Source of the DNA: Anaeromyxobacter terrae
Lineage (GTDB): Bacteria; Myxococcota; Myxococcia; Myxococcales; Anaeromyxobacteraceae
NCBI RefSeq assembly: GCF_022690685.1
Contig: NZ_JALCYY010000042.1
Span: 1-48,142 of the forward strand
Reading direction: 5' to 3'
DNA length: 48,142 nt
Part shown: in pieces, positions 1 through 48,142 of the stretch
Layout: each line of letters starts with the position of its first letter
Position numbering within the stretch: position 1 is the first letter of the stretch
Translations under genes and position numbers: made by a program
Notes under the pieces: generated by a model
Told to the model about the DNA's origin: nothing
What the model saw: only the letters and a program-made list of their open reading frames with translations
The model's database searches: none

Positions 1-756
1 GCCGTGAACGTCACCACCTGGGCCGGGTTCGTGTTCGCCACGCTCACCGTGCACACGCCGCTCACGCAGGTGAGCCCGTCGCCCGCGACGCTGCCCTTCC
101 CGATCCCCGTGGTCCGCGTCGTCACCGTGTACGTCGCCGGCTGGAACGTCGCGGTCACCGTCCTGGCGCTCGTCACCGCCACCGAGCAGACCGGGCCGGA
201 GACGCTGGTGCAGCCGGACCACGACGTGAAGACCGAGCCCGTCTCCGGCACGGCCGTGAACGTCACCACCTGCGCAGGGATCGTGTTCGCCACGCTCACG
301 GTGCAGACGCCGCTCGCGCAGGTGAGCCCGTCGCCCGCGACGCTGCCCTTCCCGATGCCCGTGGTCCGCGTCGTCACCGTGTAGGTGGCCGGCTGGAACG
401 TCGCGGTCACCGTCCTGGCGCTCGTCACCGCCACCGAGCAGACCGGGCCGGAGACGCTCGTGCAGCCGGACCACGACGTGAAGACCGAGCCCGCCTCCGG
501 CATCGCCGTGAACGTCACCACCTGGGCCGGGTTCGTGTTCGCCACGCTCACCGTGCACACGCCGCTCACGCAGGTGAGCCCGTCGCCCGCGACGCTGCCC
601 TTCCCGATCCCCGTGGTCCGCGTCGTCACCGTGTACGTCGCCGGCTGGAACGTCGCCGTGGCCGTGCGCGCGCTCGTCATCGCCACCGTGCAGACCGGCC
701 CCGAGACGCTCGTGCAGCCGGACCAGGACGTGAAGACGGAGTCCGCGCCGGGGGTC
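1..756. repeat. In-frame 252-bp tandem repeat array
   Basis: Units begin at 1, 253 and 505, exactly 252 bp (84 codons) apart. They differ at only a few bases. A fourth, clearly diverged unit starts at 757. The copies encode the InlB-like repeats of the lipoprotein on the minus strand. The array continues off the left edge, so total copy number is unknown. High identity between copies suggests recent duplication or gene conversion. Confidence 0.93.
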
Positions 757-3476
757 GCGGTGAGGGTCACGAGCTGCGCGGGCGTCGTCTTCGGCACCTG
801 CACGGTGCATCCCTCGGACGATCCAGAGGCGCACGCGATCCCGAGGTCGCCCGCGACGCTGCCCTTGCCCAGGCCGGCCGTTCGGACGGTGAGCGCGTAG
901 CTCGTGAGGGCGAAGGTCGCGGTGACGTCCTTCGCCGCGTCCATCGTGACGGTGCAGGTCCCGGTGCCCGAGCACGGGCCCGACCATCCCTGGAACCTCG
1001 AGTCGACGTTCGCCTCGGCGCTCAGCGTCACCGTGGCCGGCGCGTCGAACGTGGCGCTGCACACGGTTCCGCAGTCGATCCCGGAGGGCGAGGAGACGAC
1101 GCGCCCACCGCCCGTCCCGGAGCGCGAGACTCGCAGGGGCGCATGCGTGGTCACGAGCGCCACCCGTGCGCGGGTCGCTCCATCCGACGGGGCCGAGCCG
1201 TCCCAGATGCTGTAGGGCACGAGGACGCTGCCGGGCGGGCCGGCAGCGATCCGAGCTACGAGGCCCTGCTTCGGCGTCGAGCCGATCACGAAGGGATCGG
1301 CGTCGATGGGCATCCCCGACTCGCCCACGCGGACGCCGACCAGGGACTCGCCGGTCGTACCTCGGCTCGAGCAGACGGCGACGTGGTTCTTGCCGTCGTA
1401 CGCCACCCCCCACGTGCCACATCGTGGTTCGGAGGTCAGAAGGAGTCCGCCCGGATCCAGCACCGCCCCGTCCGCAGTGATCCGCGTCGCGTACACGTTT
1501 CCCGTCACGCTGTCGCCCCACGCGACGAGATGCCGGCCCCCGCCGAAGGCGAGCCCGCCCGCGCCCTGCCGACCCGCAAGCGTGACGATCGGGAGCCCCT
1601 GGGGATCGAGGACCCGTCCGTCGATGGCCACGCGCGCTCCGTACACGTCGGAGCCGCCGGTGTTCCTTTCGTCGGTCCAGACCACGAGATAGCTCTGGCC
1701 GTCGAAGGCGAGCGCTGGCCCCGTTTGCCAGCCGGCAGCGGTAGAGACGGCGAAGCCGTTCGGGTCGAGCACGGTCCCACCCGCGGACACGCGAGCGCCA
1801 TAGACGTCCCAGACACCCCCGTTGCGCCCGTCCTGCCACACCACGAGACAGCTCGACCCCGCGCAAGCGATCGCCGCCCTCGTCTGGGCGCCCGCCGCGT
1901 TGCACACGGCGATGCCTCCGGGGTCGAGCACCACGCCGCCGGTCGATACTCGCGCGGCGCGAATGTTCCAATCGGCGGTCGTGCGATCCTCCCACACCAC
2001 GACGTAGCTCGAGCCGTCGAATGCCACCGCGGGCGCGGACTGGTCGCCCGTCGCGGTGGCGATCGGGATCGCGATGTCGTCGAGGACGGCGCCGCTCGCG
2101 CTCACGCGCGCCGCGTACACGTCCGAGCCCGCGCCGCTCCGGTTGTCGTGCCAGACGACGAGGTAGTTGGTCCCGTCGAACGCGGCGCCGCCGACGATCT
2201 GCGTGTTCGCGCCGCTCGTGAACGGGGAGCCGTTGGGAGTCAGCACCTGCCCGGTCCCGTCGACGAGCGTGCCGGAGATCTCCCATCCCTTGTTCGTGTG
2301 CCCGTCGCCCCAGACGACGAGACCGGACGCGCTCCCCCACGCGATCGCCGGGGCCTCCTGGCCGAAGAGGCCCGGCGTGAGGGAGAGCCGATCGAGCACC
2401 GCGCCGTCCGCGCTCACGCGCGAGCCGTACACCTGCGACCCCGAGCCCCAGCCGAGATCGCTCCAGACGGTCACCCAGTCCGTTCCGTCGAACGACACGG
2501 AGGGCGCGTACTGGTTAGGGCTGGCGGAGATGAGGAGGCCGTCGGGATCGAGCACCGTCGCGGCCACGCGTGCGCCGTACACGTCCGAGCTTCCGGGACT
2601 GTTTCGCTCATCTACCCACACGACGAGCGCGGCCGATGGACCGGTCGCGATCGCGGCGTCTCGCTGGGCGCCCGGCGCCGCAGAGACGACCGCCTCGCTC
2701 CCCTCCAGCACGACGCCGGCTGCGCTCACGCGGACGGAGTAGATGTCCGTGTCGCGGGGATCGAGCCCGCTACGGCCGTCCGACCACACGACCAGGTAGC
2801 TCTCGCCGTCGAAGGCGATCGCCGGAGACTCCTGCGTCCCCGCAGCGGCCGACACCGGGAACTCGGCCTCGACCGCGAGCGCGCCCCCGCCGCTCGCGCG
2901 CACCGCGTGAACGCGCGGCATCCCGCCCTGGAGGTCGCTCCAGGCGACGAGGAAGCCCCCACCTCCCCCCGAGACCGCCGGGGAGATCTGGTCGCCGGTG
3001 GCCGCGGAGAGCGGAACCCCTCCGAAGTCGAGCACCTCCCCCGCCGGGCTCACGCGAGCGCCGTAGACGTCGGAGCCGCCACCGCGCGCATCCTCCCAGA
3101 CGACGAGGTACCGCTCGCCGTCGAACGCGACGGCCGGGGCTCGCTGGTTCCCGGGAGCGGTGGAGATCGGGAATCCGTGCGGATCGAGCAGCGTCCCGTC
3201 CGCGCTGACGCGCGCGCCGTAGATGTCCGGGTCGACCCCGTTCCGCTCGTCCTCCCAGACGACGAGGTAGCTCGTGCCGTCGAACGCGACGGCGGGCGCC
3301 CTTCGAACCACGCTGCTGGCGCCCGGGACCGGAGCGTCCATCCCCACCGCTGCGCCAACGATCGGACCGAGCGCGGAGACCGTCGAGCCGTCGGCGACGC
3401 GACCGGCGCTCGGCGCGCCTGGCGAGTCGCAGCCGACGGCGAGCGCGACGAGGAGGACGGGGATGACCCGACGCAT
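1..3476 (-). CDS. Giant repeat-built surface lipoprotein (partial, C-terminus outside window)
   Basis: The frame is open from an ATG at 3476 to the left edge, giving 1158 visible residues. The N-terminus MRRVIPVLLVALAVGC is a lipoprotein signal with Cys16 as the probable lipidated residue. An SD-like GGAGA lies 8 nt before the ATG. Residues ~50-720 hold about 13 imperfect repeats of ~51-55 residues with the pattern AxAFDGxxYLVVWxDxRxGxxDVYGARVS, as expected for a secreted beta-propeller or beta-sandwich array. From ~780 on come ~80-residue Cys-containing repeats with GxGxVxxxxxxxxC and FxxWSGC motifs, resembling divergent InlB B-repeats. From ~907 these become near-identical 84-residue copies. 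It probably sits on the cell surface or is exported, and mediates adhesion or matrix contact; that role is inference. The ligand is unknown. Family recognition is by eye. Confidence 0.85.
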   Translation of the reverse strand, partial: MRRVIPVLLVALAVGCDSPGAPSAGRVADGSTVSALGPIVGAAVGMDAPVPGASSVVRRAPAVAFDGTSYLVVWEDERNGVDPDIYGARVSADGTLLDPHGFPISTAPGNQRAPAVAFDGERYLVVWEDARGGGSDVYGARVSPAGEVLDFGGVPLSAATGDQISPAVSGGGGGFLVAWSDLQGGMPRVHAVRASGGGALAVEAEFPVSAAAGTQESPAIAFDGESYLVVWSDGRSGLDPRDTDIYSVRVSAAGVVLEGSEAVVSAAPGAQRDAAIATGPSAALVVWVDERNSPGSSDVYGARVAATVLDPDGLLISASPNQYAPSVSFDGTDWVTVWSDLGWGSGSQVYGSRVSADGAVLDRLSLTPGLFGQEAPAIAWGSASGLVVWGDGHTNKGWEISGTLVDGTGQVLTPNGSPFTSGANTQIVGGAAFDGTNYLVVWHDNRSGAGSDVYAARVSASGAVLDDIAIPIATATGDQSAPAVAFDGSSYVVVWEDRTTADWNIRAARVSTGGVVLDPGGIAVCNAAGAQTRAAIACAGSSCLVVWQDGRNGGVWDVYGARVSAGGTVLDPNGFAVSTAAGWQTGPALAFDGQSYLVVWTDERNTGGSDVYGARVAIDGRVLDPQGLPIVTLAGRQGAGGLAFGGGRHLVAWGDSVTGNVYATRITADGAVLDPGGLLLTSEPRCGTWGVAYDGKNHVAVCSSRGTTGESLVGVRVGESGMPIDADPFVIGSTPKQGLVARIAAGPPGSVLVPYSIWDGSAPSDGATRARVALVTTHAPLRVSRSGTGGGRVVSSPSGIDCGTVCSATFDAPATVTLSAEANVDSRFQGWSGPCSGTGTCTVTMDAAKDVTATFALTSYALTVRTAGLGKGSVAGDLGIACASGSSEGCTVQVPKTTPAQLVTLTATPGADSVFTSWSGCTSVSGPVCTVAMTSARTATATFQPATYTVTTRTTGIGKGSVAGDGLTCVSGVCTVSVANTNPAQVVTFTAMPEAGSVFTSWSGCTSVSGPVCSVAVTSARTVTATFQPATYTVTTRTTGIGKGSVAGDGLTCASGVCTVSVANTIPAQVVTFTAVPETGSVFTSWSGCTSVSGPVCSVAVTSARTVTATFQPATYTVTTRTTGIGKGSVAGDGLTCVSGVCTVSVANTNPAQVVTFT

Positions 3477-3516
3477 GGAAATCTCCAGGGATGGACGGAC
3501 GGTGCGCCTTTGCCTG

Positions 3517-3558
3517 ACGGTGAATTTCACCGTACGCGACTGCTGACGACGGACGCAA
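3517..3558 (-). promoter_or_regulatory. Promoter with overlapping operator-like palindrome for the giant lipoprotein
   Basis: On the minus strand a -35-like TTGCGT (3558-3553) and a -10-like TACGGT (3534-3529) are separated by 18 nt. A perfect 17-bp inverted repeat, ACGGTGAATTTCACCGT (3517-3533), covers the -10 and extends toward +1, as expected for a repressor site. No regulator gene is adjacent. Confidence 0.45.
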
Positions 3559-3795
3559 GGCGAAAGCCCGACCAGCGCCACACCTACATCCGCCGCGAGT
3601 GGAGCTCTCGCATGCGAGGCGACGAAGCGTCCCGCGCACCGGGGACATCGCCCGCGCGACGTGACGCTTTCGCGACCCCCCGACTCCCAGAGCCCGAGAC
3701 GCACCACCGCTGGGCGCGCGCCGCGCGTGGCTCGCCGCGAAGGACGCCCGCTCCGCCGGTGACCACCCGAGGGCCGACGCGCGTGAGCGGCGATC
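3559..3795. other. Intergenic stretch, nothing recognised
   Basis: This lies between the giant lipoprotein promoter and the end of the ogt-like gene. Open frames crossing it are composition shadows without RBS or family features. I see no convincing hairpin or RNA. Confidence 0.5.
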
Positions 3796-4284
3796 TCAGC
3801 GAGCCTGCGGAAGCGCCGCCCGCTCGTGCTCGAGCAACCACCGCTTGCGCTCCACGCCGCCCGCATACCCGGTGAGCGCGCCGTCCGCGCCGATCACCCG
3901 GTGACACGGGACCACGATGGAGACGGGGTTCCGGCCGTTGGCCGCGCCCACGGCTCGCGCCGCCGTCGGCCGGCCCAGCCGGGCGGCGATCTCCCCGTAG
4001 GTCCGGGTCTCGCCGAACGGGATCTCGGCGAGCGCGCGCCACACCTCGAGCTGGAACGGCGTGCCGCGGGGGCGAAGCGGCAGGTCGAAGGAGGTCCGCT
4101 CGCCCGCGAACCACTCGGCGAGCTGCCGGCGCGCCCGCTCGAGCAGCGCGTCTCCCCGGCCGTCGCGCGCGGCGAGCTCCGGCGCTCCCTGATCCTCCAT
4201 GTAGACCGCGACGAGCGCGTCCGACTCCGCCACCAGCCGGAGCCTGCCCACCGGGCTGTCCATCACGAGCTCACGGTACGTCAT
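3796..4284 (-). CDS. ogt: Methylated-DNA--protein-cysteine methyltransferase
   Basis: 162 residues, normal for single-domain Ogt/AGT. It removes O6-alkyl groups from guanine by irreversible transfer to its own cysteine. The active-site motif VVPCHRVIG is present with Cys127, preceded by the helix-turn-helix segment [12 protein letters not shown] and the ANGRNP segment. The ATG at 4284 overlaps the TGA of the upstream alkA gene (ATGA), so the two are translationally coupled. The pair unites direct reversal (this protein) with base excision and sensing (the Ada-AlkA fusion). Confidence 0.95.
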
Positions 4285-5735
4285 ATGTCCGCTCCTCCCG
4301 CCACCAGGGTCCACAGGTGCATCACCGCGTAGGCACGCCACGGGCGCCACGCCTCGGCGCGCGCCTCGGCGGCCCGGCCGGAGGCTTCGCCCAGCGCGCG
4401 GAGCACGCCGAGGTCCGCGGCGGGGAACGCGTCGGGGTCGCCGACGGCGCGCATGGCGATCACCTCGGCGGTCCAGGGGCCCACGCCGGGCAGCTCGAGG
4501 AGCCCCGCCCGCGCGGCCTCGCCATCGGCGCCCCTGTGGAGAGCGAGACCGCCGCCGGCGACCGACTCCGCCAGCGCCAGGATCGTCCGGGCGCGCGCGC
4601 CGGGCATGCCGGCGCGGGCGATCGGGTCGACCCCGGCCGCGGCCACCGCCTCCGGCGTGGGGGCGAGCCGGTCGAGCCCAGGGAAGGGCGTCGCGACGGG
4701 CTCGCCCAGCGCCGCGGCGAGCCGCCCGCCGACGGTGGTGGCCGCGGCGACGCTGACCTGCTGCCCCACCACGACTCGCACCGCCGCGTCGAACCCGTCG
4801 AACGCTCCAGGGACACGAAGGCCCGGGTTGCGCCGGAGGGAGCGCGAGAGGACCGGATCGCGGCGCAGCCACGCCGCAACGGCGTCGGGTCGTGCGTCCA
4901 GATCGAACAGCCCTCGCAGCCGTGCCACGAGCGGCATGAGCGCCCCCGCCAGCGAGAGCGACACCTCGGCTCGAAGGGCCGGCCGCGCCGGATCGCGCGT
5001 CACCGAGACCCAGCCCGTCCGGCCGCCCAGGCGCACCGTCCGGCGATAGGCGCCGGCCTCCACCTGCTCCACGCGCGCCGTGCACCGCGCCGCGAGGAAG
5101 CCGAGCATGGCGTCCCAGTCCAGCGGGGGGCGGAAGTCGAGGCGGAGCACGAGCGACGTCGCCGGGGCGCCGTCGCCGTGCGCGCGCCGGATCGCCGAGG
5201 GTGCGCGGCCGAAGCGCTGCTGGAAGAGCGCGTTGAAGCGGCGCAGGCTCGAGAAGCCCGCCGCGAAGGCCACCTCGGCCATCGGAAGCGCGGTGTCGTG
5301 GAGGAGCTGCTTCGCGAGCGCCATCCTTCGCGACTGCGCGAGCTCGATCGGCGTGACGCCCAGCTCGGCGGCCACCGCCCGGCGCAGGTGGCGGGACGTG
5401 ACGCCGAGCGCCGCGGCGAGGTCGTCCACCGACGCCTCGTTGAGGAAGCCCTCCCCGATCCGCGACGCCGCCGCGGAGACGAGGCGGGGGACGGCGTCGA
5501 CCGGGCCGCCCCCGGGGGCGAGCTCCGGGCGGCAGCGGAAGCAGGCGCGGAAGCCCTCGCGCTCCGCCTCGGCGGCGCGCGCGAAGAACACGCAGCGGTC
5601 ACGTCGCGGCGTGCGTGCCGGGCAGACCGGGCGGCAGTAGATGCCGGTGGTCCGCACGCCCACGAAGAAGCGCCCGTCGAAGCGGGGATCCCGCGCGGCC
5701 AGCGCGCCAAAGCAGGTGTCGGCGTCGAGGTTCAC
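4281..5735 (-). CDS. alkA: Ada-like sensor / AraC HTH / AlkA DNA-3-methyladenine glycosylase fusion
   Basis: 484 residues in three parts. Residues 1-~80 are the Ada methyl-phosphotriester domain with zinc cysteines C34, C38, C65 and C68. Residues ~85-185 are an AraC-type HTH. Residues ~195-484 are AlkA N-terminal plus HhH-GPD domains, with [16 protein letters not shown] and the conserved Asp in PAADLGV. By family knowledge it excises alkylated bases and probably activates its own operon when methylated at a metal-site Cys. The methyltransferase domain missing from this Ada is supplied by the overlapping ogt. The start is GTG at 5735, with no SD; a -10-like TAGACA ends 6 nt upstream, suggesting a leaderless mRNA. 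Confidence 0.93.
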
Positions 5736-5741
5736 GCCCCC

Positions 5742-5770
5742 TGTCTAGCGGCTCGCGCGAAGCGTGTCTG
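5742..5770 (-). promoter_or_regulatory. Promoter of alkA-ogt
   Basis: On the minus strand CAGACA (5770-5765), 17 nt, then TAGACA (5747-5742). The -10 ends 6 nt before the GTG start, so transcription would begin at or near the start codon. Confidence 0.5.
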
Positions 5771-5949
5771 GCCGTTTTCGGACCTGGGGGCCACGGCACG
5801 ATCCCGGGGCCCGCGAGCTCCCGGACCGGCGCCCGGCCGGGCCGGGCGACGGGCACGCTCGCGTTCCTGCCACCCGCCGTGAGGCGATGTGGGCGGCGCA
5901 CTGCGGCGGGACGGCGGGCCTTCGCTCCACCGAGGCCGCGCGACCGGGT

Positions 5950-5978
5950 TTTCCAACGATCGGTGGAGCGGATAGCAT
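5950..5978 (+). promoter_or_regulatory. Promoter of the AAA+/TPR operon
   Basis: TTTCCA (5950-5955), 17 nt, TAGCAT (5973-5978), each 4/6 to consensus. Only 6 nt separate the -10 from the GTG at 5985, and there is no well-placed SD, so a leaderless transcript is likely. It is divergent from the alkA promoter. Confidence 0.5.
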
Positions 5979-5984
5979 CCCCTC

Positions 5985-7313
5985 GTGACCAGCGACCCCG
6001 TCGTGCTCGCGCTCCGCGCCGCCATCGCCGCGAACGACTCCGCCGAGCTGCGCGCCGCGCTCGGAGAGCACCTGCTCCGGTCCGGCGCGCCGCGAGAGGC
6101 GCTCCTCGAGCTCGAGGCCGGGCTCCGGCTCGCGCCCGGCTCCGGCCCGCTCCTCGACGCCGCGGCGCGTGGCGCGGAGGCGAGTGGCGACCCGGGCCGC
6201 GCCGCCGCATACCGGCTCGCCGCGAAGGCGATCGCGGGCGCCTCGGAGGCGGCCCCGCTCTCGCCGCCGGCGCCGATCCCCGCCCCGCCGGAGGCGGCTC
6301 CCCGCGAGCACGACGCCGAGGACGACCTCGACGAGGAGGAAGACGACGAGGTCGGGGACGATGCGCCGGCCCGCGGCGAGCGGCTCGCCGGTGGACCGAA
6401 CCTGCGCCTCCTCTCCAGCGAGGGCGAGCCGATCGATGACGACGCGCCCCCGCCCGTGGCGTTCGCAGACGTGGGCGGGATGGACGAGCTCAAGGCGCGG
6501 CTCGAGCGGAGCTTCCTCGGGCCGCTCCGCGATCCCGAGACGTACCGGCGCTTCGGCAAGAAGATCGGCGGCGGGATCGTGCTCTACGGCCCGCCCGGCT
6601 GCGGGAAGACGTTCCTCGCCCGCGCGCTCGCCGGCGAGATCGGCGCGCGCTTCACCGAGGTGGGCCTGTCTCAGGTGCTCGACATGTGGTTCGGCGAGAG
6701 CGAGCGACGGCTCCACGAGCTCTTCGAGAACGCGCGGCGCCGCGCGCCGACCGTGCTGTTCTTCGACGAGGTGGACGCCCTCGGGCAGCGCCGCTCGCAG
6801 CTGCGCGGCACCGCCGGGCGCAACCTCGTGAACCAGCTCCTCTCGGAGATGGACGGGTTCGCGTCGCGGAACGAGGGCGTGTTCTTCCTCGCGGCGACGA
6901 ACCACCCGTGGGACCTCGACCCGGCCCTGCGCCGGCCCGGCCGCTTCGACCGGCTCGCCTTCGTGCCGCCGCCGGATGCGGAGGCGCGGCGGCGCATCCT
7001 GGAGCTGAAGCTCGGCGAGCGGCCGGTCGCGCCCGGCACCGATCTCACGCGCGTCGCGCGCGTGACCGACGGCTTCAGCGGCGCGGACCTCTCCGCCCTG
7101 GTCGAGGCCGCCACCGAGCTCGCGATCGAGGCGACCCGCAAGAAGAAGGCGGAGCAGCCCATCGACGACGGGCTCCTCGCGCGCGCCGTCAAGGACGTGA
7201 AGCCCTCGACGCGCGCCTGGTTCGAGGTGGCGCGCAACCACGCGATCTACGCGAACGAGGGTGGGGCCTACGACGACCTCCTCGAGCACCTCAAGGCGAT
7301 CAAGCTCGCATGA
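5985..7313 (+). CDS. AAA+ ATPase, Cdc48/spastin-like single ring
   Basis: 442 residues. Residues 1-~90 form helical TPR-like repeats (LRAALGEHLLRSGAPREALLELEAGLRL). Residues ~105-155 are an acidic linker. The AAA+ core follows, with Walker A GPPGCGKT (202-209), pore-loop MWFGESE, Walker B VLFFDEVDAL (D261, E262), sensor-1 AATNHPWDLD and arginine fingers in RRPGRFDR. There is no FtsH protease domain, so it is probably an unfoldase or remodelling ATPase rather than a protease. The next gene overlaps by ATGA and encodes a TPR membrane protein, likely its adaptor or membrane anchor; that is inference. The substrate is unknown. Confidence 0.9.
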   Translation: MTSDPVVLALRAAIAANDSAELRAALGEHLLRSGAPREALLELEAGLRLAPGSGPLLDAAARGAEASGDPGRAAAYRLAAKAIAGASEAAPLSPPAPIPAPPEAAPREHDAEDDLDEEEDDEVGDDAPARGERLAGGPNLRLLSSEGEPIDDDAPPPVAFADVGGMDELKARLERSFLGPLRDPETYRRFGKKIGGGIVLYGPPGCGKTFLARALAGEIGARFTEVGLSQVLDMWFGESERRLHELFENARRRAPTVLFFDEVDALGQRRSQLRGTAGRNLVNQLLSEMDGFASRNEGVFFLAATNHPWDLDPALRRPGRFDRLAFVPPPDAEARRRILELKLGERPVAPGTDLTRVARVTDGFSGADLSALVEAATELAIEATRKKKAEQPIDDGLLARAVKDVKPSTRAWFEVARNHAIYANEGGAYDDLLEHLKAIKLA

Positions 7314-8233
7314 GCGAACCCGGCTTCCAGGAACGGATCGAGCGGGCGCGCGCAGCGCTCGAGGTGGGTCGCCTCGACGAGGCGGAGCGCGCCGCGCGCG
7401 GCGCCCTCGCCGTGGATCCCGCCGCCGAGGAGGGCCACGCGCTCCTCGCGCGCGTGCACCTCAAGCGCGGCGCGCACGCCGAGGCGCTGCGGGCCACGGA
7501 GGCGGGGATCGCCGCGACGCCCGACTCCGAGTGGCTCCACCAGCTCCGCGCCCTCGCGCTGAGCGCGATGGGGCGCGGTGACGAGGCGCTCGCCGCCGCG
7601 GACGAGGCGGTGCGCCTCGAGCCCGAGCTCGCGCCGGCGCACTACGTGCGCTCCGTCGTCCTCGAGGCGATGAAGGACCTCCCCGAGGCGCGCGCGGCCG
7701 CCGACCGCGCCGTCGAGCTCGACCCGGAGGACGCCCGCTACCACGCGCAGCTCGGCGATCTCTGGCTCGCGAGCGACCCCGCTCGAGCCGAGCGGCACTA
7801 CCGGGAGAGCCTCGCCCTCGACCCGGCGCGCGCCGACACCCTCAACAACCTCGGCGTCGCGCTGAACGGCCAGAAACGTACGCGCGACGCCGCGCTCGCC
7901 TTCCGCTCCGCCGTGATCCTCGACCCGACGCACAAGGTCGCAAAGCAGAACACCCATGCCTCCGTGCGCAAGCTCGCGGGCGGCGGCGTGCTGTTCGCCG
8001 TCGCCATGGGGGTGACGCAGGGCGCGCGGATCGTGGAGCGGCTCGGCCGGGACACGAGCGAGACCGTGCGCTGGGTCGCGCTCGCGGTCGTGCTCGCGGG
8101 CATCGCCGCCACCTGGGGGATCTGGTTCTGGCGACGCACGGCGGGGATCCGCAAGCTCGCGGAGAGCGATCCGCAGCTCCACGCGATCTACGTGAGGCTC
8201 GAGGCCGACCGGAAGGCGGGGCGGCTGCGGTAG
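7310..8233 (+). CDS. TPR-repeat protein with C-terminal membrane anchor
   Basis: 307 residues. Residues ~1-215 are about six TPR units (for example RADTLNNLGVALNGQKRTRDAALAF). Two hydrophobic segments follow: one near residues 222-240 (GGGVLFAVAMGV) and one near 260-282 (VALAVVLAGIAATWGIWFW). The TPR part would face the cytoplasm. ATG overlaps the stop of the AAA+ gene (ATGA), so synthesis is coupled. A TPR scaffold on the membrane could present clients to the ATPase; this is inferred from pairing and domain type only. Confidence 0.88.
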   Translation: MSEPGFQERIERARAALEVGRLDEAERAARGALAVDPAAEEGHALLARVHLKRGAHAEALRATEAGIAATPDSEWLHQLRALALSAMGRGDEALAAADEAVRLEPELAPAHYVRSVVLEAMKDLPEARAAADRAVELDPEDARYHAQLGDLWLASDPARAERHYRESLALDPARADTLNNLGVALNGQKRTRDAALAFRSAVILDPTHKVAKQNTHASVRKLAGGGVLFAVAMGVTQGARIVERLGRDTSETVRWVALAVVLAGIAATWGIWFWRRTAGIRKLAESDPQLHAIYVRLEADRKAGRLR

Positions 8234-8327
8234 CGGAGCGCGTGCCCGACGGCGGCGCCCCGAAGGGAGCGATGGCCCTTCCGTCCTTCCCGCCCGGAAG
8301 GCGTCCAACGAGAATGCGGCGGACGCC

Positions 8328-9008
8328 ATGTCCAGCGACCCGATCGCACGCTGCGAGGAGCGCGTCGCTTCCCTCGCTGCCTCCTCGCTCGCGCGGGCGC
8401 GCGACGAGGGCGATCTCGCGGTCCTGCTCGGCGGGGTGTGGACGATCGTCGAGGAGGAGCTCGCGGCCGGCCGTCCCGCCGGCAGCCCCGCGCCCGCGTG
8501 CGGTCCGGGATGCGCGGCGTGCTGCACGGTGAACGTCGGGACGCTCGCGATCGAGGGGGCGGTCGCCGCGGCCTTACTCCGGCGAGACGTCCCGGCGATC
8601 GAGCTCCCCACGCTGGCGGCGACGCTCCGCGCCTTCCACGACGGCGTCCGGTGGCTCGAGGACCGGGAGCGCATCGCGGGCAGGATCGCGTGCCCGTTCG
8701 CCGATGCAGCCGGGCGGTGCGCCATCCACGCGGCGAGGCCACTCGCCTGCCGCAGCATCAGCTCGCTCGATCCGGCCGAGTGCCGCCGCGCGCTCCGCGA
8801 GCTCGCAGACGACGAGCCGGGCCTCGTGCGGATGGACTGGCTGCAGAAGGCCCTCAACGACGCGGCGCGCGTGACCCTCTCCGAGGCGCTCGCCGCCCGC
8901 GGCCTGGACGGGCGCTTTCGCGACGTGTCCGGAATGACGGCCGCGTTCCTCGGCGACCCGGGGCTGGTCACCGCGTTCCTCGCCGGGCGACGGCTCCCGG
9001 TCGAGTGA
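8328..9008 (+). CDS. YkgJ-family cysteine cluster protein
   Basis: 226 residues. The zinc/iron-chelating cysteine cluster of the UPF0153/YkgJ family is visible: CGPGCAACC (C58, C62, C65, C66), then CPF, CAIHAARPLACRS. The function of the family is not settled; a bound metal or cluster is presumed. It starts about 95 bp after the TPR gene on the same strand and may or may not be cotranscribed. No strong SD is present before the ATG at 8328. The C-terminal ~80 residues carry no recognised motif. Confidence 0.85.
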   Translation: MSSDPIARCEERVASLAASSLARARDEGDLAVLLGGVWTIVEEELAAGRPAGSPAPACGPGCAACCTVNVGTLAIEGAVAAALLRRDVPAIELPTLAATLRAFHDGVRWLEDRERIAGRIACPFADAAGRCAIHAARPLACRSISSLDPAECRRALRELADDEPGLVRMDWLQKALNDAARVTLSEALAARGLDGRFRDVSGMTAAFLGDPGLVTAFLAGRRLPVE

Positions 9009-9031
9009 ACGCAGGCGCCTCCGCGGAACCG

Positions 9032-9232
9032 TCAACGTCCGCGCTGCGAGGCCTTGGGACCCTGCTTCTCCACGAACGGATTACGCGGCTTGCCGATGCG
9101 CCGCTCGGTCTCCCTCGGATGGCCCGCGACGTCGGAACCCGCCGACGCCTCCGGTCCCGTGACCTCCGCGGCCGCAGGCTGTGCGCGGCGCACGGGCTTT
9201 CCCTTCTTCTTCCGCTTCGGGCTGACGGGCAT
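9032..9232 (-). CDS. Small basic protein of unknown function
   Basis: 66 residues, Lys/Arg-rich at the N-terminus (MPVSPKRKKKGKP) and again at the C-terminus. A strong SD, AGGAGA, lies 6 nt before the ATG on the minus strand and is the main reason to call it real. It is probably disordered; nucleic-acid or ribosome binding is possible from composition only. I do not recognise a family. It is convergent with the Cys-cluster gene and divergent from dnaE. Confidence 0.65.
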   Translation of the reverse strand: MPVSPKRKKKGKPVRRAQPAAAEVTGPEASAGSDVAGHPRETERRIGKPRNPFVEKQGPKASQRGR

Positions 9233-9421
9233 GATCGTCTCCTGGTTTTCACCCTTGTAGACGGGATGGCCCCGAGGGGCACGCGCAATCGGAAGGCGGG
9301 AGCGAGGGGGCGACCCGAGGCGCGCCGAGGTCGCGGCCCTCCGCCGGCGAAGAGACCCGGCGATAAAACCCGCTTACCGCACGCAGGTTTGCGCTGCCTG
9401 GCAGGCGTCAGGCCCCCCTGC

Positions 9422-9427
9422 TACAAC
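9422..9427 (+). promoter_or_regulatory. Extended -10 of dnaE
   Basis: TACAAC preceded by TGC (extended -10), ending 10 nt before the ATG at 9438. No SD and no clear -35 are visible. Just upstream, CTGCCTGGCAG (9394-9404) is a short perfect palindrome of unknown meaning. Confidence 0.35.
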
Positions 9428-9437
9428 CCAGCGCTCG

Positions 9438-13085
<3,648 letters not shown>

Positions 13086-13142
13086 CTCGCGCCGCTCACC
13101 TCCGTGCGGCGCCGGCGGTGGGCACTCCGCGAGGCGCGAGGA

Positions 13143-13598
13143 TCAGATCTCCGGCACGGCCTCGCGGCGCTCGATCGGGATGACGCGCGAGGTGCCTCGC
13201 CCGCCGCGCTCACGGACGGCGGCGAGCCGCCGGCGCCCGCGCCGCCAGACGATCCCCCAGCCCGCGACGGTGAGCGCCTCCACCGCCGCGTCGGCGAGGT
13301 AGATGCGCCGGATCCGCCCGCGTGCGGCGTAGAGGCCGCCTCCGCCGCCGAGCGCCGCCGCCGACGCGGCCCCTAGGAACGCGATCTCCTCCGTCACGCG
13401 CCGGCGCGCCCCCGCGAGCACCAGCGTCGCTCCCACCGCTGCGATGAGCGCGCCGACCGTCTTCACGAGCCAGCCCGCCTGCTTCGGCCCCGTGACGACC
13501 TCGAAGCTCCGGAGGTGGACGATCGGCCAGACTCCGGTCGCCACCCAGTACGTGCCCTGGGCGAGCGCCAGCTTGCGTGGAAACGAGGTCGGCTCCAT
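13143..13598 (-). CDS. Conserved membrane protein of unknown function
   Basis: 151 residues. The N-terminus (LALAQGTYWVATGVWPIVHLRSFEVVTGPK) resembles a widespread uncharacterised membrane family, as I recall it. Four hydrophobic stretches are visible, roughly at residues 12-28, 43-63, 72-90 and 103-118. The C-terminus is Arg-rich and cytoplasmic by the positive-inside rule. It is convergent with dnaE (57-nt gap). No function can be given. Confidence 0.75.
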   Translation of the reverse strand: MEPTSFPRKLALAQGTYWVATGVWPIVHLRSFEVVTGPKQAGWLVKTVGALIAAVGATLVLAGARRRVTEEIAFLGAASAAALGGGGGLYAARGRIRRIYLADAAVEALTVAGWGIVWRRGRRRLAAVRERGGRGTSRVIPIERREAVPEI

Positions 13599-13647
13599 GA
13601 GGCCAACCTGCGCATCGACCCGGGCCGGGCGCCCGGCGCCCGGAGCG

Positions 13648-14001
13648 TCAGCGGAGATCGCGCAGCATGCAGACGCGGCCGGGGCCGTCGGCGATCGTGC
13701 CGCAGGCGTAGCCCTGCGGGCAGTCCGCGCTCGTCTCGCAGCGGATCTCGCAGGTCCGGAAGGTCGGTCTGCCCGGTCCGCAGCCGGCGATGCCGCAGTA
13801 CTCGACGCAGCGCTGCCCGGTCGCGCACCCGGTCTCCGGGCAGGGCTCGTGCAGCCCGGCAGCGGAGGCCTGCCGCGTCTCGCTCGGCGCGGTGCCGCCG
13901 GGAACCGCCGAGCCGCCCGTCCCGCCGCGCCGCGCGCACGCGCCGCCGAGCGACAGGGACGCTACCGCCAGCGCGACCGAGACTGCCCGCGCGCCGCTCA
14001 T
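13648..14001 (-). CDS. Small Cys-rich exported (lipo)protein
   Basis: 117 residues from the ATG at 14001, which overlaps the stop of the GNAT gene (ATGA). The N-terminus MSGARAVSVALAVASLSLGGACA is a signal peptide; the Cys after GGA may be lipidated, although the lipobox is imperfect. The mature part carries about ten cysteines in short patterns (CPETGCATGQRCVEYCG, CEIRCETSADCPQGYACG), typical of myxobacterial EGF-like or disulfide-knot surface proteins. Unknown function. A longer upstream start is possible in frame but would destroy the signal peptide. Confidence 0.75.
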   Translation of the reverse strand: MSGARAVSVALAVASLSLGGACARRGGTGGSAVPGGTAPSETRQASAAGLHEPCPETGCATGQRCVEYCGIAGCGPGRPTFRTCEIRCETSADCPQGYACGTIADGPGRVCMLRDLR

Positions 14002-14777
14002 CGCTCCCGCACCAGCACGGCCCGTGGGTACGCGCAGCGGAAGCCCGCCTTCTCGAGGGTTCGCTGCGACGCGGTCCCGGGCTCCGTCGCCGAGGCGGCG
14101 AGATCGCTGCCCAGCGCGGCCGCCCACGCGAGCCGAGCGCGCACGAGCGAGAGCTGGATGCCGGCCCCGCGCCGCTCCGGCACGACGCCCGCACCCGACA
14201 GCGTCGCCACGCCGCGATGCGCGGAGGCGAGCGCCACCCCCGCGAGCGCGCCGCGCTCGAACGCGCCGAACGCGACGTTGCCCGGGGCCCGGGGCATCGT
14301 CAGGAGCCCCTCGAGCATCGACGCGTACTGCGGCATCCGCCCGAAGTACGCGACCGCGAACGTCTCGGCCCAGAGGCGCTCCTCCTCCCGGCGGATGGGA
14401 CGGACCTCCACGGCCGGCGCGTCCGGCAGCGGCTCGGGCGCGCGGAACCAGATCTGGTGGAACCGCTCGATCCGGTAGCCCCGCCGCGCCAGCTCCGCGC
14501 GGAGCGAGGCGTCGGCCGGCGCGGCGATCTCGATCCGGATCGCGCCTCCGCCGCTCCCGAGGTGCGCCTCGATGCGGTCCACTTCCGCCGCGGTCACCGC
14601 GCCCGCGAGCCCCACCCCGAGCGCCGCCGAGAACGGCGAGCCCGTCCCCTTCGACACCACGAGCCCGCCCCCGATCTCGAGCGCGCCGCTCGGCCCGGGC
14701 TCGCCTGTCCGTGCGAGCTGCTCCGCCTCGGCGCGCTCGATGCGCCGGGCCAGCTCGCGCAGATCTGGGGAGGACAT
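13998..14777 (-). CDS. GNAT-family N-acetyltransferase
   Basis: 259 residues from the ATG at 14777. The acetyl-CoA binding region is at residues ~180-250: a beta strand (GVATLSGAGVVPERRGAGIQLSL) with the R-R-x-G-A/G loop, then LGSDLAASATEPGTASQRTLEKAGFRCAYPRAVL, a typical GNAT C-terminus. The N-terminal half resembles the second, degenerate GNAT domain of tandem forms. The substrate is unknown. It overlaps the following small exported protein. The start choice is uncertain: the frame is open to 15059 and no clear SD is present. Confidence 0.85.
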   Translation of the reverse strand: MSSPDLRELARRIERAEAEQLARTGEPGPSGALEIGGGLVVSKGTGSPFSAALGVGLAGAVTAAEVDRIEAHLGSGGGAIRIEIAAPADASLRAELARRGYRIERFHQIWFRAPEPLPDAPAVEVRPIRREEERLWAETFAVAYFGRMPQYASMLEGLLTMPRAPGNVAFGAFERGALAGVALASAHRGVATLSGAGVVPERRGAGIQLSLVRARLAWAAALGSDLAASATEPGTASQRTLEKAGFRCAYPRAVLVRER

Positions 14778-14970
14778 GACTCGAGTCTCGGCGCGGATCC
14801 CGCGCGTGTCCAGCGCGTTCGCGGCCGCTCGCCCGCTCGATCTCTCGCGGTCACGGAGCGTCTCCCTGGCTGCGACAGATCGCACGCTGCGCTCGCCCGT
14901 ACCCACGGTTGGTCCCCGTGGCCGACCCGCGCAGAGTCCTTGGGTCGCCGGACACGAAGGCCCCTGATCT

Positions 14971-15042
14971 GGCTTGTGAAAACCCAAATTAGCTTTCAAC
15001 CGGCCCGCGTCGGGTGACCAGTTGTTTTCAAGCCTGTAGTAT
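14971..15042 (+). promoter_or_regulatory. Promoter and operator-like inverted repeat of the LuxR-type regulator
   Basis: GTGACC (15014-15019), 17 nt, TAGTAT (15037-15042). An inverted repeat GGCTTGTGAAAAC (14971-14983) / GTTTTCAAGCC (15024-15034), with a 2-nt insertion in one arm, places its right arm in the promoter spacer. The AT-rich patch stands out from the surrounding GC-rich DNA. The rest of 14778-14970 holds nothing I recognise. Confidence 0.4.
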
Positions 15043-15085
15043 GTGGGACCTGTCTCCACACCGAGACGACAGGGGGTGCAGTGTC

Positions 15086-15613
15086 ATGATGCGCGCGAAC
15101 GTTCGGGTCCCCGCCCCGCGGGGCGCCGCGGCTCATTGCGAGGGCGACGCCATGCTCCGCTGCGACCGTCAGGCCGAAGACATGCTCCGCGTGTTCTTCC
15201 CGGAGGCCACCGACGGCGCAACCATTCCGAGCGAGCTTCGAGGCCTCACCGATGGGGCTCAGCAGGGGCCGCCGGGGATCCGCCGAACGCTCGTGATGGA
15301 GGGCCACGGCGAGCGGCTCCGGATCGAGGTCACCGCGGTCGGGAAGGGCAAGACGCAGCTGCACCTCTGGCGGGAGCCGCTGCCGGAGCCCGTGCAGATC
15401 GGGCCCGAGCCGGTGCAGGCGTCGCCGGGAGACGGGCTCACCCAGCGTGAACGCGAGGTGGCCCTGCTCGTCGCCGACGGGCTGCGCTCGCGCGAGGTCG
15501 CGGAGCGGCTCGGGATCGCCTCGCAGACCGTGAAGAGCCACCTCAAGACGATCTTCGACAAGCTCGGCGTGCGGAACCGCGTCGAGCTGGCCCGCCGCCT
15601 GGTCCAGCACTAG
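15086..15613 (+). CDS. LuxR/GerE-type transcriptional regulator
   Basis: 175 residues from the ATG at 15086, which has an SD-like AGGGGGTG about 10 nt upstream. The C-terminal ~60 residues are a clear GerE HTH (LTQREREVALLVADGLRSREVAERLG, then TVKSHLKTIFDKLGVRNRVELARR). The N-terminal ~110 residues are not a receiver domain, since no phospho-acceptor Asp cluster is present. They look like a PAS/GAF-like or unclassified sensor. It is a single-gene unit, and the inverted repeat in its own promoter would suit autoregulation. Target genes are unknown. Confidence 0.88.
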   Translation: MMRANVRVPAPRGAAAHCEGDAMLRCDRQAEDMLRVFFPEATDGATIPSELRGLTDGAQQGPPGIRRTLVMEGHGERLRIEVTAVGKGKTQLHLWREPLPEPVQIGPEPVQASPGDGLTQREREVALLVADGLRSREVAERLGIASQTVKSHLKTIFDKLGVRNRVELARRLVQH

Positions 15614-15718
15614 GCGACGAGGCGCACGCCGCGGTCGCGGGCGGTACGCGAGAGCGCACCCCGCCGAGGCCCCGCCGCGACCCCTCCGACGCGCGCGCCG
15701 TCGCCGCGTCCCCCGCCC

Positions 15719-15748
15719 TTGCGATCGATCGCCCGCGGGGGGTAGCGT
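15719..15748 (+). promoter_or_regulatory. Promoter of ilvA
   Basis: TTGCGA (15719-15724), 18 nt, TAGCGT (15743-15748), ending 11 nt before the ATG at 15760. No SD is present, so the leader would be only a few nucleotides long. Confidence 0.45.
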
Positions 15749-15759
15749 CGCCCTCCCAC

Positions 15760-16971
15760 ATGATCACGCTCCAGGACGTCCAGGCCGCGCTCGGCCGGAT
15801 CCGGGATCGCATCTACGTCTCGCCGTGCGCCCGCAGCGAGACGCTCTCCCGGCTGACCGGCACGAGCGCCCACCTCAAGCTCGAGAACCTGCAGATGACC
15901 GGCGCCTACAAGGAGCGCGGGGCGCTGAACAAGCTCCTCCTGCTCTCGCCGGCGGAGCGCGACCTCGGCCTCATCGCGGCGAGCGCGGGCAACCACGCGC
16001 AGGCGGTCGCCTACCACGCCGGCCGACTGGGCGTGAAGGCCACCATCGTGATGCCGGAGACGACGCCGATCACGAAGGTCGCGAACACCCGCGCGCACGG
16101 CGCGCGGATCGTCCTCCACGGCGCGAACTACGACGAGGCGTACGCCGAGGCGCGGAGGCTCGAGCAGGTCGAGGGCCTCACGTTCGTCCACCCGTTCGAC
16201 GACCCCGCGATCATCGCGGGCCAGGGAACGATCGGCCTCGAGATCCTCGACCAGGATCCGGAGGTCGAGACGATCGTCGTCCCGATCGGCGGCGGCGGGC
16301 TCGTGTCCGGCGTCGCGGTCGCGGCGAAGGAGCGCCGGCCGGGCGTGCGCGTCGTCGGCGTCGAGACCGAGGCCCTACCCTGCATGATCGCGGCGCTCGA
16401 CGCGGGGAAGCCCGTGACGCTCGAGCCGGCGAACACCATCGCCGACGGCATCGCCGTGAAGCGCGCGGGCGAGCTCACGCTCGACCACGTGAAGCGCTAC
16501 GTGGACGACATCGTCACCGTCTCGGAGGAGGAGATCGCGAGCGCGATCCTGTACCTCCTCGAGCGGGAGAAGACGGTCGCGGAAGGAGCGGGGGCCGTCA
16601 CGGTCGCGGCGCTGATGCAGCGGAAGCTGCGGGGGGTCGAGGGCCGGAACGTCGTCGCGATCGTCTCGGGCGGCAACATCGACGTGAACCTCGTCGCCCG
16701 GGTGATCGAGCGCGGCCTCGTGAAGGACGGCCGGCTCGTCCGCATCAGCGTCGCGCTCCAGGACAAGCCCGGCCAGCTCGCGAGGGTGTCGTCGATCGTC
16801 GCCCATCACCGCGCGAACGTGATCGAGGTCCACCACACGCGCGCGTTCGCCTACCGGTTCGGCGACACCACCCTCCAGCTCACCCTCGAGACGCGCGGCC
16901 CCGAGCACGTCGAGGAGCTCCTCACCGCCCTGCGCGAGCGGGGCTATCAGGTCCAGCGCATGGGGCTGTAA
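15760..16971 (+). CDS. ilvA: Threonine ammonia-lyase with ACT domain
   Basis: 403 residues. This PLP enzyme deaminates threonine to 2-oxobutanoate, the first step toward isoleucine. The PLP lysine is K51 in TGAYKERGALN, and the phosphate-binding loop is GGGGLVSG. The C-terminal ~75 residues form one ACT domain (RISVALQDKPGQLARVSSIVAHHRANVIEVHH), the short architecture often called catabolic or TdcB-like with ACT rather than the two-ACT biosynthetic IlvA. No isoleucine genes are adjacent, so catabolic versus biosynthetic use cannot be decided here. The next gene follows after 3 nt. Confidence 0.94.
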   Translation: MITLQDVQAALGRIRDRIYVSPCARSETLSRLTGTSAHLKLENLQMTGAYKERGALNKLLLLSPAERDLGLIAASAGNHAQAVAYHAGRLGVKATIVMPETTPITKVANTRAHGARIVLHGANYDEAYAEARRLEQVEGLTFVHPFDDPAIIAGQGTIGLEILDQDPEVETIVVPIGGGGLVSGVAVAAKERRPGVRVVGVETEALPCMIAALDAGKPVTLEPANTIADGIAVKRAGELTLDHVKRYVDDIVTVSEEEIASAILYLLEREKTVAEGAGAVTVAALMQRKLRGVEGRNVVAIVSGGNIDVNLVARVIERGLVKDGRLVRISVALQDKPGQLARVSSIVAHHRANVIEVHHTRAFAYRFGDTTLQLTLETRGPEHVEELLTALRERGYQVQRMGL

Positions 16972-16974
16972 GGC

Positions 16975-17199
16975 ATGGCGAGCCGGGCGGATCGGAAGCC
17001 GGAGGCGCTCGCTGCGGCGCGGCAGGGCGCGCGGCGGCGGGAGCGGGCGCGCGCGCTCCTCATCGGCGCGATCGTGGCCGCGATAATCGGGTTCGGCGCG
17101 GGCCTCCTCGTGCGGATGTGGAGCGACAGCTCGCCCGAGGAGCGTGCCCGCGACACCGTCGGCGAGCTCCGGGAGCGCGCGCGAGAGCTCGCCCACTGA
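16975..17199 (+). CDS. Small single-pass membrane protein
   Basis: 74 residues. It has a basic N-terminus, one transmembrane helix at ~28-46 (ALLIGAIVAAIIGFGAGLLV), and a charged C-terminal helix (SPEERARDTVGELRERARELAH). Its ATG is 3 nt after the ilvA stop, so it is probably translated from the ilvA mRNA. No recognised family. Confidence 0.65.
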   Translation: MASRADRKPEALAAARQGARRRERARALLIGAIVAAIIGFGAGLLVRMWSDSSPEERARDTVGELRERARELAH

Positions 17200-17233
17200 C
17201 GCGCCCACGTCACGTCGGCCGTGCCGCCGCCTC

Positions 17234-17262
17234 GGTCCCTGGGACCCCTCGTGCGACGAGGG
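17234..17262. terminator. Hairpins after the ilvA unit
   Basis: Two adjacent perfect inverted repeats: GGTCCC-T-GGGACC (17234-17246) and CCCTCG-TGCGA-CGAGGG (17246-17262). They lie 35-63 nt after the small membrane gene and before the sigma-factor promoter. There is no U-tract, so a terminator role is tentative. Confidence 0.35.
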
Positions 17263-17300
17263 CGACCCGGGGAGGACGAAATTGGGCAGCGTCGTGTGCG

Positions 17301-17329
17301 TTGAACGGATCCGGCCGGTCGGTCATGAT
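17301..17329 (+). promoter_or_regulatory. Promoter of the sigma factor/kinase operon
   Basis: TTGAAC (17301-17306), 17 nt, CATGAT (17324-17329). It would give a leader of ~45 nt containing the strong SD AGGAGG at 17369-17374. Confidence 0.4.
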
Positions 17330-17383
17330 CCCGGCCTGGTCGCCGTGCCCCGCTCGTGGGAGCCGGCGAGGAGGTCCGCGCGC

Positions 17384-17953
17384 ATGAGGGACGACCGCGC
17401 CGGGGCGCTCATCGAGGACGGAGAGCTCCAGGCCGGCGCAGAGGCGGTCGTCCGCGACTACGGCCCCCAGATCCTGGGGTACCTCACCTCGATCCTGCGC
17501 AACGACGCGGACGCGGCCGAGGTGTTCTCCCAGTTCACCGAGGACCTCTGGCGCGGCCTGCCCGGGTTCCGCGGGGAGTGTCCCGTGCGCGTCTGGGCCT
17601 ACCGGCTCGCCTGGCACGCCGCGGCGCGCCACCTGCGCGATCCCTACCGGCAGCGCGGCCGGCGCCTCGAGACCACGGAGCTGTCGCGCATCGCCGACGA
17701 GGTCCGCTCGAGCGTGCTCCTCGGGCAGCGCGAGGCGCGCCAGCGCGGCATCGACCTCCTGCGCGCGCGGCTGTCGCCCGACGAGCAGACGCTGCTCGTG
17801 CTCCGGCTCGACCGCGGCCTCTCCTGGCGTGAGGTCGCGACGGTGCTCGCGGAGGAGGGCGAGGGCGTGGACGAGGCGGCGCTGCGGAAGCGGTTCGAGC
17901 GCCTCAAGGAGCGACTCGCCCGGCTGGCTCGGGAGGAGGGGCTCCTCGAGTAG
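17384..17953 (+). CDS. Sigma-70 family (ECF-type) RNA polymerase sigma factor
   Basis: 189 residues from the ATG at 17384, which has AGGAGG 9 nt upstream; the frame is open further 5' but without an SD. Region 2 covers ~15-85 (YLTSILRNDADAAEVFSQFTEDLWRGL, then VWAYRLAWHAAARHLRD). Region 4 covers ~125-185 (LSPDEQTLLVLRLDRGLSWREVATVL, KRFERLKERLARLA). It has the length and layout of an extracytoplasmic-function sigma. No anti-sigma gene is adjacent. Instead a transmembrane Ser/Thr kinase starts 14 nt after the stop, so regulation by phosphorylation is the natural hypothesis, as described for several kinase-linked ECF groups. Confidence 0.9.
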   Translation: MRDDRAGALIEDGELQAGAEAVVRDYGPQILGYLTSILRNDADAAEVFSQFTEDLWRGLPGFRGECPVRVWAYRLAWHAAARHLRDPYRQRGRRLETTELSRIADEVRSSVLLGQREARQRGIDLLRARLSPDEQTLLVLRLDRGLSWREVATVLAEEGEGVDEAALRKRFERLKERLARLAREEGLLE

Positions 17954-17967
17954 GAGCGCGCAGGTCC

Positions 17968-20900
17968 ATGGCGGACGGGATCTACCCGAAGCCCATCACC
18001 TCCCCGGAGCTGGCCGGGGAGAGCGAGGCCCTGTCGTCGCTGCTCATGGAGCTCGCGAGCGCGCCGGAGCGGGATCCCGGCGACCTCCCTCGCCCGATCG
18101 CGGCGGGGCAGCGGGTCGGCCGGTTCGAGCTCCTCCGCGAGGTGGGCCGCGGCGGCTTCGGCGTCGTCTTCGAGGCCCGGGACACCGAGCTCGGGCGGCT
18201 CGTCGCGTTCAAGGCCATGCGCCCGTCGCTCGCGCAGCCGGCGCTGCTCGAGAAGCCGCTGCGCGAGGAGGCGGAGGCGGCCGCCCGGCTCAACCACCCG
18301 AACGTCGTCACGCTGCACGACTACGGGATCCACGAGGGCACGCCGTACCTCATCCTCGAGCTCCTCCGCGGCGAGACCCTCCAGAAGCGGCTCCGGCGCG
18401 GCCCGATGGCGCCGCTCGAGGCCGTGCGGCTCGCGCGGGACGTCGCGCGCGGGCTCGTCCACGCCCACGCGAACGGCGTCGTCCACCGGGACCTCACGCC
18501 GGGAAACGTCTTCCTCACGGACGAGGGCGGCCTCAAGATCCTCGACTTCGGCCTCGCCCGCCTGCTCGACCGCGCCAGCCTCGCCGGCGGCACCCCGGCG
18601 TACATGGCCCCCGAGCAGCTCCGCGGGGAGCCCGGGGACGCCCGCGCGGACGTGTTCAGCGCCGCGGTGATGCTCTTCCAGACGCTCGCCGGCCGGCTCC
18701 CGTTCCCGCAGATCGAGGGCCGGAGCGCGGCGCTCGATCCCGGACCGCCGCCGCCGCTCCCCCTGCACGACGCGCCGCCCGAGCTCCCCGCGCTGCTCGC
18801 GAGCGCCCTGTCGAAGGATCCCGCCGGGCGACCGCAGAGCGCGAGCGCGCTGCTCGCCGCCCTGCAGCGCGTGGAGGAGGCGTACACCGAGCGCGCCGCC
18901 GCCGCCTCCCGGGCGCTGCGCCACCACCGGCTGCGCCGGCTCGCGGCGGTGCTGGGCACGATCGCGATCGCCGCGGCCTCTGGCGCGGCGGTGCTCGCGC
19001 TCCGGGCGCGCGCCGAGGCCGAGCGAGCCCTGCGCGCCTCGCGCATCGCGAGCGCCGCGGAGGGCGCCTCCGATCCGCTCGCGGCCGCGCTCCTCATGTC
19101 TGAGCTCGGCGACGATCCGCCCCCGCGCGCGCTCGAGATCGCGCAGCGGATCCTGTCGGAGCCGATCCCCATCGCCGTCCTCGACCACCCGCCCGGCGGG
19201 CTCGGGCTCGCGGTCAGCCCCGACGGGCGTCAGGTCGCCGTGGGCGTCGGGATGACGGCAGCCGGCGACGGCACCCCGGCGGCGGGCGTCGCGATCTGGA
19301 ACGCGGACGGCACCGGCGGCGCGCGCGTCCTCACCGCCCCGGGCATGCACACGACCGCGCTCGCCTTCACGCCCGACGGGGCGCGCGTGGTGGCCGGCGC
19401 GCACGACGGCGAGCTGCGCGTGTTCCGCGCCGACGGGAGCGGCCCGCCCCTCGTGCTGTCCGCCGGGTCGAGCCCGCACGCGACGCTGGCGGTCGCGCCC
19501 GACGGCAGATCCGCCGCGGTCGGCGCGCTCGACGGGCGCGCGTGGATCGTCCCCCTCGACGGCACGCGCCCGGCGCGCCAGCTCATGCACGACGGCGCGG
19601 TCCTGGCGCTCGCCTACGGGCCCGACGGCGCGCGGCTCACCACCGGCGGCGGGGACGGGCACCTGCGCATCTTCGACGCGCGCTCGGGCGCGCTCCTCGC
19701 CCGCGTGACCCTCCCCGGCGGCGCGCTCTTCGCGCTCGCCTGGGCGCCGGACGGCCGCTCGATCGCCACCGCCTCCGAGGACGGGGTGGCGCGCCTCTTC
19801 ACCGGCGACGGCACGCCCCGCGCGGCCTTCGGCGCGCCGGGCGTGCCGCTCTCCTCCGTCGCGTTCAGCCCCGACTCGCGGCGGATCGCGATCGCGTCGC
19901 AGGACGGCTCGGCGCGGATCTACCCCGTCACGTCGCCCGCGCGCGAGGTGCGCCTCCGCGGCCACCGCGGCGCCGTCACCGACGCGCGCTTCAGCCCGGA
20001 CGGCGCGCACGTCCTCACCGTCGGAGCGGACGGCACGGCGCGGGTGTGGGCGGCCGACGGCGAGGGCGCGCCGCTCGTGCTCCGCGGCCACACGGCCTTC
20101 GAGGCGACGTTCTCCCCGGACGGCACGCGCATCTTCACGCGTGGGAAGGATCGGACGATCCGCGTCTGGAGGGCCGAGGATCCGCGGGCGCGGGGCGTCC
20201 TGCGCGGCCACGGCGAGCTCGTCGACACGGTCGAGTGGACGCACGACGGCTCGCGCATCGTCACCGCGGGGCACGACGGCACGGCGCGGATCTGGCCGAT
20301 CCACGGGGATGGCGCGCCGCTCCTCATCTCCGATCCCGGCCGCGTGCTGCACTCGGCGGACCTGGACCGTGACGAGCGGCGGCTCGTGACCGCGTCGGAG
20401 GACGGCACGGTGCGGATCTGGGACGCGCAGGACGGAAGGCTGCTCCGCGAGCTTCGCGGCCACACGAGCTCGGTGCTCTCGGCGGCGTTCAGTCCGGACG
20501 GCACCCGCGTCGCGAGCGCCTCGCTCGACGGCACCGTGCGCATCTGGCCCGCCGACGGGGGCGGCGAGCCGCTCGTGCTCTACGGCCACGAGAAGGGCAT
20601 CACCTCCGTGTGCTGGACTCCGGACGGCCGCTTCGTGGTCTCCGCCTCGCAGCTCGACGCGACGGTCCGCATCTGGCCAGTGGACGGCTCGCCCGCGAGC
20701 GTCATCCGCGCGGAGCGGAGCGTCTTCCGCGCGACCGTGACGCCCGACGGGACGCGCCTCCTCGTCGCCGAGGAGAACGGCCCCCTGCACGTGTACCGGC
20801 TCGAGCCGCTCGAGGAGCTGCCGCCCATCGCGGCGCTGCCGGAGGGGCTCTTCTCGGCGGCGGCGAGCCCGGACGGCGACCGGATCGCGCTCACCTCGCA

Positions 20901-21270
20901 CGATGGCATCGTGCGCGTGTACCCGGCCTCCGGCGTGGGCGAGCCGCTCATCCTGCGCGGGCACGACGGCAGCGTGGGCCACGCGGCCTTCAGCCCGGAC
21001 GGCACCGAGCTCGCGACCGCGTCGATCGACGGCACCGCGCGCGTGTGGACCGTGTCGTGGGGGCGCGTGCTCGCGCTCCTGCGTGCCTCGACGACCGCGT
21101 GCCTGCCGGTCGCGCACCGGGTCCAGATCCTCGGGGAGGGCGCCGCCGAGGCGGAGCGGCGCGCCGCCGCGTGCGAGCAGCGCCACGGCCGGGCCCCGGA
21201 GCCGCGCCGGCCTCCACGGAGCCCGCCGGCCGCCGGGCTCCCGCCGCCGCCCTCGGCGCGAGGAGGATGA
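17968..21270 (+). CDS. Transmembrane Ser/Thr protein kinase with WD40 repeats
   Basis: 1100 residues. The kinase domain (~50-300) has a Gly-rich loop (VGRGGFGVV), Lys82 in VAFKAM, catalytic loop HRDLTPGN (173-180), DFG (193-195) and an APE-like MAPEQ. A transmembrane helix follows at ~325-348 after a basic stretch. A ~650-residue run of about 14 WD40 units follows (~405-1045), with FSPDGTRVASASLDGTVRIW as a clear example. The topology would put the kinase in the cytoplasm and the propellers in the periplasm as sensor. The catalytic loop has Thr where most Ser/Thr kinases have Lys; I recall this variant in bacterial kinases. It is cotranscribed with the ECF sigma factor. Confidence 0.95.
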   Translation: MADGIYPKPITSPELAGESEALSSLLMELASAPERDPGDLPRPIAAGQRVGRFELLREVGRGGFGVVFEARDTELGRLVAFKAMRPSLAQPALLEKPLREEAEAAARLNHPNVVTLHDYGIHEGTPYLILELLRGETLQKRLRRGPMAPLEAVRLARDVARGLVHAHANGVVHRDLTPGNVFLTDEGGLKILDFGLARLLDRASLAGGTPAYMAPEQLRGEPGDARADVFSAAVMLFQTLAGRLPFPQIEGRSAALDPGPPPPLPLHDAPPELPALLASALSKDPAGRPQSASALLAALQRVEEAYTERAAAASRALRHHRLRRLAAVLGTIAIAAASGAAVLALRARAEAERALRASRIASAAEGASDPLAAALLMSELGDDPPPRALEIAQRILSEPIPIAVLDHPPGGLGLAVSPDGRQVAVGVGMTAAGDGTPAAGVAIWNADGTGGARVLTAPGMHTTALAFTPDGARVVAGAHDGELRVFRADGSGPPLVLSAGSSPHATLAVAPDGRSAAVGALDGRAWIVPLDGTRPARQLMHDGAVLALAYGPDGARLTTGGGDGHLRIFDARSGALLARVTLPGGALFALAWAPDGRSIATASEDGVARLFTGDGTPRAAFGAPGVPLSSVAFSPDSRRIAIASQDGSARIYPVTSPAREVRLRGHRGAVTDARFSPDGAHVLTVGADGTARVWAADGEGAPLVLRGHTAFEATFSPDGTRIFTRGKDRTIRVWRAEDPRARGVLRGHGELVDTVEWTHDGSRIVTAGHDGTARIWPIHGDGAPLLISDPGRVLHSADLDRDERRLVTASEDGTVRIWDAQDGRLLRELRGHTSSVLSAAFSPDGTRVASASLDGTVRIWPADGGGEPLVLYGHEKGITSVCWTPDGRFVVSASQLDATVRIWPVDGSPASVIRAERSVFRATVTPDGTRLLVAEENGPLHVYRLEPLEELPPIAALPEGLFSAAASPDGDRIALTSHDGIVRVYPASGVGEPLILRGHDGSVGHAAFSPDGTELATASIDGTARVWTVSWGRVLALLRASTTACLPVAHRVQILGEGAAEAERRAAACEQRHGRAPEPRRPPRSPPAAGLPPPPSARGG

Positions 21271-21272
21271 AC

Positions 21273-21758
21273 GTGAGAGCCCGCGTCCTCGCCCTCGCCT
21301 TCGTCGCCGCGCTGGCCGCCGCGCCTGCGCGCGCCGACGCCCCCACCCCGCCGCGCCTCCCGCCCCCTGCTCCGCTGCCGCCGCCCGCCGGCTCCGAGCG
21401 GGTCGAGGTCCGCGTCACGTTCCCGCCGTGGCAGTACACAGGCAGGTTCCGGCTCGAGACGGCGTCCGGCGAGCTCGTCGATCAGGGGACGGCGCGGGAC
21501 GACGGCGGGTTCGCGTCGCAGGCGACCGTGGAGCGCGTGCTCGAGGGCGCCCGCGGGACGCTCGTCCTCCGCGTGGAACGCAACGCGAAGGTGCCGCGCT
21601 TCCCGGCGCTGTTCGGGCGATGGACGGTCGTGCGTGGCACGGGCGCGTACGCCCGCGCCGTCGGCCGCGGTACGTTCACGAGCTGTGCGTCCGGCGAGGT
21701 GGGCAAGGGGAGCCCCTTCGAGCTGCAGACGCTCGTGGGCCACGCGCGCCTCCGGTGA
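21273..21758 (+). CDS. Secreted protein of unknown function
   Basis: About 161 residues. The start is probably the GTG at 21273, because AGGAGG (21261-21266) is spaced 6 nt from it but directly abuts the alternative ATG at 21267; that ATG overlaps the kinase stop. The N-terminus is a signal peptide (ARVLALAFVAALAAAPARA) followed by a Pro-rich linker. The mature domain (~95 residues) is beta-rich with no motif I recognise. The overlap suggests cotranscription with the kinase, so it may be a periplasmic partner; that is inference. Confidence 0.75.
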   Translation: MRARVLALAFVAALAAAPARADAPTPPRLPPPAPLPPPAGSERVEVRVTFPPWQYTGRFRLETASGELVDQGTARDDGGFASQATVERVLEGARGTLVLRVERNAKVPRFPALFGRWTVVRGTGAYARAVGRGTFTSCASGEVGKGSPFELQTLVGHARLR

Positions 21759-21871
21759 TCCCCCTGGCCCCGCGGTGGGTCCCCGATGGACCCGCGGCGG
21801 CTCGCGTCACGAGACTCCTTCTCGCCGCTCTTCATCCATGGGTGGCCGTATCGCCCTCGGAGGAGTGGATC

Positions 21872-22192
21872 ATGACGAGCGAGAAGCACGACACTCTCTT
21901 TGCCGGGCTGCCGCGAAGGCGGCGTCTCGCTGGACTCGTCACGATCGCCCTCTGGCTGGGGATCGGCGCCGCCTTCGTGACGGACATGGTCCCGACCCGG
22001 TCGAGCATCGACTGGCTGTACGGGGTCGAGGCGCGGCGCGATGCGTACGCCCGCGTCCTCGCCGCGCGCGCCGCGCAGCAGACCCCCGCGCCGCGCCGCG
22101 CTGCGCGCGCCGTCCCCGCCGCCGCGGCGGCCATCACTCGCACGGCATCGCAGGCGCACGCGCCGGAGGCCGCGATCTGCCAGGCGCCGTGA
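21872..22192 (+). CDS. Small membrane protein, unknown
   Basis: 106 residues. The ATG at 21872 has an excellent SD (GGAGGAG, 21859-21865). It has a basic N-terminus (PRRRR), one transmembrane helix at ~20-40 (LAGLVTIALWLGIGAAFVTDMV), then an Ala/Arg/Pro-rich low-complexity tail ending in a Cys near the C-terminus. It lies 113 bp after the preceding gene on the same strand. No family recognised. Confidence 0.7.
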   Translation: MTSEKHDTLFAGLPRRRRLAGLVTIALWLGIGAAFVTDMVPTRSSIDWLYGVEARRDAYARVLAARAAQQTPAPRRAARAVPAAAAAITRTASQAHAPEAAICQAP

Positions 22193-22216
22193 CGGGGGCG
22201 GCTCCCGCCGGGAGGC

Positions 22217-22456
22217 CTACCCGCGCCGGCCGAGGAGCCACAGCAGGAGCGTGAGGACGATCGACAGGACGACCGACGTTCCGAGCGGCAGGTAGAGCCG
22301 GAAGCCGTCTCGCTCCACCGAGAGGTCGCCCGGCAGCCGTCCGAGGCGCAGCCCGGGGAAGCGTTCGGCGAGGATGAGCAGGACGCCGGCGATCGCGATC
22401 ACCGCGCCCGCGAGGACGAGCATCCGGCCGAGGCCTCCGAGGCCACCCGCTGGCAT
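22217..22456 (-). CDS. DUF2905-family membrane protein
   Basis: 79 residues. Two transmembrane helices flank the conserved loop LGRLPGDLSVERDGFRLYLPL, which identifies the DUF2905 family. Function unknown. On the minus strand TAGGAT (22468-22463) ends 6 nt before the ATG, with TCGCGA 17 nt further up and no SD, so it is another candidate leaderless gene. It is convergent with the small membrane gene before it. Confidence 0.9.
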   Translation of the reverse strand: MPAGGLGGLGRMLVLAGAVIAIAGVLLILAERFPGLRLGRLPGDLSVERDGFRLYLPLGTSVVLSIVLTLLLWLLGRRG

Positions 22457-22527
22457 GAGGCGATCCTAGCGGGAGCGAGAGCGAGTCGCGAGAGGACGGC
22501 CGAGCCACCGCGCCCGCGCGCCCTGCT

Positions 22528-23706
22528 TCACCCCGTCGCGACCCCGGGCAGCACCTCCTCGAGCGCCGCGAGGAACGCGTCCACCTGCGCGTCCGTGTGC
22601 CCGGCGGTCAACGTGACGCGCAGCCGGCTCGTGCCGCGCGGCACGGTGGGGGGCCGGATGGCGCGCACGTAGAAGCCGCGCTCGCGCAGCGCCTGCGAGG
22701 CGGCGACGGCGCGGGCCTCGTCTCCGAGGATCACCGGGAAGATCGGCGCCGCCACCCGCGCCACGTCGAACCCGAGCCGGGTAAGGCCCGCCTTCATCCG
22801 CGCGACGAGCGCGGCGAGGCGGGCGCGGCGCTCCGGCTCCGTCGCGACGATCCCGAGCGCGGCGAGCGCCGCGGCGGAGGCGGCGGGCGCGGGGGCCGTG
22901 GTGAACACGAACGTGCGCGCGCGCGTGACGAGCAGCTCGACGAGCCGCCGCTCCCCGGCCACGAACGCGCCGGCCGCGCCGAGCGCCTTGCCGAGCGTTC
23001 CCATGTGCACGTCGACGCGGTCGGCGACGCCGAGCGCCTCGGCGAGGCCGCCGCCGCGCGGCCCGAGCACGCCCTCCGCGTGCGCCTCGTCCACGTAGAG
23101 CATCGCGCCGTGCCGGTCGCAGAGGTCGGCGAGCTCGCGGAGCGGCGCCGCGTCGCCGTCCATCGAGAAGATCGCGTCCGTGACGACGAGCTTGCGCCGC
23201 GCGCGCGTGCGCGCGAGGAGGTCCGCGAGCTCCTCAACGTCGCAGTGCCGGTAGCGCACGAGCTCGGCGCGCGACAGGAGGCAGCCGTCCAGGATGGACG
23301 CGTGGTTCAGCACGTCGGAGAAGACGGCGTCGTCGCGCCCGACGAGCGCCGCGGGGACGCCCGCGTTGGCGTGGTAGCCGGAGCCGAACAGGAGCGCCGC
23401 CTCCGTCCCGGCGTGCGCCGCGAGCGCCCGCTCGAGCGCGCCGTGCACCGGGAGATCGCCCGCGACGAGGCGCGACGCGCCGCTCCCCGCCCCCTCGCGC
23501 TCGGCGGCCTCGGCCGCGGCGCGCCGGAGGCGCGGATCGGCAGCGAGCGCGAGGTAGTCGTTGGAGCAGAGGTTCACGAGCCGGCGGCCGCCGACCTCCA
23601 CCTCGGGCCCCTGGGGCGAGCCGATGGGCTCGAGGGCGCGCCGGAGCCCCTTCGCCCCGAGCGCCTCGAGCTCGCGATCGATCCAGTCGAGCGAGCCGCG
23701 CGCCAT
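22528..23706 (-). CDS. bioF: 8-amino-7-oxononanoate synthase
   Basis: 392 residues, normal length. This PLP enzyme condenses pimeloyl-ACP/CoA with L-alanine in biotin synthesis. Visible features are the substrate motif NLCSNDYLALA, the VDEAHAEGVLG aspartate region and the PLP lysine K240 in HMGTLGKALGAAG. It starts 3 nt after the bioB stop, so the two are one operon. bioA and bioD are not in the window. A 2-amino-3-ketobutyrate CoA ligase is the close paralog, but pairing with bioB favours bioF. Confidence 0.95.
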   Translation of the reverse strand: MARGSLDWIDRELEALGAKGLRRALEPIGSPQGPEVEVGGRRLVNLCSNDYLALAADPRLRRAAAEAAEREGAGSGASRLVAGDLPVHGALERALAAHAGTEAALLFGSGYHANAGVPAALVGRDDAVFSDVLNHASILDGCLLSRAELVRYRHCDVEELADLLARTRARRKLVVTDAIFSMDGDAAPLRELADLCDRHGAMLYVDEAHAEGVLGPRGGGLAEALGVADRVDVHMGTLGKALGAAGAFVAGERRLVELLVTRARTFVFTTAPAPAASAAALAALGIVATEPERRARLAALVARMKAGLTRLGFDVARVAAPIFPVILGDEARAVAASQALRERGFYVRAIRPPTVPRGTSRLRVTLTAGHTDAQVDAFLAALEEVLPGVATG

Positions 23707-23709
23707 CGC

Positions 23710-24819
23710 CTACGCGCAGCCGCCGCGCGGCGCGCCGACGACCGGGAGCGCCCGCTTCCCGCCCGGCTCGGCCGCCCGGCGGTTCCACTCCGCGTCGCTC
23801 GGGGCCGTCCCGTCGAACGACCAGGCGCGGCCGGTGTCGGGCGGGCGGAGCGAGAGCCCCTGGCCCTCCACCATCTCGACCGTCTCGCCCGGCCCGCGGC
23901 CCGCGCTCGTGAGGTAGTTGCCGACCATGGTGCCGTTCGCGCCGGCCCGGAAGATGAGGTGCTGCCGCGCGCCGAGGTTCACCTCGCGGCCGCCCATCAC
24001 GAAGATGTGCGCCGCCGGCATCATGAGCCGGAACACCGCGATCGCGGCGAGGCACTCCTCCGCCGTGATCGCCTGCACGTGCTCCATCGGCGTGCCGGGC
24101 CGCGGGTTCAGGAAGTTCATCGGCACGCAGTCGATGCCGAGCTCGCGGATCGTCTCGGCGAGCTCGACGCGCTGCTCCGGCGTCTCGCCCATCCCGAGGA
24201 TGCCGCCCGAGCAGAGCTGCAGGCCCTGCCGCTTCGCGGCGCGGATGGTCTCGAGCTGCTCGTCGTAGGTGTGCGTGGTGCAGACCTTCTCGAAGAAGCT
24301 GCGCGCCGTCTCGAGGTTGTGGTGGTAGTGCATGAGCCCGGCGGCCTTGAGCCGGACGAGCTCCGGCTCGCGCACGAGGCCGAGCGACGCGCACGGCTCC
24401 ACCGCCGTCTCGGCGCGCAGCTTCCGCACCGCCTCCTCGATGGTCGCGAGCTCGCCCTCCTTCGCGACGCGCGTACCGGAGGTCACGATCGAGAACTCGC
24501 GCGCGCCGGCGCGCTCCGCCGCCTTCGCCTGAGCGACGATCTCCTCGGCCGGGACGAGCGGATAGACCGGCGCGTCCGCCTCGGGGAAGTGCGCCGACTG
24601 CGAGCAGAACCCGCAGTTCTCCGGGCAGCGGCCGCTCTTCGCGTTCGTGATGCCGCAGAGCGCGACCTCGTCCCCGTGGACGGCCCGGCGCACGGCCTCG
24701 GCGCGATCGAGCAGCGCCTCGAGCGCGGGGCCGGAGGTGTGGCGGATGAGCGTGCGCGCCTCGTCGGCGCCGATGGGCGTGATGCCGGGCGGGAGCTGGG
24801 TCTCTGCGGTCTCGCACAT
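23710..24819 (-). CDS. bioB: Biotin synthase (radical SAM)
   Basis: 369 residues, with a C-terminal tail ~20 longer than the E. coli enzyme. It inserts sulfur into dethiobiotin. The radical-SAM cluster motif is C65-x3-C69-x2-C72 ([10 protein letters not shown]). Other BioB signatures are [27 protein letters not shown] and the Cys/Asn positions of the auxiliary cluster site. The ATG at 24819 has no SD; a very good promoter ends 9 nt upstream. bioF follows immediately. Confidence 0.96.
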
Positions 24820-24828
24820 GGGAGCCGC

Positions 24829-24857
24829 ACGATAGAGGCCGCGGATCCGGTCGTCAA
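24829..24857 (-). promoter_or_regulatory. Promoter of bioBF
   Basis: On the minus strand TTGACG (24857-24852), exactly 17 nt, TATCGT (24834-24829). The -10 ends 9 nt before the bioB ATG, giving a leader of only a few nucleotides. This is the best sigma70-type match in the window. Confidence 0.65.
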
Positions 24858-24977
24858 CCGACCGGGCAGGCAGGGGTTTACGACGCGGCGCGCCGCCCGC
24901 GCGCGAGCCGGCGTGGGGGAGCCGGCGGCTGCGTCGCCTCCGGAGGAGTGGCTAGCTTTCGGATCGGGAGGGAAACA

Positions 24978-25130
24978 ATGCTCTGGACGATCACGATCCT
25001 GCTCGTCGTGCTGTGGGCCATCGGCATGGTCTCCGGCGCGGCGCTCGGCTGGTGGATTCACCTGCTGCTCATCCTCGCGGTCATCTCGCTCATCTTCGCC
25101 GTCATGCGCCGCGGCTCCGCTGCGATCTGA
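24978..25130 (+). CDS. Lmo0937-type small membrane protein
   Basis: 50 residues from the ATG at 24978, which has a GGAGGG SD. Two hydrophobic helices make up nearly the whole protein (TITILLVVLWAIGMVSG, then WWIHLLLILAVISLIFAV). The pattern matches the lmo0937/DUF5670 family, common as small stress-associated membrane proteins. Function unknown. An upstream ATG in frame is less likely because the SD fits this start. Confidence 0.85.
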   Translation: MLWTITILLVVLWAIGMVSGAALGWWIHLLLILAVISLIFAVMRRGSAAI

Positions 25131-25250
25131 CCCGGGCGGCGGCGTCGTCCCGTACGGCCGGCGCCGCCGCGTCGTTCCCGCCGGTCGCTGACCGGCCAGG
25201 CGTACCAGCGCCAGCGCGGCCGTCGCCCGGCCGGGAGCCCCGCGCCGGCG

Positions 25251-25490
25251 TCACGCGTCGTTCGGCTGCGCGGCCACGGCCGGCTCTCTCCTGGCCAGCC
25301 CGGCCTTCTCGAGGATCATCTCGGCCGGGCAGAACCCGGTGAAGGCGCTCTGCAGCAGGTTCACGCCGACGAAGGCGGTGAGCCACAGAAAGCGCGCCGA
25401 CACGAACAGGGGACTGCCTGCGACCCCCAGGACGAGAGAGGCGAGGACGAAGGTTCCGGCGATGACGCGAACGCCGCGATCCACGGTCAT
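25251..25490 (-). CDS. DUF2892 (YgaP-like) membrane protein
   Basis: 79 residues from the ATG at 25490, with AAGGAG 8 nt upstream. Two transmembrane helices and the conserved segment NLLQSAFTGFCPAEMILEKAG identify the DUF2892 family, the membrane part of rhodanese YgaP. No rhodanese domain is fused or adjacent. It is convergent with the preceding small membrane gene; the 120-bp gap holds a long GC-rich inverted repeat (GGCGGCG...CGCCGCC). Confidence 0.88.
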   Translation of the reverse strand: MTVDRGVRVIAGTFVLASLVLGVAGSPLFVSARFLWLTAFVGVNLLQSAFTGFCPAEMILEKAGLARREPAVAAQPNDA

Positions 25491-25603
25491 GCGTTGAGCT
25501 CCTTGGGACGTCGAGGCGGGACGCCCTGCGCGATCGGAGACGACGGGGCGCGAAAGGATTCCGGGCGTCCCGCGATGGTCAGAGCGGCGTGATAGCTGAA
25601 CGC

Positions 25604-26989
25604 ATGGCCCGCCCCGCCCCGAAGGCGAAGACCGTCTACGCCTGCGCCGAGTGCGGCCAGACGAGCCCGAAGTGGCTCGGCCAGTGCCCTGCCTGCAAGC
25701 AGTGGAACACGATGCAGGAGGAGCTCGCCGCCCCTGAGCCGAAGGGTGCCGTGCCACGCGGGTGGGGGGTCGCCAGCTCCGCGAAGCCGATCGCGCTCAG
25801 CGAGGTCGAGGCGCGCGACGAGGAGCGGCAGCGCACCGGCATCGGCGAGCTCGACCGCGTGCTCGGCGGCGGTGTCGTCCCGGGCGCGCTCGTCCTGCTC
25901 GGCGGCGACCCGGGCATCGGCAAGTCGACCCTGCTCCTCGCGGCGCTCGACCGCCTCGCGCGCGCCACCCCCGACCGGACGGTGCTGTACGTCTCCGGCG
26001 AGGAGTCGGCGCGCCAGGTGAAGCTCCGCGCCGACCGGCTGGGCGTCGGCGCCGGGAACCTCCGCGTCCTCGCGGAGACCGACGCGCAGAAGGTGCTGCA
26101 CGCGGCGGAGGCGCTCGCGCCCGCCGCCGTGGCGGTGGACTCGATCCAGACGCAGTACCTGCCCGAGCTGCAGAGCGCGCCGGGCACCGTGACGCAGATC
26201 CGCGAGGTCGCCGCGCGGTTCATGGCGTACGCGAAGACGACCGAGACGCCGGTCTTCCTCGTGGGCCACGTGACGAAGGACGGCGCCATCGCCGGCCCGC
26301 GCGTCCTCGAGCACATGGTGGACACGGTCCTCTACTTCGAGGGCGGGGGCGCGCACCCCTACCGCGTGCTGCGGGCCCACAAGAACCGCTTCGGCTCGGC
26401 GAGCGAGATCGGGGTGTTCGAGATGAAGGCGGGCGGGCTCGCCGAGGTCACGAACCCATCGGCGCTGTTCCTCGCCGAGCGCCCCGAGGACGCGCCGGGC
26501 AGCGCCGTGACCGCGGTGCTCAACGGGACGCGCACGGTGCTCGTCGAGATCCAGGCGCTCGTGGCGCCGACCGGCTTCGGAACCCCGCGCCGCACCGCGC
26601 TCGGCATCGACTCGAACCGCGTCGCGCTCCTCGCGGCGGTGCTCGAGAAGAAGGTCGGGATGGAGATCCTGGGCTGCGATCTCTTCGTGAACGTCGCCGG
26701 GGGGCTCTCGGTGGACGACCCCGCCGCGGATCTCGCCGCCGTGGCCGCGCTCGCCTCGAGCTTCCGGGATCGCGCGCTGCCGCGGCGTACGCTCGTGCTC
26801 GGCGAGGTCGGCCTCGCGGGCGAGGTCCGCGCGGTGTCCCAGCCCGAGATCCGGCTCGCCGAGGCCGCCCGGCTCGGGTTCGAGCGCGCCATCGTCCCCG
26901 CCGCGAGCGCGCGGCACGCGGAGGTGCCGTCGGGGATCGAGATCGTCGGCGTGGACACGGTCGCCGACGCGCTCGACCGGCTGGGGTGA
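25604..26989 (+). CDS. radA: DNA repair protein RadA (Sms)
   Basis: 461 residues from the ATG at 25604; an in-frame GTG lies 15 nt upstream. RadA is a RecA-like helicase that extends recombination intermediates. Visible are the N-terminal zinc finger C14-x2-C17-x10-C28-x2-C31, Walker A GGDPGIGKST (100-109), the RadA-specific KNRFGS motif (260-265) and a C-terminal Lon-protease-like fold (LGCDLFVNVAGGLSVDDPAADLA). No clear SD; TAGCTG lies 5 nt before the ATG. Confidence 0.97.
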   Translation: MARPAPKAKTVYACAECGQTSPKWLGQCPACKQWNTMQEELAAPEPKGAVPRGWGVASSAKPIALSEVEARDEERQRTGIGELDRVLGGGVVPGALVLLGGDPGIGKSTLLLAALDRLARATPDRTVLYVSGEESARQVKLRADRLGVGAGNLRVLAETDAQKVLHAAEALAPAAVAVDSIQTQYLPELQSAPGTVTQIREVAARFMAYAKTTETPVFLVGHVTKDGAIAGPRVLEHMVDTVLYFEGGGAHPYRVLRAHKNRFGSASEIGVFEMKAGGLAEVTNPSALFLAERPEDAPGSAVTAVLNGTRTVLVEIQALVAPTGFGTPRRTALGIDSNRVALLAAVLEKKVGMEILGCDLFVNVAGGLSVDDPAADLAAVAALASSFRDRALPRRTLVLGEVGLAGEVRAVSQPEIRLAEAARLGFERAIVPAASARHAEVPSGIEIVGVDTVADALDRLG

Positions 26990-27112
26990 CTGCCGCGCCA
27001 GCGCACCAAGCTCGTTCGACGAGGCACACGAAACCGGAGCCGAGGCGGGCTACCGCAGCGACGCGCGCCGAGGCGCTCCTTCGACGGAGCCGCGCACAGC
27101 GGCGCCTGGCAG

Positions 27113-27127
27113 TGCGCCGCAGGCGCA
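27113..27127. terminator. Short hairpin between radA and glpK
   Basis: TGCGCC-GCA-GGCGCA, a perfect 6-bp stem in the 182-bp gap between these convergent genes. No U-tract. It may act as a weak bidirectional terminator. Nothing else is recognised in the gap. Confidence 0.3.
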
Positions 27128-27171
27128 AGGAGCGAGGACGCCCGCCGCAGGCCCGGGATCGTGCGCCGCAG

Positions 27172-28650
<1,479 letters not shown>

Positions 28651-28652
28651 GC

Positions 28653-29546
28653 TCACCTCGCGCGCGGGCGCCGCCCCGTCCCGCGCCGCCTCGTGCCACC
28701 GTCCTGCTCCCGCGTCCCGGCCCCGTCCTCACCGCGCGCCCTCCGTCCAGGCGCCGCCGAGCCGCGCGCGCCCGGCACGGGGAGGCCGGTCAGGAAGCGC
28801 GCGGTCACGTCCGCGCAGAGGTCGCGCTCCACGTCGATGCCGACGAGGTGCCAGCTGTCCTCGAGGATCACGAGCTCCGCCGGCCCGCTGCCGATGCGAC
28901 GCGCGAGCCGCCGGGACCCGCCGACGGTCACGGTGTGATCGTGCGCCCCCGCCACGACGAGCGCGGGCGCGGCGATGCCCGGCAGCTGCCGGTCCACGTG
29001 CTCGGCGAGCGCGGTGAGCTCCGCGACCGCCGCGAGCGGCACGCCGCCGAGGGTCGGGCCGCGGTTGCGCTCGCGCATCTCGGGATCGTGCACGTCCGAG
29101 CCGGCCTCCTTGGGGACGACGAGCCGGGAGAGCGGACCGAGTCGCGCCAGCAGGGCGCCGAGGCGGCCGTGGAGCTGGAGCTCGAGCGCCGGCGCGAGGA
29201 GGACGAGGCCGTCGACACGCTCGGGGTGATCGTGGGCGAGCGCGCAAGCGACGAGCGCGCCCATGGAGCAGCCGACCACGAAGGTGCGCCGCGCGCCCTC
29301 GAGCCGGGCGAGCTCGCGGCGCGCCTTGGCGACCCACTCCGGCCACGGCACGCCGAGCAGCTCCCGAGCGTCGCCGCCGTGCCCCGCCATTACGGGCGCG
29401 AGGCAGCGCATGCCCGCCTCGGCGAGGCGGCGCGCGACGACGTGCATCTCGAAGGTGGAGCCGGTGAGGCCGTGCAGGAGCAGCACGGCGTCCGGGCCGC
29501 CGCGCAGCTCGAACTCCCTCCCGTGCTCGATCCCCGTGCGTGCCAA
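28653..29546 (-). CDS. Alpha/beta-hydrolase, carboxylesterase / monoacylglycerol lipase-like
   Basis: 297 residues. The oxyanion region is LLLHGLTGS. The nucleophile elbow GCSMG gives Ser94; the acid is probably Asp203 (AHDHTV) and the base His233 (SWHLVGID). The size and spacing fit Est30-type carboxylesterases and monoacylglycerol lipases. The last ~40 residues are Gly/Arg-rich low complexity and probably not part of the fold. The start appears to be TTG at 29546 with no SD. Immediately downstream glpK suggests that the released glycerol may be the link, which is inference. Confidence 0.88.
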   Translation of the reverse strand: MARTGIEHGREFELRGGPDAVLLLHGLTGSTFEMHVVARRLAEAGMRCLAPVMAGHGGDARELLGVPWPEWVAKARRELARLEGARRTFVVGCSMGALVACALAHDHPERVDGLVLLAPALELQLHGRLGALLARLGPLSRLVVPKEAGSDVHDPEMRERNRGPTLGGVPLAAVAELTALAEHVDRQLPGIAAPALVVAGAHDHTVTVGGSRRLARRIGSGPAELVILEDSWHLVGIDVERDLCADVTARFLTGLPVPGARGSAAPGRRARGEDGAGTREQDGGTRRRGTGRRPRAR

Positions 29547-29555
29547 CCGAACGAT

Positions 29556-29584
29556 CGCTTACCCCTGGACGGGCCTCGTTTCAA
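29556..29584 (-). promoter_or_regulatory. Promoter of the hydrolase-glpK operon
   Basis: On the minus strand TTGAAA (29584-29579), 17 nt, TAAGCG (29561-29556), ending 9 nt before the TTG start. The -35 is 5/6 to consensus. Confidence 0.5.
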
Positions 29585-29632
29585 TGCTCCCGGTGCGGCG
29601 GCCCCGTCCAGGCAGCGCTCCCGGCGCCGGCA

Positions 29633-29641
29633 TGCTAACAC
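29633..29641 (+). promoter_or_regulatory. Extended -10 of the DUF3467 gene
   Basis: TGC followed by TAACAC, ending 6 nt before the ATG at 29648. No -35 and no SD are visible. It is divergent from the hydrolase promoter. Confidence 0.35.
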
Positions 29642-29647
29642 CGCTCC

Positions 29648-29959
29648 ATGCCCGACAAGCCCGGCGCCCCGCCGCACGCGATCCAGCTCCAGCTCGAGAT
29701 CGACCCCGTCACGGCGAACGGCGTCTTCGTGAACATGGCGATGGTGAACCACACCGAGACCGAGTTCACCCTCGACCTCGTCTACATCCAGCCGCAGGCG
29801 CCGAAGGCCACCGTCCGCTCGCGGATCATCACGACGCCCAAGCACATGAAGCGGCTCATGCTCGCGATCCAGGACAACGTCGCGAAGTACGAGGCGCGCT
29901 TCGGGGAGCTCGACCTCGGCGACACGCCACACTTCCCCCACGGCGGCGCGGTGGCGTAG
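29648..29959 (+). CDS. DUF3467-family protein
   Basis: 103 residues. The conserved core of the family is clear: FVNMAMVNHTETEFTLDLVY, then VRSRIITTPKHMKRLMLAIQDNVAKYEARFG. It is a small cytoplasmic protein of unknown function. Its TAG stop shares a base with the GTG start of the next gene (TAGTG), so the two are coupled. Confidence 0.92.
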   Translation: MPDKPGAPPHAIQLQLEIDPVTANGVFVNMAMVNHTETEFTLDLVYIQPQAPKATVRSRIITTPKHMKRLMLAIQDNVAKYEARFGELDLGDTPHFPHGGAVA

Positions 29960-30768
29960 TGCGGATCTCGTCGCCGCTCCTCGGCACGATCCTCGAGCTC
30001 CCGGAGCGGCCCGCGCGGATCGTCTCGCTCGTATCGTCGGCGACCGAGGCGCTCTTCGCGCTCGGCGCCGGCGCCGCGGTCGCGGGCGTCACGCCCTACT
30101 GCGCGCGGTACGTGCCGGGCCTCGCCGCGCCCGTGGTGGCCGACTACGTCTCCGCGGACCCGGAGGCGATCCGCGCCGTGCGCCCGGACCTCGTCGTCGC
30201 GACCGACGGCGTGCAGCTCCCGCTCGCGCGCCGGCTCGCGGCGGCGGGTCTCCCGGTCGCGCTCCTGCCCGTCCCGCAGAGCCGGTTCGGGATCCTGGAG
30301 AACACCGTCGCGCTCGGGGCGCTCGCCGGAAGGCTCGCCGAGGCGAGGGCGCTCTGCGACCGGCTCGAGCGCGCGTGCGCCGAGCTCGTCGCCTCCGCGC
30401 CGGCGCCGCGGCCTCGCGCCTACGCGGAGCTCTGGTTCGGGCGCCACGTGCGGCGCCCGGGCGGGCGCGCGTTCGTGCACGACCTGCTCTGGCTCGCCGG
30501 GCTCGATCCGGTCCACGGCGATCGGCCCGACGCGTACGCCCCGCCGGACCTCGACGAGGTGCCACGGCTCGCGCCCGACTGGGTGATCGTGTTCTCGGAG
30601 CCGGAGCACCCCATCGACGCCGAGGCGCTCGTGCGCGAGCGCGGCTGGGATCGGGCGTTCGCCCCGCGCCTGCTCGCGTCCACCACCGAGCGCGGGCGGA
30701 ACCTCATCCACGACGGACCGTCCTTCGTCGACACCGCGCGCTGGCTGCGCGGCGCGATCGCCCGCTGA
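29959..30768 (+). CDS. BtuF-like helical-backbone metal receptor without signal peptide
   Basis: 269 residues from the GTG at 29959. The fold is the cluster-A/COG0614 substrate-binding type: an N-terminal ARIVSLVSSATEALFALGAG, a second strand VVATDGVQL, a central helix and the C-terminal lobe (YAELWFGRHVRRPGGRAFVHDLLWLAGLDPV, then PDWVIVFSEPEH). Relatives bind cobalamin or siderophores in the periplasm. Here residue 1 leads straight into the fold, with no signal peptide or lipobox, so the protein should be cytoplasmic. No ABC partner is adjacent, although a full B12 operon lies 1.3 kb downstream. The role is unknown; intracellular corrinoid handling is a possibility. Confidence 0.85.
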   Translation: MRISSPLLGTILELPERPARIVSLVSSATEALFALGAGAAVAGVTPYCARYVPGLAAPVVADYVSADPEAIRAVRPDLVVATDGVQLPLARRLAAAGLPVALLPVPQSRFGILENTVALGALAGRLAEARALCDRLERACAELVASAPAPRPRAYAELWFGRHVRRPGGRAFVHDLLWLAGLDPVHGDRPDAYAPPDLDEVPRLAPDWVIVFSEPEHPIDAEALVRERGWDRAFAPRLLASTTERGRNLIHDGPSFVDTARWLRGAIAR

Positions 30769-30916
30769 GCGGCCGCCCCGCGACCGCCGGGGCCGAGCCT
30801 GAACCTCCGTTCCGTGCTCGGCCCCCGTGCTGTCGCGGGGTTCGGACCGGCACGCGCGCTGCTCTCCAGCCGCCTCGCGCGCACGACCGCGCGCCCGAAA
30901 CGGAACGGAGAGAACG

Positions 30917-31177
30917 ATGAGCGACACGAACGACAAGGGTGGCGGCCGGAAGCTCGCCGTCTACGCCATCCCGGACAGCGCGAACGGCGAGCGGACCTGG
31001 TGGCCGAAGATCGGCGTCGCGTTCATGAACCGCGACGGGAGCATCGCGATCCTGCTCGACGCCCTGCCCCTCGGGACGAACAAGCTCCAGGTGCGCGAGA
31101 TGCGCGAGGACGGCCGGCCCGCGGGGAACGGGGCGCCTCGCCGCGTGGGGCTCGAGACGGTCGAGGTGCGGCCGTGA
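30917..31177 (+). CDS. Small conserved-looking cytoplasmic protein
   Basis: 86 residues from the ATG at 30917, with GGAGAG 4 nt upstream. The core KIGVAFMNRDGSIAILLDALPLGTNKLQVRE looks like a small beta-barrel or SH3-like strand set. I have no family name. Its TGA overlaps the GTG start of the ComEA-like gene (GTGA). Confidence 0.75.
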   Translation: MSDTNDKGGGRKLAVYAIPDSANGERTWWPKIGVAFMNRDGSIAILLDALPLGTNKLQVREMREDGRPAGNGAPRRVGLETVEVRP

Positions 31178-31494
31178 GGCGCGCACTCCTCGTCGCGGTC
31201 ACCGCCGCCGTGCTGCTCCTCGCCTCCCCCGCGCTCGCGGGGAAGAAGGCGCTCGCCCCGGGCGAGCGGATCGATCTCAACCGCGCGAACGTGGCCGAGC
31301 TCATGCGCCTGCCCGGCGTCGGCGAGAAGCGCGCCCAGGCGATCGTCGCTCAGCGGACCCGGCAGCCGTTCCGCCGGCCGGAGGACGTGCTCGTCGTGAA
31401 GGGGATCGGCCCCGCGTGGCTCGCAAAGGTGAAGGCGAACGTCACGGTCGGAGCGCCCTCGCCGGGCGCCGCGTCGACCACCGCGCGGCGCTGA
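31174..31494 (+). CDS. comEA: ComEA-like helix-hairpin-helix DNA-binding protein
   Basis: 106 residues from the GTG at 31174. A signal peptide (VAVTAAVLLLASPALAG) precedes tandem helix-hairpin-helix motifs (IDLNRANVAELMRLPGVGEKRAQAIV, then VLVVKGIGPAWLAKV). This is the ComEA DNA-binding module, which in competent bacteria binds incoming DNA in the periplasm. No other competence gene is nearby, so a natural-transformation role is plausible but unproven. It overlaps the upstream small gene. Confidence 0.88.
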   Translation: MRRALLVAVTAAVLLLASPALAGKKALAPGERIDLNRANVAELMRLPGVGEKRAQAIVAQRTRQPFRRPEDVLVVKGIGPAWLAKVKANVTVGAPSPGAASTTARR

Positions 31495-31564
31495 GAGGTC
31501 GTGAATCAATCTCCGGACCGAGCGGGCGGACGAGACGCAAGCAGCGCGAGGCGCGACGACCGAG

Positions 31565-31581
31565 CATACCCGTAGGGTATG
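31565..31581. terminator. Hairpin after comEA
   Basis: CATACCC-GTA-GGGTATG, a perfect 7-bp stem with 3-nt loop, 71 nt after the comEA stop. It has no U-tract. It could end comEA transcription or be a REP-like unit; I see no second copy in the window. Confidence 0.35.
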
Positions 31582-31679
31582 TGAGGGAGGAGCAACGAAG
31601 CGATGCGCCGCGGATCGTCCGCCGCGGCGACGGGAGGCGATTGGTTTACGGCCTCTGAACCCCCGCGGATCCTCGGGAA

Positions 31680-31709
31680 CCCGGCCGGCGCCTCCACTCT
31701 CCGGCCGGG
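31680..31709. terminator. Strong GC hairpin upstream of the B12 operon promoter
   Basis: CCCGGCCGG (31680-31688) and CCGGCCGGG (31701-31709) form a perfect 9-bp stem with a 12-nt loop. It lies 30 nt before the -35 of the riboswitch promoter and could insulate it from upstream transcription. Confidence 0.4.
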
Positions 31710-31738
31710 TCTCCGCGCGCGGCCCTGCGGGAGGCTGC

Positions 31739-31768
31739 TTGACACCCGGCGCGGGCGGGCGCTACTCG
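31739..31768 (+). promoter_or_regulatory. Promoter of the cobalamin-uptake operon
   Basis: A perfect -35 TTGACA (31739-31744), 18 nt, and a weak TACTCG (31763-31768). Transcription would start near 31775, at the 5' end of the riboswitch. Confidence 0.5.
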
Positions 31769-31770
31769 TG

Positions 31771-31955
31771 GCGTCGTTTCAAGCGGCACGGAGGACAGGG
31801 AAGCCGGTCGAAGTCCGGCGCGGTCCCGCCACTGTAGCCGGGTGAAGGTGCCTCGGAAGTCACCACTGCCGCAGACGCATCGCGGTGGGAAGGTGGAGGT
31901 ACCGCGCGGAGCGTCCCTCCGCGGCCCGGGAGCCAGGAGACCTCCCTCCGAGCCT
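31771..31955 (+). ncRNA. Cobalamin riboswitch
   Basis: The conserved elements of the B12 riboswitch occur in order: the GGAAGCCGGT-type P3 region (AGGGAAGCCGGTC, ~31797), CCGCCACTGTA (~31827-31837), a variable GC-rich arm, and the B12 box AGCCAGGAGACC (31931-31942). It precedes btuB on the same strand by ~75 nt. By analogy with Gram-negative btuB switches, bound adenosylcobalamin should shut off expression of the uptake operon. Boundaries are approximate. Confidence 0.93.
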
Positions 31956-32004
31956 GTCGCGCATGGTGCGCGGCCTCGCCGTTCGCGGCGAGCAAAGATG
32001 CATC

Positions 32005-32021
32005 GGGTCCGGAGGAGACCC
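32005..32021 (+). promoter_or_regulatory. Shine-Dalgarno of btuB in a hairpin loop
   Basis: GGGTC (32005-32009) and GACCC (32017-32021) can pair, exposing CGGAGGA in the loop. GGAGGAG is 9 nt from the TTG start. Translational control by the riboswitch could work through this hairpin. Confidence 0.4.
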
Positions 32022-32026
32022 GACAC

Positions 32027-33991
32027 TTGGGCTCGACTTCCCGTTCACCGGGGCGCCCGTGCGCCCTCATCGCCGCGCTGGCGCTCGTCCTCGCGCAGCA
32101 GGCGCGCGCCGACGGCGCCGCGCAGGACGCGGCCCCGCCCGAGGGCGAGCCGCCCGTGCGGCTCCCCGAGGTCGAGATCCGCGTGCCGCGCGCGGAGGTC
32201 GAGAAGGATCCGACCGCCTCCGCGACGGTCGTGTCCGCGAGCCGCTTCGAGGGCGAGGCGAAGGACGTGGCGCAGCTCCTCGCCACCGCCCCGGGCGTCT
32301 CGGTGACCCGCTACGGCACGCTCGGCCAGCTCGCCACCGTCTCGGTGCGAGGCGTCGCCGCCGACGGCGTGAAGGTGCTGCTCGACGGGCTCCCGCTCGG
32401 CACGGCCGGCGGCGGGGTCGATCTCTCGACCATCCCGCGCCAGTGGATCTCGCGCATCGAGGTGGTGCGCGGCGCGGCGGGCGCGCAGTTCGGGGCGGGC
32501 GCGCTCGGCGGCGCGGTGAACGTCGTGATGCGCCAGGGCGAGCAGGGCGAGCTCGCCGCAGAAGCGACCGCCGGCGCGTTCGGCACCTACGCGATCTCCG
32601 CCGACACCGTCGCCGCGGTCGGGCCGTTCTCGCTCTTCGTGGCCGCCACCGGCGAGGACACGCAGGGCGACTTCAGCTACCTGTTCGACGACCGGCCGTC
32701 GCTGCCAGGGAGCCCGCTCGAGGACCGGACGCGGCAGAACAACGGCGCGCGGCGCGTCGGCGCGATCGGGAAGCTCGGCGGGGTCGCCGGCGGCTTCCGC
32801 GTCGATGGCCTCGCGCAGCTCACGTCCGGGAGGCGCGAGCTTCCCGGCTCGCCCTACCAGCCGACGCCCGGCGACTGGGAGGAGGACGGGCGGGTGCTCG
32901 CGATGCTGCGGGTCGCGCGCGAGGTGCGCCCTCGCCTCACGCTCGCCGCTCGTGTGTTCGGCCGGCGCGACCTCCTCGACACGCGGCTCGCCGCGACGGG
33001 CCCGGACCCCACGCGGCAGCGCGGCGGCGCCGGCGGGCTCGAGCTCGAGGCGGGGCTCTCGCACGGGCCGGGCGTCCTCACCGCCGCCGCCTCCGCGGAG
33101 GTGGAGGGCTACTCGAGCGACGCGCTCGGCGGGACGCGGAACCGGGCCGGCTTCGCGGGCGCGCTCGCGGAGGACCTGCTCCTCGCCGGCGGCCGGCTGC
33201 GGATCGGTCCGTCGGTGCGGGCGGAGCGGACCGGCGGATACTCGGGCATCTCCGCGAAGCTCGGCGCGGCGTTCGAGCTCGCCCGCGGCCTCGCGCTCCG
33301 GGCGAGCGGCGGACGCACGTACCGCGTACCGAGCTTCGCCGAGCTGTACCTCGAGCAGGGGCTCCTCGCCCCGAACCGCGACCTGCGGCCGGAGACGGGC
33401 GCCGGCGCGGACGCGGGGCTCGTCTACGACGGCGCGCTCGGGCTCCTCTCCGTGGGCGGCCACGCGACCGTCTACGACGACATCATCACCTACGAGCCGG
33501 CGAGCGTCGGCAGGTTCCGTCCGTTCAACACCGGCCGCGCGTTCGTCGCGGGCGTGGAGGCCGAGGCGGCGACTTCGCCCTGGCGGCGCGCGCTCGGGCT
33601 CGCCCTCTCCGGCGCGTACACCTTCCTCCCGACGGAGGTGCTGCGGGGCAGCTCCGACGTGCTCGGGAACGCGCTGCCCCGCCGGCCGCGCCACCGCGTC
33701 TACGCGCGCGCCGCGATCTCGCCCGGCAGGCTCGGCGCCCACTTCCAGGTCGAGCACGTGCGCGACCAGTACCTCGACATCCGGAACCAGGCCCGGCTCC
33801 CGGATCAGACGATCCTCGGCGCCGGCGCCTCGGTGCGAATCCTTCGCGAGCCGCTCGTGGCGCTGCACCTCGAGGTCGAGAACCTCGGCGACGACCGGAC
33901 GCTCCTCGACGGCTACGGCAACCCCCTCCCCGGCCGGACGTGGATGGTCACGCTCCGCGCGGGGACCTCTCGACGTGAAAGGACCCCATGA
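32027..33991 (+). CDS. btuB: TonB-dependent vitamin B12 receptor
   Basis: 654 residues. This outer-membrane beta-barrel imports cobalamin using TonB energy. A signal peptide (CALIAALALVLAQQARA) is followed by a plug domain at ~50-165 (DVAQLLATAPGVSVTRYG, VSVRGVAADGVKVLLDGLPLG, RIEVVRGAAGAQFGAGALGGAVNVV). The barrel includes the family motif FRPFNTGRAFVAGVEAE and ends with the C-terminal segment NPLPGRTWMVTLRAG. No obvious N-terminal TonB box was located beyond LPEVEIRVPR. The start is the unusual codon TTG at 32027, chosen because it is in frame and has a strong SD; no ATG/GTG in this frame lies suitably close. The riboswitch upstream supports B12 as substrate. Confidence 0.93.
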   Translation: MGSTSRSPGRPCALIAALALVLAQQARADGAAQDAAPPEGEPPVRLPEVEIRVPRAEVEKDPTASATVVSASRFEGEAKDVAQLLATAPGVSVTRYGTLGQLATVSVRGVAADGVKVLLDGLPLGTAGGGVDLSTIPRQWISRIEVVRGAAGAQFGAGALGGAVNVVMRQGEQGELAAEATAGAFGTYAISADTVAAVGPFSLFVAATGEDTQGDFSYLFDDRPSLPGSPLEDRTRQNNGARRVGAIGKLGGVAGGFRVDGLAQLTSGRRELPGSPYQPTPGDWEEDGRVLAMLRVAREVRPRLTLAARVFGRRDLLDTRLAATGPDPTRQRGGAGGLELEAGLSHGPGVLTAAASAEVEGYSSDALGGTRNRAGFAGALAEDLLLAGGRLRIGPSVRAERTGGYSGISAKLGAAFELARGLALRASGGRTYRVPSFAELYLEQGLLAPNRDLRPETGAGADAGLVYDGALGLLSVGGHATVYDDIITYEPASVGRFRPFNTGRAFVAGVEAEAATSPWRRALGLALSGAYTFLPTEVLRGSSDVLGNALPRRPRHRVYARAAISPGRLGAHFQVEHVRDQYLDIRNQARLPDQTILGAGASVRILREPLVALHLEVENLGDDRTLLDGYGNPLPGRTWMVTLRAGTSRRERTP

Positions 33992-35577
33992 CCCTCCGCT
34001 CCCCCCTCGCCGTCGCGCTCGCCCTCGCGCTCGCCCTCGGCTGCAAGAAGGACCTCGTCTGCCCCTCTGGCGAGGTCGAGTGCGGCGGCCGCTGCGTGTC
34101 GCTCCTCACGGACGCGGCGAACTGCGGGGCGTGCGGCGCGGCCTGCGGCGCCCTCGAGGTGTGCGGCGCCGGGAGCTGCGGCTGCGCGCCGGGCGTCGGC
34201 GTCTGCGGCGGCGCCTGCACCGACCTCGCCCGGGACGCGCAGCACTGCGGCGCCTGCGACGTCGCCTGCGGCGCGGCGGACTACTGCACGACGCAGGGGG
34301 ACGCCACCGCCTGCACCGCGGCATGTCCCGATGGGTTCACGGCGTGCGGACGGTCGTGCGTCGAGCTCGCGACGGACCGCCAGAACTGCGGCGCGTGCGG
34401 CAAGGCCTGCGGCGCGGGGGAGTCGTGCCGCGACGGCGCCTGCCGCGCCGAGGTGTTCGTCGCCTGCTACGCGACGGGGGACGTGCGGCCGGTGACGGTC
34501 GACCTCGCCCCCGCCGGCGCCCCGCGCCTGTCGCGCGGCGGTCCCACGGCGCTCGCGATGGGCGCGGACGTGCTCTACACCGCGAACGGCTTCCCCGCCG
34601 GGGTGGGCGTCGTGCCCATCGACGCGAGCCTGCCGACGAGCCTCACCGTGCTCCCCGGGAACGACCTGCAATACCTGACGACGTACGCCGGCGCGGTGCT
34701 CGCCGCGAACTCCGGCGTCGGCACGCTCGTGGTCCTCGACGCGGCGGGCGGGGTGCTCGACGAGATCGTGCTCCCCGGCGACGCTCCGAACCCCCACGGG
34801 CTCGCCGTCGCGGGGACGACCGCGTACGTCGCGCTGTACGGCAACGGGCCCACGGGCGACCAGACCGCCCCGGTCGGCCAGCAGATCGCGAAGATCGATC
34901 TCTCCGGGCTCGCCGAGTGCGCGAAGCCGGATGCGCCGGCCTGCGGCGCCGGCGGCGCCTGCGCCGCAGGGCGCGAGTGCCGAGACGGCCGCTGCCGTGC
35001 GCGCTGCGGCGAGGTCAAGGGCACGATCGACGTCCTCGCGGTCCCGGGCAGCTCCGACGCCCCGGGCTACCCGTTCCCGAACCAGGTGGCGACGGTCGGA
35101 GGCCGCGTGTTCGTGTCGCTCCCGAACTTGAAGTTCGCGGACTTCGGCGGGGGCTTCGCCGGCTACTTCGCGCCGGCCGGCAACGGGCGGCTGCTCGTCA
35201 TCGACACCGCCGCGAGCGACGCGACCTCGATCGTGGACCTCGGGCCCGGCTGCAAGAACCCGGGCGACGTCGCGGTGCTGGGCTCGACGGTGTGGATCGC
35301 GTGCGGCTCGTTCTCCTTCCCGACCGAGGCCCCGGGCGCGGTCGTCCCGGTCGACGTCTCGGGCGCGCCGAAGGTCGGCGCGGCGGTCGACGCGAGCGCC
35401 ATCGTGCCCGGGAACCTGGCGTTCTGCGGCGGACGGGGCTACGTCACGGATCAGAGCTCGGGCAAGGTGCTGCCCTTCGACCCGGCGTCGCGTGCCACGG
35501 GCGGCGCGACCGAGGTCTGCCCGGTGAATCCGGACACGCACTTCGCCTGGGTGTCCGACATCGCATGCAGCGAGTGA
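33988..35577 (+). CDS. Cys-rich beta-propeller-like lipoprotein in the B12 operon (candidate BtuG analogue)
   Basis: 529 residues. The N-terminus ends in LALALGC with Cys19 as the probable lipid site; KKD follows. Residues ~25-150 hold three Cys-rich units with the motif D-x2-N/H-CGACG, known from myxobacterial surface proteins. Residues ~150-529 are beta-strand-rich repeats of the YVTN/NHL/PQQ style (DVLYTANGFPAGVGVVPID, GTLVVLDAAGGVLDEIVLPG, GLAVAGTTAYVALYG), interrupted by a second Cys cluster at ~310-345. ATG overlaps the btuB stop (ATGA) and btuF starts within its 3' end, so it is a core member of the operon. In Bacteroides the propeller lipoprotein BtuG caps BtuB and captures B12. A similar job here is inference; no sequence match to BtuG is claimed. 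Confidence 0.85.
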   Translation: MTLRSPLAVALALALALGCKKDLVCPSGEVECGGRCVSLLTDAANCGACGAACGALEVCGAGSCGCAPGVGVCGGACTDLARDAQHCGACDVACGAADYCTTQGDATACTAACPDGFTACGRSCVELATDRQNCGACGKACGAGESCRDGACRAEVFVACYATGDVRPVTVDLAPAGAPRLSRGGPTALAMGADVLYTANGFPAGVGVVPIDASLPTSLTVLPGNDLQYLTTYAGAVLAANSGVGTLVVLDAAGGVLDEIVLPGDAPNPHGLAVAGTTAYVALYGNGPTGDQTAPVGQQIAKIDLSGLAECAKPDAPACGAGGACAAGRECRDGRCRARCGEVKGTIDVLAVPGSSDAPGYPFPNQVATVGGRVFVSLPNLKFADFGGGFAGYFAPAGNGRLLVIDTAASDATSIVDLGPGCKNPGDVAVLGSTVWIACGSFSFPTEAPGAVVPVDVSGAPKVGAAVDASAIVPGNLAFCGGRGYVTDQSSGKVLPFDPASRATGGATEVCPVNPDTHFAWVSDIACSE

Positions 35578-36479
35578 TCCGCGCCGCCACCCTGGCCCTC
35601 GCCGTCGCCGCGCTCGCCCCGTCGCGCGCGGCGGCGGACGATCCCCTGCGCCCGAGCGGCAAGGGCGCCGCGGAGGGCGGCGCGATCTGGGTGGGGCCGC
35701 GCCCGAAGGCGCCGCCCCGCCGGATCGTCGTGCTCGCGCCGAGCCTCACCGACGTCGTCGTCGCCCTGGGCCACGCCGACCGCCTCGTCGGCGTGACGCG
35801 GCTCGACGACTCCGCCGAGGTGAAGGACCTCCCGCGGGTGGGAGGGTTCCTCGACCCGAGCCCGGAGGCGGTGCTCGCGCTCTCTCCGGATCTCCTGCTG
35901 TGGGTGACGGACGGGGGCGCCCTCGGCGCGGTGCGGCGCATCGCCGAGCTGTCGGCCGCGTCGCGGCACCCTTTCCCCATCCTCGCCATCCCGATCGTGA
36001 ACGTCGCCGACGTGCTCGCGACGCCGCGCCTCGTGGGCGACGCGCTCGGGGATCCCGCCGGCGGCGAGCGGCTCTCGCGATCCCTCCGCGCGGCGGTGGA
36101 CGACGTGCGCCGCCGGGCGCGGGACGTGAGGCGGAAGCGCGTCCTCTTCGTCGTCGGGCGCGAGCCGCTCGTGGTGGCGGGCCCGCGGAGCTTCCCCGAC
36201 GAGCTCCTCGCGATCGCGGGGGCCGAGAACGTCGTCCGCGGCGAGCGGCCCTGGCCGGTCTACCCGCTCGAGAAGGCGGTCGTGGACGACCCGGAGCTCG
36301 TCGTGGACGGCGCGGCGCGCGAGCCGGCGGAGGGCATCGCGCGCCTCTCCGCGATCCCCGCGGTCCGCCGCGGCCAGGTGTTCCGGATCCCGAACGACGA
36401 TCTCCTCCGGGCCGGGCCGCGGATGGTCCGCGGCCTCGACGCGCTCTTCCGCGGGATCCATCCCGAGGCGAGCCGGTGA
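35565..36479 (+). CDS. btuF: Periplasmic cobalamin-binding protein
   Basis: 304 residues from the ATG at 35565, which lies 13 nt inside the lipoprotein gene. A signal peptide (VIRAATLALAVAALAPSRAAA) precedes the bi-lobed helical-backbone fold: RRIVVLAPSLTDVVVALGHADRLVGVT, VGGFLDPSPEAVLALSPDLLL, and the C-terminal lobe RKRVLFVVGREPLVVAGPRSFPDELLAIAGAENVV. It delivers B12 to BtuCD. Its GTGA overlap with btuC and the operon riboswitch make cobalamin the likely ligand, although siderophore binders share the fold. Confidence 0.92.
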   Translation: MQRVIRAATLALAVAALAPSRAAADDPLRPSGKGAAEGGAIWVGPRPKAPPRRIVVLAPSLTDVVVALGHADRLVGVTRLDDSAEVKDLPRVGGFLDPSPEAVLALSPDLLLWVTDGGALGAVRRIAELSAASRHPFPILAIPIVNVADVLATPRLVGDALGDPAGGERLSRSLRAAVDDVRRRARDVRRKRVLFVVGREPLVVAGPRSFPDELLAIAGAENVVRGERPWPVYPLEKAVVDDPELVVDGAAREPAEGIARLSAIPAVRRGQVFRIPNDDLLRAGPRMVRGLDALFRGIHPEASR

Positions 36480-37516
36480 CCGTGTCCCCCGCAGCTCGGC
36501 TCGCGCTCGCCCTCGCCGCCGGCGTCGTCGCCGTCGCCCTCGCGGTCGCCCTCTCCTGCGCGCTCGGCGCCCAGCCGATCTCCATCTCCGCCGCGCTCGC
36601 GGGCCGCGATCCCGACGCCGCGATCCTCCTCGGCCTGCGGCTGCCGCGCGCGGTGCTCGCCGCGCTCGTCGGCTGCGCACTCGCGGCCGCGGGCACCGCG
36701 CTCCAGGCGCTGCTGCGCAACCCGCTCGCCGAGCCGTTCGTGCTCGGTGTCTCCGGCGGCGCCGCCCTCGGCGGCTCGATCGTGCTCGTCGCGGCGGCGG
36801 GGCTCGCGCACGTCGCGGGGGGCGCGGGCGAGGCGCTCGCCGCCGCCCCGCCGGTCGCGGCCGGCGCGGTGCTCGGGGCACTCGCCTCGACCGCGCTCGT
36901 GTTCGGGCTCGGCCGCGTCGCCGGGCGGCTCGTGCCGGAGGCGGCGCTCCTCGTCGGCATCGTCTTCAACGCCTTCGTCGCGGGCGTCATCACGCTCATC
37001 AAGCTGCTCGTCCCGCCCGAGCAGGCGAGCCGGCTCATGTACTGGCTCGTCGGGGCGGTCGGCTACGAGACGTCCGGCACGCTCGCCGTCGGGGCCGTCC
37101 TCATCGCGCTGTCGGTCGGGGCGCTCGTCGCGCTCTCCGCGCGGCTCAACGTCCTCACGCTCGGGGATGAGGAGGCGGCCTCGCTCGGCGTCGACGTGAA
37201 GCGCGCCCGCGCGGCGGTGTTCTTCGCGGCGAGCGCGGCGACCGGCGCGGCGGTCGCGCTCGCCGGCATGGTGGGCTTCGTCGGCCTCATCGTCCCGCAC
37301 CTCGTGCGCCGCGTGGTCGGCCCCGACCACCGCCTGCTCGTCCCGGCCTCGGCGCTCTTCGGCGCGGCCTTCCTCGTCCTTGCCGACGCGCTCGCGCGGC
37401 TCGCGTTCCTGCCGCTCGGCACCGAGCCGCCGGTCGGCGCGGTCACCGCCTTCCTCGGCGGGCCGTTCTTCCTGTGGCTCCTCCGCCGCACCGAGCGGCC
37501 GTCGGAGGCGGCGTGA
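36476..37516 (+). CDS. btuC: Cobalamin ABC transporter permease
   Basis: 346 residues from the GTG at 36476, overlapping the btuF stop (GTGA). FecCD/BtuC family: about ten hydrophobic helices, the signature RLPRAVLAALVGCALAAAGTALQALLRNPLAEPFVLGVSGGAALG, and the coupling region TLGDEEAASLGVDVKRAR with GLIVPHLVRRVVGPDHRLLVPASALFGAAFLVLADALAR. It forms the inner-membrane channel as a dimer with BtuD. Confidence 0.95.
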   Translation: MTVSPAARLALALAAGVVAVALAVALSCALGAQPISISAALAGRDPDAAILLGLRLPRAVLAALVGCALAAAGTALQALLRNPLAEPFVLGVSGGAALGGSIVLVAAAGLAHVAGGAGEALAAAPPVAAGAVLGALASTALVFGLGRVAGRLVPEAALLVGIVFNAFVAGVITLIKLLVPPEQASRLMYWLVGAVGYETSGTLAVGAVLIALSVGALVALSARLNVLTLGDEEAASLGVDVKRARAAVFFAASAATGAAVALAGMVGFVGLIVPHLVRRVVGPDHRLLVPASALFGAAFLVLADALARLAFLPLGTEPPVGAVTAFLGGPFFLWLLRRTERPSEAA

Positions 37517-38304
37517 CCGCGCCCGCGCCGGGCCCCATCGTCGAGGTGCGCGGCGCCTCGTTCGCCTACGGTGCGCGGAACGCGCTCGAGGACGTCTCGT
37601 TCACCGCTCGCGCGGGCGAGTTCGTCGGGCTGCTCGGCCCGAACGGCGCCGGCAAGTCGACGCTCGCCCGGCTCGTCGCGGGCCTCGCCGCGCCCTCGTC
37701 CGGCACGGTCCGCCTGGCCGGGCTCGATCCCCACGCCGCGCCGCGGCGCGAGGTCGCACGGGTGTGCGCGCTCGTCCCGCAGGAGCCGCACGTCGGCTGG
37801 CCGTTCACGGTGCGCGAGGCAGTGATGATGGGCCGCACGCCGCGCCAGGGGCTCCTCGCCGTCGCGACGCGGCTCGACCACGGCGCCGTGCAGGGCGCGC
37901 TCGAGGCGTGCGACCTCGTCCACCTCGCCAGCCGCCGCCTCGACGCGCTCTCCGGCGGCGAGCGGCGCCGCGTGTTCTTCGCGCGGGCGCTCGCGCAGGA
38001 GGCCCGCGTGCTGCTCCTCGACGAGCCCACCGCATTCCTCGACCTCGGCCACCAGGTCGCGGTGATGCGGATGGCCCAGCTCGCCGCCCGCGGCGGCCTG
38101 TGCGTCGTCGCCGTGCTGCACGACCTGAACCTCGCCGCCGCCGCCTGCGACCGGCTGGTGGTCCTCTCCGGCGGCCGCGTCGTCGCGGAGGGCCGTCCGG
38201 CAGACGTCCTCACCGACGCGCGGGTGAGCGAGGTGTGGGGGGTGCCGGTGTGGCGCGGGGAGAACGGGGCGACGGGGAAGCCGATCGTGCTGCCGAAGGT
38301 GTGA
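37513..38304 (+). CDS. btuD: Cobalamin ABC transporter ATP-binding protein
   Basis: 263 residues from the GTG at 37513, overlapping the btuC stop (GTGA), with GGAGG 4 nt upstream. Walker A is GPNGAGKST, the Q-loop is LVPQEP, the signature LSGGERRRVFFARAL, Walker B VLLLDEPT and the switch His in VLHDLNLAAA. It is the last gene of the riboswitch-controlled operon. No cobalamin biosynthesis gene follows. The multi-hairpin element begins 50 nt after its stop. Confidence 0.95.
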   Translation: MTAPAPGPIVEVRGASFAYGARNALEDVSFTARAGEFVGLLGPNGAGKSTLARLVAGLAAPSSGTVRLAGLDPHAAPRREVARVCALVPQEPHVGWPFTVREAVMMGRTPRQGLLAVATRLDHGAVQGALEACDLVHLASRRLDALSGGERRRVFFARALAQEARVLLLDEPTAFLDLGHQVAVMRMAQLAARGGLCVVAVLHDLNLAAAACDRLVVLSGGRVVAEGRPADVLTDARVSEVWGVPVWRGENGATGKPIVLPKV

Positions 38305-38353
38305 GCGGCGCTCCGCGCCCCGCGCGCACGCCCGAAAAGCGGGCAAGACCCTA

Positions 38354-38541
38354 GGCGCAGCACGCCGCGCGCAGGGAGGGGCCCCGTCGCAAAGCGACGG
38401 GGAGGGATGCAATCCCTCCCGGCGGGGAACCTGCGCGCACCCGCGACAGCGGGCGCGCAGGTTCACGGGCCCCGCCGACAGGGGGTGGGGCCCCGACGAC
38501 GGCGGTCAGCCGTCGGCGGGGCGGGGGACAGCGTCCCCCGC
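38354..38541 (-). repeat. Multi-hairpin element, copy A
   Basis: Hairpins in order on the plus strand: CCCCGTCGC-AAA-GCGACGGGG (38382-38402), GGGAGGGAT-GCA-ATCCCTCCC (38400-38420), a long stem from GGCGGGGAACCTGCGCGC (38421-38438) to its complement ending near 38477, an extra CGACGGC/GCCGTCG stem, and GCGGGGGAC-AGC-GTCCCCCGC (38521-38541). The last stem begins 1 nt after the TAG of the minus-strand outer-membrane gene. The partner copy is at 41768-41929 in the opposite orientation. Confidence 0.85.
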
Positions 38542-38542
38542 A

Positions 38543-39427
38543 CTAATCGAACAGATAGAGCTTGAGGGAAGCCGCGATGGTCCTCGCCGACGTCGCGTCC
38601 AGGCTCTGCCGGTACCCCACGTCGAGCGCGACGCCGCCCCGCGTGACGATGCCCGCGCCGAGCGACCACCACGACGTGTCGATCACCTCGTCGCGCGCCC
38701 AGCCGGCCCGGAGCGGGACGAGGCCGCCGAGCAGCACCTCGGCGCCGACGCCGTAGCGGTTCTTGGTCGTCTCGGCGCGATCGAGGTCGGCGCGCCAGTC
38801 GGCGGTGACCTGGAACGCGCGATCGTTGCCGAGCGTGAGGCCCGCGCCGACGCCCATCGGCGCGATCGCCTCGTTCGCGATGGGCACGAGGTTGTAGCCG
38901 ACCGCGCCGAGCGACAACCACTCGCCCACCTGCCAGAAGAGGCCGGCGTCGCCGGTCGCCGCGCTCACCTTGTCGTTCGCCCGGAGCGAGAGCCACTTCG
39001 CCGCGACCCCGAGGTAGAGCTTCTCGGCGATCGGGCCGGCGAGCGCGAGGTGGACGATGTTCCCCGTGTAGTCGCCGTCGATCGCGCGCAGGTACGAGAC
39101 GCCCGCGGCCACCGGCGACGAGAGCGAGTCGACCACCGAGCCGCCGAAGAGCTTCGCGACGCTCGTGGCACCGCGCCGATCGACGAAGCCGCCCGTCTCG
39201 ACCGAGTAGCGCCGGCGCGCCCCGATCGTCGCGGGGTTCACGAGGATCCCGTCGTTGCCCGCCGCCATCCCCACGCCGGCGGAGAGCGCGAGCGTACGCG
39301 GACCGGCGAGGTCGGGGACTCCACCCGCCGGAGGCAGCTCGGCGGCGGCGGCCTGGGCGGCGACGAGGAAGACAGCGAGGGCGCTCAGGGTTCGCGCGTG
39401 CACCGGGCGAGGATACGGGGAGGTCAC
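38543..39427 (-). CDS. Predicted outer-membrane beta-barrel protein
   Basis: 294 residues from a GTG at 39427; a second in-frame GTG at 39403 is possible. The signal peptide is TLSALAVFLVAAQAAAAEL. The mature protein shows alternating amphipathic strands with glycines and a C-terminal SLKLYLFD ending in an aromatic/acid pair. The pattern GVGMAAGNDGILVNPATIGARRRY resembles the N-terminal region of PorV/OmpP1-FadL-like barrels, which carry an NPA motif. Transport or assembly role unknown. It is convergent with btuD; copy A of the hairpin element abuts its stop. Confidence 0.75.
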   Translation of the reverse strand: MTSPYPRPVHARTLSALAVFLVAAQAAAAELPPAGGVPDLAGPRTLALSAGVGMAAGNDGILVNPATIGARRRYSVETGGFVDRRGATSVAKLFGGSVVDSLSSPVAAGVSYLRAIDGDYTGNIVHLALAGPIAEKLYLGVAAKWLSLRANDKVSAATGDAGLFWQVGEWLSLGAVGYNLVPIANEAIAPMGVGAGLTLGNDRAFQVTADWRADLDRAETTKNRYGVGAEVLLGGLVPLRAGWARDEVIDTSWWSLGAGIVTRGGVALDVGYRQSLDATSARTIAASLKLYLFD

Positions 39428-39444
39428 GCCCCCGGCAAGGATGC

Positions 39445-39474
39445 TTGTGGCCGTTTTCGGGAACGCGCTACGGT
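39445..39474 (+). promoter_or_regulatory. Promoter of the DksA/TraR gene
   Basis: TTGTGG (39445-39450), 18 nt, TACGGT (39469-39474). The leader is ~30 nt and includes AAGGAGG before the ATG at 39508. The same -10 and spacing occur at the giant lipoprotein promoter. Confidence 0.45.
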
Positions 39475-39507
39475 CGAGTGGGACCCGCTCGAAGAAGGAG
39501 GACGCCC

Positions 39508-39861
39508 ATGCGCAAGCGCGACACGGATCGCTACCGCGCGCAGCTCGAGGAACAGCTGAGCGCGCTCCTCGGGCAGTCCGAGCGGGCGGTCCACGAGATG
39601 TCGGGCGGCGAAGGCCGCCAGATCCCCGACCCGAACGATCGCGCCACGGCCGAGGAGGGCCGCAACTGGGCGCTCCGGCTGCGCGACCGCGACCGCAAGC
39701 TCATCTCCAAGATCCAGGAGGCGCTCGCGCGCCTCGAGGCCGGCACCTTCGGCCGCTGCACGTCCTGCGGACACCCGATCGCGTCCGCGCGGCTCCGTGC
39801 ACGCCCGGTGACGGACCTCTGCATCGGCTGCAAGACCGAGGCGGAGCGGCTCGAGCGCTAG
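39508..39861 (+). CDS. DksA/TraR-family zinc-finger protein
   Basis: 117 residues from the ATG at 39508, with AAGGAGG at good spacing. An N-terminal coiled coil (~5-75, YRAQLEEQLSALLGQSE and RDRDRKLISKIQEALARLE) carries the acidic tip region, followed by the zinc finger FGRCTSCGHPIASARLRA and LCIGC. DksA-type proteins enter the RNA polymerase secondary channel and modulate promoters with ppGpp. This short form could be such a regulator or a TraR/YbiI-like relative. Confidence 0.9.
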   Translation: MRKRDTDRYRAQLEEQLSALLGQSERAVHEMSGGEGRQIPDPNDRATAEEGRNWALRLRDRDRKLISKIQEALARLEAGTFGRCTSCGHPIASARLRARPVTDLCIGCKTEAERLER

Positions 39862-40090
39862 ACGCCCGGCTGCGCAACCGCCCGCAGGCCGTCGCACCGC
39901 CCACCGCCTCGCGGCGTCGTGCGGCGTCGACGAGCGGGCGGTCGAGGTCGTCCCTCGACTCCGCGTCTCGGCTGACGCCGATACGCTACGCTCGGGATGA
40001 GCGGCCTTTCGGAGTCGAGGTCGGGTTCGCCGTTCGACGTCCGTGCGACGAGCCCGCCGGGCCGCCGCCCCCGATGGACCACAGACGGAC
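39862..40090. other. Intergenic stretch before galU
   Basis: No gene recognised. It has a long GC-rich imperfect inverted repeat (ACCGCCC near 39895 with its complement near 39935) that may terminate the DksA-like gene. No U-tract. Confidence 0.35.
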
Positions 40091-40119
40091 TTCTGCCGCG
40101 CGCGGAGCGGGGCTAGATT
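40091..40119 (+). promoter_or_regulatory. Promoter of galU
   Basis: TTCTGC (40091-40096), 17 nt, TAGATT (40114-40119), ending 9 nt before the ATG. No SD is present, consistent with a leaderless or near-leaderless mRNA. Confidence 0.5.
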
Positions 40120-40128
40120 GCCGGCACC

Positions 40129-40994
<866 letters not shown>

Positions 40995-40998
<4 letters not shown>

Positions 40999-41765
40999 CG
41001 AAGCGCCTCCTCGCCGCCCTCGCCGTCGTCGCCATCGCGCTCCCCGCCGCCGCGTACGTCCTCCCGGTCTCCAGCATCCTCGCGCGCCTCGCGGCGAGGC
41101 GCGCCGAGCTCTCGCTCGCCTCGCTCGAGGCCCAGGGCACGTTCCAGGCGGAGGGCCCGGACGCACAGAAGCTCGCGCAGGCGGCGGGGGTCGAGCTCCG
41201 CGGCCGGGAGCTCAGCGTGCCGGCGCGCTTCCTCATGAAGGTGCCGGGCCGCTGCCGCCTCGAGCTCGCGCCGCTGGACGTCCCCGAGGCGAGCCGGCCG
41301 TACGTCGCGATCCGCGACACCCGCGTCGTCGGCTCGCGCGGCCTCGCCGAGCTCCCCGCCGCGGTCGCGCTCGTCCGCTCCACGTGCGCGCTCCTCGGCC
41401 CGTCGCTCGCCGGCGGAGGCGCCGGCGCGTACGCGAGCGCCCTCGGGCGCCGCGGCGTCTCGACCTCGGAGGTGTCGCTCGGCCGGTTCGACGGCCGCCT
41501 CGCCTACGTGGTCGGCGCGCGGGCGACGAGCAAGGACGCGAAGCCCGTCGCCTACGTGGACAAGGAGACGTTCCAGCCGATGCGGCTCGTCTCGGCCGAG
41601 GGCGGCGCCATGCTCGACGTCCGCCTCCTCGGCTGGGGCTCACCGACCGGCGGCGACTGGTTCCCGCGCGCCGTCGAGGTCTGGAAGGGCGACGCCGTCC
41701 AGCTCCGCTTCACGACCGAGAAGGCCGCCGCGAACCCGCGGCTCGCGGATCCGCTGTTTCCGTAG
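40995..41765 (+). CDS. Exported protein of unknown function, coupled to galU
   Basis: 256 residues from the TTG at 40995; AAGGAG lies 8 nt upstream and the codon overlaps the galU stop. The signal peptide is LLAALAVVAIALPAAAYVLP. The mature part has beta-strand segments such as ARFLMKVPGRCRLELAPLD, LAYVVGARATSKDAKPVAYVDKETFQPMRLV and DWFPRAVEVWKGDAVQLRFTT. These recall the LolA/outer-membrane lipoprotein-sorting fold (a half-barrel that reads YVDKxTFxPxR). That resemblance is by eye. Coupling to galU hints at envelope polysaccharide or lipid transport, as inference. Confidence 0.8.
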
Positions 41766-41767
41766 AA

Positions 41768-41929
41768 GCGGGGGCTGCGCCCCCGCCCCTGCTCGGCGGG
41801 GCCGTGAACGGTCGCGCCCGCTTCGCGGGTTCGCGACCGTTCCCCGCCGGGAGGGACTGCGTCCCTCCCCGTCGCTTCGCGACGGGGCCCCTCCCTGCTG
41901 AGCGCGTGCGGCCCGGCGCGGCGTGCGCC
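41768..41929 (+). repeat. Multi-hairpin element, copy B
   Basis: Opposite orientation to copy A. It begins 2 nt after the TAG at 41763-41765 with GCGGGGGC-TGC-GCCCCCGC (41768-41786). Then come a long stem containing AACGGTCGCG and its complement (in the reverse reading), GGGAGGGAC-TGC-GTCCCTCCC, CCCCGTCGC-TTC-GCGACGGGG, and a shared tail matching copy A's CACGCCGCGC flank. It lacks copy A's extra stem. Confidence 0.85.
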
Positions 41930-41995
41930 ACCGCGGTGGCGGCTCCGCCGCGAACGCGGCGGCGCCCCGGCGGGCTCGCTTCGCTCGCCGCCTGC

Positions 41996-43468
<1,473 letters not shown>

Positions 43469-43485
43469 GGTGAGGTCCCCTCGGT

Positions 43486-45033
43486 TCAGTGCTTCGGCTG
43501 CGCCGCCGGCAGGTCGACCACGAAACAGGCGCCCCCCTCAGGGCTCGGCTCGACGCGGATCGAGCCGCCGTGGTCCTCGGCGATCTGGTAGCAGATGGAG
43601 AGGCCGAGCCCGGTGCCCTTCCCCTCCGGCTTGGTCGTGAAGAACGGCTCGAAGATCCGCTTCGCGATCTCCGGACGCACGCCCGGCCCGGTGTCGGCGA
43701 TGGACACGCGCACGCGCCCGGGAGCTGCGCCGGGGCCGGCGGCCACGGTGAGCCGCCCCGCGCCGTTCATCGCCTGGATCGCGTTCACGGCGAGGTTCAC
43801 GAAGATCTGCTGGAGCTGGTTCGCGTTCCCGAGCGCGGTCACCGGCCGGTAGTCGCGCACCACCTCGACCCCACCGTCCTTCATCTGCGGACGGAGCAGG
43901 AAGAGGGCGTCGTCGGCGACCTGCGCGAGCTCGACCGGGCCCTTCTCCTCGCCGCGCGGGCGGCGCGAGAAGCGCAGCAGGCTCTCGACGATCCGCTTGG
44001 CGCGCATCGCCGCGTCCTGGATGAGCTTCAGGTTCTCGAGGTCGGCCGGCGGCCGATCCTCGCGGCTCATGAGCTGCGCGAAGGCGAGGATCCCGCCGAG
44101 CGGGTTGTTGATCTCGTGCGCGACGCCGCCGGCGAGCTGGCCGATGGCGGACATCTTCTCCGCCTGGAACAGCCGCTGCGTCACCTCGCGCTCCTCGGTG
44201 ACGTCCTTCATCACCACCACGAACGCGGCGTCCTCTCCCGTGAACGGGAAGGACCGGACGAGCCAGGTGCGATCGTCGTGGACGGCCTCGGCGCCGCCCG
44301 TCGCGACACGGCACCGCGACGGGCAGGGCAGCGCGCCGAACGCGTGGCCGGCGCAGCGCAGGCCGGGGAGCTCGTTCACGGCGACGCCCGCGGCGCGCGC
44401 GAACGCCGCGTTCGCGCGGACCACCTCGCAGCCGCCGCCCTTCACGATCACCACCGGATCGCCGAGCGCGTCGAAGCAGGCGCGCCATTCCTCGGCGGCG
44501 CGCACGAGCGCCACCTGGCGCGCCACGAGCCGCGCGTCGAGCTCGCGGTTCATCCGCTCGAGCTCTGCGTTGCGCGCGGCGAGCTCGCCGGTGAGCCGGT
44601 CGTTCTCCTCGATCGTCCAGAACTGGTCGACCGCGCTCCGCACGGTGATGAGCAGGTGCGCGTCGTCCCAGGGCTTCCAGATGAAGCGGGAGATCTCGGA
44701 GCGGTTCACCGCCTCCTCGATGGCGGCGGAGTCGGCCTGACCGGTGAGGAGGACCCGCTGGACCCGCGGCCAGCGCTCCTTCACCCTCCGCAGCAGCTCG
44801 ATGCCCGACATGCCCGGCATCCGGTGATCCGAGACGACCGCCTGCACGGGCTCGCGCTCGAGGATCTCGAGGGCGGCCTCCGCTCCGGCCGCCTCCAGGA
44901 TCCGGCAGCGCGCGCGGCGGAGGACGCGCTGGAGCGCACGCCGGACGAGCTCGTCGTCCTCGACGATGAGGAGGGTGCACTCCCGGCCGGGCCCGGGGTG
45001 CACGCGTCCCGCCGAGATGACCTGCGCGTCCAT
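43486..45033 (-). CDS. Hybrid histidine kinase: receiver, PAS with Cys cluster, HisKA/HATPase
   Basis: About 515 residues from the ATG at 45033 (a GTG lies one codon upstream). An N-terminal receiver (~19-135) has Asp69 in VVSDHRMPG. A coiled coil follows, then a PAS domain (~183-285) with C227, C237 and C241 in LRCAGHAFGALPCPSRC. The HisKA phospho-site is His306 in GGVAHEINNP, and the HATPase has the N, G1 (DTGPGV) and G2 (GKGTGLGLS) boxes. No transmembrane segment is visible, so the sensor is cytoplasmic. The Cys-rich PAS loop could bind a metal, haem or Fe-S cluster. It precedes the NtrC-type regulator by 17 nt. Confidence 0.94.
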   Translation of the reverse strand: MDAQVISAGRVHPGPGRECTLLIVEDDELVRRALQRVLRRARCRILEAAGAEAALEILEREPVQAVVSDHRMPGMSGIELLRRVKERWPRVQRVLLTGQADSAAIEEAVNRSEISRFIWKPWDDAHLLITVRSAVDQFWTIEENDRLTGELAARNAELERMNRELDARLVARQVALVRAAEEWRACFDALGDPVVIVKGGGCEVVRANAAFARAAGVAVNELPGLRCAGHAFGALPCPSRCRVATGGAEAVHDDRTWLVRSFPFTGEDAAFVVVMKDVTEEREVTQRLFQAEKMSAIGQLAGGVAHEINNPLGGILAFAQLMSREDRPPADLENLKLIQDAAMRAKRIVESLLRFSRRPRGEEKGPVELAQVADDALFLLRPQMKDGGVEVVRDYRPVTALGNANQLQQIFVNLAVNAIQAMNGAGRLTVAAGPGAAPGRVRVSIADTGPGVRPEIAKRIFEPFFTTKPEGKGTGLGLSICYQIAEDHGGSIRVEPSPEGGACFVVDLPAAQPKH

Positions 45034-45182
45034 CACGGGGTGCCCCCACGGTGCATCGTCCGGTCCACGGGGGACGGACCCGGAGAGCAGTGTTTTCGCT
45101 GCGTTGAACGCGCTCGGACCCGGGTACCGGTGCGCTCCGGGTCAACGTATACCCTTACCCTGACAGTAACGCCACTTCGCGC

Positions 45183-46157
45183 TCAGTCGTTGGCGGGAGG
45201 GACAGGGGGCGGCGTCGAGCCGGGGGACTGGTAGAGACAGATGGTGTTCCGTCCGGCACGCTTCGCCTGGTAGAGCGCCTCGTCCGCGAAGCGGAGGAGG
45301 CGCTCGTGCGCGGTGACGTCCTTCGAGGGGAAGAACGCCACGCCGAGCGAGGCGGTGACGCGCAGCTCCGCCGGCCCGCCGGGCGCGTCCGCCGGGACCG
45401 CGTACGCCTTCGCGCCGAGCGCGCGCCAGATCCGCTCCGCGACCGAGAGCGCGCCGGGCAGGTGCGTCTTCGGCAGGATGACCGCGAACTCCTCGCCGCC
45501 GTAACGGCAGCAGATGTCCGGATCGCGGATCGACGCGCGCACGACGGCGGCCGTCTCGCGCAGCACCGCGTCGCCGGCCGGGTGCCCGTGCCGATCGTTC
45601 ACGGACTTGAAGTGATCGAGGTCGATCATGATGAGCGACACCGGATCGGCGTAGCGGTGCGCGCGGCAGAACTCCTCGTAGAGCCGCTCGTCGAAGAAGC
45701 GCCGGTTCTTGAGACCGGTCAGCGCGTCGGTGACGGAGCGCTCCTCGAGATCGCGCTGGGCGCGGCGGAGCTGATCCTGGAGCGACTTGATGCGCAGCAT
45801 CGCCGCGCAGCGGGCGAGGACCTCCGCCTCGGCGAACGGCTTCGCGAGGAAGTCGTCCGCGCCGAGCCGCAGCCCGGCCACCTTGGAGTCGACGTCGCAC
45901 CTCGCCGACAGGATCATGACCGGGACGAAGGGCTCCTCCGGCTGCGCCTTGACGGTGCGCAGCACCTCGAGCCCGTCCACGTCCGGGAGCATGAGGTCGA
46001 GCAGCACGAGATCGGGCGGCTCCGCGCGGATGGCGCGGATCGCCTCACCGCCGTCGCGCGCGATCCGCACGCGGTAGCCCTCGCGCCGCAGCACGGACAC
46101 GAGCCACTCGACCTGGCTCGGCGCGTCTTCGACGACGAGGATCTCCGGAGCTGCCAC
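45183..46157 (-). CDS. Response-regulator diguanylate cyclase (PleD-like)
   Basis: 324 residues from the GTG at 46157. The receiver domain has Asp54 (LVLLDLMLPD) and Lys106. A short coiled coil (~125-141) leads to the GGDEF domain with GGEEF (220-224), the substrate motif DLDHFKSVNDRHGH, and an intact inhibitory I-site RxxD (R211-D214), exactly five residues before GGEEF. Phosphorylation should dimerise it and activate c-di-GMP synthesis, with product inhibition. I chose the GTG because a -10-like TAGAGT lies 8 nt upstream and the receiver begins at once. The frame is open further upstream but carries no domain. Confidence 0.93.
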   Translation of the reverse strand: MAAPEILVVEDAPSQVEWLVSVLRREGYRVRIARDGGEAIRAIRAEPPDLVLLDLMLPDVDGLEVLRTVKAQPEEPFVPVMILSARCDVDSKVAGLRLGADDFLAKPFAEAEVLARCAAMLRIKSLQDQLRRAQRDLEERSVTDALTGLKNRRFFDERLYEEFCRAHRYADPVSLIMIDLDHFKSVNDRHGHPAGDAVLRETAAVVRASIRDPDICCRYGGEEFAVILPKTHLPGALSVAERIWRALGAKAYAVPADAPGGPAELRVTASLGVAFFPSKDVTAHERLLRFADEALYQAKRAGRNTICLYQSPGSTPPPVPPAND

Positions 46158-46165
46158 GCGGTGCG

Positions 46166-46194
46166 ACTCTAGCCGAGATCCTTTGGCCCCCCAA
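46166..46194 (-). promoter_or_regulatory. Promoter of the diguanylate cyclase
   Basis: On the minus strand TTGGGG (46194-46189), 17 nt, TAGAGT (46171-46166), ending 8 nt before the GTG start. No SD. Confidence 0.45.
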
Positions 46195-46284
46195 GGATGG
46201 CCGGCGGCCCGCCCCCCGGTCCGTGCGACGCGGGCCCGCGCGCACACCGGCGCCGCGCGCACACCGCCGGATCCCACCCGGGCG

Positions 46285-46313
46285 TTTCCGCCGCCTCCGG
46301 CGCGCCCTAATCA
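46285..46313 (+). promoter_or_regulatory. Promoter of the HAD-family gene
   Basis: TTTCCG (46285-46290), 17 nt, TAATCA (46308-46313), ending 7 nt before the ATG at 46321. No SD. Confidence 0.4.
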
Positions 46314-46320
46314 AGTGACC

Positions 46321-47088
46321 ATGAGCCGCCGCACGCGCCCCGACGCGCAGGAATCCATCCTCGCCGCCGTGCTCTCGCGGGCCGCCGCCGCGGCGCCCAG
46401 GGGCCTCGTCGTCCTGGACCTGGACTCGACGCTGCTCGACAACCGCCCGCGCCAGGCGCGCATCCTCCAGGACTACGGCCGGGTCGCGGGCCTGCCTGCG
46501 CTGCTCGAGGCGCGCCCCGAGCACTGGCAGGGCTGGGACCTGCGGCTCGCGATGGGCAACGCGGGGCTCACGCCCGCGGAGGTGGACGCGCACGCGGGGC
46601 CGGCGCGGCGCTTCTGGGCGGAGTGGTTCTTCACGAGCGCTTACTGCCGCCTCGACGGCGCGCTCCCCGGCGCCGCCGCGTTCGTCCGCGCGCTCGCGAG
46701 CACCGGCGCGCGCATCGCCTACGTCACCGGCCGCCCCGCCCGCATGGCCGGCGGCACGCTGCACGTCTTCCGGCGCGAGGGGTTCCCGCCGCCGGACGGC
46801 GCGGGAGTCCACCTGCTCATGAAGGACGACCTCGCCCTCGGCGACGACGCCTGGAAGGAGGTCGCGGCCGCGCGCGTCGAGCGGCTCGGTCCGGTGGTCG
46901 CCGCGTTCGACAACGAGCCCGCGCACGTGAACCTGTACGCGCGCCGCTTCCCGGAGGCGCTCGTCGTCCACCTCGACACCGATCACTCCGCGCGACCGAT
47001 CGCGCTGCTCCCGGGGATCCCGGCGATCGCGGACTTCCGCTGCGCGATCACCGGCGACGCGGAGTCAGCCGCCGCGGGAGCCCCGTGA
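46321..47088 (+). CDS. HAD-superfamily hydrolase
   Basis: 255 residues from the ATG at 46321; a GTG is two codons upstream. Motif I is VLDLDSTLLD with Asp33 and Asp35. Motif II Thr is in AYVTGRPA, motif III Lys in LLMKDD, and motif IV is AAFDNEPAHV. It probably hydrolyses a phosphate ester; the substrate is unknown. The cap region between motif I and II is ~95 residues. No signal peptide. It is divergent from the diguanylate cyclase. Confidence 0.88.
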   Translation: MSRRTRPDAQESILAAVLSRAAAAAPRGLVVLDLDSTLLDNRPRQARILQDYGRVAGLPALLEARPEHWQGWDLRLAMGNAGLTPAEVDAHAGPARRFWAEWFFTSAYCRLDGALPGAAAFVRALASTGARIAYVTGRPARMAGGTLHVFRREGFPPPDGAGVHLLMKDDLALGDDAWKEVAAARVERLGPVVAAFDNEPAHVNLYARRFPEALVVHLDTDHSARPIALLPGIPAIADFRCAITGDAESAAAGAP

Positions 47089-47099
47089 CCGGGTCCTGG

Positions 47100-47146
47100 A
47101 CGACAGTTCGATTCGCGATCTGCGGTCTCGCGAATCCCGCTGTCGT
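47100..47146. terminator. Two-part hairpin after the HAD gene
   Basis: An outer stem ACGACAG (47100-47106) / CTGTCGT (47140-47146) encloses an inner stem ATTCGCGA (47111-47118) / TCGCGAAT (47128-47135). It begins 11 nt after the stop and is notably AT-richer than its surroundings. Terminator or small structured RNA end. Confidence 0.45.
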
Positions 47147-47496
47147 TCAGCCATGTTCTGACGGGGGCTGCGCCCTCATCATTCATCACGTCCTGAGGCT
47201 GCCGACCGTGCCCGCCGTTTCCGTTCGACGAGCGGCCCAGCGCGCAGGCCGGTGGGGCATCGACGAGGTGAGCTCGTGCGGCCCGGGAACGCGCCCTTCG
47301 GAGAGCGGTACGCGGGCGGCAAGCGCGCGGCGAGCGTTGACCGCGGGGACCCGGGCCGAGGGGTCGGACGCCTGGCGGAGGCGCGGCGCCGCGACGCTCC
47401 GCCCGACGGCAGCTGGAGAGCCGTCGCTCCGGCGCGCGGCCGCGCGAGCGCCGTCCGGGCGCCGCGTCACTCGTCCTTCGTTGGCGCGCGCAAGCC
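47147..47496. other. Intergenic stretch, no gene recognised
   Basis: It separates the HAD gene from the convergent HNH nuclease gene. Frames here are composition shadows without RBS or family motif. A short GGGCTGCGCCC near 47163 resembles the end hairpin of copy B but is too short to call a copy. Confidence 0.5.
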
Positions 47497-48142
47497 TCAC
47501 GGCGCCCACATTCCCAGCTGCATGGCGGGACGCGGGGGCGCCCCGCCGGCGCACTCCAGCGGCGTCGGTCCGTCGCCCGGGTTGCGGCGGAAGCGCTCCA
47601 TGTGCTCGCGTCCGAAGGTCCTCTCGGCGTGAAGAAGGTTATGAGCGCGGCAGGCGAGCCGTAGATTGTCGATCGTCGAGGGCCCCCCGAGCGCGGCGGG
47701 TTGGATGTGGTCGAGCTCGAGCTTCCAGCGGCTGTTGCAGCGGCACCCGTCCGGACCGACCCAGGCGCAGCGCCCGCCGTCGCGCTTCCACACCGCGCGG
47801 CGCACTATCGCTGGGATCGTGGAGGTCGCCTTCGGGGACGTCGCCGCGGTCGGCTCCGGGCGCTGCTTCTTCCGCTCCGGCGCCACCGCGCCCTTGCGCT
47901 TGCCGTGCTTGTCGATGGCGCAGCGGACCGCCTCGTGGAGCACCGCCGCCAGGTCGCCGTCCGGGATCTTGTGCGAGAGAAGGGACCGGAGCGTCTCGAG
48001 GTCCTCCTTGCAGGAGCGGTCGAGGGTGACGCGGAGCGACCAGTGGCTCTCGGTGACCGCCACGGTCTCCGGCCTGCGCCTCGGCCTCTCGCTCTCGACC
48101 TCGCGCGTGGCAGGCGACGTCGAGCGCGCATCGGGCACCGGC
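47497..48142 (-). CDS. HNH endonuclease (partial, N-terminus outside window)
   Basis: At least 214 residues, with the frame open to the right edge. A DUF222-like helical segment (VTLDRSCKEDLETLRSLLSHKIPDGDLAAVLHEAVRCAI) is followed by a basic linker and the HNH domain (~112-180). That domain has AIVRRAVWKRDGGRCAW, LELDHIQPAALGG, STIDNLRLACRAHN and the cysteines CRC and C in LACRAHN. The histidine is replaced by the usual LDH form. I recall this protein type in several copies in Anaeromyxobacter genomes. Family members are thought to be DNA-cleaving, but the biological role is unclear. The GTG at 48138 is an internal codon rather than the likely start. Confidence 0.85.
   Translation of the reverse strand, partial: PVPDARSTSPATREVESERPRRRPETVAVTESHWSLRVTLDRSCKEDLETLRSLLSHKIPDGDLAAVLHEAVRCAIDKHGKRKGAVAPERKKQRPEPTAATSPKATSTIPAIVRRAVWKRDGGRCAWVGPDGCRCNSRWKLELDHIQPAALGGPSTIDNLRLACRAHNLLHAERTFGREHMERFRRNPGDGPTPLECAGGAPPRPAMQLGMWAP

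Follow-up and report, generated by a model that had tools for sequence, protein, structure and literature searches.

The locus at the left end of this stretch of DNA raises the question of whether Anaeromyxobacter terrae encodes a lipoprotein whose length changes as tandem units are gained and lost, and of how many units the gene holds where it runs off its contig. The window analyzed here is contig C80 taken end to end, 48,142 bases of a 5.65-Mb genome in 142 contigs. The gene is a minus-strand open frame that starts with an ATG at 3476 and leaves the contig at base 1, and its window part encodes residues 1-1158. From the N- to the C-terminus, the predicted protein is laid out as a lipobox, blade repeats of ~52 residues, two diverged units of family PF18998, and units of 84 residues (Table 1). 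Its upstream neighbor encodes an O6-methylguanine-DNA methyltransferase on the same strand and its downstream neighbor a putative zinc metallopeptidase on the opposite strand; the neighbors give no clue to its function. Scans for promoters and terminators in the vicinity of the gene were negative, a result of little weight at this G+C. Elsewhere in the window, we noted a protein kinase domain fused to WD40 repeats (17968-21270) and a protein with two stretches matching a plant STIG1-like family (33988-35577).

Tandem Repeats Finder placed an array at 1-746 of the window with a period of 252, 3.0 copies, 92% matches, and no indels, at a score of 1310; the other 10 rows for the window scored 51-69. 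The near-identical, in-frame units with an exact 252-bp period described in a first-pass annotation are thus present. Taken as 252-base blocks, 1-252 and 253-504 were identical at 239 of 252 positions, 1-252 and 505-756 at 230, and 253-504 and 505-756 at 225. Block 505-756 equals 1-252 exactly over its first 152 bases and carries 22 differences in its last 100, which run into the diverged neighboring unit. The annotation had counted three units next to one diverged unit. Read in protein register, the window holds two complete 84-residue units (residues 948-1031 and 1032-1115) plus the first 43 residues of a third, and the adjoining diverged units, which do exist, number two (residues 779-859 and 860-947). 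Since a unit is 84 codons long, gain or loss of whole units keeps the frame, as had been proposed. A chance origin of the array was ruled out by its exact, indel-free period and by the match of its units to a protein family.

Table 1. Features of the lipoprotein gene and of one paralog. Positions refer to the window unless stated otherwise.
Feature	Position	Strand	Basis
5' part of lipoprotein gene, residues 1-1158	3..3476	-	Open frame; intact 1625-aa A. soli SG29 counterpart
Signal peptide and lipobox L-A-V-G-C, Cys residue 16, Asp at +2	3429..3476	-	Translation by inspection
Blade repeats of ~52 residues, one seven-bladed beta-propeller and a probable second	1167..3329 (outer limits approximate)	-	W-motif spacing, AF2 model, fold matches
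Diverged B-repeat unit A	900..1142	-	PF18998 match 906-1067, 28.3 bits
Diverged B-repeat unit B, 88 residues	636..899	-	PF18998 match 642-800, 31.3 bits; 3.4% DNA difference to A. soli counterpart
Array unit 1, 84 residues, 4 Cys	384..635	-	PF18998 match 390-563
Array unit 2, 84 residues, 4 Cys	132..383	-	PF18998 match 138-314
Array unit 3, cut by contig end, continues in C70	1..131	-	127-base overlap with end of C70
152-bp exact repeat, first copy, breaks assembly	1..152	.	Exact match to 505-656
152-bp exact repeat, second copy	505..656	.	504 bp (two units) from first copy
164-bp exact repeat copies of paralog on C55	Offsets ~6033 and 6291 within C55:31000-42000		

To follow the gene beyond base 1, we searched its own genome with the lipoprotein and obtained 16 matches, the second strongest of which lies at the very end of contig C70 with 96% identity to residues 950-1149. 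None of the 16 placed more of this array on a third contig, as C80 and C70 match at 96% or above and the others at 58% or below. The window opens with the same 127 bases with which C70 closes. On C70 the frame completes the third unit, passes through two additional complete units, and meets a stop codon directly behind them. The array therefore reaches past the units in the window, as had been suspected. The smallest lipoprotein that fits both contigs has 1367 aa and a mature mass of ~134 kDa, which makes the label "giant" in the first-pass annotation a mild overstatement. The 127-mer at the window start recurs at 505 as part of a 152-bp exact repeat whose copies lie 504 bp, or two units, apart. 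Because this repeat exceeds k = 127, the value inferred from the C70/C80 overlap, the contig ends inside the array. A k = 127 graph of the joined sequence gave four unitigs: one ends at the last base of C70, one is the 152 bp found at 1 and 505, one runs for 606 bp through the loop, and one is the remainder. The set of 128-mers was the same for zero, one, and two extra passes of the loop and was altered by one pass fewer. The left edge of the window is thus an assembly break caused by the 152-bp exact repeat, with a 504-bp loop that cannot be counted at k = 127, and the short-read trouble that the annotation feared at this edge is real: the array is cut there and may be collapsed. As any number of extra passes fits the graph, the array has 5+2n units, where n is the number of extra passes; as long as the deposited contigs lack no branch of the graph, the count is odd and at least five.

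We then asked how a relative compares. Across nine Anaeromyxobacter genomes, our own included, seven have some match to the lipoprotein, and among the matches listed only the sister species Anaeromyxobacter soli (strain SG29), beside our own genome, matches along the whole query. Family-wide, some match to the blade part occurs in 9 of 24 genomes, in most cases a weak one over part of the sequence, and a search of the PLSDB plasmids with the blade part returned no close match, the three records obtained having 27-31% identity. The gene is syntenic on both sides: one A. soli SG29 contig is colinear across it with window bases 1-8231 and with all of the C70 end that was retrieved, which makes C70 and C80 neighbors. 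The A. soli counterpart has 1625 aa from the same start, inside an open frame of 1701 residues, and carries units A and B followed by eight 84-residue units. Its count of eight should be sound, since exact repeats in its array reach 72 bp at most and its locus is a single unitig at k = 73, 77, 99, and 127. Eight is even and 5+2n is odd, so unit number differs between the two species whatever the value of n, provided that no graph branch is missing from the deposited contigs. This comparison bears on the view that nothing but a collapse at the contig edge is involved and that a fixed array merely meets an assembly gap. The 152-bp repeat at k = 127 does fully explain the break, and short-read genomes under-count such arrays, as described for Ilm of Yersinia ruckeri with its tandem units of ~300 bp (PMC6868369). 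Our array resembles Ilm in being made of tandem units that short reads under-count; Ilm differs as a surface adhesin with more than 20 Ig-like units identical even in DNA. Yet the A. soli array, which has no exact repeat above 72 bp and forms one unitig at every k used, still has another count, and we regard a fixed array with a mere gap as very unlikely.

How, then, could the count have come to differ? The four complete units of A. terrae differ from one another by 3.6-7.1% over six pairs (92.9-96.4% DNA identity), and the eight A. soli units by 7.9-19.8% over 28 pairs, while the closest of the 32 cross-species pairs differs by 10.3%. The nearest neighbor belongs to the same species for 11 of the 12 units, the exception being A. 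soli unit 6, which is nearest to an A. terrae unit. When the species labels were assigned in 495 ways, the observed gap between between-species and within-species distances was reached by the true assignment alone and the neighbor count by 9; these counts are no probabilities, as the units are not independent. An unrooted tree of the units splits the species at a bootstrap of 90, and with the diverged units as outgroup the support is 47/50 for the A. terrae units and 57/0 for the A. soli units, so that tree support for grouping by species is moderate to weak. Within A. soli, units 1-4 and 2-5 pair at a spacing of three units (bootstrap 87 and 96), and 2-5 pair again in the outgroup tree (97/97), a pattern that suggests block duplication. 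The 252-bp units would be similar enough for whole units to be gained or lost in frame, through unequal crossing-over or through replication slippage. Replacement of units since the split from A. soli would leave units resembling those of their own species and counts that differ, eight versus an odd number of at least five.

Homogeneous units would equally be expected from gene conversion alone. If it kept them alike, copy number could be stable within a species, length change rare, and the difference between the species old. In keeping with this, homogenization is visible here and within-species number is not, and the 152-bp stretch of identity stops partway through a unit, which a conversion tract can do as well. 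Speaking against it, the counts differ between the species (5+2n from the graph versus eight), and the three-unit pairing in A. soli points to duplication of a block; we therefore consider conversion with a stable copy number unlikely. Unequal recombination remains our preferred route, a plausible one that we infer from the units and that draws its support from the comparison between species. The local yardstick for this comparison is uneven. The syntenic 3' flank differs by 11.3% between the species and window 1001-2000, in the blade region, by 21-32%, while window 751-1000 differs by only 2.4% and unit B by 3.4% against a background of ~11%; the units of A. terrae could pre-date a late exchange of the unit B segment. 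As an observation in its own right, window 751-2000 places a fast-evolving propeller beside an oddly conserved, or exchanged, segment.

Paralogs of the lipoprotein gave a mixed picture. Their units were split with a Trp-anchored pattern, which caught more of them than our first pattern and yet missed some. In the pair formed by C55 of A. terrae (C55:31000-42000, an open frame of 1375 aa) and C1 of A. soli, each of units 1-5 matches its counterpart, in the same order, at 86-91%, so turnover of units is not universal and such arrays can be partly stable. The last two C55 units scored, not all units having been caught, have no in-order counterpart, with best identities of 77% and 70%. C55 itself carries a 164-bp exact repeat with its two copies at a distance of 258 bp; as this repeat exceeds the inferred k of 127, the copy number of the C55 paralog may be collapsed too. 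With this repeat and the incomplete splitting of units, the contrast between the arrays is not clean. For the pair of C62 (A. terrae) and C56 (A. soli), the outcome was mixed, several C62 units having two nearly equal partners. These two paralogs are open frames of 2097 and 2179 aa with blade repeats followed by 11 and 12 PF18998 matches, respectively, and an N-terminal part that looks, from its motifs, like a subtilisin-like protease. By eye, C56 also contains a three-unit block twice.

We next considered what the array encodes. The lipoprotein matches PF18998 (divergent InlB B-repeat, Flg_new_2) at 70.9 bits versus a cut-off of 23.6, and single matches on C80 and C70 score 28.3-32.1 bits; in A. 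terrae, every complete 84-residue unit and both diverged units, A and B, lie above the cut-off. One A. soli unit falls under it (22.5 versus 23.6 bits). Our protein is no internalin; it is a Gram-negative lipoprotein with its units behind propellers and four Cys in every 84-residue unit, which we infer to form disulfides. A model of the array (337 residues, 9 sequences) reached a pLDDT of 87.8 and a pTM of 0.63. It matched best to domains of the CnaB/SpaA type, from pilins and adhesins of Gram-positive bacteria: the top Foldseek match is 6fwv (E 3e-11, TM 0.29), PitA 7vcr gave Z 9.0 with an rmsd of 11.2 over several domains, and the single CnaB2 domain 8bdw gave Z 6.3 with an rmsd of 2.7 over 73 aligned residues. 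Whole-chain TM-scores by query length were low (0.08-0.33 among the 50 matches listed), and Z reached 8 or more for 6 of 980 chains, values below 8 possibly reflecting only a common arrangement; we therefore claim for the modeled domains a CnaB/SpaA-like fold at the level of the single-domain fold class. Searching solved structures with a profile of the array turned up no relative, the best match being a thioredoxin at E 0.067. Among the papers listed by a search of open-access literature, none dealt with the InlB B-repeat structure and none, by title or abstract start, with the divergent InlB B-repeat itself.

The older family of ~52-residue repeats noted in the first-pass annotation is likewise present, as 12 W-motifs spaced 51-56 residues apart, with one extra motif match at residue 378. 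The blade part, folded by AF2 with 13 aligned sequences, gave a mean pLDDT of 80.7 and a pTM of 0.57. Residues 22-386 of this model, which hold seven of the W-motifs, match the CylK propeller with Z 40.4 and an rmsd of 2.6 over 350 aligned residues, and they match the PLL-type lectins (BP39L, CV39L, PHL, PLL2/4/5) with Z 26.9-31.0 and an rmsd of 2.5-2.9; a profile match to CV39L had E 3.2e-4. The propellers of CylK and the PLL-type lectins are seven-bladed, those of the lectins having sugar-binding sites between the blades, and the model indicates that the first blade group is a seven-bladed beta-propeller too. From the repeat spacing, a second propeller probably follows the first. In overall fold, the one feature compared, the first propeller is like the PLL-type lectins, but its identity to them is 9-17%, it is fused to an anchor and a repeat array, and CylK, an enzyme, fits it better. 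The NCBIfam beta-propeller repeat TIGR04275 scored below its curated cut-off (81.5 versus 85 bits). A possible relative of the blade repeat is the 42-residue RIVW repeat, found in archaeal and bacterial surface proteins (PMC2447325). We also noted a row of nearly identical ~50-residue blades in the metagenome-assembled bacterium GMC4 (locus 5665-8556), which looks like a recently amplified propeller.

Where such a protein would sit in the cell depends on its N-terminus. A lipobox motif is present by inspection (MRRVIPVLLVALAVGC), as it is with ALGC in the A. soli counterpart, and the predicted mature N-terminus is CDSPGAP, with Asp at +2 and Pro at +7. In Escherichia coli, Asp at +2 retains lipoproteins in the inner membrane; in Myxococcus xanthus, Ala at +7 is the signal for export to the matrix, and Lys at +2 is associated with an inner-membrane location (8 of 12) (PMC3222651). 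Neither M. xanthus signal occurs in our protein, which has Pro in place of the matrix-directing Ala at +7, a rule not established for Anaeromyxobacter. As neither the E. coli nor the M. xanthus sorting rule points to the outside, surface exposure is a guess. The protein may instead stay in the inner membrane or periplasm, in a structural or binding role, with neutral changes in array length, a location compatible with the other readings. Asp at +2 and the missing Ala at +7 fit this location, whereas M. xanthus inner-membrane lipoproteins tend to Lys rather than Asp at +2 (same source); the four Cys per unit and the lectin-like propellers fit an exported protein but do not separate periplasm from surface. 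We hold an inner-membrane or periplasmic location to be possible, though doubtful.

The nearest known system is that of the Periscope Proteins, described (PMC8201768, PMC9704523) as having highly identical tandem domains in varying number, with recombination proposed. Our lipoprotein shares with them a row of highly identical, separately folding domains, a number that differs between relatives, recombination as the proposed route, and, from the four complete units, the DNA identity given above; the top Foldseek match of the array, 6fwv, is a SpaA stalk example in a figure legend of the Periscope review (PMC9704523). Unlike the anchor, stalk, and tip described there, our protein has an N-terminal lipid anchor and a C-terminal array closed by a stop codon immediately behind its final unit. 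With no further domain following it, the array holds no head away from the cell. Periscope number variation is reported at the strain level, whereas here the difference is seen between two species. A rod-like array at the cell surface is a further feature of Periscope Proteins; what our model gives is the CnaB/SpaA-like fold of single domains. The lipoprotein thus lies near to, without strictly being, a Periscope Protein and, by analogy, may work like one in changing length.

Taken together, the whole is best explained, and in our judgment probably so, as a lipid-anchored propeller protein with an array turned over by unequal recombination, the favored route, or by slippage, and cut by assembly. 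It would be an envelope protein with beta-propellers beside the anchor and a C-terminal row of small CnaB/SpaA-like domains capable of disulfides. Host immune pressure is the explanation usually invoked for such length change. A bolder and rather improbable reading is a reversed length-variable protein, with propellers at the anchor and a recombining, headless array as its free end, itself the working part, its length serving for reach, for shielding, or for avidity; the bacterium, living free in soil, would lack that host immune pressure. Our search of open-access literature on Anaeromyxobacter tandem repeats, beta-propellers, and lipoproteins, by title or abstract start, found nothing on this protein among the papers listed. 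The array is a fairly ordinary, though good, example of a repeat protein with changeable length, a kind already known. Here a repeat within the gene accounts for the contig boundary down to the single base, a syntenic relative has the array resolved, and short-read assembly leaves the length of such a protein undefined. As a free-living bacterium, the organism would allow the turnover of repeats to be followed in the absence of immune selection.
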